The notes beneath the pieces are model-generated. The model saw only the letters and a list, made by a program, of their open reading frames with translations. It had not been told where the DNA came from and searched no databases. A DNA stretch of 64,000 nt from Archangium gephyra (lineage in GTDB: Bacteria > Myxococcota > Myxococcia > Myxococcales > Myxococcaceae): the NCBI RefSeq assembly GCF_001027285.1, contig NZ_CP011509.1:8146501-8210500 (forward strand). The letters run 5' to 3'. Below, one piece after another: positions 1-64,000 of this stretch; position 1 is the first letter of the stretch, and the number at the start of each line of letters is the position of its first letter. Position numbers and translations under genes: made by a program.

Positions 1-57
1 AGCACCCTGCCTCCCCCCGAGGACTGGGACGGCGTGTTCTCGCTCGATTCCAAGTAG
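1..57 (+). CDS. 3' end of a protein cut by the window edge
   Basis: Frame 1 is open from the first base to a TAG at 55-57 and encodes 18 residues ending in FSLDSK. The stretch is Pro/Asp-rich and too short to assign. It is taken as coding because the frame stays open to the edge and the next gene on the same strand begins about 100 bases later. No function can be given. Confidence 0.45.
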   Translation, partial: STLPPPEDWDGVFSLDSK

Positions 58-159
58 GCCGCCCGCATGACGAGGCCATGACGCAGAAATGGCATGGCCA
101 AGGCCACCGGCCCCCTCCAACTCCGTACGTTGTGCGGTGTCAGCCAGGAGGGAGTCCGG

Positions 160-921
160 ATGTTCCAGTCGATCATCAGTCAGCCAGGCGTGGGCGCGGG
201 CCGTTTCGGAGCGGGCGTGTGGGTGTCCTTGATGGTGCACGCGGGCGTGTTCGCCGGTGTGCTCGGCCTGTCGGGCAGGGCCGCCGAGGAGCTCCAGCCC
301 AAGGTGTACGAGATCGGCCCCATGCGCCGCGTCGTGCAGTCCGCGCCTGGCAACGCGAATCCCCAGCCCGCCCCCGCGCCCACCCCGCCGCCGCGCCCCC
401 GGACCGAAAGAAAGCCCCCTCGAGAGCTGGTCCAGCCCGTGAAGATTCCTCCGCCTCCTCCCCTGGATGAGACGCCGAGGACCGAGCCCTCCCCCTCGGA
501 GACGCTGCCGGCCGCCCCCGGTGGCAGCACCTCCCACCCCAGCGATTCCGTCCAGCACGAGTCGAGCGGCCTCCACAGCCCCCCCAACCCCACCTACCCC
601 TATGCGTGGCACACGAACCACGAGGGCGCCGAGGAGGTGCTCCCGTTCGGCGCCAGCATGACCCCGCCACAGCTGCTCTCCGGAGCGCAGCTCCAGTACA
701 CGCGGGAAGCCCTGGAGGCACGTGTCAGTGGCACCGCCATCGCCCGATGCACCATCACCCGTGAGGGCGACGTGGAGAACTGCCGCATCATCCGCGGCCT
801 GCCCCACATGGACGAGGCGGTGCTCGACGCACTGACGAGCCGCCACTACCGCCCGGTGTCCTTCCAGGGCCAGCCCGTCAGTGTCTCCTACACCTTCCAC
901 GTCAGGCTCCAGCTGCCCTGA
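160..921 (+). CDS. TonB-like energy transducer (TonB C-terminal domain protein)
   Basis: The 253-residue protein has a short cytoplasmic N-terminus and one membrane segment at about residues 20-39. A long Pro-rich periplasm-spanning linker follows (about 60-150), then a TonB-type C-terminal domain (about 165-253) with the usual pattern of a ligand-contacting strand and a final TFHVRLQL strand. TonB proteins carry proton-motive energy from ExbB/ExbD to outer-membrane receptors; no exbBD or receptor is nearby, so the partner is unknown. The start at 160 is chosen because AGGAGGGAG lies just upstream and the membrane segment then falls near the N-terminus; an in-frame ATG at 94 lacks such a site. 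Two Cys in the C-terminal domain could form a disulfide. Confidence 0.85.
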   Translation: MFQSIISQPGVGAGRFGAGVWVSLMVHAGVFAGVLGLSGRAAEELQPKVYEIGPMRRVVQSAPGNANPQPAPAPTPPPRPRTERKPPRELVQPVKIPPPPPLDETPRTEPSPSETLPAAPGGSTSHPSDSVQHESSGLHSPPNPTYPYAWHTNHEGAEEVLPFGASMTPPQLLSGAQLQYTREALEARVSGTAIARCTITREGDVENCRIIRGLPHMDEAVLDALTSRHYRPVSFQGQPVSVSYTFHVRLQLP

Positions 922-1041
922 CGCGGGATTGGCATGGCGTCTCTACACGCTCCGTGTCTTCAAGATGGCACCGGGAAAGGGGTACCAGACGGCCCCTCCC
1001 ACGTGTGACCGGTGAGAGTCTCATCGGGTCTTCCTGCAGCG

Positions 1042-1344
1042 ATGCGTCGTTCCGAGAATCTCTTCGAAACCCAGAACGCTCCGGCCTCGTCCTCGACTCC
1101 CCAGCCGTACGAGGTCCAGATTCCACCGCATGTCCGCGCCGTGCTGGACAAGGCGCCTCGCCGCAGCCGTGCGGCCCTCGAGCGCAAGCTCCAGGAGGCC
1201 GCACGGCTCGCGGCGATGCGGCAATGGATGCACGAATCCGAGGAGCAACACCCCATCCGTCTCCAGCTCGCCGGGTACGAGGGCACCTACTCGCTCGACC
1301 CTCGTACCCGCCAGCTGACGCTCTGGGATCTCAGCCGGCGCTGA
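1042..1344 (+). CDS. small hypothetical protein
   Basis: This 100-residue protein is not recognised. A low-complexity N-terminal part is followed by a basic, Ala/Arg-rich helical stretch (about 35-68) and a C-terminal part that looks like two beta strands ending TLWDLSRR. There is no signal peptide or membrane segment, so it is probably cytoplasmic. A GTG at 1012 would add ten residues; neither start has a strong ribosome-binding site. It converges with the cytochrome/binding-protein gene on the other strand, ten bases away. Confidence 0.55.
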   Translation: MRRSENLFETQNAPASSSTPQPYEVQIPPHVRAVLDKAPRRSRAALERKLQEAARLAAMRQWMHESEEQHPIRLQLAGYEGTYSLDPRTRQLTLWDLSRR

Positions 1345-1353
1345 GCCCGCCCC

Positions 1354-3012
1354 TCACGGGGACAGGGCGATCCAGTCGGACAGCGGGGTCACCTCCTGGG
1401 GGGCCTCGCCCGGCCGCACGATGAAGGCCCCCCGGATGCCCACCCGGCCCTGGGAGCCGAAGGTGACGGGCCACGTGACGCCCGTGTCCACGTCCTGGAA
1501 GGACTCCAGCGCCGACACGAGCCCGGCCCGGCTGACATCCGCCCCGCCGCGCCTCAACGCCTCCACCAGCAGCCGCGCCGAGGCGTAGGCATTGAGCTGC
1601 CAGGCGAGGTTCCTCGGGGCCAGTCCGTGCCGCTTCAGGAAGGACTCGAACTCCTGGCGCCCGGGCGCGTGTCCCTCCGAGGGTGACGCGGGGTGGATGA
1701 AGCGCACCCGCGACCAGGCGGCCGCGGGGACGGGCCCGGCCAGTCCCGACAACAGGCCCGGCGCATAGATGGGGACACTCCCGCTCGCAGCCCCCCGCTC
1801 CGACAGCAACGCGGACAGCTCGGCACCTGTACCGGAGAACAATACGGCTCCGGCGCGCAGGCCCTGCCACCACCGGGTGGCCTCCGCCGCGTCGAGCTGG
1901 CCCGGCGCGTAGGTGAAGACCTGGGGCCGTGGCCAGTCCCGGCGCTCGGCCTCGGAGCGCACGCCCCGGGCCCAGGCCTCCCCCGCGTCGTTGCGCGCGT
2001 GCACCACCGCGAGCACGGGCTCGAGCGTCCTGCGCTCCCACGTGGAGTGAAGGTGCTGCACCGCTACCCGCGCCTGCAGCTCCGGGCCCGGGTACACGTA
2101 GAAGATCATCCGGCCGCCGTTCTCGGCATGCGTGTCCGACAGCCCCACCGGCGCGACGAGGGGAATCTCCTCCGCCTCCAGCCGGGCATCCGACGGGCGA
2201 GGCCCCGTGCGGACGCTGCCCACCAGCGCGAACACGTCCGTGTTCAGCAGCCGGCCCGTCCCGTCCGTGCCCGCCACCGCCAGCGCATCGTCCTCCACGC
2301 GCAGTTCCAGCTGGCGGCCGAACACCCCGCCCCGCTGGTTCACCTCCGCGAAGACGGCGTTCAACACCGCGCGCACGTCCTCTCCCACCGTGGCCAGCTT
2401 CCCGGTGAGCGGCAGCGCCGCCCCGAGCACCAGCCGATTCTCGAACACCCCCGGGTCCCGGTCGTCCCCGAGCCGGTGCAGGTAGGCGAGGAGGTCCGCC
2501 TGCTCCCGCTCCGGCAACTCGAAGCGGGGCATCACCGGGCCCAGCACACGCCCGCTGGACGAGACGCCCCGGCGGAGCGCCTGGGTGAGGGAGGCGTTGT
2601 CATACGCGGGGCGCTCCCACTGGCCCGAGCCGGGAGCTGCCGTGGACACCGGGGCGAACAGCCGGGAGGCCTGGATGTTCGGAGCCACCACTCCTCCCTC
2701 GCCGGTGCCCCTGCCCCTCGGACCATGGCAGCGGGCACAGGCCGCCACCGAGCCCGTCAGCTCCACGCCCTCGGAGCCCAGCCGCCCCACCACGGGTGCT
2801 CCCGAGGACAGCATGCCGCGCAGGAAGAGGGCCTTGCCACGCAGCTCGGACTCGGTGAGGGCCGCGCCCCGCTCCACGGCCGGAGCCTGCTTCGAGGCGA
2901 ACAGCGTCCACGACTCCCAGGTACAGAGCACCATGACGGGGAGGATGAAGAGCGACCACCTCGGGCGCGCGGAGGCAGGGACGCGGCGATTGCGGCGCTT
3001 AGTGAGTCTCAT
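1354..3012 (-). CDS. cytochrome c fused to a periplasmic-binding (Leu/Ile/Val-type) domain
   Basis: The 552-residue protein starts with a basic N-terminus and one membrane anchor (about 19-37). A class I cytochrome c domain follows, with a C-A-R-C-H haem site at residues 92-96 and a probable axial Met in the segment after VMPRFELPE. From about residue 195 to the end it reads as a type-1 periplasmic-binding fold (Peripla_BP_6-like; GAALPLTGKLATVGE opens it). It is the last gene of the oxidase operon, and its start overlaps the SCO gene stop by 14 bases. The anchored haem domain could pass electrons to or from the multicopper oxidase while the binding domain senses or captures a ligand. That role is inferred; the ligand is unknown. 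Confidence 0.85.
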   Translation of the reverse strand: MRLTKRRNRRVPASARPRWSLFILPVMVLCTWESWTLFASKQAPAVERGAALTESELRGKALFLRGMLSSGAPVVGRLGSEGVELTGSVAACARCHGPRGRGTGEGGVVAPNIQASRLFAPVSTAAPGSGQWERPAYDNASLTQALRRGVSSSGRVLGPVMPRFELPEREQADLLAYLHRLGDDRDPGVFENRLVLGAALPLTGKLATVGEDVRAVLNAVFAEVNQRGGVFGRQLELRVEDDALAVAGTDGTGRLLNTDVFALVGSVRTGPRPSDARLEAEEIPLVAPVGLSDTHAENGGRMIFYVYPGPELQARVAVQHLHSTWERRTLEPVLAVVHARNDAGEAWARGVRSEAERRDWPRPQVFTYAPGQLDAAEATRWWQGLRAGAVLFSGTGAELSALLSERGAASGSVPIYAPGLLSGLAGPVPAAAWSRVRFIHPASPSEGHAPGRQEFESFLKRHGLAPRNLAWQLNAYASARLLVEALRRGGADVSRAGLVSALESFQDVDTGVTWPVTFGSQGRVGIRGAFIVRPGEAPQEVTPLSDWIALSP

Positions 3013-3625
3013 CGTTGAGGTGCTCCACCGCGTAGGCGAGGTTCTCGGGAGGGGCCATGGCCAGGGCCCTCAGCCAGGTGCCCGTGACGGAATCGCCGAT
3101 GATCACCGACGTCAGGTGCTTCTCCGGATCCTCCGTGTAGCCACCGACCTTCTTGAGCACGGCCTCCACGTTGGCGCGGGATCCGGAGAGGAAGTACCAG
3201 CCGGGGCTCGCCTGGAAGCGCTGGGAGAACGCCTTGAGCTTCCCGGGCGTATCGTTCACGGGATCCACGGTGATGGTGATCATGTGGATGTCCTTGCCCA
3301 GCCGGGGCCCCAGCAGCCGCTGCACGCGGGCGAGGTTCGCGGTGATGGGCGAGCACGCCGTCTTGCACGAGGCGAACGCGAAGTTGATCAGCACCGTCTT
3401 CCCCCGGATGAGGTCCGAGTAGAAACGGCGCGGCTTGCCGTCCTGATCCACCAGCTCGGTGTCGGTGAAGTACCGGGCCGCCGCGGCATCCGCCTCGGGC
3501 CCACCGGTGATGGGCAGGCGCTCGGTGCGCGCGGGAGCCTTGGGCTCGGGGTCCCTGGCGGAGGACAACCCCGGAGACAGCGAAGCGAGGAGGACGAGGA
3601 CGAAGGTGAGGGCTCGGGGAGTCAT
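2999..3625 (-). CDS. SCO1/SenC family copper chaperone (copy A)
   Basis: The 208-residue exported protein has a cleavable signal peptide (about 1-23) and a thioredoxin-fold SCO domain. The copper-binding C-x3-C is C87-K-T-A-C91 and the distal ligand is H170 in the KHLTSV segment. SCO proteins deliver copper to, or reduce thiols of, copper enzymes in the periplasm; here the obvious client is the multicopper oxidase of the same operon. The ATG overlaps the TGA of the other SCO copy (ATGA), which indicates translational coupling. The two copies share only moderate similarity, so they may serve different copper sites. Confidence 0.93.
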   Translation of the reverse strand: MTPRALTFVLVLLASLSPGLSSARDPEPKAPARTERLPITGGPEADAAAARYFTDTELVDQDGKPRRFYSDLIRGKTVLINFAFASCKTACSPITANLARVQRLLGPRLGKDIHMITITVDPVNDTPGKLKAFSQRFQASPGWYFLSGSRANVEAVLKKVGGYTEDPEKHLTSVIIGDSVTGTWLRALAMAPPENLAYAVEHLNDETH

Positions 3626-4257
3626 GGGGTGTTCCGCGCGGTGGAGGGAGGGTTCTTCCTGGGGGCCTTCGGGTTCCTGGAGAGGAGGGCTTCGAGCTGC
3701 CCGGCGAGCTGCGTGGGGGCGGAGAGGCCGTAGGCGCGCGTCCACTCGCCGGTGGCCTCGTTGCCCAGCAGCACCACGGGGGTGTGGGACTCCTTCGTCG
3801 CCACCGCGCCGCCCAGCGCCGTGAGCGCGCGCTGGACGCGCTCCGCCGGGCCGGTGACGAACGTCCAGCCCTCGCGGCGGTCGAACTTCCCGGCGTAGCG
3901 CGCGAGACGCTCGGGGGTGTCCGCCGCCGGATCCAACGAGATGGAGATGAGGTACACGTCCTTGCCGAGCCGCTCGCCCAACTCCTTCTGCAGCCGGCTG
4001 AAGACGGCCGTCATGGGCGAGCAGATGGTGCTGCACGTGGTGAAGACGAAGTTCACCGCCACCACCCGCCCCTTCATCAGGTCCGAGTACAGGCGCACCG
4101 GCCTGCCGTCCTGATCCACGAGCTGCTCATCGGGAATCACCAGCTTGCGCGCGGGCTCACTCCGGGCCGGCGCCACGGCCGCCCCCTGCTCTCCAGCCAT
4201 CGCCACCGAGCCGGCCAGCAGCAGCGCCAGCGCCACACCGTGCGGACGCGTCTTCAT
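3622..4257 (-). CDS. SCO1/SenC family copper chaperone (copy B)
   Basis: The 211-residue SCO protein has a signal peptide (about 1-22, ending AMA), a C75-S-T-I-C79 copper site and H158 as the third ligand. The remaining thioredoxin-like fold matches copy A. A Lys/Pro-rich tail of about 15 residues is an oddity of this copy. Its start codon shares bases with the stop of the propeller gene (ATGA) and its stop with the start of copy A, so three cistrons are coupled. The likely role is copper insertion into the exported oxidase; whether both copies are needed cannot be seen from sequence. Confidence 0.93.
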   Translation of the reverse strand: MKTRPHGVALALLLAGSVAMAGEQGAAVAPARSEPARKLVIPDEQLVDQDGRPVRLYSDLMKGRVVAVNFVFTTCSTICSPMTAVFSRLQKELGERLGKDVYLISISLDPAADTPERLARYAGKFDRREGWTFVTGPAERVQRALTALGGAVATKESHTPVVLLGNEATGEWTRAYGLSAPTQLAGQLEALLSRNPKAPRKNPPSTARNTP

Positions 4258-6257
4258 GGATTCACTCCTCCAGCGAGGCGCGTGGCCGCCTTGACGTCCG
4301 TTCCCTCCACCACGCCCAGGGTGACAGGCCAGAACGAGCCGAGCGGCGCACCGCGAGACTCCACTCCGGCCAGGAACTTGAACTGCCCCGGCGCTGGCGG
4401 CCGGAAGGTGACCTCGAACTCGCCGTCGCCCAGCGCACGCGGGCTGCCGCGCCACTGCCACGCGCCGGGCGAGCGGAAGAGCAGCACGGAGACCTCCTCG
4501 GCGCGCACGGGCTCGCCGGAGCCGGAGTCCGTGAGATGGAAGCGCAGCGCGTGCTCCTCGCCGGCCTTCCAGCGCATGGAGGCATCGAAGCGCGGCTCCA
4601 GTTGCACCCGGTGCGCCTGCCGCGCCGTCACCTCGGCCGAGGCCCCCACCCGCTGCTCCAGGCAGGCCACGACACGCGGGCTGTCCAGCAGGAACGCCAC
4701 GTCATAGGTGCCGGGCTCCTTCACCCGCACCTGCGTGCTGTACACGCCGGGCCGCACCTCCTCGAGCGAGCGATTGAGGACGAGCACGGCCTTGGGCTCG
4801 CGGCCGTAGTTCAGCAGCGTGCCCATGGGGGCCATCATGCCCTCGCGGTAGAAGTAGAGGGACTTGTCCGCCGGGCTGGAGACGATGACGCCATCGCCCT
4901 TGGGGACGGGCACGAACGGAGCGGCGAGCCCGAGTCCCCGCGCCTCCTCGGGAGCCTTCTGGCCCACCTGCACATCCACCACCCCCGGGGCCGCCGGCTG
5001 CTCCAGCGAGGCCAGCTTCACCAGCGAGATGCGCGGGTCCCCGGTGTTGCGCACGTAGGCATAGCCATCCGTGAAGGACACCGCGTCGGGCGCGTCGAAA
5101 CCGTTGAGCACGTGCCGGGCCTGACCCGACGAGGCATCCAGCACCGTCACCTCGTTGCGCGCGCCATTCACCACGAAGGCCCAGCGGCCCGAGGGATCGA
5201 AGCGCAGCGACTTCAACCCGGGCGAGAGCGCCACGCGGCCCGTCACCGAGAGGGTCCGGCCGTGGGCCACCACCACCTCGCCCGTCCGGCCGTTGGCCAC
5301 GTACACCGCGCGGGCCGTGTCACTGGCGGTGATGGCCACCGCGCCACGCCCCACCTTCACCCGCTCCAGGGGCTCGAAGGAGGCCGTGTCGATCACCGTC
5401 ACCTCGTCCGACGCCTCGCTCGTCACCCAGGCCGTGCGCCCGTCATCCGCGAAGGCGAACTCATGGTGCCCCTGGCCCACCTCCACCGTCGCGAGCGGCT
5501 TCTGCGTGCGGTGGTCGATGACCGTGACGGTGCCGTCTCCGTCGTTGCCCACCCAGAGCGTCCGCCCGTCCGGCGAGAGCGCCAGGCGCGTCGGCTCGCG
5601 GCCCACCTCCAGGTGGGCACTGGCCAGGAAGGTCCGGGTGTCCACCCGCGACACACGGTGCGCCGTGGGCATGCTCACGTACAGCGCGCTCCGATCCGGA
5701 TGGAGCGCCCAGTCCGCCGCGGGCGCGGAGAGCGTGACGAGGCTGCGCAGCTTCGTGCGGCTGAAGGCCAGCTGGGGGTTGATGACGGAGAGGGTGTTGT
5801 CGTGGTTCAGCGCGAGGACGAAGTAGGAGTTCAGGTCCGCGTCCGCCTGCACCGAGAGCAGTCCGCCCAGGTACGTCTTCACCTTCGCGGCGCACTGCGC
5901 GTCCGTGAGTGCCTCGGTGCCCTCGCGCAGGGACATCCACCCGAGGGGGCGGGCCCCACGCACCGGCTCGCCGGAGCGGGCATCGGTGAGGGTAAAGGTG
6001 GCGATGGCCTCGGACCGAGCCTCCACCGGACCGGCGCCCACGGCGGGCCGCAGGTCGAACTGGATGGACAGGCCTTCACGCTCGACACGCGGGCCTTCTG
6101 GAGCCCTCGGGCCAGGGGCGGTGGGCGGCGTCTCCACGGGAGCCACCACGACGGGCGCGGGTGCGGCCACGGCAGGCCGCTCCGGGAGCAGCGCCTGGAC
6201 AGCGACAGCGAGGGACAAGGGCCCCAGCGTGCACAGGGCGATGAGCGTCTTCTTCAT
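4254..6257 (-). CDS. exported YVTN-type beta-propeller protein of the oxidase operon
   Basis: The 667-residue protein has a signal peptide (about 1-24). Residues 45-130 form an N-terminal domain with one Cys in DAQCAAK. About 130-420 hold YVTN/cytochrome-d1-like propeller repeats (for example ALSPDGRTLWVGN and AYVRNTGDP). The C-terminus has two Ig-like or cupredoxin-like parts resembling the FixH/YtkA style (about 500-667). There is no haem motif, so the propeller is probably structural or binds a partner. It follows the oxidase by 98 bases and overlaps the next gene by four. The position suggests that it docks with the oxidase or the anchored cytochrome, which is inference. Confidence 0.85.
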   Translation of the reverse strand: MKKTLIALCTLGPLSLAVAVQALLPERPAVAAPAPVVVAPVETPPTAPGPRAPEGPRVEREGLSIQFDLRPAVGAGPVEARSEAIATFTLTDARSGEPVRGARPLGWMSLREGTEALTDAQCAAKVKTYLGGLLSVQADADLNSYFVLALNHDNTLSVINPQLAFSRTKLRSLVTLSAPAADWALHPDRSALYVSMPTAHRVSRVDTRTFLASAHLEVGREPTRLALSPDGRTLWVGNDGDGTVTVIDHRTQKPLATVEVGQGHHEFAFADDGRTAWVTSEASDEVTVIDTASFEPLERVKVGRGAVAITASDTARAVYVANGRTGEVVVAHGRTLSVTGRVALSPGLKSLRFDPSGRWAFVVNGARNEVTVLDASSGQARHVLNGFDAPDAVSFTDGYAYVRNTGDPRISLVKLASLEQPAAPGVVDVQVGQKAPEEARGLGLAAPFVPVPKGDGVIVSSPADKSLYFYREGMMAPMGTLLNYGREPKAVLVLNRSLEEVRPGVYSTQVRVKEPGTYDVAFLLDSPRVVACLEQRVGASAEVTARQAHRVQLEPRFDASMRWKAGEEHALRFHLTDSGSGEPVRAEEVSVLLFRSPGAWQWRGSPRALGDGEFEVTFRPPAPGQFKFLAGVESRGAPLGSFWPVTLGVVEGTDVKAATRLAGGVNP

Positions 6258-6297
6258 GGGGGTCGTATCGAGGGAGGAAGAGAGGGAGCGGAGGGGA

Positions 6298-6338
6298 GGC
6301 TCCCCGGGCGGCACGGAGACCCGCGCCGCCCGGGAGCC
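6298..6338. other. long GC-rich hairpin between oxidase and propeller genes
   Basis: Arms at 6298-6312 and 6325-6338 pair over 14 bases with one bulged C and a 12-base loop. No T-run follows on either strand. It lies between the oxidase stop and the propeller start. It may stabilise or partly terminate the transcript, so the oxidase and the downstream four genes could be expressed at different levels; this is inferred from structure alone. Confidence 0.5.
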
Positions 6339-6355
6339 GAGGCTGTTCCCGCGAG

Positions 6356-9300
6356 CTACGGCTGCACGCGGACGATGCCCCACAGGCCATCGGCGAGCAT
6401 GGAGGCGGGCTGATCCCGGTACATGTAGTCACCCGGGATGGCGTTCGCGCCGCCCGCGCCGTAGAGCGGCGTGAAGTTCCAGGCCTTCATCACCGACATG
6501 CCGTCCTGCGTGGTCATCGCGCAGGACTTCGTGTTGGTGCCCTGGAAGTCGGAGCCGGAGCCATCCGCCCAGGCGTCGTGGATCCACTCGGCGCCGTGCA
6601 GGGTGAAGGCGTGCTGGCGCGCGTGCCCCGAGGGCTGCACCACGCGGAAGCGGACCGCCGCGCCGGGCTTCGCGGTGAACACCGGCGTCTCCGGATCTCC
6701 ATGCACCCGCGAGCTGAAGACATCGCCCAGTTGCTGGTCGTTCACCGTGCCCTCGCTGGCGTGGGGCGGCAGGCCGAGCCGGGCCCAGAGGGGCTCGGTG
6801 CGGTAGTTGAAGCCCTTGTGCCCCACATCCTCGGCATCGTCCGCGCCGCTCATGTTGCGCAGCGCGGTGCCTCCGTTGAGGTCCGGATCGTTCGACTGGA
6901 ACGCCGGCCGGTCGCTGTGGAGCGCGAGCTCGTCCTGGTAGACGAGCACGAACTCGCGGAAGGACGTGGTGGTGCCGCTCCGGGTCTTGTACGTCACCGT
7001 GGCCTGGGCCTCGGTGCCCGTGTCCGCGCTCCAGGTGGCGCCCTGCGGCTCGACGATGAGCGTGCCCACCGCGCCGTGCATGCCGTGGGTCACCACGTCC
7101 GCCATGTCGCGCAGGTTGACGGCGCCCAGCTCCACCGGCTTGCCCTCGAAGAGGAGCGTGTTGCCGCCCTGGTCCGTGAGCTTGAAGTCGGCGGCCGACA
7201 GCAACGCCTGGATGGTGAAGTCGAGCAGGTTGATGCCCGAGGCGAGCTTCGTCACCTCGTAGCGGCCGGCGTACCACTGGTAGGTGCGCGACTGGCCGGG
7301 AGCCACCGTCTGCACGCTGTTGTAGCCCACGTTGGCGCCGTCCCCGCGGTTCACGTCGTACTGGAGCAGCTGCGGGTGCAGCGACACCTGGCTGGACATG
7401 GGCACCTGGTTGACGTTGAAGCCATCGGTGATGGGCGTGAGGTAGTTCCAGTGCGGAGAGCGGGTGAACTGCGCGGGCAGCTCGTTGACGAGCTTCACCT
7501 CGATGCACTCGCCCGCGGCGGCCCGGAGGATGAGCGGCTCCGGACGGCGCGCACCCGAGCGCACGGCGGCCAGGTGCTCGGCCTTCACGAAGAGGATGGC
7601 GTCCGGGTCATACAGCCCGTGCTTCTGGCTGTAGACGAGCTTGCCTCCCGGCACGTTGCCCCGGGCGGTGATGGCGTGGACGGTGTAGAGCCGCTTGGGT
7701 GCCGTGGTGGGGCACGCGGGCACCACCTTGGTCAGGTCCAGGCGCGCGGTGTTGTTGGGCAGCGGCTTGAGGTCCGAGCGCGCCTGGCCATACGAGCGGA
7801 CGATGCCCCACAGGCCGTTCCACAAGTCGTCCGTCGAGGCGCCCTGGTACAGGTAGTCCGCCGCGCCGAGCAGGTTCTTGTTGCCGGGAATCTCCAGCAT
7901 GAACTCCATGTGCTCGGAGATGCCGATGGCCTGGCCGTTGACGAAGCCGCTGTCCTTGCGATCCGGCTCGTGCAGCCACTTCAGCCCGTTGAGGGTGAAG
8001 ACGTGCTGGTCCTCCTGGGCGCCCTGAATCATGCGGATCTGCACCCGGTCTCCCTCGTACACCGGCAGCAGCGGCGTGAAGGGGTCGCCGTGCAGGTCCG
8101 AGCGGAACACGTTGGCCATGTCACCCAGGTCTCCCGGCCGGGGAGCCCACTCGCCATCCGGGCCCTTCGAGGCGATGCGCAGCGGAATGGGCTCGTGGCG
8201 GTAGTTGACGAGCATGGAGCCCGGATCCGCGGTGGAGAGGACCTCGGGGGCCACCACGCCCGCCGGGTGTTCCACGGCCCGGGGCAGCGCCACCTCGTGA
8301 ATCGTGGGCGGATTCACCGGCTTGCCACTGGCGTCGTAGACGATGGCGTAGTCGGCGAAGGCCAGGTTGAACTCGCGGAAGCTGTCCGCGCTGTTCGCGG
8401 TGAGGATGTCCGCCTTGAAGCTGGTGGGGCCGCCGTCGTCGCGCGTGCCGAAGACGGTGCCCGTCACCGGATCCCTCCAGGTGCTGCCGGCTGGCTCCAC
8501 CACCAGCGCGCCGTAGAAGCCGTGGTGCTGGGCGGACGAGGGCGTGAAGTGGTCATGCGTGAAGACGGTGCGCATGGTGCGGTCCTTGCCCGCGCTGTTG
8601 ACGAGCGGATCCGCCCACCAGCGCTGGCGGGTGCTCTGCGCGCCCAGCGGAGCCCCGGGAATGCGCGGGTGCGAGGTGGCCGAGAGGAAGACGCGTGAGC
8701 CGCTCTGCGTCAGCGCGCCATCCGCCGCGAAGGCGCCACCGGCCGCGTTGGCCGCGTCGATGCGGGCGCGCACGTCGTCCGCCGAGAAGGTGCCGTCCTC
8801 ATAGTTCCAGCCGTTGCCCGAGCCGTCCGAGGCCGTCACGTCGAACTTCACCAGGTGGATGTGCTGGCCGATGGTGTCCGTGGGCGTGAAGACCTGGAAG
8901 TCATCCGCCTCGAGCACGTCCGGGATGAGGTTGGTGGCGGTGAAGTTGATGCAGTCGCCGGAGTTGGCCCGGAAGAAGAAGGGCTCGGGCGAGCGCGTCT
9001 TGTCCAGCGTGGCCTGCACGTCGCGCTCGAGCACCATGATGCGGCCCTGCGGGTCATGCCAGCCCGCCTTGTTCACCGTCAGGTCCGTCTGCACGTAGGC
9101 CGCGCGGTAGTTGCGCTCGGGAGCGCCCGGCTTGCAGGGCTCGGAGAAGGGAGCGCCCGGCTTGGGCGGCTGGCCGTTGACGAGGAACCAGCCCGACTGG
9201 CCCTCCGGCGTATAGGCCGGGTAGCCCGCAGCGGGCCAGCCGTAGCGCGTGTTGACGCGGGCCGCTCCGGCGAGCTGCCCCGCGTGGTACTGCATGGCCA

Positions 9301-11305
9301 CCTTCTCGCCCGGCGTGCCGTCCTCGGGCAGCAGCTTGATGTTCGCCTTGTGCACCTCCACGTCGAACTCGCCGCGCCGGCCGTACTCCACCGCGTGCTC
9401 GACGGCGGGCACGCCCGTCATGATGTGCCGCGGCAGACCACCGTTGTGCTCGAGGTCCAGCGGCGGCTGCGGAGGCCGGTGGCCCGGCACGCCCGCGACG
9501 AAGAAGGGGTAGCCGGGCACGGCCGGGCGCTGCGCGGTGCCACCGCTGGCCAGCGCCACCTGGGTGGGTGCATAGGTGGGCATGGGCGGCATGGCGCGGC
9601 CGGGCACGGGCACCACCGCCGGGTTAGGCGTGCCTCCGGAGATCTCCGCGTCCGGCAGCCGGCGATCCTGCGTGCCCGCCTCGAAGACGTCATGCGCCCG
9701 CCACAGCGCCCACATGCCCTGCGCGAAGTGCGGGTAGAGGTGGCAGTGGAAGATGGCATCGCCCACCGTGAGGTTGCGGTTGCCCGCGCCACCGTAGGTG
9801 ATGTCGTACGTGAAGGCGCCGCCCGGGCCGATCGTCTGCGAGTCCAGGTAGGTGGAGTTGTCATCCGCCCACGAGTGCAGCCACTGGTGGCCGTGCAGGT
9901 GGAAGACGTGTGTCTCCTTGGGCCCCGCGTGGATGTTGCGGATGCGCACCGGATCTCCCAGGTAGCTGTGGTGCACGTTGGACGGGTCATCCGGGTAGAG
10001 CGCCGCCACCGCCCTGCCCTCCGCGTCCCGCTCCACGTTCAGCGCCGGATCTCCGTTGGCCCAGGACTCGAGGAAGAACTCCTCGAACTTGCACTCGGCG
10101 CAGTCCTTCGTGGGGCCGATCTTCTTGCGGTTGGCCAGCAGCTCCGAGCCCAGGCCCGAGGCGCCATAGTTGATGCCGAAGCCGTCCCGCACGCCGTGCA
10201 GCATGGGGCGCGTCTCCAGCTCCTGGAACGCCTGCACCGCCTTCATCTCGTCATGGAAGAGCACGGTGAACTCGCGGAAGCGGCCCTCGTTCAGCGAGAC
10301 GCTGCTGTTCATCCCCGTGGTGGTGTAGCCACTGATGATGGCGTTGAGATCGCCGTGGACGATCTCCCCGCCCGCCGTGGTCATCCGCAGGAGGGGGATG
10401 CCCGCCGCGTCCACCGCGTCGTAGTCGATGAGCGGCGTGCCATCCGGGTTCGTCAGCGGCTGGCCCGTGGCGGGATCCTTCCGCGTCGCCGCCGCGAGCT
10501 GCGCCGCCGTCACCTGCGAGCGGTACCAGACCGAGCCCGCCGGCTCCACGTTCACCGCGCCGAACAGGCCGTGCGTCGTCGAGCCGCCCATGCCCTCGCC
10601 GCCCACCGGCGCCCCCATGCTCTGCACGAAGAAGGCGCCCTCGCGGTCCGCGTGCCAGTTGTAGACGCGCGTCTCGCCCGGCCCCGCCAGCGAGCTCCAG
10701 TTGAAGCCCACGTTCGAGCCGTCCGACATGATGTCCAGCGGCTGCAAGCCGTTCACGTGGAACGAGGCCAGCCGCGTCGCGGGCGAGTCGTTGCGCATGT
10801 CGCCGTTGTCCGGCTCCTCTCCCGGCTCCGGCGTCTCGGGCGGCAGGTTGAACGCCCAGTCCGGCGCCCCGTGCAGCGAGATCTGCTCCCGCGTGGGCGC
10901 CAGCCAGTTGGTGAACCGCACCTGCAGGCAGTCCCCCACGTTCGCCCGCAGCGTGAGGGGGCGCGGGCGCTTGCCGTCCCGCAGGCGCGCGTTGCCCGGC
11001 CCCACCGGGCGCGAGGCGTCCACCGCCACCACGTCAAGCTTCAGGGCGTAGATCATCCCCACCGGGTTGAATGAGCCGAAGCGGTTGTACGTGATGACCT
11101 GATCGAGCGCGACCACGTCCGCGGTCAGCGTTCGCGCACAGGACGCCAGTCCCGTACGGAGCTCGTCCACCGGTACAGCGGATGGGCTCGGTTCGTCCGC
11201 GGAGGACGATGCCTGGGGATCGCAGCCCGCTGCCAGCACGCTGGCCCACAGCAGCACGGCTCGGAGGGAGTGGCGACGTCTTGAATGGATGACGAGAGGG
11301 TTCAT
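6356..11305 (-). CDS. giant multicopper oxidase lipoprotein, six cupredoxin-like domains, copper motifs in permuted order
   Basis: The 1649-residue protein has a lipoprotein signal (LAAGC near residue 28) and three tandem two-domain cupredoxin modules (about 40-560, 560-1110, 1110-1649). The trinuclear-site motifs are present but out of the usual order. The HxxHxH motif is H466/H469/H471 and the HCHxxxHxxxxM motif is H520-C521-H522, H526, M531, both in module 1. The HxH pairs H815/H817 and H917/H919 (with H927-H928) come later in module 2. The matching places elsewhere are degenerate. It heads an operon with two SCO proteins. Such very large oxidases include the MnxG/McoA type that oxidise Mn(II), but the substrate here is unknown. 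The start is chosen to put the lipobox correctly; an upstream ATG would add 11 residues. Confidence 0.9.
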   Translation of the reverse strand: MNPLVIHSRRRHSLRAVLLWASVLAAGCDPQASSSADEPSPSAVPVDELRTGLASCARTLTADVVALDQVITYNRFGSFNPVGMIYALKLDVVAVDASRPVGPGNARLRDGKRPRPLTLRANVGDCLQVRFTNWLAPTREQISLHGAPDWAFNLPPETPEPGEEPDNGDMRNDSPATRLASFHVNGLQPLDIMSDGSNVGFNWSSLAGPGETRVYNWHADREGAFFVQSMGAPVGGEGMGGSTTHGLFGAVNVEPAGSVWYRSQVTAAQLAAATRKDPATGQPLTNPDGTPLIDYDAVDAAGIPLLRMTTAGGEIVHGDLNAIISGYTTTGMNSSVSLNEGRFREFTVLFHDEMKAVQAFQELETRPMLHGVRDGFGINYGASGLGSELLANRKKIGPTKDCAECKFEEFFLESWANGDPALNVERDAEGRAVAALYPDDPSNVHHSYLGDPVRIRNIHAGPKETHVFHLHGHQWLHSWADDNSTYLDSQTIGPGGAFTYDITYGGAGNRNLTVGDAIFHCHLYPHFAQGMWALWRAHDVFEAGTQDRRLPDAEISGGTPNPAVVPVPGRAMPPMPTYAPTQVALASGGTAQRPAVPGYPFFVAGVPGHRPPQPPLDLEHNGGLPRHIMTGVPAVEHAVEYGRRGEFDVEVHKANIKLLPEDGTPGEKVAMQYHAGQLAGAARVNTRYGWPAAGYPAYTPEGQSGWFLVNGQPPKPGAPFSEPCKPGAPERNYRAAYVQTDLTVNKAGWHDPQGRIMVLERDVQATLDKTRSPEPFFFRANSGDCINFTATNLIPDVLEADDFQVFTPTDTIGQHIHLVKFDVTASDGSGNGWNYEDGTFSADDVRARIDAANAAGGAFAADGALTQSGSRVFLSATSHPRIPGAPLGAQSTRQRWWADPLVNSAGKDRTMRTVFTHDHFTPSSAQHHGFYGALVVEPAGSTWRDPVTGTVFGTRDDGGPTSFKADILTANSADSFREFNLAFADYAIVYDASGKPVNPPTIHEVALPRAVEHPAGVVAPEVLSTADPGSMLVNYRHEPIPLRIASKGPDGEWAPRPGDLGDMANVFRSDLHGDPFTPLLPVYEGDRVQIRMIQGAQEDQHVFTLNGLKWLHEPDRKDSGFVNGQAIGISEHMEFMLEIPGNKNLLGAADYLYQGASTDDLWNGLWGIVRSYGQARSDLKPLPNNTARLDLTKVVPACPTTAPKRLYTVHAITARGNVPGGKLVYSQKHGLYDPDAILFVKAEHLAAVRSGARRPEPLILRAAAGECIEVKLVNELPAQFTRSPHWNYLTPITDGFNVNQVPMSSQVSLHPQLLQYDVNRGDGANVGYNSVQTVAPGQSRTYQWYAGRYEVTKLASGINLLDFTIQALLSAADFKLTDQGGNTLLFEGKPVELGAVNLRDMADVVTHGMHGAVGTLIVEPQGATWSADTGTEAQATVTYKTRSGTTTSFREFVLVYQDELALHSDRPAFQSNDPDLNGGTALRNMSGADDAEDVGHKGFNYRTEPLWARLGLPPHASEGTVNDQQLGDVFSSRVHGDPETPVFTAKPGAAVRFRVVQPSGHARQHAFTLHGAEWIHDAWADGSGSDFQGTNTKSCAMTTQDGMSVMKAWNFTPLYGAGGANAIPGDYMYRDQPASMLADGLWGIVRVQP

Positions 11306-11443
11306 GACCGGACGGGGATTCCTGTCGGGGAAAGGCAAGGGTCTTACGGTCGGTGGACCAGGGGCCCTGGGAGGCAGCCCCTGATCCGGTGATGCGCTCC
11401 GTGCTCGCGGGGGTGAGGACGGAGACGGACACCCTCACCCCGA

Positions 11444-11464
11444 CCCTCTCCCGAGGGGAGAGGG
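11444..11464. repeat. perfect palindrome, REP-like hairpin after the Ig-like gene
   Basis: Nine-base arms at 11444-11452 and 11456-11464 pair perfectly around a three-base loop, flanked by CCCTCACCCCGA. Palindromes of this composition recur between genes in many GC-rich proteobacteria (from memory). It lies 28 bases beyond the stop of the leftward Ig-like gene and could protect or end that transcript, although no T-run follows. Confidence 0.5.
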
Positions 11465-11492
11465 AGGAGTGGCTCGAGTGGGGACGCCAGGT

Positions 11493-13346
11493 CTAGAAGC
11501 CGGGGCCCGAGGGCGTCAGCGTCGCGCTGAACACGTCCGTCATTCCCGTGGCCTCCTCCACCTCGGCCACTCCCCTGCCGCGCGCATCCGCGGTGAACTC
11601 CACTGTGTGGCTGGCGCCTTCACCGCTCACCGTCAGCCGGTAGCGGCCCCCCGGCGTCACGAACCGGCCAATCAGTTGCAAGCCAATGCGGTTGCCGCCA
11701 TTCACCGTGTCGGGCGCGATGGCCACCGTGCCGGACAGCTCCTGGCCTCCCGAGCCCGTGAACACGAAGTCACGCCCGGTCGCCAGCACCGTCACTTCCC
11801 TCACGAACGTCGTGCTCTTGCCCAGCCCGTCCGTCGCCCGGGCGTACAGGTAGATGACCTGCTCGACCACCACCGTCGGCGCCAGCCAGTTCGTCTCGTA
11901 CATGCCCGACTGCGCGTTGAGCGTCAGCGGCTGCCAGAGCGCCGGGTCCGGCTGCGGAGCCTCTTCGAGCTCCACACCCAGCGGCACCGCGTACAGCTGC
12001 CACTCCACCGCCGTCACACCCGAGCCCGAGTCCGTCGCGGACACCTGCACCAGCTGGTCCACTCCACCCGCCAGGTGCGCATCCACCACCGGAGAGATCA
12101 GGTCCACCACCGGCGCACCCCGGTCCACCGTCACGTTCACGGCCGTCTGCACCACCTGCCGCGCGCTGTCCGAGGCCCGGACGCCAATCACCTGCGCGCC
12201 CTCCCCCAGCGTGTTCGTGTCGAGCCGCACCTCGTAGAACCCCGTCAGGCTGTTGAAGCCCATGACGTTCCAGACGAGCCCACCCACCGTGTACTCGACC
12301 TTGGAGACACCGAAGTCATCCCCGGCCTGCGCCTGCAGGGTGATGGGGCCCTGGAGCACCGCGCCCTCGGCCACGTTCACGATGCTCACCGTGGGCGGCA
12401 GATCCACGCCCGTGGAGAACGAGAGCACCTGCGACACCCCCGCGTTGCCGGACGCGTCCACCGAGCGCACCCGGTAGAAGTACGTCCGGTTCGGCTGCAG
12501 GCCCGTGAGGCTCACCCCATGGCTCGTGGTGCGCGCCGGATCCACCCCCGTCGCCGAGCCCAGGGCGCTGCTGGTGCCGTACTCCACCTGCGAGCTCGCC
12601 GGCTCGTCCGTGGTCCAGCCGATATCGGCGGAGGTCGGCCCCGCCACCGCCGTCATCCCGCTCGCGAGCGGAGCGCGGGTGTCCGTGGGCGTCCCGGACA
12701 CCTCTCCGGAGCGCGGGGACTCGTTGCCCGCCACGTCCACCGCCGCCACCACGTAGTAGTACGGGGTGCCGTTGCTCAGCCCCGGGTCCCGCAGGAAGCT
12801 CACCGACGTCCCCGCCACCTTCGTGTACGGGCCACCGGACGTGGTGCTCCGGTACACGTTGTAGCCCACCAGGTCCATCTCCGTATTGGAGCTCCAGGAC
12901 AGATCCAGGTACCCGCCGTTGCTCGCGCCCACCTGCGCGGCCACCTTCACCCCGGTGGGAGCGGCCGGGGGATTGGCCACCACCGCCACCGCGTACACCA
13001 GCCGCTGATTCCCATCCCCGTCGATGGCCCGGACGTACACGCTGTGGCTGCCATCCGCCACCACCAGGGTGTTCCACGTGCCCCGGTACGTCGTCGACAG
13101 CAGGCTCCCGGAGAGCGCCGTCCAGACGCCCTCCGCGGTGTCGATCTGGTACTCCACCCGGCTCACGCCCGAGCCCAACAGCCCGTCATCCGCGCGGACC
13201 TCGAGGGCGGCCTGGCCGCTCACGGCCACGCCACTGGCGGGTTTCACGATCGTCACGGTGGGGGGGGTCGAGTCCAGCCCGAGCAAGGCCAACGCGGGGG
13301 TGCTCGCCAGGGACACCAGGAGCGCCGCTCCATATCTCCAATACAT
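11493..13346 (-). CDS. secreted Ig-like/fibronectin type III repeat protein
   Basis: The 617-residue exported protein has a signal peptide (about 1-20, ending ALA). An Ig-like domain of the 'TPPTVTIVKPASG' type (about 22-130) comes first. Two fibronectin III domains (about 130-330) and two or three more Ig-like domains (about 340-540) follow, and then a C-terminal beta-rich part. It is probably a surface or matrix protein with no catalytic site visible. The start at 13346 is preferred because GGAG sits six bases before it; an ATG twelve bases upstream is less well placed. Its first domain is closely related to the neighbouring 185-residue protein, pointing to domain duplication. Confidence 0.82.
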   Translation of the reverse strand: MYWRYGAALLVSLASTPALALLGLDSTPPTVTIVKPASGVAVSGQAALEVRADDGLLGSGVSRVEYQIDTAEGVWTALSGSLLSTTYRGTWNTLVVADGSHSVYVRAIDGDGNQRLVYAVAVVANPPAAPTGVKVAAQVGASNGGYLDLSWSSNTEMDLVGYNVYRSTTSGGPYTKVAGTSVSFLRDPGLSNGTPYYYVVAAVDVAGNESPRSGEVSGTPTDTRAPLASGMTAVAGPTSADIGWTTDEPASSQVEYGTSSALGSATGVDPARTTSHGVSLTGLQPNRTYFYRVRSVDASGNAGVSQVLSFSTGVDLPPTVSIVNVAEGAVLQGPITLQAQAGDDFGVSKVEYTVGGLVWNVMGFNSLTGFYEVRLDTNTLGEGAQVIGVRASDSARQVVQTAVNVTVDRGAPVVDLISPVVDAHLAGGVDQLVQVSATDSGSGVTAVEWQLYAVPLGVELEEAPQPDPALWQPLTLNAQSGMYETNWLAPTVVVEQVIYLYARATDGLGKSTTFVREVTVLATGRDFVFTGSGGQELSGTVAIAPDTVNGGNRIGLQLIGRFVTPGGRYRLTVSGEGASHTVEFTADARGRGVAEVEEATGMTDVFSATLTPSGPGF

Positions 13347-13984
13347 GTTCAACTCCATACCTGGATGTGGGGGAAGGACGGCCTGAGACATGACGCGGCC
13401 CTGGCGGAGACGGGCGCAAAGCCTGTCACCGGCACGCTTCAAACACAGACATCGACACAGGGCACGCCGTCACCCGGGCTCGACGTCACCGCGCCCGGGC
13501 AAGGAACGCTGTCGGTCCGCGACAAAAGCGAGATTCGTGCCGCTCCCTGAACACTTGGCTCACCCTGGAGGGCTGGGAGGAGCGCCAGATTCTTTTCTTT
13601 CGGGAAAACGAGGGGTTATCGGTTCACCTTCGAACGCGCGGCCGGCTCGGGGACTTGCTCCCCCGCCTGGACGCTCTCCAGGCCGCTCCGCGTTCCGGGA
13701 GTTCTTTCAGCGTTTCCGTGCGGTATCCGGCAAAACCTACTGATTCTTGCAGTGCCATTGCGGCGGCTGCAGTGGGGCGAAAGCGAGCTTCCAGCCACGT
13801 GGCGCACGGCCGCCCCGCATTCCTGAAAGGAATTCAGTGCCCCGGAAGCAGTGGCTGGGAGCCGCGAGAGGCTTCACCGGAGGCGGGCTCGTCGAGCACC
13901 AGGCCAACATCGGTGAAGCGCGGCGGGTACGGCATCCACCCGAACGGCGCGGGGCGCACGGAGCGCCCCGGTGGACAGCGGCCT
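13347..13984. other. 638-base gap holding one copy of a duplicated upstream block
   Basis: I see no convincing gene here. The sequence TTTCTTTCGGGAAAAC (13594-13609) recurs at 14623-14638, and TTCTTTCAG near 13702-13710 recurs near 14721, with similar spacing (about 110 and 99 bases). Both copies lie upstream of leftward Ig-like genes, so the block may carry shared promoter or operator sequence. An imperfect palindrome around GAATTC lies near 13822-13835. Confidence 0.5.
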
Positions 13985-14542
13985 TCAGCGCGACCGGAGC
14001 AGCACCGAGAGAAGGTTCCCACCCCAGCCCTGCCCCCCGACGCTCCGCTTCGAGGAGAGATCCTGCGTGCCGTCCACCGCGGGCCGGGACGGGTGTTCCT
14101 CGCGGGGCTCGGCGGCCCGAGGGTCCACCTTCACCGTGACGAACACGGTGCGCAGGTTGCCCGTGTAGTCCATCGCGCGGATGTAGAGCTCCTGGCCTCC
14201 GGCCGGCACGGCTCCCGCTTCCGTGCTCGCCTTGTAGGTCATGGAGTCCAGGTCCAGCGTCAACGGCTTCCAGACGCCCGAGGTGGAGCCGAGCTGGTAC
14301 TCCACGCTCCGCACCCCCGAGCCCGTGGGGCCGTCGTCCGCCTGGACCGCGATCTCCAGCTGTCCGCTGATGGACGCGCCCGTGGCGGGCTGGAGCACCT
14401 TGACCTCCGGTGCCGAGGAGTAGAGGCCCAACGAGGCGGCCATGAGGTGAGCGCCCACCAGGGTGACGACGCCCACCGAAGGCATCCAGGTTTCCCAGAT
14501 CGAGGGGCTGTAGATCCGCTTCTGTCGCTTGCTCAGTGCCAT
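13985..14542 (-). CDS. membrane-anchored single Ig-like domain protein
   Basis: The 185-residue protein begins with a basic stretch and one hydrophobic segment (about 20-40) that is an anchor or uncleaved signal. A single Ig-like domain (about 47-140) follows whose sequence parallels the first domain of the 617-residue neighbour (shared pattern ISGQ...ADDG..GSGV..VEYQ). A polar tail closes it. AGGAG at 14551-14555 supports the start. Together with the duplicated block upstream, the pair looks like a local duplication. The function is unknown, probably cell-surface. Confidence 0.78.
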   Translation of the reverse strand: MALSKRQKRIYSPSIWETWMPSVGVVTLVGAHLMAASLGLYSSAPEVKVLQPATGASISGQLEIAVQADDGPTGSGVRSVEYQLGSTSGVWKPLTLDLDSMTYKASTEAGAVPAGGQELYIRAMDYTGNLRTVFVTVKVDPRAAEPREEHPSRPAVDGTQDLSSKRSVGGQGWGGNLLSVLLRSR

Positions 14543-14846
14543 CGCCCACTCCTATTAGCCAGAACCGTGCCGGACCCTGGACAGTCCACCCCTTCCCGGG
14601 GGCGGCTCGCACCGGCCATCCCTTTCTTTCGGGAAAACAGCGGGTTGGCCGAGCTCTCCGGGCTTCAGCCATCTTTCGGGGAGATCAGCGCGGGGCCAGA
14701 GCCCCCGGCGGGACGGAAATTCTTTCAGTCCCTCCAGCGGGCCCCGGGGGAAAAAACTCCACGCCCCGTGTCATCGGGCTGGCACCCCCGGCGATGCGCC
14801 AGGGCTAGGCTGCGAACGTCATGGCCCCCGCCGGGAAAGGGACTGA
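14543..14846. other. 304-base divergent gap with the second copy of the duplicated block
   Basis: This is the divergent region between the Ig-like gene and modA. It holds TTTCTTTCGGGAAAAC at 14623-14638, a further CTTTCGGG near 14673-14680 and TTCTTTCAG near 14720-14728, matching the block at 13594-13710. No clear -35/-10 pair was found for modA. No gene is seen. Confidence 0.5.
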
Positions 14847-15680
14847 ATGAACGTCATCGTGAAGGGGGCGCTCGCCGCGGGCGCCCTGCTCATCATCGCG
14901 GCGGGCCTGAAGACGGGCCTGCGCGAGCACGGAGCCATCGCCAACTCCGCCCCGTCCGCGGGCGCCGAGGAGAAGCGGACACTGAGCATCGCCGCGGCCT
15001 CGGACCTGAAGTTCGCGCTGGACGAGCTGCTGGTGCCCTTCCGCGCGAAGCACCCCGGCGCGGACGTCCAGGTCACCTACGGCTCATCGGGCAACTTCCT
15101 CGCGCAGCTGAGCCACGGCGCGCCCTTCGACGTCTTCCTCTCCGCGGACGTGGCCTCTCCCCGCAGGCTGGCCGAGCAGGGACTGGTGGCCGGCGAGGTC
15201 TTCCCCTACGCCGTGGGCCGCCTCGCGGTGTGGGTGCCCAAGGACTCGCCCCTGCCCCTGGCGCAGCGGGGCCTGGACGCCCTGCGCGAGCCGGCCGCCC
15301 GGCGCATCGCCATCGCCAACCCCCAGCATGCCCCCTATGGCCGGGCCGCCGAGGCCGCTCTGAAGAGCCAGGGCGTCTATGAGGCCGTCAAGGACAGGCT
15401 GGTGCTCGGGGAGAACATCGCGCAGACCGCGCAGTTCGTGCAGAGCGGGGCCGCGGAGGCGGGCATCCTCGCCCTGGCGCTCGCGCTCGCCCCGGCCATG
15501 CGGGAGCAGGGCCGCTTCTGGGAGGTGCCGCTCGACGCCTACCCCCGCCTGGAGCAGGGCGGCGCCATCCTCGAGCGCGCGAAGGACGCGGCGCTGGCCC
15601 GGGAGTTCCGCGACCACCTGCTCGGCCCCGAGGGCTCGGAGGTGCTCGAGCGCTATGGCTTCTCCCTGCCCCAGCAGTGA
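14847..15680 (+). CDS. modA: molybdate ABC transporter substrate-binding protein
   Basis: The 277-residue protein is of normal ModA length. A hydrophobic N-terminal signal (about 5-20) is followed by the family hallmarks: IAAASDLKFALDEL near the start of the mature domain, YGSSGNFLAQL, GAPFDVFLSAD and the late AAEAGILALAL segment. ModA binds molybdate or tungstate in the periplasm and hands it to ModB/ModC. No modB or modC follows, because the next genes run the other way, so this copy is an orphan or works with a permease elsewhere. There is some chance that it binds another oxyanion. Confidence 0.92.
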   Translation: MNVIVKGALAAGALLIIAAGLKTGLREHGAIANSAPSAGAEEKRTLSIAAASDLKFALDELLVPFRAKHPGADVQVTYGSSGNFLAQLSHGAPFDVFLSADVASPRRLAEQGLVAGEVFPYAVGRLAVWVPKDSPLPLAQRGLDALREPAARRIAIANPQHAPYGRAAEAALKSQGVYEAVKDRLVLGENIAQTAQFVQSGAAEAGILALALALAPAMREQGRFWEVPLDAYPRLEQGGAILERAKDAALAREFRDHLLGPEGSEVLERYGFSLPQQ

Positions 15681-15711
15681 GGCGTTGGGCCAGGGCGGGC
15701 GCGCCCCCGCT

Positions 15712-16281
15712 TCACTGGAGCTGGGAGCGCACCGACTCCATCACCGCGGCCCGGAGCGCGGACAGCTGGCGCGAACGGGCGTCCCCGGACTGGGCCCCGG
15801 GCACCGACGGCGCCTCCCCGGAGCCGCTGCTGCGCACCCCCGACAGGCGGAACTTGAAGTTCGCCACCCCCGAGGCGCCATCGGAGCACTTCACGGTGAT
15901 GGCACCGTTGGGGTTGAAGTCGAGCGACGCATCGCCCTCCAACGACCCCACCCCACTGAAGAAGACCCACGTGAAGTTGCAGGAGTCCCGCGTGTAGGTG
16001 GGACACACCTTGGTGTCGAGCGCGAAAGAGGCTCCGTCCTCTCCGGCCTTCATCTTCGCGCTCAGGCCGCAGTCGAAATCCAGGTAGAGCCTGTCGGACT
16101 CGAAGGCATCCGCGATGATCACGAGCGGGAGGTCCTTCAGGTCCGTCTTGTCCTCCCGGCCCCCCGACGTGAGGGTGAGCACACCCGAGACCTGATAGGC
16201 GCCGGAGAAGTCCTTGCGGGCATCACACCCACAGAGGGACAGGGCCACGGCCACGGCGGACGACACGGCGAGACGGTTCAT
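15712..16281 (-). CDS. small lipoprotein of unknown function
   Basis: The 189-residue protein has a lipoprotein-type signal (LSLCGC) and then about 140 residues of predicted beta strands with four further Cys (in DFDCGL, KVCPTY, RDSCNF and TVKCSD), which may form disulfides. A variable Ser/Arg-rich tail follows. It is not recognised. It is probably anchored in the outer membrane. The start at 16281 is set by AGGAGG nine bases upstream; the earlier TTG would abut that site. Confidence 0.75.
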   Translation of the reverse strand: MNRLAVSSAVAVALSLCGCDARKDFSGAYQVSGVLTLTSGGREDKTDLKDLPLVIIADAFESDRLYLDFDCGLSAKMKAGEDGASFALDTKVCPTYTRDSCNFTWVFFSGVGSLEGDASLDFNPNGAITVKCSDGASGVANFKFRLSGVRSSGSGEAPSVPGAQSGDARSRQLSALRAAVMESVRSQLQ

Positions 16282-16371
16282 GGGAGACAACCTCCTTGGG
16301 AGCTTGCCTCCTACTAAAGAAAAAGCAGCCGTGGGTTACGGCAAGGGGCGTGGTGATGACGGCCAGACGGC

Positions 16372-16842
16372 TCAGGCGGCTCCGGCGCCCTGGAGCTGCT
16401 TGACGATGCCCAGCGCCTCGGTGACGTGACGCGTGGCGTTGAGCTGCGAGTTGAAGACGTGCCGGACAACGCCCTGGCGGTCGATGACGTACGTCACCCG
16501 CCCCGGCAGCAGGCCGAGGGTGCTCGGCACGCCGTACTCGCGCCGCACCTTGCCACCCTCGTCGGCCAGGAGCGTGAAGGGCAGCCGGTGCTTCGCCGCG
16601 AAGGCCTCGTGCGAGGCCGCCGACTGCGAGCTGATGCCCACCACCTCGGCGCCGGCATCCTTGAAGGACTCGTACGAGTCCCGGAACGAGCACGCCTCCT
16701 TGGTGCAGCCCGGCGTGTCATCCTTCGGGTAGAAATAGAGGACCACCGTCCCCTTCTGGAGCAGCGCCTTCAGCTGGACGGAGGTGCCATCCTGCTTGGG
16801 GAGTGAGAAATCGGGAGCCTGGTCGCCAGTCTTGATGCTCAT
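16372..16842 (-). CDS. bcp: Bcp/PrxQ-type thioredoxin-dependent peroxiredoxin
   Basis: The 156-residue protein has the standard length of the BCP/PrxQ group. The peroxidatic Cys lies in DDTPGCTKEAC, with a second Cys five residues on as the resolving residue, and the GISSQSAASHEAF segment and VTYVIDRQG strand are typical. It reduces hydrogen and organic peroxides with thioredoxin in the cytoplasm. It is transcribed alone, divergent from the VIT/vWA gene with about 75 bases between them. Confidence 0.95.
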   Translation of the reverse strand: MSIKTGDQAPDFSLPKQDGTSVQLKALLQKGTVVLYFYPKDDTPGCTKEACSFRDSYESFKDAGAEVVGISSQSAASHEAFAAKHRLPFTLLADEGGKVRREYGVPSTLGLLPGRVTYVIDRQGVVRHVFNSQLNATRHVTEALGIVKQLQGAGAA

Positions 16843-16918
16843 CGCCCCTTGCTAACCAACAGTCCCTGGGGTTTCAACGGACAAGGAGCGGGAAGCCACC
16901 GGCGGGTAGGATGCCCCC

Positions 16919-18910
16919 ATGCGGCACCTCTCGCGTCCCCTGCCCCTCTGGCTCCTCCTCCTGCTCGTCTGGGGCCCGGGGACGGCCATGGCGGAGGAGC
17001 CCTCGTCCTGTGAGGAGGACAGGCTCACCGGCCAGGAGCGCGGCCACGAGGTGGAGCACCGGGTGGAGGCCCGGCCCGAGGGAGACCTCGTGCGCTTCAC
17101 CGTGCACCGCACCTTCCACAACCCCCGCCCGCGCCACACCGAGCTGGAGGCCTTCCTCGCGCTGCCCCGGGAGGGCACGGTGCATGGCCTCGCCCTCGAG
17201 TCCCAGGGGCAGTGGACGGAGGGGCTCCTGCTCGAGGCCCCCCAGGCGGAGCGCCGCTACGAGGCCCTCCGGCGCAAGGGCCCCGCCGCCCCCCGGGTGC
17301 TCGCGCTGCTGTCGTCGGAGGCGGGAGCCGCGGTGCGCCTGAGGCTCTGGAACCTGCCACCCCGGGCCTCGGTGACGGTGCGCTACGAGCTCCGCGCACG
17401 GCTCGCCTACACCCACGGGCGCAAGTCCTTCACCTACCCCCTGCCCGCGTGCCAGCACGCTCCCCGGCCCGCGCTCACCCTGACGCCCTCGGCCCCTGGC
17501 GCGGACCTCCGCCTCGAGACGCGGAACGCGGACTCCTGGCGGCCCGAGCTGGAGGCCTCCTGGGAGGCGGGGACCTCCCGGGGGCTCGACGCGCGCGCCG
17601 GCCTCGTGCCCTGGGGCGCCGGCACCCTGGGCTTCCTCCAGGTGCGGGCGGAACGCCTCTCCGAGGTGCCCGCCCGGGCCCGGGTCGTCTTCGTGGTGGA
17701 TGCCTCCCACAGCGTGGGCCCCCAGGGCCTCTCCCGCCAGTGGGAGCTCGCCGGGGAGTACCTCCAGTGGCTGCCGGATGCGACGGCCGAGGTGGTGGTG
17801 TTCCGCCGCTCCGCCGAGCGCCTCTTCGGACGCCTCATCCCCGCCTCGGAGTGGAAGACGGCGCTGGCCACCCTTCCCCCCGAGCGGCTCGCCCCCGGCA
17901 ATGGCTCGAACCTGGACGAGGGGCTGAAGCTCGCCCAGCGGGTGCTCGCCGAGGGCAGCGGGCCCGCGCGCGTCCTCGCCTTCACGGACGGGCTGCTCCG
18001 CCAGGCCTTCGAGCCGGTGCCCCCCGCCCCCTCCACCTCGGCCCCCGACGCCGCCGTGCACCTGCGGCGGCTGTCCCCCCGCACCGGCTACGCCACCCCA
18101 CACGAGAGGCTCTCCGGGCCCCTCGTCCAGGAGGCCTGCGGCACGCAGCTCCCCTCCTACGCCCACGGCCTGGAGCCGCTCGTGCGGCCCCTGCGGTGGG
18201 AGCAGGTCCACCTCCAGGACGGCCAGGGCACCCGGCTCGGGGAGCTGCCCGCACTCGAGGAGGGCGAGGGGTTCCAGCGCTGGCTGCCGAGTCCCCAGAC
18301 GCCCCTGCGCGAGCTGGTGCTGCATGGGCGGCGCTGGGGCTGTGCCGCCTCGCAACCGGTGGCGAGGGATGACTCGCTCTCCGCCGACCTCGTCCGCAAC
18401 GCCTGGGCCACCCCGCGCTTCGAGCCCTGGAGCCGGAACAAGGAGGAGTTTCCCCCCGAGGAGGCGGTCGAGCTGCTCGCGGAGAAGGGAGACTGGGTCT
18501 CCGGCGCCCGCTCGTTGCTGGTGGTGCCCTCGGGCGCGGGACCCTCGACGGCCCGGACACACGCGCTGCCGGACGGGATCACGGGGGGCGTCGCCGGAGG
18601 CGTGGTCGGCGGCACCATCACCTGCCCCATGGCGGGCTCGCTCCGGCGGGCCACGCCTCCCGCGGAGCTCCAGGAGGCGCTGGAACGGCTCCTCCAGCCG
18701 GTCTTCTCCACCTGCCTGGGAGAAGGAGGCCCCTCCTCGCTCCAGGTCCGCGTGGAGGCCACGGGAGATGAGATTGTCGACGTTGCGGTGACGGGCGCGG
18801 CCTCCGAGCCCCAGGCCTCGTGCGTGCGCGAGGCCACCTGGGCCCTCCGCCTGCCCGCCCTCTGGGATGACGGGTGGCCGGGGACCTACACCCTCACCCC
18901 CCGGCGCTAG
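16919..18910 (+). CDS. exported VIT and von Willebrand A domain protein
   Basis: The 663-residue protein has a signal peptide (about 1-24). A VIT (vault/inter-alpha-trypsin) domain (about 38-170) is followed by a vWA domain (about 245-400) with an intact metal-ion site D-A-S-H-S. A middle region is unassigned, and a C-terminal part after a Gly/Val-rich GGVAGGVVGG stretch has a TonB/AgmX-like fold with paired Cys. VIT-vWA proteins usually take part in adhesion or assembly at the cell surface. The actual partner is unknown. Its 3' end overlaps the convergent receiver-like gene by four bases. Confidence 0.85.
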   Translation: MRHLSRPLPLWLLLLLVWGPGTAMAEEPSSCEEDRLTGQERGHEVEHRVEARPEGDLVRFTVHRTFHNPRPRHTELEAFLALPREGTVHGLALESQGQWTEGLLLEAPQAERRYEALRRKGPAAPRVLALLSSEAGAAVRLRLWNLPPRASVTVRYELRARLAYTHGRKSFTYPLPACQHAPRPALTLTPSAPGADLRLETRNADSWRPELEASWEAGTSRGLDARAGLVPWGAGTLGFLQVRAERLSEVPARARVVFVVDASHSVGPQGLSRQWELAGEYLQWLPDATAEVVVFRRSAERLFGRLIPASEWKTALATLPPERLAPGNGSNLDEGLKLAQRVLAEGSGPARVLAFTDGLLRQAFEPVPPAPSTSAPDAAVHLRRLSPRTGYATPHERLSGPLVQEACGTQLPSYAHGLEPLVRPLRWEQVHLQDGQGTRLGELPALEEGEGFQRWLPSPQTPLRELVLHGRRWGCAASQPVARDDSLSADLVRNAWATPRFEPWSRNKEEFPPEEAVELLAEKGDWVSGARSLLVVPSGAGPSTARTHALPDGITGGVAGGVVGGTITCPMAGSLRRATPPAELQEALERLLQPVFSTCLGEGGPSSLQVRVEATGDEIVDVAVTGAASEPQASCVREATWALRLPALWDDGWPGTYTLTPRR

Positions 18911-19398
18911 ACGCGCGTCTGGCGCGAGGCGGCTAGCGACACGACGGCGGAGCGCAGATCCTCCAGCTTCGCGGAGTGATCCATGAACCAGGCGCCGGGG
19001 ATGCGGGAGATCTGCTCACGCAGGCGGGGGTTGGTGAAGGGGCTATAGAGGATGACGGGCACCTGGGGATTGCTGGCGCACAGCCGCTCGAGCGCCGCGA
19101 GACCGGCGTCGCCCAGCATCCGCGCATTGCAGAGGATGAGCTCCGGCGCCTGCCGCTGCCCGGAGAAGATGTCCTCGGCGAGCAGCTGGACGGCCTCCCG
19201 CGCGTTCTCGACGACCCCGACCTCGAAGCGCTCGTGGGCGAGCATGTCGCACATGAGCTGGCGGCGCTCCTTCAGGTTCTCGATCAGCAACACCTGACCG
19301 TGAAACACCACCGGACGCTTCCGGGACTCGCCCCGGAACATGGCCCGGCCCGCCCTGGACGACTCCCCCTGCTGATTCACCACCGCACTGGCTTGCAT
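18907..19398 (-). CDS. receiver-like (pseudo-REC) protein lacking the phospho-acceptor Asp
   Basis: The 163-residue protein has a polar N-terminus of about 33 residues and then a fold that follows a response-regulator receiver (QVLLIENLKERRQ as strand 1, ELILCNARMLG as strand 3, VPVILYSPF as strand 4). The acceptor Asp is Asn in LCNAR and the acidic pair after strand 1 is reduced to E-N. It probably cannot be phosphorylated by the usual route and may act as a protein-binding pseudo-receiver. It diverges from the lanthipeptide exporter operon across a 407-base gap. A regulatory link to that operon is possible but unproven. Confidence 0.75.
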   Translation of the reverse strand: MQASAVVNQQGESSRAGRAMFRGESRKRPVVFHGQVLLIENLKERRQLMCDMLAHERFEVGVVENAREAVQLLAEDIFSGQRQAPELILCNARMLGDAGLAALERLCASNPQVPVILYSPFTNPRLREQISRIPGAWFMDHSAKLEDLRSAVVSLAASRQTRV

Positions 19399-19805
19399 GA
19401 CGACCCTTCCCCTTATTGCGACCGGCCGCTTTCAGAGCAGGAACCGTGCCGCCACCTTTGTGCCGCGCCATAGCACGGCATGACCCGGAATGACTAAACA
19501 TCCCAGACAGGTCTGACCAGTCCGTGTGGCAGGGAAGATCGCCACATGTGGCGTTCCGCCACAGCCTCTGGAATTGCCCCGACAGACGCACAGGACTCCA
19601 GCCGGAGGGGAGGCCATTCTCAGCCCCTGAGAGCGGTGGGTGGACCCGTCTCAGGGGCCGAGAGGGGCGGAGGGACGAGACCCACTGCCTCCCCGGCTGA
19701 GCAGACGGACAGGCCCGGCGTCTCGTCCACCCGCCGCAGGGCCCTGTCACAAGCGCCGCGCGCCGCCTCCTCCCAGATAGGACCTGCCACCGGGAGAGAC
19801 ACGGA
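19399..19805. promoter_or_regulatory. divergent region with four TGTGGC/GCCACA half-sites
   Basis: The 407-base gap between the pseudo-receiver and the exporter operon holds TGTGGC at 19525-19530, GCCACA at 19541-19546, TGTGGC at 19547-19552 and GCCACA at 19558-19563. That is two inverted pairs, and the middle two half-sites form the palindrome GCCACATGTGGC. A 10-base-arm hairpin follows at 19623-19658. The layout resembles a dimer-binding operator. The regulator is not identifiable. Confidence 0.45.
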
Positions 19806-20771
19806 ATGCGTCATGGGGTGCGGAGGGTGGCAGTGGGGTGGGGAATGGCTTGCCTGGGGAGCGTGGGCGTCATGGCGCCCGCCCTCGCGAACCCTGGCCC
19901 GAACGGGAACGGCGCACCGCCCGCCCAGGTGGTGGACGGTGACGCCGCTTCCCGCACGGGGGCGGCGGAGCCCTTCCTCGGCGTCATCATTCCCCATGAA
20001 ACCGTGAACGTGAGCACCCGCTTCGACTCGCGGCTGGAGAAGCTCGAGGTCGAGGTCGGTCAGCGCGTCCACGTGGGCCAGGTGCTCGCACGCCTCGACA
20101 CACGCTCGCTGCGGCAGGACCTGGCCGCGGCCGAGGCCAGCCTCCAGGGCTCTCGCGCCGAGGAGCAGGCGGCCCGCCTGGCCCTCTCCGAGGCCCGCGC
20201 GAAGAAGGCCCGTTACTTCACCCCGCGCTCCCTGGAGCTCGGCGTCTATTCCCAGGAGGAGCTGGACAAGGTGCGTTACGAGGAGAGCACCGCCAATGCC
20301 CGCCTGCGGGCCGCCCGTGCGCAGACGCTCCAGCGGAGCGCCGAGGCCACCGAGCTGCGGCAGAACCTCGACGACGCCACGCTCGTGGCCCCCTTCGATG
20401 GCGTGGTGGCCGCGAAGCTCACCAGCCCCGGGGCACGGCTGGCGGCGGGACAACCCGTGCTCAAGCTGCTCGGCACCGGCGGTTGGAAGGTGCGCTTCGC
20501 CGTGCCCGAGGACGCCGCGCGGCGGCTCCAGCCGGGTGGCTCCGTGGAGGTGAAGGCCGTGCAGCGGGACCTCGCGCTCGACGGCACGGTGGAGAGCGTG
20601 GCGCCCGAGGTGGACTCCGCGGCCCGGCTCGTCTTCGCCACCGCCACCTTCAACCAGCCACCGCCGCCCGAGATCTCCACGGGCATGGTCGTCCACGTCC
20701 GCCCGGGGCCCGCTCAGCAGCTGGGAGGCCGGGGCACCGGCGGCTCCGCGCCGACGGGAGCCACACCGTAA
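19806..20771 (+). CDS. HlyD/RND-type periplasmic adaptor of the lanthipeptide exporter operon
   Basis: The 321-residue protein has a signal-like N-terminus (about 10-27, ending ALA), a lipoyl/barrel-sandwich half (about 60-100, ending HVGQVLARLD), a helical hairpin (about 100-185), the second lipoyl half (VAPFDGVVAAKL) and a beta-barrel domain (to about 300). This is the order of RND membrane-fusion proteins. It would bridge an inner-membrane transporter and an outer-membrane channel. It is first in a tight operon; its TAA is followed at once by the ATG of the next adaptor. No TolC-type channel is nearby. Confidence 0.85.
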   Translation: MRHGVRRVAVGWGMACLGSVGVMAPALANPGPNGNGAPPAQVVDGDAASRTGAAEPFLGVIIPHETVNVSTRFDSRLEKLEVEVGQRVHVGQVLARLDTRSLRQDLAAAEASLQGSRAEEQAARLALSEARAKKARYFTPRSLELGVYSQEELDKVRYEESTANARLRAARAQTLQRSAEATELRQNLDDATLVAPFDGVVAAKLTSPGARLAAGQPVLKLLGTGGWKVRFAVPEDAARRLQPGGSVEVKAVQRDLALDGTVESVAPEVDSAARLVFATATFNQPPPPEISTGMVVHVRPGPAQQLGGRGTGGSAPTGATP

Positions 20772-21719
20772 ATGGAAGCCACGCAACGCCCCCGCATCTT
20801 CCGCGAGGAGGCCCTGCGCCACCACGAGGGCACCCAGGAAGACGGAGACCTCCTCCGCATCTCCCCCCGGTGGACCCGGTGGACGTACTGGGTGCTCATC
20901 GCCCTGGTCGTCTGCGCCGCCCTCTATTCCGTGCTCGGCACCATTCCCGAGTACGCCTCGGGCCCGGCCATGGTGAAGGTCGAGGGCCGCAGTGATCTCA
21001 CCCCCCAGCTGCCGGGAATCGTCGCCTCGGTGGAGGTGAAGCCCGGGCAGCGCGTGGAGGCCGGCCAGCCGCTGGTGAGCTTCCTCTCCCAGGACGAGAC
21101 GGCCTCGCTGGAGCGGATTCAGCGGGAGTTCGAGCTGCAGCTCGTGCGCGTGCTGCAGGACCCGGCGGACGAGGCCGCGCGCCAGGCCCTCACGTCCCTG
21201 CGCGCCGAGCGCGAGCTGGCCGAGGCCCGGCAGCAGGCCCGGACGCTGAGGGCACCACACGCCGGAGTGGTGGGCACCCTGCGCGTGCGCGAGGGCCAGT
21301 ACGTCAACCCGGGAGAGAACGTGGTGTCCGTGGTGGGCGACGACGTGCACGTGACGCTGGTGGCGCTGCTGCCCGGCGGCTACCGGCCGAGGCTCGAGCC
21401 GGGCAAGCCGCTGCGCGTGGAGCTCAACGGCTTCACCCACGAGTACCAGACGTTCACCATCGAGTCGGTGGGAGATCAGATCATCGGTCCCAGCGAGGTG
21501 CGGCGCTACCTGGGCGCGGACACGGGGGATGCGATCAACCTCTCGGGCCCGATGGTGCTGGTGCGGGCGCGCATCGACAGCCCCACGTTCACCATCAAGG
21601 GCAAGACGTTCAACTACTTCGACGGAATGCTGGCCCAGGCGGATGCGCGGGTGCGCAAGGAGCGGATCCTCGTCACGCTGATTCCGGGCCTGAAGGGAGC
21701 ACTGGGACATGAGGACTGA
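20772..21719 (+). CDS. HlyD-like inner-membrane-anchored adaptor
   Basis: The 315-residue protein has one transmembrane segment (about 39-60) instead of a cleaved signal, followed by a lipoyl domain (GIVASVEVKPGQRVEAGQPL), a short helical part (about 115-155), the second lipoyl half (APHAGVVGTL) and a beta-barrel. This is the architecture of bacteriocin and microcin secretion proteins that work with C39-ABC exporters. It starts directly after the previous stop and its own end overlaps the exporter start by 11 bases. It is therefore most likely the dedicated adaptor for that exporter. Confidence 0.88.
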   Translation: MEATQRPRIFREEALRHHEGTQEDGDLLRISPRWTRWTYWVLIALVVCAALYSVLGTIPEYASGPAMVKVEGRSDLTPQLPGIVASVEVKPGQRVEAGQPLVSFLSQDETASLERIQREFELQLVRVLQDPADEAARQALTSLRAERELAEARQQARTLRAPHAGVVGTLRVREGQYVNPGENVVSVVGDDVHVTLVALLPGGYRPRLEPGKPLRVELNGFTHEYQTFTIESVGDQIIGPSEVRRYLGADTGDAINLSGPMVLVRARIDSPTFTIKGKTFNYFDGMLAQADARVRKERILVTLIPGLKGALGHED

Positions 21720-23937
21720 CGCCGTCCGGCATCCAGGGCTCACCGAGCGGTTCCCCGCGTTCCGCAACCTCCAGGTGAGGGGCCGCGAGCGCCGCATCCC
21801 GCTGGTGCGCCAGCTGTCGGAACTCGAGTGCGGCGCCGCGTGCCTCGCCATGGTGCTCGGCTACCACGGCAGGCCGATGCGCCTGGAGGAGGTCCGCCAG
21901 GCGATGGGAGCGGCACGGGATGGGGTATCGGCGCTCGACATCCTGCGCACGGCGCGCACCTTCGGGCTGCGCGGACGCGGCGTCTCCGTGGACGACGAGG
22001 CGCTGCACTACCTGCCCACCGGCACCATCCTCCACTGGCAGTTCTCGCACTTCGTCGTCTTCGAGAAGCTGGGACGCGACGGCGTGCACCTGCTGGATCC
22101 AGGGCACGGCCGGCGCAAGGTGTCCCTGGAGCGCTTCCGCCAGTGCTTCACCGGCGTGGCCCTGCTGCTGGAGCCGGGCGAGCACTTCGAGACGGGCGAG
22201 AAGCCCCGGCCGCGCTCGGCCGCGAGGTACGCGTTGCAGGTGCTCCAGCAGTCGCACGTCCTGCAGCGCATCATCGTCGTCTCGCTCATCCTGCAGCTCT
22301 TCGCGCTGGCGGTGCCGGCGCTGACGGGGCTCATCATCGACCGGGTGGTGCCTCGCGGGGACAAGGAGCTGCTGCTGGTGGTGGGCCTGGGCTTCATCTC
22401 GCTGGCCGGCTTCCAGCTGCTCACCTCGCTCATCCGGAGCCACCTGCTGCTCGAGCTGCGCACGCGCATGGACTCGAACATGACGCTGGGCTTCCTGGAG
22501 CACATGGTGGGCCTGTCCTACGCCTTCTTCCAGGTGCGCGCGGCGGGAGACCTGATGCAGCGGCTCAACAGCAACGCCACCGTGCGGGAGATCCTCTCCT
22601 CCAGCACGCTGTCCGCGCTGCTCGATGGAGCCCTGGTGATCATCTACCTGGCGCTGCTGTTCGTGATCAGTCCGACCATGGCGTTCATCGTCCTGGGGCT
22701 GGGCAGCCTGCAGATCCTCATCCTCCTGCTCTCCACGAGGCGCCAGCGCGCCTTGATGTCGGAGAACCTGGAGGTGGAGGCGAAGAACCAGAGCTACCAG
22801 ATCGAGATGCTCACGGGCATCCAGACGCTGAAGGCCTTCGGCGTGGAGCACCAGGCGGTGCAGCGCTTCTCGGAGAGCTTCGTCAACGTGCTCAACGTGT
22901 CGTTGAAGCGGGGCCGGCTGTCGGCGTGGGTGGACGCGCTCACCGGGACGCTGCGGCTGGTGGCCCCGCTGGTGCTGCTCACCTGCGGCGCCCTGCTGGT
23001 GCTCAAGGGAGAGATGTCGCTGGGAACGATGATGGGGCTCAACGCGCTGGCCGGAGCCCTGCTGGTGCCACTGGGCAACCTGGTGACCACGGGCAGCCAG
23101 CTTCAGCTGCTGCGCAGCTACATCGAGCGCATCGACGACGTGCTGGACACTCCGCCCGAGCGGGACGCGTCCAAGCCGGGCCGGCAGGTGAAGCTGCGAG
23201 GGGGCATCGAGCTGGACCGGGTGTCGTTCCGCTACGCCTCCACGTCGCCGCTGGTGGTGCAGGACGTGTCGGTGAGCATCGAGCCCGGCCAGTCCGTGGC
23301 GATCGTCGGCCGCTCGGGCGCGGGGAAGACGACGCTGGCCAACCTGCTGCTCGGCCTGTACCTGCCCACCTCCGGGCGCGTGCTCTTCGACGGGGAGGAT
23401 CTGACGGAGCTGGATCTGCACTCGGTGCGCGGCCAGGTGGGGGTGGTGCCCCAGGAGCCGACGTTCTTCAGCTCCACGCTGCGCGGGAACATCGCCATCA
23501 CGGACCCGACGGCCCCCCTGGAGCCCGTCATCGAGGCGGCCCGGCTGGCGCAGCTCCATGGCGACGTGATGCACATGCCCATGGGCTACGACACGCCGCT
23601 GGTGGACCGGGGCGCGTCGCTGTCGGGAGGGCAGCGGCAGCGGCTGGCGCTGGCGCGAGCGCTGATGCAGAAGCCGGCGGTGCTGCTGCTGGACGAGGCC
23701 ACCAGCTCGCTGGACGCCATCACCGAGGCGCGGGTGCAACAAGCACTGGAGTCGCTCCAGTGCACGCGCGTCATCATCGCCCACCGGCTGAGCACGGTGG
23801 TGGACGCGGACCTCATCCTGGTGATGGACGAGGGCCACCTGGTGGAGGCGGGAAAGCACCAGGAGCTGCTGCTGCGCGGGGGCATCTACGCGGAGCTGGT
23901 GCGCGCCCAGATGCGCGGCGGCGGCCGGGCGGAGTGA
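21709..23937 (+). CDS. lanT: C39-peptidase ABC exporter for the lanthipeptides (LanT type)
   Basis: The 742-residue protein has an N-terminal C39 protease with C41 (in ECGAAC), H114 (in HFVVF) and D130 (in LLDPGHG). A six-helix transporter domain (about 185-460) follows, then a nucleotide-binding domain with Walker A GRSGAGKT (534-541), LSGGQ (638-642) and Walker B ending D662-E663. Such peptidase-containing transporters cut double-Gly leaders and export the core. Both precursors in this window end their leaders in GG, which fits. LanA1 starts 94 bases downstream, so exporter and precursor are probably co-transcribed. Confidence 0.95.
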   Translation: MRTDAVRHPGLTERFPAFRNLQVRGRERRIPLVRQLSELECGAACLAMVLGYHGRPMRLEEVRQAMGAARDGVSALDILRTARTFGLRGRGVSVDDEALHYLPTGTILHWQFSHFVVFEKLGRDGVHLLDPGHGRRKVSLERFRQCFTGVALLLEPGEHFETGEKPRPRSAARYALQVLQQSHVLQRIIVVSLILQLFALAVPALTGLIIDRVVPRGDKELLLVVGLGFISLAGFQLLTSLIRSHLLLELRTRMDSNMTLGFLEHMVGLSYAFFQVRAAGDLMQRLNSNATVREILSSSTLSALLDGALVIIYLALLFVISPTMAFIVLGLGSLQILILLLSTRRQRALMSENLEVEAKNQSYQIEMLTGIQTLKAFGVEHQAVQRFSESFVNVLNVSLKRGRLSAWVDALTGTLRLVAPLVLLTCGALLVLKGEMSLGTMMGLNALAGALLVPLGNLVTTGSQLQLLRSYIERIDDVLDTPPERDASKPGRQVKLRGGIELDRVSFRYASTSPLVVQDVSVSIEPGQSVAIVGRSGAGKTTLANLLLGLYLPTSGRVLFDGEDLTELDLHSVRGQVGVVPQEPTFFSSTLRGNIAITDPTAPLEPVIEAARLAQLHGDVMHMPMGYDTPLVDRGASLSGGQRQRLALARALMQKPAVLLLDEATSSLDAITEARVQQALESLQCTRVIIAHRLSTVVDADLILVMDEGHLVEAGKHQELLLRGGIYAELVRAQMRGGGRAE

Positions 23938-24031
23938 GGCTCACCTCCCCGCGTCACCAATGTCTTTCACGAACTCCTTCCAGGTGCCTGCTCCGATTTT
24001 CCGAGGCAGGCATCGTCCAAGGAGGATGACT

Positions 24032-24286
24032 TTGAAAAAGGAAATGATTGTCAGGGCCTGGAAGGATCCGTCGTACCGGGCGAGCCTCTCCGAGGAGGAG
24101 CGCGCCTCCCTCCCCGAGTCTCCCTCCGGGAGGGCGATGACCGAGCTCGACGACGGTGAGTTGCTCGGCATCTCCGGTGGGAAGCGGAGCCCGGACTACT
24201 CCATCGACACCTTCCGCTGCCCCGCCCCCACCTTCTTCGACTGTCAGGTGACCATCAACTCGTGCGGAATCGTCGCCTGCGTGTAG
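24032..24286 (+). CDS. lanA1: class II lanthipeptide precursor LanA1, TTG start
   Basis: The 84-residue precursor has a 50-residue leader (KKEMIVRAWKDP at the start, ELLGISGG at the end) and a 34-residue core with four Cys and seven Ser/Thr, ending in NSCGIVACV. The leader matches LanA2 almost residue for residue, and the pattern is that of the mersacidin/lichenicidin family. The start is taken as TTG at 24032: GGAGG is six bases before it, and the first residues (TTG-AAA-AAG-GAA) then align with ATG-AAG-AAG-GAA of LanA2. An ATG at 24026 touches the Shine-Dalgarno sequence. Four Cys allow up to four thioether rings. LanT should cut after GG. Confidence 0.88.
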   Translation: MKKEMIVRAWKDPSYRASLSEEERASLPESPSGRAMTELDDGELLGISGGKRSPDYSIDTFRCPAPTFFDCQVTINSCGIVACV

Positions 24287-24400
24287 TGGTGGGCGGAGCC
24301 CGGTCACTCCGGACGGGCTGCCTGGGAACCGGGCTCCGCCTTCCACCGCCCGAGCAGTGCGTTCGTGTCGTGCTCGCCACGAAGAGCTGGAGGGTGCCGC

Positions 24401-25264
24401 TCAGGTCCCTTCACCGCCGGGCGATGCGCCTTTCACAATCGGCCGCCCGCTGCGGCACCATTCGCTCCACGAGCCGACGTAAAGCCTGGACCCCGTGAGC
24501 CCCGCGTGCTCCAGGGCAAGCAACGTGTGGCACGCCGTGACTCCCGAGCCACAATGCACGATCACCTCCGAGGGCTCGCGCTCACCGAGCACCGCCCGGT
24601 ACTTCCTGGCGAGCTCCTCGGACGGCAGGAAGCGCCCGTCGGGGCCGAGGTTGCTCGCGAAGGGCACGTTGATCGCGCCGGGCAGGTGGCCGGGGACCGG
24701 ATCGATGGGCTCGCTCTCACCGCGGTAGCGCACGGCATCGCGCACGTCGATGACGAGACGTCCTGCATCTCGCGCCGCGCGGGCGACCTCGTCCACGTCC
24801 GCCGTCGGGCGCATCCAGCGCTCGAAGGGGTACGCGGGGCGCTGGGCGGGACGCGAGCCGGAGGTACCGGCCGGGATGCCTGCCGCGAGCGCGGCCTCGA
24901 GCCCCCCATCGAGCACCCGTACGTCCTCGTGACCGGCGGCCCTGAGCATCCACCAGAAGCGCGACGCCGCGTTCGCGCCACTCTTGTCGTCGTAGACGGC
25001 GACCCTCGTGTCCGGCCCGATTCCCAACCGCCCGAGCAAAGCCGCGAACGTCTCGGGAGCAGGCAGGGGGTGCCGCCCACCTCGCGCGGGATCGGCGGGC
25101 TTGCTCGCGAGATCCTGATCGAGGTCGACATGGAGTGCACCTTCGAGGTGCCGCTCCTCGTACCGCGCCCGCGCCCCAGGGCCGCTCCGCGCGTCGATGA
25201 GGACGAGGTTCCGCCGCGCCTCGGGCGCGACCAGCTCACGGGGATCGATCAAGGGACTCGGCAT
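24401..25264 (-). CDS. two-domain rhodanese / 3-mercaptopyruvate sulfurtransferase-like protein
   Basis: The 287-residue protein has two rhodanese domains (about 1-130 and 145-280). The second carries the active loop C-G-S-G-V-T-A, the form typical of 3-mercaptopyruvate sulfurtransferases. A cytoplasmic location is expected; the reaction would be sulfur transfer to a thiol or cyanide acceptor. It lies between the two lanthipeptide precursors on the opposite strand and may be unrelated housekeeping. The start at 25264 has CGGAG seven bases upstream; an earlier ATG would add 19 residues. Confidence 0.92.
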   Translation of the reverse strand: MPSPLIDPRELVAPEARRNLVLIDARSGPGARARYEERHLEGALHVDLDQDLASKPADPARGGRHPLPAPETFAALLGRLGIGPDTRVAVYDDKSGANAASRFWWMLRAAGHEDVRVLDGGLEAALAAGIPAGTSGSRPAQRPAYPFERWMRPTADVDEVARAARDAGRLVIDVRDAVRYRGESEPIDPVPGHLPGAINVPFASNLGPDGRFLPSEELARKYRAVLGEREPSEVIVHCGSGVTACHTLLALEHAGLTGSRLYVGSWSEWCRSGRPIVKGASPGGEGT

Positions 25265-25321
25265 GGAGTGCTCCGGGTTCAAACTGATCCACCTCGGGTG
25301 GACTCCGTGATGCTCCAACAT

Positions 25322-25350
25322 TTTCCAGCATCATTGAAAAAAGTTACACT
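25322..25350 (+). promoter_or_regulatory. putative sigma-70-like promoter of the repeat lipoprotein gene
   Basis: TTTCCA at 25322-25327 and TACACT at 25345-25350 are separated by 17 bases, each matching four of six consensus positions. They sit in an unusually AT-rich pocket of this GC-rich sequence, about 50 bases before the lipoprotein start. Confidence 0.4.
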
Positions 25351-25402
25351 TCCCGTGTCCTGAATCGGAGCAAACGGCCTCGAGCGGACCGGGGGAGTGC
25401 CT

Positions 25403-27796
25403 ATGAGAGTTCAGAACCAGTCATTGCGTGCGATGTGGCTGGCACCACTGCTGGCCTGTGTGTTGGCGGCCTGCGGTGGATCTCCCCCGGTCAACGTGGG
25501 CTCCGGCTCCGATGGAACGGGCGACGTTCGAGACTCCGGAACGACATCACCGGCACCGGACGGAGGCACGGGTACCGGCTCGGACGCGGGCATGGGTACT
25601 GACACCGACGCGGGCACTGGTACCGACTCGGACGCGGGCACCGGTAGCGATACCGACGCGGGCACCGGTAGCGATACCGACTCGGGCACCGGCACCGACT
25701 CGGACGCGGGCACGGGCACCGACTCGGACGCGGGCACCGGTAGCGATACCGACGCGGGCACCGGTAGCGATACCGACGCGGGCACGGGCACCGACTCGGA
25801 CGCGGGTACGGGTACTGACACCGACGCGGGCACGGGCACCGATTCGGACGCTGGCGTCTCGCCGTTGAGTGCGAACGCGGGTGGGGACAAGACCCTCTGC
25901 GCGGGCCAGTCCGTCGCCATCGGCCTGCCGGCGAGTGGCGGAATGCCTCCCTATACGTATGCGTGGAGCACGAGCCCCGTGTGCACGGGCTGCTTCGACA
26001 GTGCCACCGTGGCCTCGCCCATCGTGACGCCTCCGGTCACCACCACCTTCACCCAGACGGTCACCGACGCCCTCTCGCAGACGGCCTCCGCGGGCGCCGT
26101 GATCACCGTGCTCCCGAGCCCGGGCAATGCCGGCTCGGATGTGTATCTCGACCCGGGCGCCTCCTCCATCATCGGGCCCACGCCGGTCTCCGGTGGCACC
26201 TACACCTGGTCCTGCAACCGCGCGGATTGCGCGCTCTCGTCCACCAACGTGGCACAGCCGGTGGCGGGTCCCGCGCGTACGACGACCTATACGCTCGATG
26301 CCAGCAGCGGGCCGGGCTGCACCACGCGCAGCACCGTCACCGTCCAGGTCAACCTGAAGGCGGACACCGTGCCACGGGACGGAGAGACGGCCTTCCCGCT
26401 GACCTCCGCGCTGCTCGTCCAGTTCGACCAGCCCATCAACCCGGCCACCCTCTCCTCCTCCACGGTGCGGGTCGAGGAGGCCCTCACCGGCACTCCGGTG
26501 ACGGTGAACCTCTCCTACGACGCGGCCAAGCGGCAGCTCTGGGTGAAGCTCCCCACGGGCGCCAGCTACACCGCCCTCACGGACTACACCCTCACGCTCA
26601 GGGGCGGCGCATCGGGCATCGCCTCGGATGACGCCATCCAGCCCAACCTGTTCCCCTCGGACGTGCAGGTGGACTTCACCACGGACGCCGCGCCGGACTC
26701 CACGCCCCCGAGCATCACCTTCCGAAGCCCGGCGAGCGGGGCCTCGGCCGTGGCCAGCAACACCTCCGTCGTGGTGACCTTCAGCGAGGCGGTGAATCCC
26801 GCGACGGTGACGGGCTCCCAGTTCACGCTCTCCAGCGCTGGCGGGCCGGTGACGGGCACGGTGCGCTACGACGCGGCCAGCTGGACGGCCACGTTCACCC
26901 CGTCGGCGGCACTGGCCGCTTCCACCGCCTACACGGCGTCGCTCTCGAACGTGCAGGACCTCTCCGGCCTCTCCATCGCCGCGACGAGCTGGACCTTCAC
27001 CACGGGCCTGGCGCCGGACGCCACGCCGCCCACGGTGACGGCGGTGAGCCCGGCGGCTGGAGCCGCGGCCGTGGCCTCCTCGGATCCCATCCTGGTGACG
27101 TTCAGCGAGAACGTGGACATCGCGAGCCTCACGGGTCTGCGGCTGCTCCAGGTGTCCAATGGCACGGCCGTGGCGGGCGGCGTCAGCTACAACGCCACCA
27201 CCCGCGTGGCCACCTTCACGACCTCGGTGCTGCTCGGCTCGCTGACCACCTACGAGGTGAACGTGAGCGGGGTGAAGGATCTGGCGGGCAATGCCATGGC
27301 GTCGCCCTTCACCTCGCGCTTCACCACCCGGCGCACGCTCTTCGCGGACAACTTCGAGAGCGGCACGGGCGCGTGGAGTCTGCCGGCCCCCTCCACCGGA
27401 GTGCCCTGGAGCCTCACCACCGCCAACTTCCACAGCTCGAACCACAGCCTCACCGACAGCGCGGGGGGCAAGTACGTGAGCAACGTCGTGAGCTACGCCG
27501 AGCTGGCGTCGCCGTTGAGCGTCTCGGGCCTCACGTCGGTGTCGGTGCAGTTCTGGATGAAGGCGCGCACGGAGCGGAACAAGGACTTCGTCTCGGTGGA
27601 GGCGAGCGTCGACGGAGGCGCCTGGACGTCGCTCACGGCCAGGCCCTACACGGGCAACCTGTCGTGGGCGGTGCGCTCGCTCAACCTGCCGCTCTCGGGC
27701 AAGTCGACGCTGCGCATCCGCTTCCGCTTCGAGTCCAACAACACCAAGAACTTCGACGGCGTGTACGTGGATGACATCATCATCCAGTCGCCCTGA
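25403..27796 (+). CDS. lipoprotein with Asp-rich octapeptide repeats and Ig-like domains
   Basis: The 797-residue protein has a lipoprotein signal (LAACGG). A low-complexity spacer holds eleven consecutive octapeptides of the GTGTDSDA type (25589-25852). A PKD/SprB-like domain (about 150-230) and a second similar domain with Cys pairs come next. Three Big_5-like Ig domains follow (each opening PPS or PPT and closing WTFTTG or FTTR). A C-terminal jelly-roll part (about 640-797, opening DNFESGTGAWS) ends in DGVYVDDIIIQS. It is likely a long surface-exposed adhesin or matrix protein. The acidic repeats could bind cations, which is inferred. The ATG at 25403 follows GGGGGAG and is preferred to a GTG two codons earlier. 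Confidence 0.85.
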   Translation: MRVQNQSLRAMWLAPLLACVLAACGGSPPVNVGSGSDGTGDVRDSGTTSPAPDGGTGTGSDAGMGTDTDAGTGTDSDAGTGSDTDAGTGSDTDSGTGTDSDAGTGTDSDAGTGSDTDAGTGSDTDAGTGTDSDAGTGTDTDAGTGTDSDAGVSPLSANAGGDKTLCAGQSVAIGLPASGGMPPYTYAWSTSPVCTGCFDSATVASPIVTPPVTTTFTQTVTDALSQTASAGAVITVLPSPGNAGSDVYLDPGASSIIGPTPVSGGTYTWSCNRADCALSSTNVAQPVAGPARTTTYTLDASSGPGCTTRSTVTVQVNLKADTVPRDGETAFPLTSALLVQFDQPINPATLSSSTVRVEEALTGTPVTVNLSYDAAKRQLWVKLPTGASYTALTDYTLTLRGGASGIASDDAIQPNLFPSDVQVDFTTDAAPDSTPPSITFRSPASGASAVASNTSVVVTFSEAVNPATVTGSQFTLSSAGGPVTGTVRYDAASWTATFTPSAALAASTAYTASLSNVQDLSGLSIAATSWTFTTGLAPDATPPTVTAVSPAAGAAAVASSDPILVTFSENVDIASLTGLRLLQVSNGTAVAGGVSYNATTRVATFTTSVLLGSLTTYEVNVSGVKDLAGNAMASPFTSRFTTRRTLFADNFESGTGAWSLPAPSTGVPWSLTTANFHSSNHSLTDSAGGKYVSNVVSYAELASPLSVSGLTSVSVQFWMKARTERNKDFVSVEASVDGGAWTSLTARPYTGNLSWAVRSLNLPLSGKSTLRIRFRFESNNTKNFDGVYVDDIIIQSP
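25589..25852 (+). repeat. 24-base tandem repeat, eleven copies, coding for Gly/Thr/Asp octapeptides
   Basis: Eleven in-frame 24-base units encode G-T-G-(T/S)-D-(S/T)-D-(A/S). A first imperfect unit lies just before. Units differ mainly between TDSDA and SDTDA forms, which suggests slippage or recombination. Copy number is likely to vary between strains. Confidence 0.85.
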
Positions 27797-27817
27797 CGTC
27801 AGGGCACTGGAGCGTCC

Positions 27818-28690
27818 ATGACCAGTCCCCCACCGCCACAGCAGGTCGTCTGGGCCGAGCGCATCGCCGTGGTCCGCAAGCACCACGACATGGAGTCCCG
27901 GCTCACGGCGCCGGTCAGTGAGCGGATGCTCGACCTCGCCGGGCTTCGGCCCGGCATGCGGGTGCTCGATGTAGCGTCGGGCATGGGAGAGCCTTCACTC
28001 CGCGCAGCGCGGCGGGTGGGCCCTTCCGGCTTCGTGCTGGGAACGGACCTGGTCGACGGCATGCTCGAGGTCGCACGGGAGCAGGCACGTGCCCTGGCGC
28101 TCTCGAACATCGAGTTCCGTGCAGGAGATGCGGAGACGCTCGAGTTGCCGGAGCGGTCCTTCGATGCGGCGACCGTGCGCTGGGCGTTGATGTACATGCC
28201 CCGGCCCGAACGGGCGCTCGAGCGGATCTGGCGAGCGCTCCAGCCCTCCGGGCTCCTGGTGTGCACGACCTGGGGAGGATTCGATCAGGTCGAGTACTCG
28301 GCATTGCCGCGCAGGACCATGGCCCGCTTCCGTCCGCTTCCCACCGTCGAGCCCGATGCGCCCAGCGTGTTCCGCTACGCCGACCCCGAGCGCTTCGGCG
28401 CGGTGTTGAGGCACAGCGGGTTCTCGGTGGAGCACGTCGAGTCCATGTACATCCCCGTCATGGAAGCGGCGGATGGTGCGGGAGTCGTACAGTGGATCCG
28501 CTCGTTCGGCGGCCCGGTGGCGAAGCTCGCACAGGAGCTGACACCGGAGGAGCAGCGGGCCTGGGAGGAGGAGGTCATCCGCGAGTGCGAGCCCTACCGG
28601 ACGGACGGGAAGGTGCAGCTCGGCGGAGTGACGTGGCTCTTCGCGGCGAGGAGAACGGAGCGAGAACCCGCGTCTCACTCCTCCGCGTAG
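27818..28690 (+). CDS. class I SAM-dependent methyltransferase
   Basis: The 290-residue protein has a Rossmann methyltransferase fold. Motif I is VLDVASGMGEPS (about 48-59), an acidic motif II sits near GTDLVDGM, GDAETLELP is the post-II loop and ATVRWALMYM fits motif IV. It looks like the UbiE/COQ5-like group that methylates small molecules. It begins 22 bases after the lipoprotein stop and could be co-transcribed with it. Its position inside the lanthipeptide locus allows, but does not show, peptide tailoring; the fold gives no substrate. Confidence 0.88.
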   Translation: MTSPPPPQQVVWAERIAVVRKHHDMESRLTAPVSERMLDLAGLRPGMRVLDVASGMGEPSLRAARRVGPSGFVLGTDLVDGMLEVAREQARALALSNIEFRAGDAETLELPERSFDAATVRWALMYMPRPERALERIWRALQPSGLLVCTTWGGFDQVEYSALPRRTMARFRPLPTVEPDAPSVFRYADPERFGAVLRHSGFSVEHVESMYIPVMEAADGAGVVQWIRSFGGPVAKLAQELTPEEQRAWEEEVIRECEPYRTDGKVQLGGVTWLFAARRTEREPASHSSA

Positions 28691-29310
28691 CCGCCGAAGA
28701 TCAGGCCGACGCCCCCATGGAGCGCCGTGGTCGAGGAGCCGAAGGTGGTGCCCACCCGATGCAGCAGGGAGACCTCGGGAACGACGCGGAACGCCTGGCC
28801 GACGGGAATGGCCAGACCCAGTGACGAGCCCACGACGAAGTTGTTGGCGAAGGTCTGGGACGTGGGCGGCTGCCCGGTGTTGATGACGTAGCCCACCCGG
28901 GGTCCGAGCACGAGCTGGCTTCCGTTCAGGTTGACGCCCACCAGCAACGGCAGGGAGGGGAAGACGAGGGCCGAAGAGGCGGAGGTGATGGGAACCACGA
29001 AGGCGAGGCTGGGGGCCAGCGTGACGTCAACCCCGCTCTTCAGCGAGGGCGAGCGCAGCAGCGCGACCCGGGTATCCACCTCGACGCCCGGCAGGAACAA
29101 GCGAGCGCCCACGTCGACCCGCTCGCTCACGCCATAGCGGACAGCCAACTCGCCCTGGGGGATGTAGCCAACGTTGCCTTGGATGCCACCGGAGACCGAC
29201 ACCTGGAGCTCCCCCGGGTCCACGGTACGGGCCATGCCCGTCGACACGCAGCCCGACAGCGCGCCCAGACCCGCCACGCACGCCATGAGCGGAAAAATGG
29301 TTCTCTTCAT
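28675..29310 (-). CDS. lipoprotein with barrel-like beta composition
   Basis: The 211-residue protein has a lipoprotein signal (LSGC) followed by alternating hydrophobic/polar strands with repeated VG and LGP turns and a final aromatic-rich strand (GLIFGGYAEE). This resembles small outer-membrane barrel or porin-like proteins, though the lipid anchor makes that uncertain. Its 3' end overlaps the methyltransferase by 16 bases in convergent orientation. It diverges from lanA2, 115 bases away. The start at 29310 rather than 29322 is chosen for signal-peptide shape. Confidence 0.72.
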   Translation of the reverse strand: MKRTIFPLMACVAGLGALSGCVSTGMARTVDPGELQVSVSGGIQGNVGYIPQGELAVRYGVSERVDVGARLFLPGVEVDTRVALLRSPSLKSGVDVTLAPSLAFVVPITSASSALVFPSLPLLVGVNLNGSQLVLGPRVGYVINTGQPPTSQTFANNFVVGSSLGLAIPVGQAFRVVPEVSLLHRVGTTFGSSTTALHGGVGLIFGGYAEE

Positions 29311-29424
29311 GTCCAGCCCCATAGCACGGGCCGAACCAGCGAGCCCCGTGTCACATCCGGGGCCCTCTCACTCCAACCGGGTGCCGGAAGCGAACCCCCC
29401 GGCTCCAACCCTGGAGTGAACACG

Positions 29425-29664
29425 ATGAAGAAGGAATGGATTGTCCGTGCCTGGAAGGACCCCGCGTTCCGCGCCAACCTCTCCGCCGAGGAGCGGGCCT
29501 CCCTCCCCGAGTCTCCCTCGGGCCGGGCGTTGACCGAGCTCGACGAGAGCGAGTTGCTCGGCATCACCGGCGGCAGGGCGGCCCTGGAGCCCTCCACGGG
29601 GTGTACGGATGGCTCGCAGCCGACGTGCGGCATCGTCCTGTGCAGCGTTCTCGAGGCCGCCTGA
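29425..29664 (+). CDS. lanA2: class II lanthipeptide precursor LanA2
   Basis: The 79-residue precursor has a 50-residue leader beginning KKEWIVRAWKDP and ending ELLGITGG, nearly the same as LanA1. The 29-residue core has three Cys and six Ser/Thr, with PTCGIVLCS near its end. The shared C-G-I-V-x-C of both cores may form a common ring. Outside that motif the cores do not align, as expected if two different products or a two-peptide lantibiotic are made. It lies 29 bases before lanM and is certainly its partner gene. Confidence 0.93.
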   Translation: MKKEWIVRAWKDPAFRANLSAEERASLPESPSGRALTELDESELLGITGGRAALEPSTGCTDGSQPTCGIVLCSVLEAA

Positions 29665-29693
29665 CCGTTTCTCCGGACCCCAGGTGACCCTCC

Positions 29694-32600
29694 ATGCAAG
29701 TCATTGCTCCTGTCTTTCCCTGGAAGAAAGCCGCATTCCTTCACGAGCGGGCCACCGCGAAGACCGAGGACCCCCCTTCAGGGAGTGAGCCGGTGCTCCA
29801 GGAAGCCGAGCGCCGGGCGAGCGCCTGGTGTCAGCTCATGGCGGGAGACGATGCGACGCTCGACGAGCGGCTGAAGAGCGTCGGGCTCGACCGGGAGGCC
29901 TTCCTGCGGATCCTCGTCCGGTCGGGGAACCAGGAGGAGGCCCCCGAGGACAGTGGCTCCTGGGTGTCCCTCATCGAGGAGGTCATCGAGCAGCGGCATG
30001 CCGGAGAACCGCTGCCTCCCTCGCTCCAGCCGCCCTCCGGTCCGGGGCAACCCGGGCTGGCGTTCTCCGGTTTCCTCCAACCCTTCATCCGGCTCGCCGC
30101 CGCGAGGTTGCGCACGGTCACCGCCGCGCTGCAGGCCCGTTTCGGACTGGGGCTCCCGCTGCTGTCGTCCGAGGCCGAGGCCTCGCTGCTCGAGAGCCTG
30201 GCGCGCCGGCTCCAGTCCCTGTCCACCCGCACCCTCATCCTCGAGCTCAACGTGGCGCGGGTCATGGAGGAGCTCCCAGGAGACAGTCCCCAGGAGCGCT
30301 TCCACCACTTCTCCACCGTGCGTCTCCAGGAGCCGAGGGTGCTCGTCGCCCTGCTGCGGGAGTACCCGGTGCTCGCCCGCTTGCTGGCCACCAGCACCGA
30401 GCGGTGGCTCACCGTGAGCCTGGAGCTCCTCGAGCGCATCGCCAGCGAGCGCGAGCAGCTCGGCCAGTCCTTCCTCGGGGGCCAGGACATCGGCTCCCTG
30501 GTGGGCCTCCAGTCGGGCGTCTCGGACCTGCACCGCGAGGGGCGGAGCGTGGTCCTGCTGCGCTTCAGCTCCGGCCTGCGGCTCGTCTACAAGCCCAAGT
30601 CGCTCGCGGTGGACGTCCGCTTCCAACAGCTCCTCCAGACCCTGAACAGCTGGGGCGCACGCCACCCGCACCGCGTGCTCACCGTGTTGGACCGCGGCAC
30701 CCATGGCTGGGTCGAGTACGTGGAGGCCACGGGCTGTGACTCGCGCGAGGCGCTCCAGCGCTTCTACTGGCGGCAGGGCAGCTCGCTGGCCCTGCTCCAC
30801 CTGCTGGCGGCCGTGGACTTCCACCTGGAGAACCTCATCGCCGCGGGCGAGTACCCCGTGCTCGTGGACCTGGAAGCGCTCTTCCATCAGCGGCTCGCGC
30901 TGGAGGCGGGGGACTCGGCCATGCAGCGCGCCTGGAGAGAGCTGGATCGCTCCATCATCTCCGTGGGCATGCTGCCCATGCTCATCTTCGGCCGGGCGGG
31001 CCGCGCCGGGGTGGACATGAGCGGACTGGGCGGCGAGGCCGGACAGCTCTCGCCCCACGCCGTGCCCATGGTGGAGGACGCCTACAGCGACACCATGCGC
31101 ATGGTGCGCCGCCAGGGCCGCACCTCGGGCTCCAGCAACCGTCCCCTGCTCCAGGGCCAGCCCGTGGATCCCTCCGGCTTCACCGAGGACATCGTCCAGG
31201 GCTTCGAGGAGACGCACCAGCTCCTGTGCCAGCACCGCGAGGCGCTCGGCGCCCGCCTCCAGGCCTTCGCCGACGTGGAGGTCCGCCACATCGTGCGCGC
31301 CACCCAGCGCTACGCCCTGTTGTTGCAGGAGAGCGTCCACCCCGACTTCCTGCGCGAGGGCCTGGAGCGCGACAAGGTGCTCGACAACCTCTGGGCCGAG
31401 GCCTCCTTCGTTCCCGCGCTGCGGCGGCTCGTGCCCTCGGAGCACGCGGATCTCCGGCTCGGGGACATTCCCCTCTTCACCACGCGCCCCGGCCAGCGCC
31501 ACCTGTGGAGCAGCACCGGCGAGTGCATCCGCGACTACTTCGTGCGCGACAGCCTCTCCGAGGTGCGCGAGCGGCTCGCGCGGATGGACGAGAAGGACCG
31601 TGCCTGGCAGGTCTCCCTCATCCGCAAGTCGATGGTGTCGCTCGACAAGGGCCAGGGCACCGCACGTCCCTCGGCTCTCAGTACCCCGCCCCCTTCCCTT
31701 CCGCCCGCTTCACGTGAGGACTGCCTCGCCGCCGCCATCTCCATCGGGGAGGAGCTCGCGGCCAAGGCCATCCGGGGCAAGACGGATGTGTCCTGGATCG
31801 GCATGAGCCTGGAGGACCTGGGGCAGTGGCGCTGGAGCCTCTCGCCCCTGGGGACGGACCTGTACGAGGGCGTCGGCGGCGTCTCCCTCTTCCTCGCGTA
31901 CCTCGCCCGGGAGACGGGCCGCGCGGACTTCGAGCAGCTCGCGCGCGCGGGCCTGGAGACCGTCCGGGACTCCTGGCGCAACCCCGACCCGGGCGACGCC
32001 GGCGTGGGCGCCTATGTCGGCCGGACCTCCTCCGCGTACGTGCTCGCCCACCTGTCCGCGCTCTGGAAGCAGCCGGCGCTGCTGGACGAGGTGATCGCCG
32101 GACTCCCCGTGCTGGAGCCGCTCATCGACGCCGACACGCGGTTGGATCTCCTCAGCGGCTCCGCGGGCTGCGCGCTCGTGCTGCTCGGGCTCCATGCCCG
32201 CACCGGAGACCCACGGCTGCTGGACGCGGCGAGACGGTGCGGGGAGCGGCTCCTCGTCACCGCCCAGCCGTGCCCGGAAGGCGGCATGGGCTGGAAGGGC
32301 CCGGCGGGACAGCAGCCGCTGTCGGGCTTCTCCCACGGCGCGGCGGGCATCGCGTACGCGTTGCTGGCGCTCGCCTCCGCCACGGGGGACACCCGCTACC
32401 GGCACCTCGCGGACCAGGCGCTCACCTACGAGCGCGCGCTCTTCGTGCCCGAGCACGGGAACTGGAAGGATCTCCGCGAGCCCGAGGCCTCCGCCGGAGA
32501 GGCCAGCCCGGGCTGCATGGTGACGTGGTGCCATGGCGCGCCGGGCATCGCGCTCGGGAGGCTGTGCTCGCTGCGGCACCTGGACGGGCCAGAAGTCCGC

Positions 32601-32921
32601 GCGGAGCTCGAGACGGCGCTCACCACCACCCTGCGCGAGGGCTTCGGCGGCAGCCACTGCCTGTGCCATGGAGACCTGGGCAACGTGGAGCCGCTGCTCC
32701 TGGCGGGCGAGGTGCTCGGCGAGCCCCGGTGGAGCCACGCCGCGAGCGAGCGCGCGGCCCACCTCCTCCACCAGGGACGGACACGCGGCTGGCTGTGCGG
32801 ACTGCCCCGGGGTACCGAGACCCCGGGACTCCTGATGGGACTGGCCGGTATCGGCTACGGCCTGCTGCGGCTGGCGGCACCGGAGCGCGTGCCCTCGGTG
32901 CTCACCCTGGCCATGCCCTGA
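29694..32921 (+). CDS. lanM: LanM, bifunctional class II lanthipeptide synthetase
   Basis: The 1075-residue protein has the usual LanM length. The N-terminal dehydratase (about 150-610) includes VYKPKSL, a kinase-like Lys motif, and the NLIAAGEYPVLVDLE segment. The C-terminal LanC cyclase (about 690-1065) carries zinc ligands C946 (in TWCHG) and C991-H992 (in LCHGD). It phosphorylates and eliminates Ser/Thr, then forms thioether rings on precursors carrying the shared leader. It ends two bases from the convergent glycosyltransferase. It is the only synthetase in the window, so it probably acts on both LanA1 and LanA2. Confidence 0.97.
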   Translation: MQVIAPVFPWKKAAFLHERATAKTEDPPSGSEPVLQEAERRASAWCQLMAGDDATLDERLKSVGLDREAFLRILVRSGNQEEAPEDSGSWVSLIEEVIEQRHAGEPLPPSLQPPSGPGQPGLAFSGFLQPFIRLAAARLRTVTAALQARFGLGLPLLSSEAEASLLESLARRLQSLSTRTLILELNVARVMEELPGDSPQERFHHFSTVRLQEPRVLVALLREYPVLARLLATSTERWLTVSLELLERIASEREQLGQSFLGGQDIGSLVGLQSGVSDLHREGRSVVLLRFSSGLRLVYKPKSLAVDVRFQQLLQTLNSWGARHPHRVLTVLDRGTHGWVEYVEATGCDSREALQRFYWRQGSSLALLHLLAAVDFHLENLIAAGEYPVLVDLEALFHQRLALEAGDSAMQRAWRELDRSIISVGMLPMLIFGRAGRAGVDMSGLGGEAGQLSPHAVPMVEDAYSDTMRMVRRQGRTSGSSNRPLLQGQPVDPSGFTEDIVQGFEETHQLLCQHREALGARLQAFADVEVRHIVRATQRYALLLQESVHPDFLREGLERDKVLDNLWAEASFVPALRRLVPSEHADLRLGDIPLFTTRPGQRHLWSSTGECIRDYFVRDSLSEVRERLARMDEKDRAWQVSLIRKSMVSLDKGQGTARPSALSTPPPSLPPASREDCLAAAISIGEELAAKAIRGKTDVSWIGMSLEDLGQWRWSLSPLGTDLYEGVGGVSLFLAYLARETGRADFEQLARAGLETVRDSWRNPDPGDAGVGAYVGRTSSAYVLAHLSALWKQPALLDEVIAGLPVLEPLIDADTRLDLLSGSAGCALVLLGLHARTGDPRLLDAARRCGERLLVTAQPCPEGGMGWKGPAGQQPLSGFSHGAAGIAYALLALASATGDTRYRHLADQALTYERALFVPEHGNWKDLREPEASAGEASPGCMVTWCHGAPGIALGRLCSLRHLDGPEVRAELETALTTTLREGFGGSHCLCHGDLGNVEPLLLAGEVLGEPRWSHAASERAAHLLHQGRTRGWLCGLPRGTETPGLLMGLAGIGYGLLRLAAPERVPSVLTLAMP

Positions 32922-32922
32922 G

Positions 32923-33711
32923 TCAGCGCCGCGAGGCCGCGAGCACGCGCAGGAAGGCCAGGCCCCGGCGCAGCCACCGCACCGGCGCCATCACCGAGGC
33001 CAGCAGCGGCCACCGGCGGCGGGGCGCCCAGGGCCTGTCCAGCAGCGACTCCAGCGCCCGGCCCGAGCCCACCACCACCGCCGCCTGCAACTGAGCGGCG
33101 GCGTACTGGCAGAACAGCTCCTGCTTCGGCGTCGCCATGGACACCAGCACCAGATCCGGACGCGTCAGGGCCACGCGATCAAGCAGCCGATCCACGCCCG
33201 GCCCCTGCCCGTCCTCGGGCACACCCGTGGCGGCCACGCCCACGGCGAGCAACCCGTACCGGTCCCGCAGCACGCACGCCGTCCACTCGGCCAGCCCGGG
33301 CTGATCCGCCACCACGAGCACCCGCCAGGCCCGCGTCCGGGCCAGTCCGGCCAGCGCCGTCAACCACCGCGGCCCCGGCTCCGGCAGCGACGAGCCGAGC
33401 ACCCGCGCCGCACGCACCAGTGCCGGACCGCCCGCGAGCGACAGCTCCGCCGTGGCGAGCGCCTCGCGCAACGGCGCATGGCTCTCGGCCCGGACGATCT
33501 GCTCCACATCCGGCGTGAGGACGTGTCCACCCCGGCCGGTGGCCACGAGCCGCTCGATGCACGCGAGCACCTCGTCGAGGCGCCCCATGTCCAGCGGCAC
33601 CTGACCGATGCGCATGCGCGGGAAGGCCCGCCCGGGCTCCCGATCCACCCTCCGCGGTACTGGAAGCGCGAGACTCCCTGGCGGCGTCTCCAGCCCGACA
33701 ACCCCGTTCAT
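32923..33711 (-). CDS. WecG/TagA/CpsF family glycosyltransferase
   Basis: The 262-residue protein matches the WecG/TagA family length. It shows the HVLTPDVEQIVRA segment near the N-terminus, a LAGGPALV stretch, a second half with WRVLVVADQPG, and PDLVLVSMATPKQE as the family hallmark. Members add N-acetylmannosaminuronic acid or N-acetylmannosamine to a lipid-linked sugar in polysaccharide synthesis, at the inner face of the membrane. A strong AGGAGGAGGG site sets the start. It lies 133 bases downstream of the LuxR-type regulator gene on the same strand, so co-regulation is possible. No polymerase or flippase is beside it. Confidence 0.85.
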   Translation of the reverse strand: MNGVVGLETPPGSLALPVPRRVDREPGRAFPRMRIGQVPLDMGRLDEVLACIERLVATGRGGHVLTPDVEQIVRAESHAPLREALATAELSLAGGPALVRAARVLGSSLPEPGPRWLTALAGLARTRAWRVLVVADQPGLAEWTACVLRDRYGLLAVGVAATGVPEDGQGPGVDRLLDRVALTRPDLVLVSMATPKQELFCQYAAAQLQAAVVVGSGRALESLLDRPWAPRRRWPLLASVMAPVRWLRRGLAFLRVLAASRR

Positions 33712-33844
33712 CACCCTCCTCCTCCTGGCGCCCTCGATGGGCTGGGACAGTGGTGTCACGCACCACGATCTGCCAGGGGGGTCTGACGAATGGATGACCG
33801 GGGACTGACGACGGAGTGACATCCGTCCCCGGATTCTCCGGCCG

Positions 33845-34534
33845 CTAGAGATCCGGCGGTGGCCGGACACCCAGGTGACACGCACGCAACGCCAGCTGGG
33901 TCCGGTTCTCCGCTCCCAGCTTGCGGTACAGCTGTGTCACGTGCGACTTCACGGTCCGCTCGGCGATCTGCAGGTGCGCGGCGATCTTCAAGTTGTCCGC
34001 GCCTCCGGCCACATACTGGAGCACCTCGCGCTCCCGTTGCGTCAGCGTGAGCAGCACGCTCGCCGTGGCCGTCGCCACCGGTGGATGCTCGAAGTCGTTG
34101 CGCAACAGTTGCACCGGGAAGAGCTTCTCCCCGCGCACCAGCGCATTGACGGCCGTGCACACCGCGTTCGTCGTGAGGCTCTGACGGAAGAGGTAGCCCG
34201 AGGCACCCTCGTCGAAGCACTGGGAGATGAAGTCCTGTGCATGCGCCGAGGACAGCACGAGCATCCGAACCTCCAGCCGGCGCTTGCGCGCCTCACGCAG
34301 GAGGTTCAGCCCTTCCGTGGCCGGGCAGCCCAGGTGCGCGTCGCCTTCCGGCTCCACGTCCAGGATGGCCACCTGCGGCGGATCCGTGCCGATGCCATCG
34401 AGGAGCGTCCTCACGTCCCGTGTCACCCACAGGACCTGAAGCCCTTCTCCTCTCAGTCCATCGGCCAGTCCTTGATAGACCGCCCACGGTCCTTCCAACA
34501 ATCCAACCCGCACTTCCGCTTGATTCGTTGCCAT
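33845..34534 (-). CDS. NarL/FixJ-type response regulator with LuxR DNA-binding domain
   Basis: The 229-residue protein has an N-terminal receiver domain (about 8-130) with the acceptor Asp in QVAILDVEPEG and a conserved Ser/Lys-side switch region. A C-terminal LuxR helix-turn-helix (about 160-220) opens LTQREREVLQYVAGG and carries the recognition helix in RTVKSHVTQLYRKL. It would bind DNA when phosphorylated. No partner kinase is seen next to it. Candidates for control are the glycosyltransferase below it and the lanthipeptide genes, which is inference from position. Confidence 0.93.
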   Translation of the reverse strand: MATNQAEVRVGLLEGPWAVYQGLADGLRGEGLQVLWVTRDVRTLLDGIGTDPPQVAILDVEPEGDAHLGCPATEGLNLLREARKRRLEVRMLVLSSAHAQDFISQCFDEGASGYLFRQSLTTNAVCTAVNALVRGEKLFPVQLLRNDFEHPPVATATASVLLTLTQREREVLQYVAGGADNLKIAAHLQIAERTVKSHVTQLYRKLGAENRTQLALRACHLGVRPPPDL

Positions 34535-35028
34535 GCGAGGGCCCCCCAGCCGTCATGGCGTACACATACATATGAGACGCACTGCACCCGGTGTTGCGAA
34601 CACTCGCGGCTCCTGATGTGGGTCGAGCTCGTCTCTCCGCAAGGGTCTTCGTCCTACCGGTCAGCACCTTCCACAACCTGTTGATGCCTGGCTCTCTCCC
34701 GAGTCGCACCTCCGACGTCCACTGGAAAGATTCGACCCATCACCACCACCGATTCACCCAACGTGTGACCGGCGTTACCCACGAATGGCCATCCGTATGG
34801 CATTCGTCCAGTCGCGATCCACGCCAATTTGCCGCTGACTGTGCACGGGCATACCCATAACCCCTGGAGATGTCCGGTGGTGGGCTATTCCTGGGCCCCT
34901 GGGCGGATGACCCGGAGGACAGGGAGCGGCCTCCCGGTGTGCCTTGTGCGGCGTCATCGCCGCTCTACCCTGAGTGTAGGGGCCGCACTCCAGCGTGGGT
35001 ACGACCCGAGCACAAGGAGGGACATGTC
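34535..35028. other. 494-base divergent gap before the heat-shock gene
   Basis: The gap separates the leftward regulator from the rightward heat-shock gene. It contains no convincing gene, no clear sigma-54 or sigma-70 pair and no strong inverted repeat. Base composition is somewhat less GC-rich around 34730-34860. The region must hold the heat-shock promoter, but it could not be pinned down by eye. Confidence 0.4.
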
Positions 35029-35538
35029 ATGGCGGATCTTCCAGTGCGTCGAGGCAGTGGTTCATCGGTTGGCCGGTGGACGCGAGGGTTGGATCCCTTC
35101 GAGCGGATGAAGGAATTGATGGGGTTCGATCCGTTCGAGCAGGTGGGCCGGATGGTGGGCGGCATCGAGCCGTCGCTGAGCTTCATTCCGGCCTTCGAGG
35201 TGAAGGAGACGAAGGACGCCTACGTCTTCAAGGCGGACGTGCCAGGGGTGAAGGAGGGAGACCTGGACATCACGCTCACCGGGGATCGGCTCACCATCAG
35301 CGGCAAGCGGGAGACGGAGAAGCAGGAGGACACGGATCGCTTCTACGCCTACGAGCGGAGCTACGGCTCGTTCAGCCGCTCGTTCACGCTGCCCGAGGGC
35401 GTGGACGCGAACAACATCAACGCGGAGCTGAAGGACGGCGTGCTCCACCTGCGGTTGCCCAAGCAGCCGGAGATGCAGCCCAAGCGCATCCAGGTGGGCA
35501 CCACGGACGCCAACAAGCAGGGCAAGGTGAAGGCCTGA
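35029..35538 (+). CDS. hspA: small heat-shock protein, SP21/HspA-like
   Basis: The 169-residue Hsp20 protein has an N-terminal region with repeated DPF motifs, an alpha-crystallin domain (about 48-150) and a C-terminal tail with PKRIQV. It closely resembles the Stigmatella aurantiaca SP21 spore/heat-shock protein in length, opening (MADLPVRRG) and core (FYAYERSYGSFSRSFTLPEGVD). It is an ATP-independent chaperone holding unfolded proteins; in myxobacteria such proteins are induced by heat and during fruiting. AAGGAGG eight bases upstream fixes the start. A hairpin terminator follows. Confidence 0.93.
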   Translation: MADLPVRRGSGSSVGRWTRGLDPFERMKELMGFDPFEQVGRMVGGIEPSLSFIPAFEVKETKDAYVFKADVPGVKEGDLDITLTGDRLTISGKRETEKQEDTDRFYAYERSYGSFSRSFTLPEGVDANNINAELKDGVLHLRLPKQPEMQPKRIQVGTTDANKQGKVKA

Positions 35539-35560
35539 GCCACGCGAGGAAAAAACGGAA

Positions 35561-35590
35561 GGGGCTGGAGTCCTCCAGCCCCCTTCTTCA
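35561..35590. terminator. bidirectional hairpin terminator between hspA and the DUF2267 gene
   Basis: Ten-base arms 35561-35570 and 35573-35582 pair perfectly and are followed by CTTCTTC on the + strand. GAAGG and an A-run (35549-35556) on the other side give a T-run for leftward transcripts. It lies between two convergent stops. Confidence 0.75.
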
Positions 35591-35608
35591 TTCCAGGTGC
35601 CAGGCCCG

Positions 35609-36100
35609 TCAGATGGTGCGCTGCCACAGCTCGCGCAGGTCGGTGGGCAGCTGGCCGATGACATCCTCGATCTCCCCCTCGGAGACCTGCTCCCGCACCG
35701 CGGTGAAGACGGCGCGGATCTTCCGCTCGGCCTCGAGGGAGTCCACGTCCAGGTCCTCCGACACCATCTGGAGGAAGCCGTCCTTGCCGAACTTGCTGGC
35801 CGGCTTGCCCAGGTGCCGCTCGCAGCGGAGGAGCAGATCCTGGAGCTTGCCGGGCAGTTGGGCCTCCAGGTGCGCGGCCTCCTCGCCGAAGAGCCGCTGC
35901 TCCAACACGCAGAGCACCGAGACCGCGGCGCGCTCCGCCTCTTCCTCGTTCATGGAGCCGATGACCATGAGGTTGCGCAAGAAGGCCTTGTAGGTCTGGT
36001 TGCGCCGGGTCTCGCTGCGCTGCTCGCGCCGGGCCCCCGGGTCCTCCGTGCCCTGCGACCGCGGGTTGATGTTCGTCCCCGTCCTCTCCGTGTCCGCCAT
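35609..36100 (-). CDS. DUF2267 family protein
   Basis: The 163-residue protein has a disordered, charged N-terminus (about 1-35) followed by a helical DUF2267 domain (about 35-163). The domain shows the two-repeat pattern: YKAFLRNLMVIG..EEAERAAVSVLCVLEQRL, then FLQMVSEDLDVD..EAERKIRAVFTAVREQV. The family function is unknown; members are cytoplasmic and common beside stress proteins, as here. GGGAGG six to eleven bases upstream supports the start. Confidence 0.85.
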   Translation of the reverse strand: MADTERTGTNINPRSQGTEDPGARREQRSETRRNQTYKAFLRNLMVIGSMNEEEAERAAVSVLCVLEQRLFGEEAAHLEAQLPGKLQDLLLRCERHLGKPASKFGKDGFLQMVSEDLDVDSLEAERKIRAVFTAVREQVSEGEIEDVIGQLPTDLRELWQRTI

Positions 36101-36245
36101 ATCCGCCTCCCTCGCGTTGAAAGGGTTCCTTCTGACCTTGACCACGCCCGGGCATGGCGTGCAGCGGGGCCGGGGCAAGGGGGTACCCACCCTGGTGCCT
36201 GCCCTGGCGGACCTCCAGGCGCGTTCCGGGTAATCTCCCGGCCGA

Positions 36246-37010
36246 ATGGACTCCGCCCCCTCCCCGAGCCTCGACGTCGCCACGCCCGAGCGGGTCTCGC
36301 TCTCGTTGCCCGTGGCCGGCATCGGCTACCGGTGCCTCGCCTACCTGGCCGATCTCTTCATCCTCTTCGTCTTCTGGGTCATCGCCTATTTCACCTTCAC
36401 GCTGCTGGTGAGTGACGTCATCGGCTTCTTCCAGGGGCTGTCCGGCCTGGCGCAGACGCTGCTGGTGGTGGGGGTGTTCGCCACGCAGTGGGTGTACTGG
36501 ACGGCGGCCGAGGTGCTCATGGACGGGCAGACGCCGGGCAAGCGCCTCGTGGGCATCCGGGTGGTGCGCGTGGACGGCTCGCCCGTGGGCGTGCTGGAGA
36601 GCGCGGTGCGCAACCTGGTGCGCGTGGTGGACTCGCTTCCCCTCGTCTACGCCGTCGGGGTCCTCAGCGTGCTGCTGACGCGGCAGCACCGGCGGCTGGG
36701 GGATCTGCTCGCCGGCACGCTGCTGGTGCGCGAGGAGCGCATCGACCTGGACAAGTACACGGCCCCCGCCACGGGCTCCGTGGCCCTGCCCGCCGCGGCC
36801 CACGCCGAGCGGCTCACCTCCGAGGACGTGGAGCTCATCCTCTCCTTCCTGACGCGGGCGCCGGAGCTGGAGCCCCAGGCCCGGGCGCGCCTGGGGACGA
36901 AGCTGGTGGAGCGCTACGGAGGGCTGGACGAGGCCGGACGCGCCACGGTGCTGGCCTCGCCCCAGAGCACCGAGGCCTTCCTGCGGGCCCGCGTCCAGAC
37001 GGAGCGCTGA
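36246..37010 (+). CDS. RDD family membrane protein
   Basis: The 254-residue protein has an RDD domain (about 20-175) with three to four membrane segments. The family residues are seen as RCLAYLADLF, MDGQTPGKRLVGIRVV and RRLGDLLAGTLLVRE. A soluble helical tail of about 80 residues follows. RDD proteins are of poorly known role, some linked to ion transport. It is followed after one base by the SpoIIM-like gene, and this RDD-SpoIIM pairing is seen in many bacteria (from memory), so the two may form one membrane complex. Confidence 0.88.
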   Translation: MDSAPSPSLDVATPERVSLSLPVAGIGYRCLAYLADLFILFVFWVIAYFTFTLLVSDVIGFFQGLSGLAQTLLVVGVFATQWVYWTAAEVLMDGQTPGKRLVGIRVVRVDGSPVGVLESAVRNLVRVVDSLPLVYAVGVLSVLLTRQHRRLGDLLAGTLLVREERIDLDKYTAPATGSVALPAAAHAERLTSEDVELILSFLTRAPELEPQARARLGTKLVERYGGLDEAGRATVLASPQSTEAFLRARVQTER

Positions 37011-37011
37011 C

Positions 37012-37989
37012 GTGGCCGCCCCCCTGCCCGCCTTCGTCACCCGCCGCCGCCCGGACTGGGACGCCCTGAAGGAGCTGCTCGACCGGCAGCGCGCGGGCAC
37101 CCTGCGGCTGGGCGAGCTGCGTACGCTCGATGTCCTCTACCGGCGGGCGGCGGCGGACCTGGCGCATGCCCAGACCTTCTACGCGGGCACGGACGTGCAC
37201 CGCTTCCTCAACCAGCTGTGCGGCCAGGCCTACGCCGCCATCTACCAGCCGCCGCGCGAGCGGCTGGCCTCCACCCTGGCCTTCTTCCGCCAGGACTTCC
37301 CGCGCACCCTGCGCGCCAACGGAGCCTTCGTGGCCGCCAGCGCGGGCCTCTTCCTGCTGGGAATCCTGCTGGGGGCGGTGGTGGTGCTGCTGGAGCCGCG
37401 CGGCGCGGAGCTGCTCGTCCCCGAGCACCTGCGTGACTTCATCGCGCGCAAGGAGATGTGGACGGACGGCATCCTCACGGTGTCGCCGCCCAACGCGGTG
37501 GCCTCGGGCATCGCCACCAACAACCTCACGGTGACCATCGTCACCTTCGCCTCCGGCATCCTGCTGGGGCTGGGGACGGTGTTCGTGCTCATCAACAACG
37601 GCGTGCACCTGGGCTCGGTGGCCGCGCTGTGCGTGCACGAGGGGATGGGCGGCAAGCTGTTCGACTTCATCGCCGCCCACGGGCCGGTGGAGCTGTCCAT
37701 CGTCGTCATCGCCGGAGGCGCGGGGCTCATGGTGGGCCAGGCCCTCATCGACCCCGGCGAGCTGCCCCGGGGGCAGGCCCTGGCGCTGCGGGGGCGCGAG
37801 GCCGTGAAGCTGGTGCTCGGCTGCGCGCCCTTCCTCGCCCTCATCGCCGTGGTGGAGGGCTTCGTGTCCCCCGGCGACTTCTTCTCCTCGTGGGTGAAGG
37901 CCTCGCTGGGACTCGCCCTCGGAGGCTTCTTCTGGCTCTACCTGCTGCGCGCTGGCAGGGGTGGGGCCGGAGCGGGCGCGGCCTCCTGA
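37012..37989 (+). CDS. SpoIIM-like (stage II sporulation protein M family) membrane protein
   Basis: The 325-residue protein opens with a soluble helical region (about 1-95, with RRAAADLAHAQTFYAG) and has about five membrane segments. The GILLGLGTVFVLINNGVHLG stretch and the HGPVELSIVVIAGGAGL stretch are typical of the SpoIIM/DUF95 family. In Bacillus SpoIIM serves engulfment; in myxobacteria the role is unknown. It starts with GTG one base after the RDD stop. Its 3' end overlaps the convergent nitrilase gene by 52 bases, which is long for this window. Confidence 0.88.
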   Translation: MAAPLPAFVTRRRPDWDALKELLDRQRAGTLRLGELRTLDVLYRRAAADLAHAQTFYAGTDVHRFLNQLCGQAYAAIYQPPRERLASTLAFFRQDFPRTLRANGAFVAASAGLFLLGILLGAVVVLLEPRGAELLVPEHLRDFIARKEMWTDGILTVSPPNAVASGIATNNLTVTIVTFASGILLGLGTVFVLINNGVHLGSVAALCVHEGMGGKLFDFIAAHGPVELSIVVIAGGAGLMVGQALIDPGELPRGQALALRGREAVKLVLGCAPFLALIAVVEGFVSPGDFFSSWVKASLGLALGGFFWLYLLRAGRGGAGAGAAS

Positions 37990-38939
37990 CGGAGGGAGGC
38001 CATCACGGGCCGTTCCCGCTCATCCACCTCGAAGCGGAAGATGTCGGGCCGGGCGTAGTGGCCGCACGGGTCGAAGTCGAGCCGCGCCCGGGTCACCATG
38101 CCCAGATCGAGGTCCGCCGTCAGCACGCCCTCCTCGTTCCACAGGGGGCCGGCGAGGACCTCGCCGAACGGGGAGATGATGACGCTGCCACCCCGGGACA
38201 GGATGTGGGGCGCGTCGGCGGGCAGCGGCTCCTCACGGAGGACCTCCTCCGGGTACATGTCGCGGGTGACGAACTGGTTGCAGCCGAGCACGAAGCACCG
38301 GCCCTCGGAGCCGATGTGGCGCATCGTGGCCTGCCACGTGTCGCGGTTGTCGGCGGTCGGAGCGAGGTAGAGGTCCACGCCCTTGGCGTACATCGCCGTC
38401 CGGGCGAGCGGCATGTAGTTCTCCCAGCAGATGAGCCCGCCGAGCCGGCCGAAGGGCGTGTCCACGGTGGAGAGCGTGCTGCCATCGCCCTCGCCCCAGA
38501 TGAGCCGCTCGGAGCCGGTGGGCTTGAGCTTGCGGTGCTTCGCGAGCAGCGCGCCATCGGGCCCGAAGTAGAGCAGCGTGCAGTAGAGCGTGCCGCGCGT
38601 CAGGTGATCCCGCTCGATGACACCGATGGCGAGGTAGACGCCGTGCTCGCGGGCGATGCCACCGAGGTAATCGATGGCCGGGCCGGGGAGCTCCACGGAC
38701 TGCTCGTTGTAGAGCTGCCAGAGACGGCGGCCGGCCTCGGTGCGGCTGCCCACGATGAAGCCGAAGCCGAGCCCGCGGGGATAGGCGGGGATGAAGGCCT
38801 CGGGGAAGAGGACGAGGCGCGCACCGGTGCGGGCGGCACGGGCGGTCCACGAGGCGACGCGCTCGAGCGTGGCGTCTCGGTTGAAGAGCACGGGAGCGGC
38901 CTGGACGACCGCGACACGGACCTGCTGGGTTTGCGGCAT
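37938..38939 (-). CDS. nitrilase / carbon-nitrogen hydrolase
   Basis: The 333-residue protein has the Glu-Lys-Cys triad of the superfamily: Glu in LVLFPEAF, Lys in AKHRKLKPT and Cys in GLICWENYMP. Length and the CWENYMPLAR motif place it with true nitrilases or cyanide-hydrating enzymes rather than amidases. It would turn a nitrile into acid and ammonia in the cytoplasm; the natural substrate is unknown. A Pro/Ala-rich tail of about 15 residues lies in the overlap with the SpoIIM-like gene. An ATG four codons upstream is an alternative start. Confidence 0.93.
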   Translation of the reverse strand: MPQTQQVRVAVVQAAPVLFNRDATLERVASWTARAARTGARLVLFPEAFIPAYPRGLGFGFIVGSRTEAGRRLWQLYNEQSVELPGPAIDYLGGIAREHGVYLAIGVIERDHLTRGTLYCTLLYFGPDGALLAKHRKLKPTGSERLIWGEGDGSTLSTVDTPFGRLGGLICWENYMPLARTAMYAKGVDLYLAPTADNRDTWQATMRHIGSEGRCFVLGCNQFVTRDMYPEEVLREEPLPADAPHILSRGGSVIISPFGEVLAGPLWNEEGVLTADLDLGMVTRARLDFDPCGHYARPDIFRFEVDERERPVMASLRQEAAPAPAPPLPARSR

Positions 38940-39010
38940 GCGGCGCACCATAGGCCAACGGAGGACCTGTCAGGAACCCGCGGCATTTCGCGTCTGATTT
39001 CGCATCACGA

Positions 39011-39081
39011 AGGGACGTAGCTCAAAGGTAGAGCACCTGCCTGATAAGCGGGAGACAGCAGTTCGAGCCTGCTCGTCCCTA
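39011..39081 (+). tRNA. tRNA-Ile (anticodon GAT), short form
   Basis: A 71-base cloverleaf can be drawn by hand. The acceptor AGGGACG pairs with CGTCCCT, the D-arm is GCTC/GAGC, the anticodon stem is CCTGC/GCGGG with loop CTGATAA giving GAT, and the T-arm is AGCAG/CTGCT with loop TTCGAGC. The discriminator is A and no CCA is encoded. It opens with A-U, unlike usual bacterial tRNA-Ile. It is the best of the four in this cluster. Confidence 0.7.
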
Positions 39082-39104
39082 CTTCCGCGGTTCCATAGAC
39101 AGAC

Positions 39105-39175
39105 ACGCGTGTAGCTCAACAGCAGAGCACCGGTTCGACACGCCGGAGATCAGGGTGCGACTCCCTGCTCGCGTA
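39105..39175 (+). tRNA. degenerate tRNA-like sequence (possible anticodon GAC)
   Basis: The same 71-base layout applies. The acceptor ACGCGTG/CTCGCGT has one T-T mismatch, the D-arm is GCTC/GAGC, the anticodon stem is CCGGT/GCCGG with loop TCGACAC, and the T-arm is CAGGG/CCCTG with loop TGCGACT. Position 33 is C instead of the nearly universal T, and the T-loop has G in place of the second T. It may be a decayed or specialised tRNA. Confidence 0.45.
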
Positions 39176-39179
39176 ATTC

Positions 39180-39250
39180 GGGGTCATCGTCCAACAGGAA
39201 GATGCCGCCATCGCAAGGCGGAGATCCGGGTGCGACTCCCGGTGACTCCA
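39180..39250 (+). tRNA. tRNA-like sequence, possible tRNA-Ala (anticodon CGC)
   Basis: A 71-base fold has acceptor GGGGTCA/TGACTCC with one G-T pair, a weak D-arm, anticodon stem CCGCC/GGCGG with loop ATCGCAA (T33 present, CGC), and T-arm CCGGG/CCCGG with the same unusual TGCGACT loop as its neighbour. It starts four bases after the previous unit. The weak D-arm lowers confidence. Confidence 0.5.
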
Positions 39251-39270
39251 CTCTCCTTCCCCACTCTTAC

Positions 39271-39339
39271 GGGCTGGCCGCCGGGGCGGAATCGGGCTTT
39301 GCACGCCTGATGTGCCGGGTTCGACTCCCGGTCGGTCCA
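39271..39339 (+). tRNA. tRNA-like sequence, possible tRNA-Ala (anticodon TGC)
   Basis: A 69-base fold has acceptor GGGCTGG/TCGGTCC with three G-T pairs, a short GC-only D-arm, anticodon stem CGGGC/GCCTG with loop TTTGCAC (TGC) and a canonical T-arm CCGGG/CCCGG with loop TTCGACT. The discriminator is A. The D-arm is too short for a typical tRNA. It closes the four-unit cluster. Confidence 0.5.
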
Positions 39340-39360
39340 ATTCCTCTCACGCGCGACGCG

Positions 39361-40797
39361 CTACGCCCAGAAGGCCACCAGGGCGCCCGCGGCCGTGGCC
39401 ACCACGTTGACGGTGTCATTGCCCAGCCACGAGAAGCCCCGCAGGGGCCGGGCGGCGCGTCCGCACCGGTGCACCCGGCGCTCGGTCTCCCGCGCACAGG
39501 CATCGCACCAGCGCACGTCCTGCACCGTGGCGCCCAGCAGGCTGTCCACCAGCGAGCCCGCCACTCCCGCCAGCACGAGCCACGGAATGAGCGCCACCGG
39601 CGCCCCCGCGAGCACGGCCACGCCTCCCACGAAGGCAGCACCCGCGGTGGACGCCAGCAGCCCGGCTCCCGACACGGCGCCGGACGTACCGGGCGGAACC
39701 TGCCGCAGCGTGGTGACCAACCTCGGCGGCGAGCGCGAGAGCACCCCCAGCTCCGTGGCCCAGGTGTCCGCGTTGGCGGCGACCAGCGCGCCCAGCATGG
39801 CCAGCGAGTAACGCGCGTCTCCGGTGACCCCCAGCAGCACCGCCGCCACCGCGGCCACGCCGCCGTTGGCCAGCGCCTGCCCCAGGTCCCGCGTCCCCGT
39901 CTTGGCGTACTCCTCCTCCACACCGGCCTTCCGGGCCCGGAACGTCTTGGAGAGCGCGCTCGAGGAGATGAAGAAGCCGAGCAGCGCCGCGGCCCCCACC
40001 GCCCCCGCCAGGCCGAAGACGGGCGTGCCAACGAGGATGGCTCCCAGCACACCACTCGGGCTCAGCGAGCCCCGGGTCCAGGACAGCACACCGATGGCCA
40101 GGGCAATGCCCGCTCCCACGCCCAGCCCCCAGGCATGCGCGGACGGCACCAGGTAGAGGACCGCCCCCGCGGACAGCGGCACCCAGAGGTTGTCCCGGCC
40201 CTTGGTGCCGAGCGCCTCGGCACACGTGGCCACCACGGCGCACAGCAGGGCCAGCGGCACCCGCGGCATGTCCGGTGCGACGCCCGGCATCCACGTCAGC
40301 ACGGCCAGGACGGCCACGAAGGTGCTGGCGCACAGGGCCAGCGAGCCCTCCAGGCTCTTGTGCTCCCCATGGAACGTCTCGTAGCGGTGGCGCCCGAAAC
40401 GCCGGCCCACCAGCGAGGCCACGGCATCTCCCACCGCCATGGCCATGACGCCTCCCGCCGCCACCGCCGGCCTGTCCCACGCCAGCCACACCAGCAGCGA
40501 ATAGGCCACCGCGAACCAGACCGTGCCCAGGTTGTCGGGCTCGGCCTCCACCGCCTTCAGCAGCCGCTTGCGGTGGATGTACCAGTTGGCCACCGCCGCC
40601 GTGGCCGACGGCACCACCGCCAGTCCCCGGCTCTCGAAGAGCCCCAGCGTCCCGAAGATCCAGAAGCCCACGCCCACGTGGATGATCTTCCGCGCCAGCT
40701 CACGCGACAGGCCTCCCCTCAGGGCCAGCTCCCCCGCGGCGACACAAACTCCGACATATCCGTAGGACCAGAAAAGCGCCTGGATGTCCTGACTCAT
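39361..40797 (-). CDS. polytopic membrane protein: phytol/dolichol kinase-like half fused to DUF92
   Basis: The 478-residue protein has about a dozen hydrophobic segments. The N-terminal half (about 1-215) resembles CTP-dependent polyprenol or phytol kinases (RKIIHVGVGFWIFG; GDAVASLVGRRFGRHRY). The C-terminal half (about 225-478) is DUF92/TMEM19-like (GSLSPSGVLGAILVG; ANADTWATELG; GSLVDSLLGATVQ). Related proteins phosphorylate isoprenoid alcohols, so a lipid-kinase role in the membrane is likely but unproven. It is transcribed alone and divergent from the Asp-box lipoprotein. Confidence 0.85.
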   Translation of the reverse strand: MSQDIQALFWSYGYVGVCVAAGELALRGGLSRELARKIIHVGVGFWIFGTLGLFESRGLAVVPSATAAVANWYIHRKRLLKAVEAEPDNLGTVWFAVAYSLLVWLAWDRPAVAAGGVMAMAVGDAVASLVGRRFGRHRYETFHGEHKSLEGSLALCASTFVAVLAVLTWMPGVAPDMPRVPLALLCAVVATCAEALGTKGRDNLWVPLSAGAVLYLVPSAHAWGLGVGAGIALAIGVLSWTRGSLSPSGVLGAILVGTPVFGLAGAVGAAALLGFFISSSALSKTFRARKAGVEEEYAKTGTRDLGQALANGGVAAVAAVLLGVTGDARYSLAMLGALVAANADTWATELGVLSRSPPRLVTTLRQVPPGTSGAVSGAGLLASTAGAAFVGGVAVLAGAPVALIPWLVLAGVAGSLVDSLLGATVQDVRWCDACARETERRVHRCGRAARPLRGFSWLGNDTVNVVATAAGALVAFWA

Positions 40798-41099
40798 GGG
40801 CGCCGATTGTAGTCAGTCCCCGGGCCACCCCAAGAGCAGGAATACCCGGCCGGAAGTTGGCCCATCAACCGCAAGCATGAAGTTCGGGGTTCAATCGGAA
40901 TCGGGTGGGGGGGATTCACAAGGAAACACCTTCCGGGTCATCATCTGCCCCCGGCTCAACACTTTCCAAGGTGTTGAGTCTCCCTGCACCCCTCCCAGTC
41001 AGCACGTGTGCCCCCGCGCCACGAGGCGTGTGCCCCAACGAGGTCTCGCGGTTCCGAAGTTCGAAGCAGAGGTACGGGCTCCATCCCCCACGGGTGACC
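40798..41099 (+). promoter_or_regulatory. 302-base upstream region with two mutually exclusive hairpins
   Basis: CTCAACAC (40955-40962) pairs with GTGTTGAG (40971-40978). AACACCTT (40925-40932) can instead pair with AAGGTGTT (40968-40975). The shared right arm makes the two structures exclusive, as in an attenuator or an antiterminator. No T-run follows the second hairpin. No gene is seen in the gap. Confidence 0.35.
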
Positions 41100-44000
41100 A
41101 TGTCGCAGAAGAAGAAGTGGATGTTCCTGGGTGTGACGACCGTCACCGGGCTCGCCGCGTGCGCGCCGCAGGTCGTCACCGCGTACAACAACTGGAAGCA
41201 GGAGCGCCGCAACGCGCTCATCGAGAAGACCGAGCTGGCGCTCGCACAGGGGCTCGACCACATCCCCTGGATGGACAGCCTGCGCTCCGAGGACGAGAGC
41301 GAGGAGCACGAGGGCGTCGCCTCATCCGAGGAGGAGAACGAGGAGGGGGAGAAGGATGACGCCGCGCTCCGCCGGCTCGCCAACCAGGCCGAGATCGGCC
41401 CGCGCAGCCCCGAGTACCAGCAGGAGCTGCTGAAGATCGCCGCCGCCGAGGCGCGCAAGTGGAACGGCCCGGGTGCCACCACGCCCATGCGCCTGGATGG
41501 AGACGCCAGCGCCATCTCGCCGACGCCCGCGGGCAACGCGACCTGGACGAACCTCGGCCCGGCCACGGCCCGCTCCTCGTACAACGGCACCTACTACAAG
41601 TCGATCGACTCCGGCCGCATCACCAAGATCCGCGTCAAGCCGGGTGATGCGAAGACGGTCTACATCTCGACGGCTGGCGGCGGCGTGTGGAAGGCCACCG
41701 ACTTCGGCCAGTACCCCACGTGGCAGCCCATCACCGACCAGCTCGGCACGCTCGCGGTGGGCGCGATGGATCTCGACCCGACCGACGGCAAGACGATCTG
41801 GATCGGCCTGGGTGACCCGTTCGATCAGCAGGGCGGCGCGCTGGTGAAGTCCTCCGACGAGGGGACGACCTGGGGCGACCCCATCCTCCTGTCCGCGACG
41901 CACCCGGTGGACGGCAAGCCGACGATCACCAACAACGTCCGCGACATCCGCATCGATCCGGCCAACACCGGCAACATCCTGGTCGCCGCCAACGACGGCC
42001 TCTACCGCTCGGACGACGGCGGCGCGAGCTTCAACTTCATCGATCTGCCGAACACCGCGGCCACGGGCCCGGTCCGCGAGTCCACCTGGAGTCTCGTGTA
42101 CCTGGGCAAGGGCGCGGACGGCCAGTCGCAGTGGCTGGTGAGCGGTGCGTATGCCTGCCCCGGCGCCCAGCCTCCCCACCCGGCCTCCGGTACGCAGAAC
42201 CGGCTGCTGAGCACCGACAAGTGCGCCTCCAACCCCGCCGTGGGCAACTACGGTGACATCTGGAAGAGCACCGACTCGGGCGCCACCTGGGTCTCGGCCC
42301 GCGCCAGCGGCACCCTGCCGGCCACCGTGACCGGCTCGGGCGCCACCGACATCAGCTACATCGACATCGCCGCCAGTGGCACGGCGGACCCCTCCGCCAC
42401 CGTGGTCTACGCCCTCGGCGGCTCGCTCAGCGACGCCGCCTCGGCGACGAACGCGGTGCTCAAGAGCGTCAATGGCGGTACCACCTGGACGGTGGTGGCC
42501 ACCAAGACCAAGCCGGTCACCAACCCCACCACGCTCGCCGCCCAGTGCACGGACGTCAACGTGGGCCATGATCAGAGCTGGTACAACCTGGCCATCGCCG
42601 TGGATCCCGCGGACCCCAACCGGGTGCTCATCGGCGGCAACCTCTGCGGCATCCGCTCCTCCGACGGCGGCGCCACCTGGCAGAACATGTCCCACTGGCT
42701 GCCCCAGGGCGGTGGCGGCTACACCGCCGACGGCTTCCTGCCGTACGTGCACGCCGACTGGCACACGGCCACCGTCGTGCGCGTGGGCAGCATCTACATG
42801 GCGCTCGTCGGCACCGACGGCGGCCTGTCCGTCTCGCGTGACGTGTTCGACGCCCCCACCGGCGCGCAGGTCAACTGGCAGCACCCCAACATCGGTCTGG
42901 TCACCCAGCTCCCCTACTCGGTGGGCAGCGGCGATCCCGTCTATGGCAACGCCGGCGTCGTCTTCTCCGGCCTGCAGGACAACGGCACGCGCTTCCGCCT
43001 CATCGACGACGAGGCCTTCATCTCCGACTTCGATCTGCAGAACTGGGATCAGATCCGCGGCGGTGACGGTATCGGCACGGCCGTGTCCCGCGACTCGCGC
43101 GGCCAGAACCCCATCTATTGGATCTCCGTGCAGGGCCAGTGGTGGTACTGCCAGCCGCGCCTGCGCGACTGCAGCCGCGCCACCCGCATCGAGGGCGGCG
43201 TCGAGATCTCCAACTACGTCCGCGCCAACTTCACGCTGCCCGCGGGTGACAGCTACCCGTTCATGATCCGCTACAGCCCCACCTTCGATGCGCAGGGCTC
43301 GGTGGTCGCGACCACCAGCTTGAACCTCTTCCGCGTCACCGTGGATCCGGTGTCCGACCGCCCGTCGGCCGTGCGGCTGACGCCCTCGGGCATCGTCGTG
43401 GCCGGCGCGACCCGTGGCCCCCGCGGTCTCGGTGTCACCGCCTCGCCCCACCCGTACACCGTGGACGGCGTGCCGACGCGCATCTATGGCCTGCCGCTGA
43501 GCGGCGGCGGCTCGGCCCTGCTGGTGGACAAGGGCAGCTCCGTTTCGCTGCGGGGCGGCTCCACCATCCTCCAGGTGCCCAATGGCTCGGGCGGGTTCGA
43601 CCAGATCGGCTTCATCCAGTCGGTGGCCATCCCGCGCCGGCCGGAGAGCCTGGGCGGCACGGACAGCACCCGGACGTGGCTGGTGTCCACCGTGGCGAGC
43701 GCCAACCTCGCCGGTGGCCCCATCCCCGAGTCGGTGGGCCACCTGTTCAAGACCACGGACCAGGGCGCCACCTGGGTGCCCTTCCACGGCAACGGCACCG
43801 GCATGGATCTGCCGAACGTGCCGGTGTTCGTGGTGCGCTTCGACCCGAGTGATGACTCCATCATCTACGCGGGCACCGAGCTGGGGCTCTACCGCTCCAC
43901 CGACGGCGGCGCCACCTGGGCCCGCTACGGCAAGGGCCTGCCGATGGTGCGCATCTATGACCTGACCGTCGCCTCCAACGGCAGCCTGCTGCGCGTGGCC

Positions 44001-44252
44001 ACCTACGGCCGCGGCGTGTGGGAGGTCCACCCGAGGAGCGAGGCGAGCACCACCGCGGGCAACGGCGACTGGGATGGCAACGGCGTCGTCGACTACTTCG
44101 ACCTGGCCGCCATGGCCGGCCGCCTCGGCACCACCCCGGCCACCAACACGAACCTCCGCTACGACAACACGCTGGACATGACCAGCAGCCCCACCACCAT
44201 CGAAGAAGCCGACCTGAGCACGCTCCTCGGCAAGTTCGGGAGCACGCCATGA
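41100..44252 (+). CDS. large Asp-box (BNR/sortilin-like) lipoprotein with dockerin-like C-terminus
   Basis: The 1050-residue protein has a lipoprotein signal (GLAACAP) and an acidic low-complexity stretch (about 65-90, runs of Glu). At least seven Asp-box motifs of the S-x-D-x-G-x-T-W type lie along a long beta-propeller region (for example SSDEGTTWG, STDSGATWV, SSDGGATWQ, STDGGATWA). A C-terminal D-W-D-G-N-G-V-V-D segment resembles a dockerin or EF-hand calcium loop. Such folds occur in sialidases, sortilin-like receptors and xyloglucanases, but no catalytic set is clear. The stop overlaps the next gene (ATGA), so the two lipoproteins are made together ahead of the pilus cluster. Confidence 0.85.
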   Translation: MSQKKKWMFLGVTTVTGLAACAPQVVTAYNNWKQERRNALIEKTELALAQGLDHIPWMDSLRSEDESEEHEGVASSEEENEEGEKDDAALRRLANQAEIGPRSPEYQQELLKIAAAEARKWNGPGATTPMRLDGDASAISPTPAGNATWTNLGPATARSSYNGTYYKSIDSGRITKIRVKPGDAKTVYISTAGGGVWKATDFGQYPTWQPITDQLGTLAVGAMDLDPTDGKTIWIGLGDPFDQQGGALVKSSDEGTTWGDPILLSATHPVDGKPTITNNVRDIRIDPANTGNILVAANDGLYRSDDGGASFNFIDLPNTAATGPVRESTWSLVYLGKGADGQSQWLVSGAYACPGAQPPHPASGTQNRLLSTDKCASNPAVGNYGDIWKSTDSGATWVSARASGTLPATVTGSGATDISYIDIAASGTADPSATVVYALGGSLSDAASATNAVLKSVNGGTTWTVVATKTKPVTNPTTLAAQCTDVNVGHDQSWYNLAIAVDPADPNRVLIGGNLCGIRSSDGGATWQNMSHWLPQGGGGYTADGFLPYVHADWHTATVVRVGSIYMALVGTDGGLSVSRDVFDAPTGAQVNWQHPNIGLVTQLPYSVGSGDPVYGNAGVVFSGLQDNGTRFRLIDDEAFISDFDLQNWDQIRGGDGIGTAVSRDSRGQNPIYWISVQGQWWYCQPRLRDCSRATRIEGGVEISNYVRANFTLPAGDSYPFMIRYSPTFDAQGSVVATTSLNLFRVTVDPVSDRPSAVRLTPSGIVVAGATRGPRGLGVTASPHPYTVDGVPTRIYGLPLSGGGSALLVDKGSSVSLRGGSTILQVPNGSGGFDQIGFIQSVAIPRRPESLGGTDSTRTWLVSTVASANLAGGPIPESVGHLFKTTDQGATWVPFHGNGTGMDLPNVPVFVVRFDPSDDSIIYAGTELGLYRSTDGGATWARYGKGLPMVRIYDLTVASNGSLLRVATYGRGVWEVHPRSEASTTAGNGDWDGNGVVDYFDLAAMAGRLGTTPATNTNLRYDNTLDMTSSPTTIEEADLSTLLGKFGSTP

Positions 44253-47200
44253 CTCGAGTCCACACCCCTTCCACGACGACCGTGTTCCGTCCCATGACCC
44301 GGAACCTTCTCCTGCTGTGCACCGTCCTGCTGGCCGCCTGCGGCGAGGCGCCCACCGTGTCCATCTTCACGGTGGCGCCGGGCACCATCGCCAAGGGCGC
44401 CTCCGCCAAGCTCGTCTTCGCCGCCGAGGGCGAGGACAAGCTCACCCTCGAGCCCGGTGTCGGTGACGTCACCGGCAAGAGCGAGGTGGAGGTGACGCCT
44501 GGCGAGACGACCAACTACACCCTGACGGCGAGCAACCGTTCGGGCAGCACCCTCAAGACGCTCACCGTCACGGTGGGCCCCACCCCGGCCGCGGGCTTCA
44601 AGCTCGCCGCGCCGGACGCCTTCACCGCGGGCACGCCGGCCAACGTCACCATCACGGTGGTGGAGCCCTCCGGCGCGACCGTGCCCTCCTACACGGGCAC
44701 GGTGCACCTGGTGAGCAACGACGGAGCCGCGGAGCTCCCGGCCGACTTCACCTTCACCGCCGCGGACAAGGGCGTGAAGACGGTGCCGGTGACCTTCCGC
44801 ACCGCGGGCGCACGCCAGCTCATCGCCAGCGGCACCGTGGGCGGCGGCATGGTGGGCTCGTTCAGCACCACCAGCGCGCCCCTCACCGTCAAGGCCGGTC
44901 CGGCCGCGCGGATGAACCTGTCCGGCCTGGTGCCGGAGAGCGAGTCCGGAGCGGAGGTGTCGTTCCAGGTGTCCTTCGTGGACGCCTTCGGCAACCTCGC
45001 CCAGGACTACTCCACCCAGCTGCGCATCCGGCACACCGACGCGAGCGCGCCGGCCGTCCCGGACGTGCTCGTCGAGGCGAGCAGCGGTACCGCCACCATC
45101 CGCCTCTCCTTCTTCCAGGCGGGCGTGCAGACGGTCACCGTGCAGGACACGCACAACGATGCCGTGACGGCCAGCGCCGAGCTCCGGGTGCGGCCGAGCC
45201 GCGTGGTGTCGTACGCGCTCTCCGGGCTGCCCGCCACGGCGCGCGTGGGCGAGCCGCTCACGCTCTCCATCACCGCGCTCGACGCCAAGGGCAACCGCGT
45301 CACCAGCTACGCGGGCAAGGCGAGCATCAGCTCGGCGGACGCGGCCATGGAGTCGCTGGCCGAGGCGTCCTTCACCCAGGGCCTGGCGATGGTCCCGGTG
45401 GCGTTCCGCACCCCGGGCAGCCAGACCGTGACGGCGACGGAGGTGGGCGGCACCCTGACGGCCACCACCAGCAGCGTGACGGTGACGGCCGCCGAGGTCG
45501 CTCGCCTCGTCCTGTCCGGCGCCGGTCCCGCCACCGCGGGCGGTGTCTCCTCCTTCACCGTCACGGCGATGGACACGTTCGGCAACACCGTCACCGGGTA
45601 CCGCGGCACGGTGGGCTTCAGCACCACGGATTCCCGCGCGGGGCTGCCGGCCACCTACACGTTCACCGACACGGACTCGGGCAGCCGGACCTTCTCGGCC
45701 TCCTTCCAGAGCGCGGGCACGCAGTCCCTCACCGTGACGGACAGCGCTCGCGCCACGTTGACGGCCTCCGGTTCGTTCGCCGTCTCGCCGGCGGCCGCCT
45801 CGGCCTGTGAGCTCTCGGAGGTGCCGGCCACGACCACCGCGGGCAAGCCGGTCTCGATGCGCGTCACGGTGCGTGATGCCTTCGCCAACACCGTCTCCGG
45901 CTTCGGCGGTACGGTGCTCATCACCTCGTCCGACACGAATCCCGCGGCGCGCCTTCCCGACGCGGGGACCTACGTGCCGACGAGCGATCAGGGCTCGCGG
46001 CTCTTCACCGCGACCCTGGCGGGCGCCGGCAGCCAGACGCTCACCGCCACCGAGGCGTCGGGCGCGTGGACGTGCTCGGCCCCCATCACCATCCACCCGG
46101 CCGCGCCCAGGCTCGTCCTGTCCGGCGCCGGTCCGGCCACGGCGGGTGGCTCCGTCTCCTTCACCGCCACGGTGACGGACACGTTCGGCAACACCCTCAC
46201 GGACTACCGCGGCACGGTGGAGTTCAGCTCGACGGACTCCCGCGCGGAGCTGCCGGCCTCCTACATGTTTACCGCGGCGGACTCCGGTACCCACACCTTC
46301 CCGGCCACCTTCAAGAGCGCGGGCACGCAGTCCCTCACCGTGACGGACAGCGCCCGCGCCGACGTCATGGCCTCCGGTTCGTTCGCCGTCTCGCCGGCGG
46401 CCGCCTCGGCCTGTGAGCTCTCGGAGGTGCCGGCCACGGCCACCGCGGGCGCGCAGATCCCGATGCGCGTGACGGTGCGCGATGCCTTCGACAACACCGT
46501 GTCCGGCTTCAACGGCACGGTGGCCATCACCTCCTCCGACACGAACCCCGCCGCGGCCATGCCCGAGGCGGCGGCCTTCATGCCGGCGAAGGATCAGGGC
46601 TCGCGGCTCTTCACCGCGAAGCTGGCGGGCACCGGGAGCCAGACGCTCACCGCCACCGAGGCGTCGGGCGCGTGGACGTGCTCGGCCCCCATCACCATCC
46701 GCCCGGCCGGGCCGAGGATCGTCCTGTCCGGCAGCGCTCCGGCCACGGCGGGTGACTCCGCCTCCTTCACCGCCACGGTGATGGACATGTTCGGCAACCC
46801 CCTCACGGACTACCGCGGCACGGTGGGCTTCAGCTCGACGGACTCCCGTGCGGAGCTGCCGGCCTCCTACACGTTCACCGACGCGGACTCGGGCAGCCGG
46901 ACGTTCTCGGCCACCTTCAAGACCGCGGGCTCGCAGTCCGTCACCGTGACGGACAGCGCCAGCTCCGAGGTGACGGGCTCCACGGCGTTCTCCGTCTCCG
47001 CGGCGGCCGCGTCCGCGTGTGCCATCTCGGACGTGCCGGCCACGGCCATCGCGGGCGCCCAGGTCCCGGTGCGCGTGACGGTGCGCGATGCCTTCGACAA
47101 CACCGTGTCCGGCTTCAACGGCACGGTGGCCATCACCTCCTCCGACACGAACCCCGCCGCGGCCATGCCCGAGGCGGCGGCCTTCATGCCGGCGAAGGAT

Positions 47201-48139
47201 CAGGGCTCGCGGCTCTTCACCGCGAAGCTGGCCGGCGCCGGGAGCCAGACGCTCACCGCCACCGAGTCGGCGGGTGCCTGGACGTGCTCGGCCCCGGTCA
47301 CCATCAACCCGGCCGCGCCGAGGATCCACGTGACGCTGCCCTCCGACACCAACGCCGGCTACCCGGTGGACGCGGTGGTGAGCGTGAAGGACACCTTCGG
47401 CAACCCCATCTCCTACGCGGGCAGCCTCACCTTCACCAGCACCGACACGGCCGCGACCCTGCCGGGCACGCTCACCCTCTCCGGCTCCGAGAGCGGCTCC
47501 TCGGTGGTGACCGCCACCTTCAACACCCTGGGCGCGCAGCAGCTCAAGGCGAGCCTGGTCGGGGATGCCTCGCTCTCCGGCTCCGGCTCCACCGCGGTGC
47601 ACGGCCTCGTCTACACGGACCCGACGCCCGGCATGGGCAAGGTGCGCTTCGTGCTCAACGCGGCGGCCTCCTCGGCCAAGGTGGTGCAGTTGGATCTGGT
47701 GTCCAACACCTCGCTGGTCGTCACCGGCACCACCACCGCGCGCGGTGGCGTCTACTCGGCCGGTATGAACCTGCCGCTGGACACCACCCGCGTGGAGCCC
47801 GACACCACCCTGCTGGTGGAGGGCAACGCGCTCAACCTGGGCTCGGCTCCCAAGGCCGTGGCCGCGGCGCTGCCGGCCTCGGGCCCCACCGCCGGCGTCC
47901 TCTACACGGGCGTGAGCCAGAAGTTCGACGGCGCGGGCAAGGTCACGGGGGATACGACCCTGCTGCCCGGCCGCGTCTTCTACTCGGTGCGCCTGAAGCT
48001 GCCGGCCAAGGCCCCCGTGGGCACCGTCTTCAACGGCCCCACCCTGGACACCCGCTTCCGCGCCGCCGTCCGCAACCGCGCCGGTGACGAGGTGATGTCC
48101 AACGCCGACTTCGCCCTCGGCAAGCTCGAGATCCGCTAG
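44249..48139 (+). CDS. giant Ig-repeat lipoprotein (invasin/Big_1-like repeats)
   Basis: The 1296-residue protein has a lipoprotein signal (LLAACGE near residue 31) followed by about ten Ig-like domains. Each carries phrases such as VTVTDSARA, TFGNxxTDYRGTV or DAFDNTVSGF, which are typical of bacterial Ig-like adhesin repeats. Three consecutive 202-residue blocks are near copies. A non-repeated C-terminal domain (about 1120-1296) has no Ig phrase and may be the binding tip. It is coupled to the Asp-box gene by ATGA and followed by a terminator, then pilY1. A surface adhesin or scaffold is likely. An ATG at 44294 would give a shorter signal peptide. Confidence 0.85.
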   Translation: MTRVHTPSTTTVFRPMTRNLLLLCTVLLAACGEAPTVSIFTVAPGTIAKGASAKLVFAAEGEDKLTLEPGVGDVTGKSEVEVTPGETTNYTLTASNRSGSTLKTLTVTVGPTPAAGFKLAAPDAFTAGTPANVTITVVEPSGATVPSYTGTVHLVSNDGAAELPADFTFTAADKGVKTVPVTFRTAGARQLIASGTVGGGMVGSFSTTSAPLTVKAGPAARMNLSGLVPESESGAEVSFQVSFVDAFGNLAQDYSTQLRIRHTDASAPAVPDVLVEASSGTATIRLSFFQAGVQTVTVQDTHNDAVTASAELRVRPSRVVSYALSGLPATARVGEPLTLSITALDAKGNRVTSYAGKASISSADAAMESLAEASFTQGLAMVPVAFRTPGSQTVTATEVGGTLTATTSSVTVTAAEVARLVLSGAGPATAGGVSSFTVTAMDTFGNTVTGYRGTVGFSTTDSRAGLPATYTFTDTDSGSRTFSASFQSAGTQSLTVTDSARATLTASGSFAVSPAAASACELSEVPATTTAGKPVSMRVTVRDAFANTVSGFGGTVLITSSDTNPAARLPDAGTYVPTSDQGSRLFTATLAGAGSQTLTATEASGAWTCSAPITIHPAAPRLVLSGAGPATAGGSVSFTATVTDTFGNTLTDYRGTVEFSSTDSRAELPASYMFTAADSGTHTFPATFKSAGTQSLTVTDSARADVMASGSFAVSPAAASACELSEVPATATAGAQIPMRVTVRDAFDNTVSGFNGTVAITSSDTNPAAAMPEAAAFMPAKDQGSRLFTAKLAGTGSQTLTATEASGAWTCSAPITIRPAGPRIVLSGSAPATAGDSASFTATVMDMFGNPLTDYRGTVGFSSTDSRAELPASYTFTDADSGSRTFSATFKTAGSQSVTVTDSASSEVTGSTAFSVSAAAASACAISDVPATAIAGAQVPVRVTVRDAFDNTVSGFNGTVAITSSDTNPAAAMPEAAAFMPAKDQGSRLFTAKLAGAGSQTLTATESAGAWTCSAPVTINPAAPRIHVTLPSDTNAGYPVDAVVSVKDTFGNPISYAGSLTFTSTDTAATLPGTLTLSGSESGSSVVTATFNTLGAQQLKASLVGDASLSGSGSTAVHGLVYTDPTPGMGKVRFVLNAAASSAKVVQLDLVSNTSLVVTGTTTARGGVYSAGMNLPLDTTRVEPDTTLLVEGNALNLGSAPKAVAAALPASGPTAGVLYTGVSQKFDGAGKVTGDTTLLPGRVFYSVRLKLPAKAPVGTVFNGPTLDTRFRAAVRNRAGDEVMSNADFALGKLEIR
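45506..47323 (+). repeat. three tandem 606-base repeats inside the Ig-repeat gene
   Basis: Units begin at 45506, 46112 and 46718, each opening (C/A)TCGTCCTGTCCGG, and the frame continues at 47324. Stretches of well over 100 bases are identical between units two and three (for example 46480-46624 against 47086-47230). Each unit codes for two Ig-like domains. The high nucleotide identity points to recent duplication or gene conversion. Confidence 0.9.
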
Positions 48140-48163
48140 TCCCGAGCCACCGCTTCACCCGCA

Positions 48164-48205
48164 GCCCCCTTCCGCCTCAAGGCGGGAGGGGGCTTCGTCA
48201 TTTCT
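48164..48205 (+). terminator. hairpin terminator after the Ig-repeat gene
   Basis: Arms 48164-48176 and 48181-48193 pair over 13 positions with one G-T pair and a four-base TCAA loop, followed by TTCGTCATTTCTT. It lies 24 bases after the lipoprotein stop and separates it from pilY1. Confidence 0.75.
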
Positions 48206-48405
48206 TGGAATCCAATACAAATACGGGGAATCCCACACAGGGCGACTCCCTCGAATCTCTCGCTTGTAGTCCTTTGTCTGCTTTTCTTCCGGTATGCTAC
48301 CCTACCGTAGATAAGCGCAGAGCCACCTCCGTGGGATCTGCGCCTACCCCTGAATGTCGACCGGCGTCCCCGCGCCGGCCCCCCGCTTCTGGAGGACAGA
48401 CACGG

Positions 48406-51400
48406 ATGAAAGCGCTTCGCATTCGCCCCCTGGTCGTCCTGTGCCTCATGACGTTGCCCTTCGTTGCAGGCGCAACGGATGTTCGCTTCGAGCAGGGCTC
48501 GCTCATCATTCCGATGCAGCGCGCCTACCAGACCCAGTGCGGAGCGGTGTCCGCGTATGGGCTCATCTACCGGTTCCTGCAGAAGGGAGTGACGGTCTAC
48601 TGGGCGGTGCAGCCCACGAAGACGAGCCACCACCGGTGCAAGAACACGTCGGAAACGGCGACCCTCATCGACGGCTGCGACATGGAGGTGGCCAAGGAGA
48701 GCGGCTGGCCGGTGTCGCTGCTGAACAACGCGACGGGCGAGTTCCTCGCCGAGTTCGACACCTTCGACACGGGCAACAGCCCGAACGGCATGGGCGAGGG
48801 CCCCTTCCGGGTGAAGAGCACGGTGAAGCGGCTGCGCTACATGGGCGGGCCCTTCATCATCGAGGCCTCGGAAGCGGCCAAGGCCATCAAGCTGCTGAAG
48901 GAGGACGCTGACTTCGAGAAGTTCCGGGGACCGGAAGGCGCCGTCAACTGCGCACCGGGCACGGCCTTCAACGTCCGGGTGCACAAGGCCAACAACGCCT
49001 TCGTGGCGCCCATTGCCCGCATCATGAACGAGGTCCCCCCGCCCATCGCGCTCGTCGAGGGCAGCGGCGGCTCGGTGGGCATCCTGCGCCAGTACCTCTT
49101 CAACGCCGGCCTGAACTTCCCGGGGGCCGAGGGCACCTTCGAGAACCACGGGAAGATCTTCGACGTGCTCCACCAGGAGCGGGATCTCATCGACGACGGC
49201 ACGCACCGCCGGGGCAAGCTCAACTACGCGCCGGACGCGAGCCTGCCGAACAAGACCTACTACAAGGTCATGTGGGCGCCGCACTGGGAGGGAAATACCC
49301 GGGAGCAGGCCAAGCTCAAGCAGGCCCTGGACAACATCGCCCACTTCGCCGACCTCGGAAACAGCATCTTCAACGAGTGCGCGTCCATCCAGACGTACGA
49401 GGACAGCTACTGGCCCAGCGACAACCGGCGCACGCACTACTCCGACAACGAGCCCACGCAGTTCATGTCCAGGCGCACCCCCGAGCAGACGGTGGGCGAT
49501 GGCCTGCAGACCATGGGCACCGGGGAGCTCACCAACGACGGTGGCTTCGCGACCAACGGCCAGGACTGCTCGGATCCGGGAGCCACCGGGGACTGCTACA
49601 TCTTCCGCAACTACGGGGACCTCTTCAGCCAGAAGGGTGACTTCCCGTTCGTCATCACCCAGGGCCTCGTCGAGGGCTTCCGGGTGCGCCCGGGCAAGGA
49701 CTACGGCGATGGCACCCTGCGGATGATCACCACGAAGTCCACCCGGAACCTCGGCAAGAACGGGTGGGATCTCTACATCTCGCGCCCCAAGGACAACAAC
49801 CGCCAGAAGGGCAACATCCTCTACCTGGCCGGCCACAGCTTCGCGGGCTCGGCGGCGGGCAACCGCATCGTGCTCAACACGCTGCTCAACCTCGCCTACA
49901 AGCCCAGCTCGCTGGAGACCAGCCGCGCCGAGCCCGTGGCGGACCTCACCTACAAGGAGGATGGCACGCTGGACAAGGTGCGCGTGCTGTCGGGCACCTT
50001 CCTGGACACCCCTCCTCCGGCCCACTTCCCCGAGCGCATCAACTTCCAGATGGGCGCCAAGGCCGCGGACTGGATCTTCCCCTATGTGGAGGGCCGCTTC
50101 CGCTCCATCGTGGCCAGCGACATCGACGCGGACCGCCAGGGCTTCGCCGCGGACGCCGAGTGGGAGGCCTCCGCGCGCATGCCCAAGCCGGGCGAGCGCG
50201 AGCTCTTCACCGTGCTGGGGACGAACCAGGACGGGCTCAAGAAGGTGTCCTTCAGCCTGAGCGAGATCGGCGGGGCGAGCTGCCAGGATGACGCGACGAC
50301 GGGCAAGCTGCGCAACGTGTGCGATCTCCAGGAGGCCCTCGCGCTGGACCGCAACGCCGCGGGCCTGAGCGTGTTGGACCCGGACGGCAATGGCATCGTG
50401 GAGCCGGTGCTGGCGGCGCTGCTCGGCGACTACACCCACACCAGCCAGCACTTCGTGCAGCGGGTGCGGGGCTTCTGCGTGGCGCACGACCGGACGGACA
50501 GCACCCCGTACGACGACATGACGCCCACCGAGGCGAAGTGCGACAACCGCCAGTTCGGCGAGGTCCGCTCGACGCTCGGCGGCCTGGACCACGCGAGCGC
50601 GGCGGTGGTGGGCCGCAGCGACTACATCGAGCTCCAGCGCCCGGACATGGCCTACATCGGCGGACTGGATGGCCAGTTGCACGCCATCTACCTGCGCGGC
50701 GCCATCCCCGGGAGGACGGCGCCCGCCGCCGGCACCGAGCTGTGGTCCTTCATTCCCAAGGGCCAGCTGCCGCGCCTGCGGACCAACGACGCCCGGGTGG
50801 ACATCTCGCCGGTGGTCTCCGACGTGTACGTGGACTACGAGGACGCGGACCGCGACGGCGTGCTGGATCCGGACGAGCGCAACACCGGCATCTACCGCTG
50901 GCGCACGGTGCTCGTCTCCGGCTCGGGCCGCCTGGGCGGGGAGATGTTCGCGCTGGACGTGACGGATCCCCGCTACCCCACCGTGCTGTGGGATGTGACG
51001 GCGGCCCAGGACCGCACCAATGATCCGGACACCGCCAACAACACGGCCTTCTGGTGGTCGGACCGCCAGGGGGTCCCCGCCCCCGACTACGCCAACCTGA
51101 ACGACGCGCGGATCTCCGGTCCCTACAACTACACGGACTTCGGGGATGCGCTGGCGATGAACCTGGTGCCGGTGCGCCGGGGCAACGTGCCCAGCTTCCA
51201 GCTCATCGTCGCCACCAACGGCGCGACGAGCGGGGCGCAGCAGCTGCAGGTGTTCGCCCTGGACTCGGGCACGGGCAAGAAGCTGTGGCAGTGGGAGCGG
51301 CCCTACGGCGCCGGCACGTCCAACTCGGTGCCGGGCGGCACCTCCACGCTGGACGTGGACAACGACGGCTCCATGGATCGCGTGTACGTGGGAGACATGG

Positions 51401-52182
51401 AGGGCCGGCTCTGGGAGCTGGACATCCACACGGGCGCCAACCTCAACGCCTTCACCAACGCGTCCGCGGGCACCGGCAGCTATCCGCTGTTCTCCACCGA
51501 CAACCCCCAGCACCCCATCAGCACCGTGCCCGCCATCATGCGGCTGCCCTATGATCTGGGCACCGACAGCATCTTCGCGGGGATGCCGGCGGGCCAGGCC
51601 GTCGCGGGCAAGCTGGCGCTCGTCTTCGGCACGGCGGGCCCGGACTGGGTGCTGACGACGAACCCCAACATCAAGGGCCGGGTGTACGTGGTGGCCTCCA
51701 GCCCGGAGGACATCCGCATCCGCCACCAGCTCACCTATGACAAGGTGAACCCCGTCTCCTCCACGCAGGCGCCACTGATGACCCGGTGGGGCAACGCGAA
51801 GCAGGGCTCCTCCGTCTTCTTCGAGCTCGAGGAGAAGGAGCGCGCCGTGGGCTCTCCCAAGCTCGTGGGCAGCCAGATCGTGCTCACCACGGCCTTTGGC
51901 ACCACGGAGAACAACCCCTTCAAGTCGGACATGCAGGGCCGCACCCTCGTGCGCGACCTGAGCAAGGCGGACTCGAAGAAGTTCGAGAGCCAGAGCGGCA
52001 AGACGGCGGCCGGCAGTCTGGTGCTGCCCGATGGCAACATCATCACCCAGAGCATGGTGGGCCTGCAGAGCACCGGGGACAAGAAGCCCCTCGGGCAGGT
52101 GCCGGGCTCGGGCCTCGCCGGGAAGCGGACGCCGGCGCGGATCGGCTCCTGGCTGGACCTGGGCCGTGCACTCGCGGAGTAG
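48406..52182 (+). CDS. pilY1: PilY1-type type IV pilus tip protein
   Basis: The 1258-residue protein has a signal peptide (about 1-22). A long unique N-terminal part (about 25-620) is rich in Cys and may form the adhesive tip. The C-terminal PilY1/PilC propeller (about 640-1258) has the calcium loop D-V-D-N-D-G-S-M-D followed by RVYVGDMEGRLWELD, and a second loop D-A-D-R-D-G-V-L-D. PilY1 sits at the pilus tip with minor pilins and primes assembly and adhesion. GGAGG ten bases upstream sets the start; a longer open frame upstream lacks a signal. Three minor pilin genes follow at once. Confidence 0.92.
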   Translation: MKALRIRPLVVLCLMTLPFVAGATDVRFEQGSLIIPMQRAYQTQCGAVSAYGLIYRFLQKGVTVYWAVQPTKTSHHRCKNTSETATLIDGCDMEVAKESGWPVSLLNNATGEFLAEFDTFDTGNSPNGMGEGPFRVKSTVKRLRYMGGPFIIEASEAAKAIKLLKEDADFEKFRGPEGAVNCAPGTAFNVRVHKANNAFVAPIARIMNEVPPPIALVEGSGGSVGILRQYLFNAGLNFPGAEGTFENHGKIFDVLHQERDLIDDGTHRRGKLNYAPDASLPNKTYYKVMWAPHWEGNTREQAKLKQALDNIAHFADLGNSIFNECASIQTYEDSYWPSDNRRTHYSDNEPTQFMSRRTPEQTVGDGLQTMGTGELTNDGGFATNGQDCSDPGATGDCYIFRNYGDLFSQKGDFPFVITQGLVEGFRVRPGKDYGDGTLRMITTKSTRNLGKNGWDLYISRPKDNNRQKGNILYLAGHSFAGSAAGNRIVLNTLLNLAYKPSSLETSRAEPVADLTYKEDGTLDKVRVLSGTFLDTPPPAHFPERINFQMGAKAADWIFPYVEGRFRSIVASDIDADRQGFAADAEWEASARMPKPGERELFTVLGTNQDGLKKVSFSLSEIGGASCQDDATTGKLRNVCDLQEALALDRNAAGLSVLDPDGNGIVEPVLAALLGDYTHTSQHFVQRVRGFCVAHDRTDSTPYDDMTPTEAKCDNRQFGEVRSTLGGLDHASAAVVGRSDYIELQRPDMAYIGGLDGQLHAIYLRGAIPGRTAPAAGTELWSFIPKGQLPRLRTNDARVDISPVVSDVYVDYEDADRDGVLDPDERNTGIYRWRTVLVSGSGRLGGEMFALDVTDPRYPTVLWDVTAAQDRTNDPDTANNTAFWWSDRQGVPAPDYANLNDARISGPYNYTDFGDALAMNLVPVRRGNVPSFQLIVATNGATSGAQQLQVFALDSGTGKKLWQWERPYGAGTSNSVPGGTSTLDVDNDGSMDRVYVGDMEGRLWELDIHTGANLNAFTNASAGTGSYPLFSTDNPQHPISTVPAIMRLPYDLGTDSIFAGMPAGQAVAGKLALVFGTAGPDWVLTTNPNIKGRVYVVASSPEDIRIRHQLTYDKVNPVSSTQAPLMTRWGNAKQGSSVFFELEEKERAVGSPKLVGSQIVLTTAFGTTENNPFKSDMQGRTLVRDLSKADSKKFESQSGKTAAGSLVLPDGNIITQSMVGLQSTGDKKPLGQVPGSGLAGKRTPARIGSWLDLGRALAE

Positions 52183-52189
52183 GTGGAGC

Positions 52190-52756
52190 ATGCGCAGGCA
52201 GAGACACCCTCGAGGGATGACGCTGGTCGAGGTGATGATCGGCATGGCATTGGTGGCGGTGGCGATGTTGGCGCTCGTCTCGGCCAACACCCTCGCCGCC
52301 CGCGCCTCCAGCCGCTCCTACCGCCACCACATGGCCATGCGTCTGGCGCAGCAGCGGGTGGACACCCTGGTGCTCGGTGACCTCAAGCCCAAGCTGCGCC
52401 CGGAGGCCAACGGCCCCAGCTTCGTCCACGATGGGACGATGCTGGACTGCCAGGAGGCCTTCGGCGCCGCGGCCGGCACCCTGGCCGAGCTGTGCAACGG
52501 CAGCAAACCGGAGCTGGTGGGCTGGGTGGACATCTACGGCCGTCCGTGCAGGAAGACCGGGAAGCCGGAGGAAGGCTTCCACCCCACCTGCCAGTACCGC
52601 CGCTACGTGCGCTTCGAGCGGACCATCGACGGGACCTCCCAGGGAGACCTCTGGCGGGTCTTCGTCGCGGTCAGCCACGCCTCGGACGGCACGTGCGGCA
52701 ACTTCAGAGAGGGCGATACCCAATGCGTCGTCACCAGCGCAGTCCTGACCCGCTAG
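52190..52756 (+). CDS. pilV: PilV-type minor pilin
   Basis: The 188-residue prepilin has a short basic leader RRQRHPRG cut before M-T-L-V-E by prepilin peptidase, with Glu at position 5 of the mature protein, then a hydrophobic helix (about 12-35). The globular part has four paired Cys (in LDCQEAF, ELCNGS, GRPCRK and PTCQYR) and two more near the end. It belongs to the tip complex with PilY1, PilW and PilX. It starts eight bases after pilY1, and its end overlaps pilW by 34 bases. Confidence 0.88.
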   Translation: MRRQRHPRGMTLVEVMIGMALVAVAMLALVSANTLAARASSRSYRHHMAMRLAQQRVDTLVLGDLKPKLRPEANGPSFVHDGTMLDCQEAFGAAAGTLAELCNGSKPELVGWVDIYGRPCRKTGKPEEGFHPTCQYRRYVRFERTIDGTSQGDLWRVFVAVSHASDGTCGNFREGDTQCVVTSAVLTR

Positions 52757-53853
52757 TGCTCGCGCGCAAGCGGCGCTCCGCGCGCGGGCTCACCCTGGTG
52801 GAGCTGTTGCTCAGCGCGACGCTCGGCATCGTGATGCTGGGCGCGGCCGTGGCGGTGTTGCTGGCCGCCGGACGCATGAGGCGCAACCAGCAGCTGCTGT
52901 CGGACGCCAACGAGGAGGCCCGCACGGCCCTGCGCCAGGTGTCCCGGGCCCTGGCCGCCGCGGGAGCCGGCGGTCCCGTCTACAGCGTCACGGGCCCGGA
53001 TGGCTCGCGGCAGCAGCGCCCCGCGGTGCTCTTCACCAACGGGGCAGCGGCCCTGCACGAGGGGGATCTGCCGCAGATGCCCGACTCGCTGACGCTGGTG
53101 CGCTACGGCGCGGATCGGCGCACCGTGCTGGTGACTCCGCTCGCCGCGGACAAGGTGAGCGTGGCGCCGGACGGGCGGCTGCCGACGACGCCCGGCGTCC
53201 AGCCCGACCTCTTCCAGCAGGGAGAGAGCGCGCTGATCACCAACTTCCAGCGCGCCATGCTGGTGCCCATCGAGCGCAAGGCCATCGTCATGGACGGGGA
53301 CGTGGCGAGGAACGTCGTCCAGTTGCAGACGCCCGGCGCCGTCAATCCCCTGCAGCTGCAGGATCCGCTGATCCCCATCCAGCCCGGGGCCGCCGTGTTC
53401 CCGGTCCGGGTCGTCCGCTTCCGCGTGGTGTACGTGGACAAGGTGGGCAACATCCCGGCGCGGGCCGACCTGGTGATGGAGACGTTGAATCCGCGGACGC
53501 TCGCGCCGCTCCAGCCGCCCGAGCGGACGGTGCTGGCCAAGGACATCGAGGACTTCCAGGTGCAGTGGGGCTACGACCGCAACGACGACGGCGTGGCGGA
53601 TGATGGCTTCACCGACCAGGGGCCCACGGAGACGCTGCTCGATCCGGGGCTCACCTTCGCCCGGCTCTCCATCTCGGCGCGCACGAGCGGCACCCTGGTC
53701 ACCAACGAGGGGGAGTACGTCGTGAACGAGGACACCCCGTTCGAGCGGGGAATCGACCTCGGAGGAGCGCCTCGTCCCGAAGCCAGCGGGCACCGCCGCC
53801 GGGTGCTCAGCACCGTGGTCCTGCTCAAGAACGTCGCCGCACCCCGTATCTGA
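52723..53853 (+). CDS. pilW: PilW-type minor pilin
   Basis: The 376-residue prepilin has a longer leader of 22 residues ending R-S-A-R-G, cut before L-T-L-V-E with the Glu5 present. A hydrophobic N-terminal helix and a large beta-rich globular part follow, with D-R-N-D-D-G-V-A-D-D-G, a likely calcium loop, at about residue 286. PilW proteins are the largest minor pilins and bind PilY1 and PilX. The start lies inside pilV, and the stop shares bases with the next start (TGATG), so all three are translated together. Confidence 0.88.
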   Translation: MRRHQRSPDPLVLARKRRSARGLTLVELLLSATLGIVMLGAAVAVLLAAGRMRRNQQLLSDANEEARTALRQVSRALAAAGAGGPVYSVTGPDGSRQQRPAVLFTNGAAALHEGDLPQMPDSLTLVRYGADRRTVLVTPLAADKVSVAPDGRLPTTPGVQPDLFQQGESALITNFQRAMLVPIERKAIVMDGDVARNVVQLQTPGAVNPLQLQDPLIPIQPGAAVFPVRVVRFRVVYVDKVGNIPARADLVMETLNPRTLAPLQPPERTVLAKDIEDFQVQWGYDRNDDGVADDGFTDQGPTETLLDPGLTFARLSISARTSGTLVTNEGEYVVNEDTPFERGIDLGGAPRPEASGHRRRVLSTVVLLKNVAAPRI

Positions 53854-54545
53854 TGGCTGGAGAGCGTGACATGAAGTCCCGAGCCCCTCGTCGTGGTTCC
53901 ACCCTGCTGACGGCCCTGGGCGTGACGTTGTTGATCGCCCTGATCATCCTCGGCGCCCTGGCGTACACCGGGGCGGAGCAGGAGCGCAGTGGCCGCTCCG
54001 TGCGCGACATCGACGCGCAGACGTGCTCCGAGTCCGCCGCGCAGTGGGGCCGCAAGTTCTACGGTGAAGCCTACCCCCGGTGGAACCAGATGCTGTCGGC
54101 CACCACCGGCGCCCGCTACAACAACCCGGAGTCGAAGCTGGAGAACATCGCCGACGAGTGGGGCGCGGGCTCCTACGGCCGCATCGACGGGCAGACGGTC
54201 CGCATGCCCGACCGGCCGCCGGACTTCCGCGTCACCCTCTCCGACAACATCGACGAGTTCCCGCCGAACGAGCCCAACCCCACCCGGGACAATGATCTCC
54301 AGGTGGTGATCCGCGCCGAGTGCCTCATTCCCCGGCTCGCCATCGCGACACCCAAGGTGGTGGAGAACCTGGAGAAGAAGGCCGAGGAGGATCCCAACCA
54401 CTGGCGCGGCCCGGTGCTCTCCGAGACGAATGAGACGCGCAAGAACAAGGTGGTGGAGGTCGTCCTCATCCACACGCCCGGCAACGAGTACAGGGCGGGT
54501 CAGCGGGGCGGCGGCTCCAGCGGCGACCAGAACATCTACAACTGA
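53853..54545 (+). CDS. pilX: PilX-like minor pilin / pilus assembly protein
   Basis: The 230-residue protein has a basic N-terminus, then R-G-S-T-L-L-T-A and a hydrophobic helix (about 20-42). This is the PilX N-terminal type, which often lacks Glu5. The soluble part has two Cys, in TCSES and AECLI. Its place as the last gene of pilY1-pilV-pilW and the TGATG overlap support a PilX role at the pilus tip. A disordered Gly-rich C-terminus is odd for the family. Confidence 0.8.
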   Translation: MAGERDMKSRAPRRGSTLLTALGVTLLIALIILGALAYTGAEQERSGRSVRDIDAQTCSESAAQWGRKFYGEAYPRWNQMLSATTGARYNNPESKLENIADEWGAGSYGRIDGQTVRMPDRPPDFRVTLSDNIDEFPPNEPNPTRDNDLQVVIRAECLIPRLAIATPKVVENLEKKAEEDPNHWRGPVLSETNETRKNKVVEVVLIHTPGNEYRAGQRGGGSSGDQNIYN

Positions 54546-54572
54546 CGTCCCCTCCCCCGCCCCGCGGGCCTC

Positions 54573-55097
54573 CTACCGGCCGCGAGCGGCGGGCAGCGCC
54601 GAGGCACCGCGCGCCTGGGGTGCCCCCGCCTCCAGCGCTTCGATGCGCTTGCGCTGACGGTGGCGGAGGATCTTCTCGTACGCCAGGTTCAGCTCGCGCA
54701 TCTTCGCCTCGGAGCCACCGCGGTCCGGGTGGCGCTCCAGGGCCAGCTCGCGGAAGCGGGCCCGCACCACCTCGGGAGAGTCCGAGGGCGACACCCCCAG
54801 CACCCGGTACGGATCCTGATCGTCGATGGCCGCCAGCCACGCCTCCAGCCGATCCTTCACGGCGATGAACTGGGCGTCCCCGTCCGTCTTCTCCTTCACC
54901 GGGTGGGTGCGCATCTTCGCGTCCGCGCGGAAGACGTCCGTGTAGACGCTGGAGACCCAGCGGTGGCACGAGCCGCAACGGAAGTACTTGACCCGCGGCC
55001 CCGCATGGCCGGTCATGCGCACCCCACAGTGGGTGCACTCGACCTCCACGTTCTCCAGGGTCCGCCAGTTCCAGTTCGTCGCAGCCGCCGCGTTCAT
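54573..55097 (-). CDS. J-domain protein with N-terminal zinc ribbon
   Basis: The 174-residue protein has two C-x2-C knuckles (CTHC and CGSC, about 21-44) forming a zinc ribbon, a linker, and a J-domain (about 95-150) with the essential H-P-D motif in LERHPDRGG. J-domains stimulate Hsp70/DnaK. The zinc ribbon and the missing Gly/Phe and C-terminal domains set it apart from DnaJ itself, so it is a co-chaperone for a particular client, unknown here. It converges with the pilin genes and diverges from proC. Confidence 0.88.
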   Translation of the reverse strand: MNAAAATNWNWRTLENVEVECTHCGVRMTGHAGPRVKYFRCGSCHRWVSSVYTDVFRADAKMRTHPVKEKTDGDAQFIAVKDRLEAWLAAIDDQDPYRVLGVSPSDSPEVVRARFRELALERHPDRGGSEAKMRELNLAYEKILRHRQRKRIEALEAGAPQARGASALPAARGR

Positions 55098-55216
55098 GGT
55101 GCTCTCGACCTCTCCCGTGCAGGCGCTACAGGCCTGTAGTGGGTGTCAAGGTCCCACGATCCGATCGCCCGTCAAGAAATCTGCAACCAGACGGTCGCGC
55201 TGGTAGAAGTGGACGG

Positions 55217-56044
55217 ATGCTCGAACAGACGATCGCCTTCCTCGGCGCCGGCAACATGGCCGAGGCGCTCATCAAGGGTCTGCTGCGCGCCGGCAACGCG
55301 AAGCCGGAGTCCATCATCGCCACCGGGCGCCGCGGGGAGCGGCTGGAGATGCTCCAGCGCACCTACGGGGTACGGACCACCCTGGACAACCTCGCCGCGG
55401 TGCGCGAGGCGGACGTGGTGGTGCTCTCGGTGAAGCCGCAGGCGCTGGACAAGGTGCTCATCCAGGTGGCCACGGCGGTGGACCCGAGGAAGCTCATCAT
55501 CTCCGTGGCGGCTGGCGTGCCCATCGCGGCCATGGAGCGGCGGCTGGGGGCCGGGGCGCGCATCATCCGCACCATGCCCAACACCCCGTCCCTGGTGGGC
55601 ATGGGCGCCTGCGCGCTGTCCCCGGGCGAGCACGCCAGCGAGGCGGACCTGGCGGTGGCCACCCGCATCTTCCAGTCCGTGGGCACCACCACCGTGGTGG
55701 ACGAGAACCTCCTGGACGCCGTCACCGGCCTGTCCGGCAGCGGCCCCGCCTACATCTTCCTCATCATCGAGGCCCTGTCGGACGCGGGCGTGAAGGTGGG
55801 CCTGCCCCGCTACACCGCCCTCAAGCTGGCCTCCCAGACGGTGTTGGGCAGCGCACAGCTGCTCATCGAGACGGGGGCCCACCCCGGGCAGCTCAAGGAC
55901 CAGGTGACGAGCCCCGGAGGCACGGCGATCGCTGGCCTGCATACCCTGGAGGCAGGCGGGCTGCGGACCACGCTCATCAACGCGGTGGAGGCGGCCACCC
56001 GGCGCGCCAAGGAGCTGGGGGAGCAGTTCCTGGAGAAGTCCTAG
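55217..56044 (+). CDS. proC: pyrroline-5-carboxylate reductase
   Basis: The 275-residue protein matches ProC length. A Rossmann fold with [14 protein letters not shown] near the N-terminus binds NAD(P)H. The [11 protein letters not shown] strand, the [13 protein letters not shown] loop and the C-terminal dimer domain with [11 protein letters not shown] are all conserved. It makes proline from pyrroline-5-carboxylate in the cytoplasm. The open frame extends upstream to 55139, but the fold starts at the ATG at 55217. The DivIVA gene follows after 21 bases. Confidence 0.96.
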
Positions 56045-56065
56045 GGCTGGCTTATACTGGGGGGC

Positions 56066-56593
56066 ATGAAGATCACCCCGCTCGACATCCGGCAGAAGCG
56101 CTTCGAGACGGCCCTGCGCGGCTTCTCGAAGCGGGAGGTGGAAGCGTTCCTGGAGCTCATCGCCGGAGAGTTCGAGGAGGTGGTGAAGGAGAACATCGGC
56201 CTGAAGGAGGAGCTCAAGCGCACCCAGCTCAAGCTGGAGCAGCACCTGGAGCGCGAGCGCACCCTGCAGGAGACGATGGTCACCGCGCAGCGCATCAGCG
56301 AGGACATGAAGGCCGCGGCCAAGAAGGAAGCGGAGATCATCCTCGCGGACGCCGAGCACCAGGCGGAGAAGATCGTCCACGGCGCGCACCAGCGGCTGGT
56401 GCAGGTGGTGGAGGACATCAACGAGCTGAAGCGCCAGCGCGCCCAGTTCGAGTCCCAGGTGAAGTCGGTGGTGGAGGCGCACCAGAAGCTGCTGGAGACG
56501 TTCAGCGGCCGCACCTTCGCCGACAAGGACTACGCCCGCGTGGAGGACAACGTGGCGTACCTCACGCAGAAGAAGGCGCAGAACGCCGAGTAA
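56066..56593 (+). CDS. DivIVA-domain coiled-coil protein
   Basis: The 175-residue protein has an N-terminal DivIVA motif ([28 protein letters not shown]) and a continuous coiled coil (about 30-145). DivIVA proteins bind curved membrane at poles and septa and recruit other factors. The proC-divIVA neighbourhood is also found in Gram-positive genomes around the yggT/ylmH region. A TATACT box (56053-56058) lies just before the start, so it may also be transcribed from its own promoter. Confidence 0.9.
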
Positions 56594-56596
56594 CCC

Positions 56597-56895
56597 ATGG
56601 CGGCACCCTGGGTGAAGGAAGTCCCCGGCGCGGTGGAGCTGGCCGTGGTGGTGCAGCCGAGGGCCTCGCGCACGCGCGTGGTGGGCGAGCACGACGGCCT
56701 GCTGAAGATCCAGCTCGCCGCCCCCCCGTGGATGGCGAGGCCAACGCGGCGCTGCTGGAGTTCCTGGCGAAGCAACTGGGGGTGCCCAAGCGGCAGGTGA
56801 GCCTGGTGTCGGGTGACACCTCGCGTCGTAAACGGGTGCGAGTCGAGGGGCTTGGCGCGGCACATGCCGAGGCTGTTATGTCTGGGGCCACGTGA
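56597..56895 (+). pseudogene. DUF167 (YggU-like) gene with a frameshift in a seven-C run
   Basis: The first 45 residues (from MAAPWVKEV to IQLAAPP) match the start of the DUF167 family. The reading then continues, in another frame after the C7 run near 56731-56737, as [18 protein letters not shown], the conserved core, to a TGA at 56893-56895. Adding one C restores one frame over about 100 residues, the normal family length. Either a sequencing error in the homopolymer or a true mutation explains it. The function of the family is unknown. Confidence 0.75.
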
Positions 56896-56902
56896 GGCTC
56901 CC

Positions 56903-58102
56903 ATGCGCCACCTGCTCCTGCTCCTGATGCTGTTGCTGGCCCCGCTCGCGCGGGCGCAGGAGTTCACGCTCCCGACACCGGAGGCCGGTCACGCCAATGG
57001 AGGCGTGGAGCCGGCGATGGTGCCCCTGCCCCGCCCGGCGCTGGTGGTGGGAGAGGTGGCCACACCGCGCTTCCGCCTGCTCTACACCGCGAAGTCCGAG
57101 GGCTCCGCGCGCCAGCTGGCCGGCAGCATCGAGTCCATCCGGGACGGCTTCGTGAGCGTGCTGGGGCGGGACTGGCCGGGGGTGACGGAGATCCGCGTGG
57201 GCGTGGGCCGGGAGGAGTTCGAGGCGCTGGCGCTGCCCGGGGGAGCACCTCCGGGCTGGGCGGTGGCGCTGGCGTACCCGTCGCACCGGATCGTCCTGCT
57301 CAACGCGCTGACGATGGCGGGCCCCGAGGGCATGGTGACGCTGCGGCACGAGCTGGCGCACGTGGCGCTGGGGCAGCTGGCGCGCGGCTGGCCGCGCTGG
57401 TTCCAGGAGGGCCTGGCGCAGAACCTGACGGGCGAGAACTGGTCCATGACGCACTACGCGGCGCTCTTCCGGGCGGTGCAGCAGGAGAAGGTGTTCCGCT
57501 TCGAGCACCTGCACGACGCGTGGCCGGACCTGCCCTCGGACGTGGAGATCGCCTACGCGCAGAGCGCGGCCTTCGTGGCGTGGCTGTCGGCGAGGTACGG
57601 GCCGGAGGGCATGGGCCGGCTGGTGGACGAGGTGGCCACGGGCCAGCCCTTCGAGCAGGCCTTCGGCAAGGCCTTCAAGTCGTCGCTGTGGGTGGAGGAG
57701 CTGGCGTGGCGCGAGGGGCTGGCGGCGCGCTACGGCTGGCTGCCGCTGACGACGAGCTCCTCGCTGCTGTGGCTGGGGATGACGGGGCTGGTGGTGGCGG
57801 CGTACCTGCGGCGGCGCAAGCAGAAGGAAGAGCACCTGGCCGAGATGGAGGCGCGGGACGTGGCCGAGGAGGCGGAGCTGCGCGCGGCCCTCGAGGCGGA
57901 GCTCGCCCAGCAGCGCGCCCTGCTCGTGCCCGCCACGGCACAGCCGGTGGACGGGGCGGAGGCGGCGGATGCGCCCAAGCCGGTGGAGGCGCTGGTGGCC
58001 CCCGAGTGGAACGAGCCCACCGAGCCCCTCGTGACGAACGGCCAGGAATTCGAGGACGACGAGGAAGGTGAGCCTCGTCCGTCCAAGCCGACAGTGCATT
58101 GA
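56903..58102 (+). CDS. membrane-anchored gluzincin-type metallopeptidase (peptidase MA-like)
   Basis: The 399-residue protein has a signal peptide (about 1-18) and an extracytoplasmic peptidase domain (about 40-285) with the zinc motif H-E-L-A-H and a downstream Glu in WFQEGLAQ, the gluzincin arrangement. One membrane helix (about 296-312) and an acidic coiled cytoplasmic tail follow. The family (peptidase MA / DUF4157-like) is common in myxobacteria with unknown substrates. It lies eight bases after the frameshifted DUF167 gene and is probably in the same proC operon. Confidence 0.85.
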   Translation: MRHLLLLLMLLLAPLARAQEFTLPTPEAGHANGGVEPAMVPLPRPALVVGEVATPRFRLLYTAKSEGSARQLAGSIESIRDGFVSVLGRDWPGVTEIRVGVGREEFEALALPGGAPPGWAVALAYPSHRIVLLNALTMAGPEGMVTLRHELAHVALGQLARGWPRWFQEGLAQNLTGENWSMTHYAALFRAVQQEKVFRFEHLHDAWPDLPSDVEIAYAQSAAFVAWLSARYGPEGMGRLVDEVATGQPFEQAFGKAFKSSLWVEELAWREGLAARYGWLPLTTSSSLLWLGMTGLVVAAYLRRRKQKEEHLAEMEARDVAEEAELRAALEAELAQQRALLVPATAQPVDGAEAADAPKPVEALVAPEWNEPTEPLVTNGQEFEDDEEGEPRPSKPTVH

Positions 58103-58331
58103 AACGGGAGCCGCTCCCCGTCCTCGCGGTGGGAAAAAACCTGCCCACGCAAGAGACGGGAGGACCCACGGCCCCGCCCTTTCCTCTGGCTTTGCGAAAA
58201 AACTACAGCCCGCCGGGACTCTCGGCTCCCAGGAGCTGAGGCAAACGGCTGATTTCACTGTCCACCCGCGGCGTGCGGGCGTTGGCAACCGGCTTGCTTT
58301 AGACGGCGCCACGAGAGCGGAGGACAGCGGA

Positions 58332-58859
58332 ATGGTGGAGCGGGCACGGCGAGGGGCAGGGGTGGCGAGGGTGTTCGCGGGGCAGCCGGAGCGGCTGGCC
58401 GCGGCATGGCGCCGGGTGCGCTTCGCCGAGGCGCGCAAGGACGGGGGTGCGCCGCGCAACCAGCTGGACAGCGTGGTGGAGCCGTTCATCCGCGAGGTGG
58501 GAAAGAAGTTGGAGGGCAAGGAAGGCAGCCCGTGGAGCCGGACGCGCGCGGTGTTGAGGCTGGCGCCGGGGCGGGGGGTGCGCGCGCTGCACGAGGAGTT
58601 CGCGGCGCTGCGCCGCTGCCTGGTGGACGCGGTGGAGACGCTGGGTGGAGGCGACACGGAGCGGGCGGTGGTGAACCAGGCGCTGGACGAGGCGGTGGAC
58701 TCGTCGGTGGCGCTGATGGAGCGCCTGGCCAATCCGCTGGCGCCGCGGCCGAGGGTGCCTTTCGCGGGCCTGGTGGTGCAGCTCTTCGAGAAGCAGCCGG
58801 TGGCGATTCGCACGCGGCCCTCGGTGAGTGAGGAGCACGAGCGGCTGGCGATGCATTGA
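58332..58859 (+). CDS. hypothetical helical protein
   Basis: The 175-residue protein is basic and mostly helical, with no signal peptide or membrane segment. Its second half (about 90-150) has repeated heptad-like stretches (ALRRCLVDAVETL; ALDEAVDSSVALMERL). It is not recognised. GGAGG eight bases before the ATG at 58332 supports the start; the open frame extends upstream without another such site. A terminator lies 229 bases downstream. Confidence 0.7.
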   Translation: MVERARRGAGVARVFAGQPERLAAAWRRVRFAEARKDGGAPRNQLDSVVEPFIREVGKKLEGKEGSPWSRTRAVLRLAPGRGVRALHEEFAALRRCLVDAVETLGGGDTERAVVNQALDEAVDSSVALMERLANPLAPRPRVPFAGLVVQLFEKQPVAIRTRPSVSEEHERLAMH

Positions 58860-59087
58860 GTTGAGGGGGGTGCCGACCCGTCCGGCTTGACGCCTCCAAT
58901 GCTGGGAGGTGTCCGAGGGCCGGCGGTTGAAGGGGGCGCGCTGGCGGGCCAATTGGGGGGCCCGAGGCGCGAAAAGGGGGCGTGTTCCCGCGCGGGGGTG
59001 CGGTGAGCGCGCAAGGAGTGGCCGCTGGAGGCCGCGTGAATGGGGGTTCACGCGCCTCGACGGCCGGACGGGTCGGCGTTGTTCTCC

Positions 59088-59128
59088 GGGCGGACGCATA
59101 CGGCGGTATGCGTCCGCCCAGGTTTTTT
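59088..59128 (+). terminator. rho-independent terminator
   Basis: Perfect 13-base arms at 59088-59100 and 59107-59119 with a six-base loop are followed after three bases by six T (59123-59128) on the + strand. It would end rightward transcripts from the hypothetical gene before they reach the convergent Imm11-like gene. On the other strand no T-run follows. Confidence 0.85.
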
Positions 59129-59143
59129 CAGGCACCGCGCATG

Positions 59144-59722
59144 TCAGGCTTCCCTGAGCCGAAGGCCGGTCATCCCCGCGCGCTCCATGGCCAGCTTGAT
59201 GCGCTCGGTGAGGATGATGGCTCCCGTCCATCCCCAGGGACGGCAGATGCTGAGGTCTCCCATCCTGGCCGGGTCTACCTTCAATCCACTGACATTCTGA
59301 TACTTGCCGACCAGTTCTGGCTCCCCATCCTCGGGCTTCCAGTACGAGACGTGCTCGCACCGGGCGTCGTCGATGCACCGGATGACGTGCAAGACATTGA
59401 GGATAAAGAAGGGATCAGTCTGCCCTTGCACCTGAGCCGGAATGAATTGGACCTCGTTTTCTAGCTCCAGTTGCTCGAAAAGAGAGACCAAGCGTTCGGT
59501 CACTACGGGAGTGGCGAGTTCGGTCAGACTGAAATCCAGCGAAATGCCAGGATGGGCGATGCCAAGAACGGGTCGTCCCTCCAACTGGAGCAGTGTCCCT
59601 CTCTTGAACTGCCAGGGGTCCAACTTCCGTCCATGTTCATCAATGTCTGTCTGATACAACACCCAGCGGCCCGGCACACTCATCTCGTCCCACAGTTCGA
59701 AGTAACGCGGAGGAGCGCTCAT
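59144..59722 (-). CDS. Imm11-like (DUF1629) immunity protein
   Basis: The 192-residue protein shows the pattern of the Imm11/DUF1629 family. It has an aromatic opening (PRYFELWDE), a middle VQFIPAQVQGQ...FFILNVLHVIRCIDDARCE segment, and the end VTERIKLAMERAGMTGL-like form (ILTERIKLAMERAGMTGLRLREA). Such proteins protect against polymorphic toxins in the cytoplasm. Base composition is visibly less GC-rich than the neighbours, which suggests transfer. Its start overlaps the stop of the short exported protein (ATGA). Confidence 0.8.
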   Translation of the reverse strand: MSAPPRYFELWDEMSVPGRWVLYQTDIDEHGRKLDPWQFKRGTLLQLEGRPVLGIAHPGISLDFSLTELATPVVTERLVSLFEQLELENEVQFIPAQVQGQTDPFFILNVLHVIRCIDDARCEHVSYWKPEDGEPELVGKYQNVSGLKVDPARMGDLSICRPWGWTGAIILTERIKLAMERAGMTGLRLREA

Positions 59723-60186
59723 GGCTTTCTCGTGGCAAGCTTATTGAGTGCCAGGAACCACCGGCTGCTCTCGAGGGAAGACAGCAGCGGCATGGACGGA
59801 GGACCGTATAGCTGCGCGTATGACTCGCGCACACGCCTCTCCAGGTCGGACGAACGCGCGTCCGGCGGTGGCCCCGAAAGAAGGCTCGCCGTCATCCCGG
59901 CCCGAGGCAGTCCCGACAGCAATGATCTTCCTGACCGTGGTCTGGGCGTCTGGAATGCCGCCTCCAGCGCCTCTACCACTGCCCGTGCATCTTCCACGGC
60001 GAGCCGTGCCAGGACCGGGTCCGGCCCGAGCGGCTTGAACGTGAACTCGAGCCCGTGACCGTATGCAGGGCTGTGGTGTTCGCTGACCGCCACGCCCTCC
60101 AGCACCGGAAGGCGTGATTCAGATTCAGCTCGGACCCACTGCGGAACCAGCAGCAGGCCCAGAGCGAGGACGACACGCGGAGACAT
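59719..60186 (-). CDS. short exported protein, perhaps a truncated polymorphic-toxin N-terminus
   Basis: The 155-residue protein has a signal peptide (about 1-20, ending VRA) and no recognisable catalytic domain. Its last part (RRVRESYAQLYGPPSMPLL...SRWFLAL) resembles, from memory, the middle of long myxobacterial toxins that precede Imm11 genes, after which a toxin domain would be expected. Here the frame ends at once in the immunity start. It begins on the polA stop (ATGA), so it is translated after polA. A loss of the toxic domain is inferred. Confidence 0.65.
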   Translation of the reverse strand: MSPRVVLALGLLLVPQWVRAESESRLPVLEGVAVSEHHSPAYGHGLEFTFKPLGPDPVLARLAVEDARAVVEALEAAFQTPRPRSGRSLLSGLPRAGMTASLLSGPPPDARSSDLERRVRESYAQLYGPPSMPLLSSLESSRWFLALNKLATRKP

Positions 60187-62915
60187 CAGTGCGCGTCCGC
60201 CCACGTCCTCCCCGCCCCCACTTCCACCTTGAGGGGCACCTTGAGCTGCATCACCGCGTTCATGCACCGGCGCGCCAGCTCCTTCACCTTCTCCACCTCG
60301 TCCTCCGGCGCCTCGAAGAGCAATTCGTCGTGCACCTGCAGCAGCATCTGCGTGCGCAGGCCCTGCTTCTGCAACTCCTCGTCCACCGCCAGCATCGCCT
60401 TCTTGATGAGGTCCGCCGCCGTGCCCTGAATGGGCATGTTGATGGCGGCGCGCTCGGCCGCCTGCACCACCTGCCGGTTCTTCGCTCGCAGGTCCGCCAT
60501 CGGCCGGCGCCGCCCGAAGAGCGTCTCCACGTATCCCCTCTCCCGCGCCACCCGCACCGTCTCCTCCAGGTAGCGTTTGATGCCGGCGTAGCGTTTGAAG
60601 TAGCGCTCGATGATGTCGCGCGCCTCCTCGTCCGGGATGTTCAGGCGCGTGGACAACCCGTAGGAGCTCAGGCCGTAGGCGATGCCGAAGTTCACCGTCT
60701 TCGCCACGCGGCGCTGATCCCTCGTCACCTGGTCCTGCGCCACGCCGAAGATCTCCGCCGCCGTGCGGCTGTGGATGTCCTCGTCCCGGGCGAAGGCGTC
60801 GATGAGCACCGGATCCTCGGCGATGTGCGCCAGCAGCCGCAGCTCGATCTGGCTGTAGTCCGCCGAGACGAGCTGATTCCCCTCCTCCGCGATGAAGGCG
60901 CGGCGGATCTCCATTCCCAGCTCGGTGCGGATGGGGATGTTCTGCAGGTTGGGATCCGACGAGGACAGCCGCCCCGTGGCCGTGGCCGCCTGGTGGAAGG
61001 TGGTGTGGATGCGCCCGTTCCTCGCCAGCTCTGGCAGCGTGTCCAGGTAGGTGCTCTTGAGCTTGGACAGCGAGCGGTACTCGATGATGGCGCGCGGCAG
61101 CTTGTGCACCTCGGCCAGCTTCTCCAGCACCTCTTGATCCGTGGAGGGGCCCGTCTTCCCCCGCTTCAGGACCGGCAGCTCCAGCTTCTTGTAGAGCACC
61201 TCGGCCAGCTGCGGATTGGAGCCCACGTTGAACTCGGTGCCCGCGAGCTCGTGGATCTCCTTCACCTTCGCCTCACACTCCGCCCCCACCTTGTCGGAGA
61301 TCTGCCGCAGCACCTTCACGTCCACCTTCACGCCGCGCGACTCCATGCGCGCCAGCAGCGGCACCAGCGGCAGCTCCAGCTCCCGCGCGAGCTTCGTCAG
61401 GCCCAGCGGCTCCAGCTCCTCCCACAGCCCGGGCGCCAGTTGCCGCGCCGCTTCCGCCCGGAGCGCGTACGCCAGTGCCACCTCCTCGGGCGAGTACTCC
61501 TTCAGCGCCCGGGCCTTGCGGCCACTCGTGGTGGGCAGCTCGAGCAGGTCCACCTGGAGCCGCTCGCGGGCGAGGAACTCCACGCTGTGATCCCTCCGCG
61601 AGGCATCCAGCAGGTAGCTGAGCAGCTCGACGTCGTCCTCCCCTCCCCTCAGCTGGATTCCCTCGCGGTTGAGCAGCAGCCAGAGGGCCTTGAGGTCATG
61701 CCCGCCCTTCTTCACCGCCACGTCCTCCAGCACGCCCTGGAGGGCCGCCTTGAAGTCCGCGGGCCGCACCTGCTCCACGCCGAGCCCCACGTGCGCCAGC
61801 GGCACGTAGCGCGTGCTGCCGTCCTTCAGTGCCACCCCCAGGCCCACCAGCGAGCCGGCGAAGGGCAGGCCCTCGTATGCGGGCACCAGCGTCACCGCGC
61901 CCGCCTCGCGCACCGCCGTGGCCAACGCCTGGAGCGCCTCCTTCGTGGTGACGATCTCCGTCTTCGCCGGCAGCGTCGCGGCCGTCCTCGGGGCCGCGCT
62001 CGCGCCCGTCGTGGCCTCCCCAGCGGCATCACTACCCGGGGCCGCCTTCGGCAGCTCGCGCAGCAGCGCGGAGAACTCCAGGTCGGTGAAGAGCTGACGC
62101 AACTGCTCGTCATGCGGCGGCTGGCGCTTCAACTGCTCGATGGTCACGTCCAGCTTCAGGTCCGTGCGGAACGTCACCAGATCCCTGGCGCGCAGCAGGC
62201 TCTCGCGGTGCGCCGCGATGGCCTCGCGCATCTTCGGCTTCTTCACCTCGGAGAGCCGCTCGAGCATCGCGTCCACGGAGCCGAACTGGGTCAGCAGCTC
62301 CACCGCCGACTTCGGGCCGATGCCCGGCACCTTGGGGACGTTGTCCACGGCGTCGCCGATGAGCGCCAGGTAGTCGCGCATCTGCTTCGGCTCGATCCCC
62401 AGCCGCTCCTTCACCTCGTCGGGGTCCGTGTAGCGCTCGTTCTGCGGATCGTACAGGTGCACGTCCTTGTCGACGATCTGCACGAAGTCCTTGTCGCCGG
62501 TGACCACCAGGACGCAGAAGCCCTCGGCCGTGGCGCTCTTGGCCAGGGTGCCAATCACGTCATCCGCCTCCCAGCCGGCCACCTCCAGCACGGGCAGGTT
62601 CAGGGCCTCCACCACCTGGCGGATGTAGGGGAACTGCTGCGCCAAGTCCTCCGGCATGGCCTGCCGGTTGGCCTTGTAGTTGGGATCGATCTTCTGGCGC
62701 TCGGCGCGGCTCTCCTTGTCGAAGGCGAGCGCCACGTGGGTGGGGTTCAGCTCCTTGAGCGCCTTGAGCACCTGCCGGGTGAAGCCCAGGGTGGCGTTGG
62801 TGGGCACACCCTTGCGGTTCGTCAGGGGGGGAATCGCGTGATAGGCGCGGAAGATGAAGCTGGAGGCGTCGATCAGGACGAGGCGGGACGAGCCGCCCGG
62901 AGGGCTGGGAACCAT
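60186..62915 (-). CDS. polA: DNA polymerase I
   Basis: The 909-residue protein has a 5' nuclease domain (about 10-290; DASSFIFRAYHA, GWEADDVIGTLA, GDKDFVQ), a degenerate 3'-5' exonuclease-like domain (about 320-510) and the polymerase domain with DPNLQNIP, the catalytic DYSQIELR, FGIAYGLSSYG and VHDELLFE. It fills gaps and removes RNA primers. The usual exonuclease residues D-x-E in motif I and the Asp of motif II are missing (AVTLVPAYEG; GHDLKALWLL), so proofreading is probably absent, as in Taq polymerase. Two short genes are translationally coupled after it. Confidence 0.97.
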   Translation of the reverse strand: MVPSPPGGSSRLVLIDASSFIFRAYHAIPPLTNRKGVPTNATLGFTRQVLKALKELNPTHVALAFDKESRAERQKIDPNYKANRQAMPEDLAQQFPYIRQVVEALNLPVLEVAGWEADDVIGTLAKSATAEGFCVLVVTGDKDFVQIVDKDVHLYDPQNERYTDPDEVKERLGIEPKQMRDYLALIGDAVDNVPKVPGIGPKSAVELLTQFGSVDAMLERLSEVKKPKMREAIAAHRESLLRARDLVTFRTDLKLDVTIEQLKRQPPHDEQLRQLFTDLEFSALLRELPKAAPGSDAAGEATTGASAAPRTAATLPAKTEIVTTKEALQALATAVREAGAVTLVPAYEGLPFAGSLVGLGVALKDGSTRYVPLAHVGLGVEQVRPADFKAALQGVLEDVAVKKGGHDLKALWLLLNREGIQLRGGEDDVELLSYLLDASRRDHSVEFLARERLQVDLLELPTTSGRKARALKEYSPEEVALAYALRAEAARQLAPGLWEELEPLGLTKLARELELPLVPLLARMESRGVKVDVKVLRQISDKVGAECEAKVKEIHELAGTEFNVGSNPQLAEVLYKKLELPVLKRGKTGPSTDQEVLEKLAEVHKLPRAIIEYRSLSKLKSTYLDTLPELARNGRIHTTFHQAATATGRLSSSDPNLQNIPIRTELGMEIRRAFIAEEGNQLVSADYSQIELRLLAHIAEDPVLIDAFARDEDIHSRTAAEIFGVAQDQVTRDQRRVAKTVNFGIAYGLSSYGLSTRLNIPDEEARDIIERYFKRYAGIKRYLEETVRVARERGYVETLFGRRRPMADLRAKNRQVVQAAERAAINMPIQGTAADLIKKAMLAVDEELQKQGLRTQMLLQVHDELLFEAPEDEVEKVKELARRCMNAVMQLKVPLKVEVGAGRTWADAH

Positions 62916-63008
62916 AGGTCCCCGGCCATAGTCGAGCCCCCCGCCCCCTGTCCATGGTGGGGACGCCCTCGTGGAGCACCCGTCAACGCTCCCGGGGCGT
63001 CCCAGGGC

Positions 63009-64000
63009 TCAGCAGCCGTTCTCCTTCTTCGTGGCCGCCACCTTCTCCTCGAGCCCGTCACCCGGCACGGCGAGGTCCAGCACGGCATCCAGATCCTCGC
63101 AGGTCGCGGCGGCCTTGAGGGCCTTGAGGCCACGCGTGGAGCAGCGGCCCACCTGGAAGTTCAGGTCCGTGTTGCCCGCGTAGAAGCGGAAGCCCAGCTT
63201 CCAGATGCGGCAGGCGCGGCGCTGATCGCCACGGTCATCCCAGAAGGTGCCCCGGGTGATGGCCTTGGCGGCCATGTCCTGCTGGATGTTGCGCTTGTAG
63301 AAGGACGGCCGGGTGTCGGCCAGATCGCCCATCAGCCGCTTGTCCACCTCCAGCGCCTCCAGCAGCGGCTCGGCGGCCTTCTCCACATCCTCGTTCTGCA
63401 GGTGGCCCTGGCCGATCTTGAAGAGCTGATCCACGTTGCTCACGGCCGTGAGCAGCTTGTCCGCCTCGCCGTGGTACTGGGCCAGCTCGTAGTTGGAGCG
63501 CAGCTTCTGCAGGGTCATGAACGCCTCGTTCCCGCGTCCACCCCAGTAGTCCATCATCGCCGCCACCAGGAACTTGTTGGGCAGGCGCTGCTTGAAGGAG
63601 TCCTCCACCAGCTTCTTGGGATCCGGCGCGGCCTCGTCCTCGAAGAAGATGTCCGACACCGGGCAGTGCCACGGCGTGGCGTTGGGCTCCAGCTTCTTCC
63701 GGGCGATGAGGAAGTCCAGGTAGAGCTTGTCCTTGGGCCGCCACTCGTTGCGCCCCAGCCGCTTCTTCTTCTCCAGCACCAGGTTGAAGCCGATGGGCGG
63801 CTCCAGCTCCTCGCGGGACATCTTCTGGCAGGCGAAGCCCATGTAGAGCTCACACCGGGGCACCGCGGGAGCCCAGTTGCCATCGCGCAGGTAGCGCTTG
63901 CAGTCGTCCTCGGCGCGCTTCACCACCTGGGCCACCGCCTCCTGCACCTTGGGCTTGGCGCGGCGGAAGTAGGCGCTCTCCTTGGGAATCTTCTTGAAGA
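63009..64000 (-). CDS. TPR-like protein, 5' end beyond the window
   Basis: The frame is open to the right edge and beyond, so the start is missing; 330 residues are visible. Helical repeats with A-x-x-A-x-x-L spacing suggest tetratricopeptide-like arrays (IGQGHLQNEDVEKAAEPLLEALEVDKR; DDRGDQRRACRIWKLGF), and several conserved Cys are present. Proteins of this type in myxobacteria often have an N-terminal FHA domain, which would lie outside the window. The stop is 93 bases before the polA start on the same strand. Confidence 0.7.
   Translation of the reverse strand, partial: FKKIPKESAYFRRAKPKVQEAVAQVVKRAEDDCKRYLRDGNWAPAVPRCELYMGFACQKMSREELEPPIGFNLVLEKKKRLGRNEWRPKDKLYLDFLIARKKLEPNATPWHCPVSDIFFEDEAAPDPKKLVEDSFKQRLPNKFLVAAMMDYWGGRGNEAFMTLQKLRSNYELAQYHGEADKLLTAVSNVDQLFKIGQGHLQNEDVEKAAEPLLEALEVDKRLMGDLADTRPSFYKRNIQQDMAAKAITRGTFWDDRGDQRRACRIWKLGFRFYAGNTDLNFQVGRCSTRGLKALKAAATCEDLDAVLDLAVPGDGLEEKVAATKKENGC

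Follow-up and report, generated by a model that had tools for sequence, protein, structure and literature searches.

An MnxG-family six-domain multicopper oxidase and its conserved gene cluster in Archangium gephyra

In an ordinary three-domain laccase of about 500 aa, the HxH copper motifs come before HxxHxH. What kind of enzyme, then, is encoded at a locus of Archangium gephyra where the product is 1649 aa long and the HxH motifs come last? The multicopper oxidase gene in question, P0001, lies on the minus strand (11305..6356, ATG at 11305, stop codon ending at 6356) of the window, by which we mean the whole 64,000-nt stretch of DNA that was analysed; the forward-strand translation of 6356-11305 contains stop codons. 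Close to the N-terminus, Cys28 in the sequence LAAGC was read by eye as a putative lipoprotein signal.

Four copper motifs were located by alignment, and their minus-strand coordinates were calculated from the ATG at 11305. Domain 2 carries HVFHLH (codons 466-471, 9893..9910) and HCHLYPHFAQGM, of the HCHxxxHxxxxM type (codons 520-531, 9713..9748), and domain 3 carries HIH (codons 815-817, 8855..8863) and HDH (codons 917-919, 8549..8557). The original prediction, made from the sequence of this locus, had listed HxxHxH, HCHxxxHxxxxM and the two HxH motifs at exactly these positions and in this order. From the standard multicopper oxidase motif we take H466 to be a ligand of the type-1 copper and H469 and H471 to be ligands of the trinuclear site. 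In the second motif H520 and H522 are putative trinuclear ligands and C521, H526 and M531 putative type-1 ligands; the putative trinuclear ligands of domain 3 are H815, H817, H917 and H919. All 12 residues are invariant and follow the same order in 84 of 84 aligned sequences, that is, P0001 and 83 relatives of at least 1200 aa (MAFFT FFT-NS-2).

In the other four domains the equivalents of the copper ligands are degenerate and variable in the alignment, which bears out the earlier proposal that the remaining domain interfaces are degenerate. The equivalent residues are H183-N185 and Q228/M230 in domain 1, H1101-T1104-N1106 and Q1154-G1155-A1156 in domain 4, H1310-Q1312 in domain 5, and H1565-T1568-H1570 and R1630-D1631-Q1632 in domain 6, with the type-1 Cys replaced by Gly in domain 4 and by Asp in domain 6. 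Domains 1 and 5 still have a single His from the first HxH, so that traces of decay from a repeated ancestor remain legible.

Family and structure searches establish P0001 as a member of the MnxG family. The NCBIfam MnxG model NF041487 matched it in seven stretches along the chain (1031.2 bits, E=0); this score is below the model cut-off of 3100, so that by the NCBIfam rule P0001 is a relative of MnxG and not an MnxG equivalog. In a phmmer search of the PDB the sole strong match was 9bxa, MnxG (E=5e-136), with six collinear stretches and the same motifs. Two overlapping AlphaFold2 models, built from input alignments of 60-61 sequences, cover the protein from residue 48 (residues 48-1195 and 715-1649; pLDDT 89.5 and pTM 0.91 for each), and 9bxa was the best structural match of both. 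The first superimposed on 9bxa chain 1-806 (Z 29.2, 794 residues, rmsd 2.9) and the second on 428-1205 (Z 31.6, 731 residues, rmsd 2.8). Together the two matches span 9bxa from the N-terminus as far as residue 1205, and six cupredoxin domains are predicted for P0001, in agreement with the six-domain chain that had been proposed. At the sequence level the trinuclear ligands fall in domains 2 and 3 and the single type-1 site in domain 2. Invariance of the ligands and collinearity of the models with MnxG support, as a prediction, the trinuclear site that had been placed at the junction of modules 1 and 2, where the second domain of the one meets the first domain of the other, with a ligand geometry that would be that of MnxG. 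The title of 9bxa is 'Structure of Mnx H340A complex', and by hand count its Ala340 aligns with the type-1 ligand H526 of P0001.

Bacillus sp. PL-12 MnxG (9bxa) shares with P0001 the order of six domains, the four copper motifs and their order, and a CxxC pair before domain 2; it differs in length (1227 aa vs. 1649 aa), owing to insertions in P0001. The CxxC pair of P0001 (C402-C405, 10091-10102, minus strand) lies just before domain 2, may form a disulfide or an additional metal site, and is invariant in 84 of 84 sequences, Bacillus MnxG having VVCPDCD, and C724/C785 and C1198/C1267 are nearly invariant in the same alignment. Ceruloplasmin, in which six cupredoxin domains likewise form one chain and a single trinuclear site sits between two of them, matched less closely (Z 23.9 and 24.3).

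The motif order had been described as 'permuted', with the implication that it was new. This part did not hold, and a circular permutation unique to P0001 was rejected. A phylogenetic study of 2013 (PMC3600357) reported the domain 2/3 site in all bacterial six-domain oxidases analysed there; the six-domain oxidases of Sorangium cellulosum and Stigmatella named in it have the same architecture as P0001. Given this report, the invariance in 84 of 84 sequences and the collinearity with 9bxa, the layout is the normal one for the MnxG family. Both the layout and the widespread cluster were already known, and P0001 is a further relative in this family.

A scan with one genome per species returned 165 stretches related to P0001. 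The best 80 of these belong to Myxococcota, Acidobacteriota, Nitrospirota, Planctomycetota, Thermodesulfobacteriota and Pseudomonadota, plus one bin of Bacillota. The maximum-likelihood tree of the domain 2-4 region (quick search, SH-aLRT support only) had three main groups: presumed Pseudomonas-type MnxG, Leptothrix/Sphaerotilus, and Nitrospira together with planctomycete and most myxobacterial proteins. The first is named on the presumption that the group holding L091, a paralogue from the same genome, is of the Pseudomonas type, in a tree without a Pseudomonas sequence. P0001 was recovered in a myxobacterial clade (support 100), away from the presumed Pseudomonas-type group. Within this clade its nearest relatives are Polyangiaceae proteins, with which it sides weakly (83), and not the Archangium/Myxococcus proteins. 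Identity to the sampled myxobacterial relatives was 59-66% over the domain 1-4 region. One of five other genomes of the genus has a full-length relative, of 1706 residues, which fits the Archangium violaceum locus L009; in the tree the partner of L009 is the L002-type paralogue, not P0001. Bacillus MnxG, whose sequence was taken partly from HMMER alignments, has a very long branch and is placed with little certainty. The phylogeny that had been suggested as a check places P0001 in one family with MnxG-like and Leptothrix proteins, with no ordinary laccase placement, and together with the match to the MnxG model and to 9bxa in sequence and structure it supports MnxG as the nearest group. Tandem pairs of MnxG-like oxidase genes were observed in Sorangium cellulosum So0157-2 (L014:9833-19211) and Methylobacter luteus (L065:4193-15211).

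P0001 heads a five-gene cluster on the minus strand, in which the downstream genes overlap or are closely spaced. It is followed by a YVTN-type beta-propeller protein of 667 aa with a weak C-terminal YtkA-like match (4254..6257), a SCO1/SenC copper chaperone of 211 aa with the motif CSTIC (3622..4257; its start overlaps the propeller stop), a second SCO1/SenC chaperone of 208 aa with CKTAC (2999..3625; its start overlaps the stop of the first), and a 552-aa fusion of cytochrome c (CARCH) with a type I periplasmic substrate-binding domain (cyt c/SBP; 1354..3012, its start overlapping the end of the second SCO gene). These partners are conserved: in the 62 related loci whose downstream flank extended for 4.5 kb or more, the propeller was found near the oxidase gene in 54, SCO in 49, and propeller, SCO and cyt c/SBP together in 46 (phmmer hits at E<=1e-6 no more than 8 kb away, on either strand). 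In Leptothrix discophora CCM 2812 (L043:4325-14617) the propeller, SCO and cyt c/SBP genes are divergent from the oxidase gene. Directly upstream of P0001 lies a gene for a bacterial Ig/fibronectin type III protein (11493-13442, minus strand), which was not seen as a conserved neighbour in related loci.

The P. putida GB-1 mnxG operon consists of mnxG, a YVTN propeller, two SCO1 genes, a substrate-binding protein gene with a cytochrome c domain, and a SurA gene (PMC11409713, Table 4). The order of its first five genes is identical to that of the P0001 cluster; for the terminal SurA-domain gene, no SurA-like ORF was seen by eye between 1354 and the start of the window. Bacillus MnxG requires the partners MnxE/MnxF; the five cluster genes include no apparent counterpart of either. 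The Leptothrix discophora homologue L043 is about 50% identical to P0001 and has the same motifs. The MofA-type oxidases of Leptothrix/Sphaerotilus, compared without the SS-1 MofA sequence, form a well-supported clade separate from P0001. The published neighbours of mofA are mofB (FKBP/mip) and mofC, whereas at the P0001 locus these positions are taken by the propeller, SCO and cyt c/SBP genes, and an FKBP gene (PF00254) gave no match within the window region of the genome. No mof neighbours were recognised on inspection of the L. discophora locus L069. Given the separate clade and the lack of an FKBP neighbour, orthology of P0001 with MofA is not supported.

The 12.5-Mb genome contains three mnxG-like operons including that of P0001. 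The second (locus L093) is at G000:C1:3979250-3984292 on the minus strand and the third (locus L094) at G000:C1:10476614-10482229 on the plus strand; both of these full-length paralogue loci carry the partner cluster too. Identity to P0001 is about 60% for the paralogue L002 and about 47% for L091. It is L091, at 10.48 Mb, and not P0001 that is the genome's closest match to the NF041487 model (2550 bits). A further multicopper oxidase of conventional size (L095, G000:C1:6003390-6004445, minus strand; 646-aa frame) shows weak similarity and is a separate enzyme.

In multicopper oxidases the type-1 copper accepts single electrons from the substrate, and the trinuclear cluster reduces O2. We consider it probable that P0001 is an exported MnxG-family oxidase, probably lipid-anchored, with Mn(II) as the most likely substrate and the trinuclear site between domains 2 and 3. 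The substrate, Mn(II) or possibly also Mn(III), would yield electrons singly to the sole type-1 copper, predicted to occupy the domain 2 site formed by H466, C521, H526 and M531. By way of the Cys-His link the electrons would then reach the trinuclear cluster, which domain 2 (H469, H471, H520, H522) and domain 3 (H815, H817, H917, H919) would form where they meet and in which O2 would be reduced to water, with domains 1, 4, 5 and 6 serving as a scaffold with decayed copper sites. Both downstream SCO proteins probably load copper, which fits the known role of the SCO family, and the beta-propeller and the cyt c/SBP fusion would act as conserved partners of the oxidase.

The fold and motifs do not tell whether Mn(II), Fe(II) or a phenol is oxidised, and our literature search found no Mn oxidation for any member of this myxobacterial clade; Mn is the best-supported function by analogy with the relatives and from the identity of the operon. 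An oxidase with the MnxG fold and the same copper chemistry acting instead on Fe(II), Cu(I) or an organic substrate is rather unlikely in our estimate, although several observations speak for it. The genome holds three diverged copies; perhaps one of these operons serves Mn oxidation and the other two have diverged. The clade of P0001 is apart from the presumed Pseudomonas-type MnxG, and the bacteria with related proteins include nitrifiers, methanotrophs and planctomycetes. Moreover, Sphaerotilus carries multicopper oxidases of the Mn-oxidase type yet is understood not to oxidise Mn (PMC13386937). Set against these are the match of the first five genes to the P. putida operon and the naming in the literature of MnxG and MofA, the relatives that are better known, as Mn oxidases. 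A misread three-domain laccase or CopA-type oxidase, on the other hand, deserves practically no credence: the weak matches to CopA and to Pfam (Cu-oxidase_3, E=2.8e-5; Cu-oxidase_2, E=0.0071) are limited to domain 2, and this reading was rejected on the length of the protein, the MnxG match over the full chain, the six-domain models and the placement in the MnxG-family tree, which refute it.

An electron-transfer role would overlap with Mn(II) oxidation and is compatible with a Mn substrate: the oxidase would give or take electrons through the cyt c/SBP fusion, which would couple oxidation to respiration, in one direction or the other, rather than to O2 alone. Retention of the fusion with the oxidase in most of the loci compared is consistent with such a chain, as is the title of a reference on P. 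putida GB-1 cited in PMC11930936. We nevertheless regard it as improbable, as the trinuclear O2 site is intact in the ligand alignment and a direct route to O2 would therefore suffice. More speculative, and quite improbable as a whole, is the reading that the conserved cluster works outside the cytoplasm as a self-contained unit for metal oxidation, with part of the electrons going to the cytochrome c fusion, and that different substrates or oxidation steps are divided among the three operons.

With MnxG-type Mn(II) oxidation as the preferred reading, the motif order that is so striking in the raw sequence marks a known Mn-oxidase family, for which this work contributes a myxobacterial genome in which mnxG-like operons occur three times. 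The interest of the finding lies in this three-fold presence and in the broad conservation of the partners. As the propeller, SCO and cytochrome-fusion genes are conserved across several phyla, the role of these partners in Mn oxidation is a clear experimental target.
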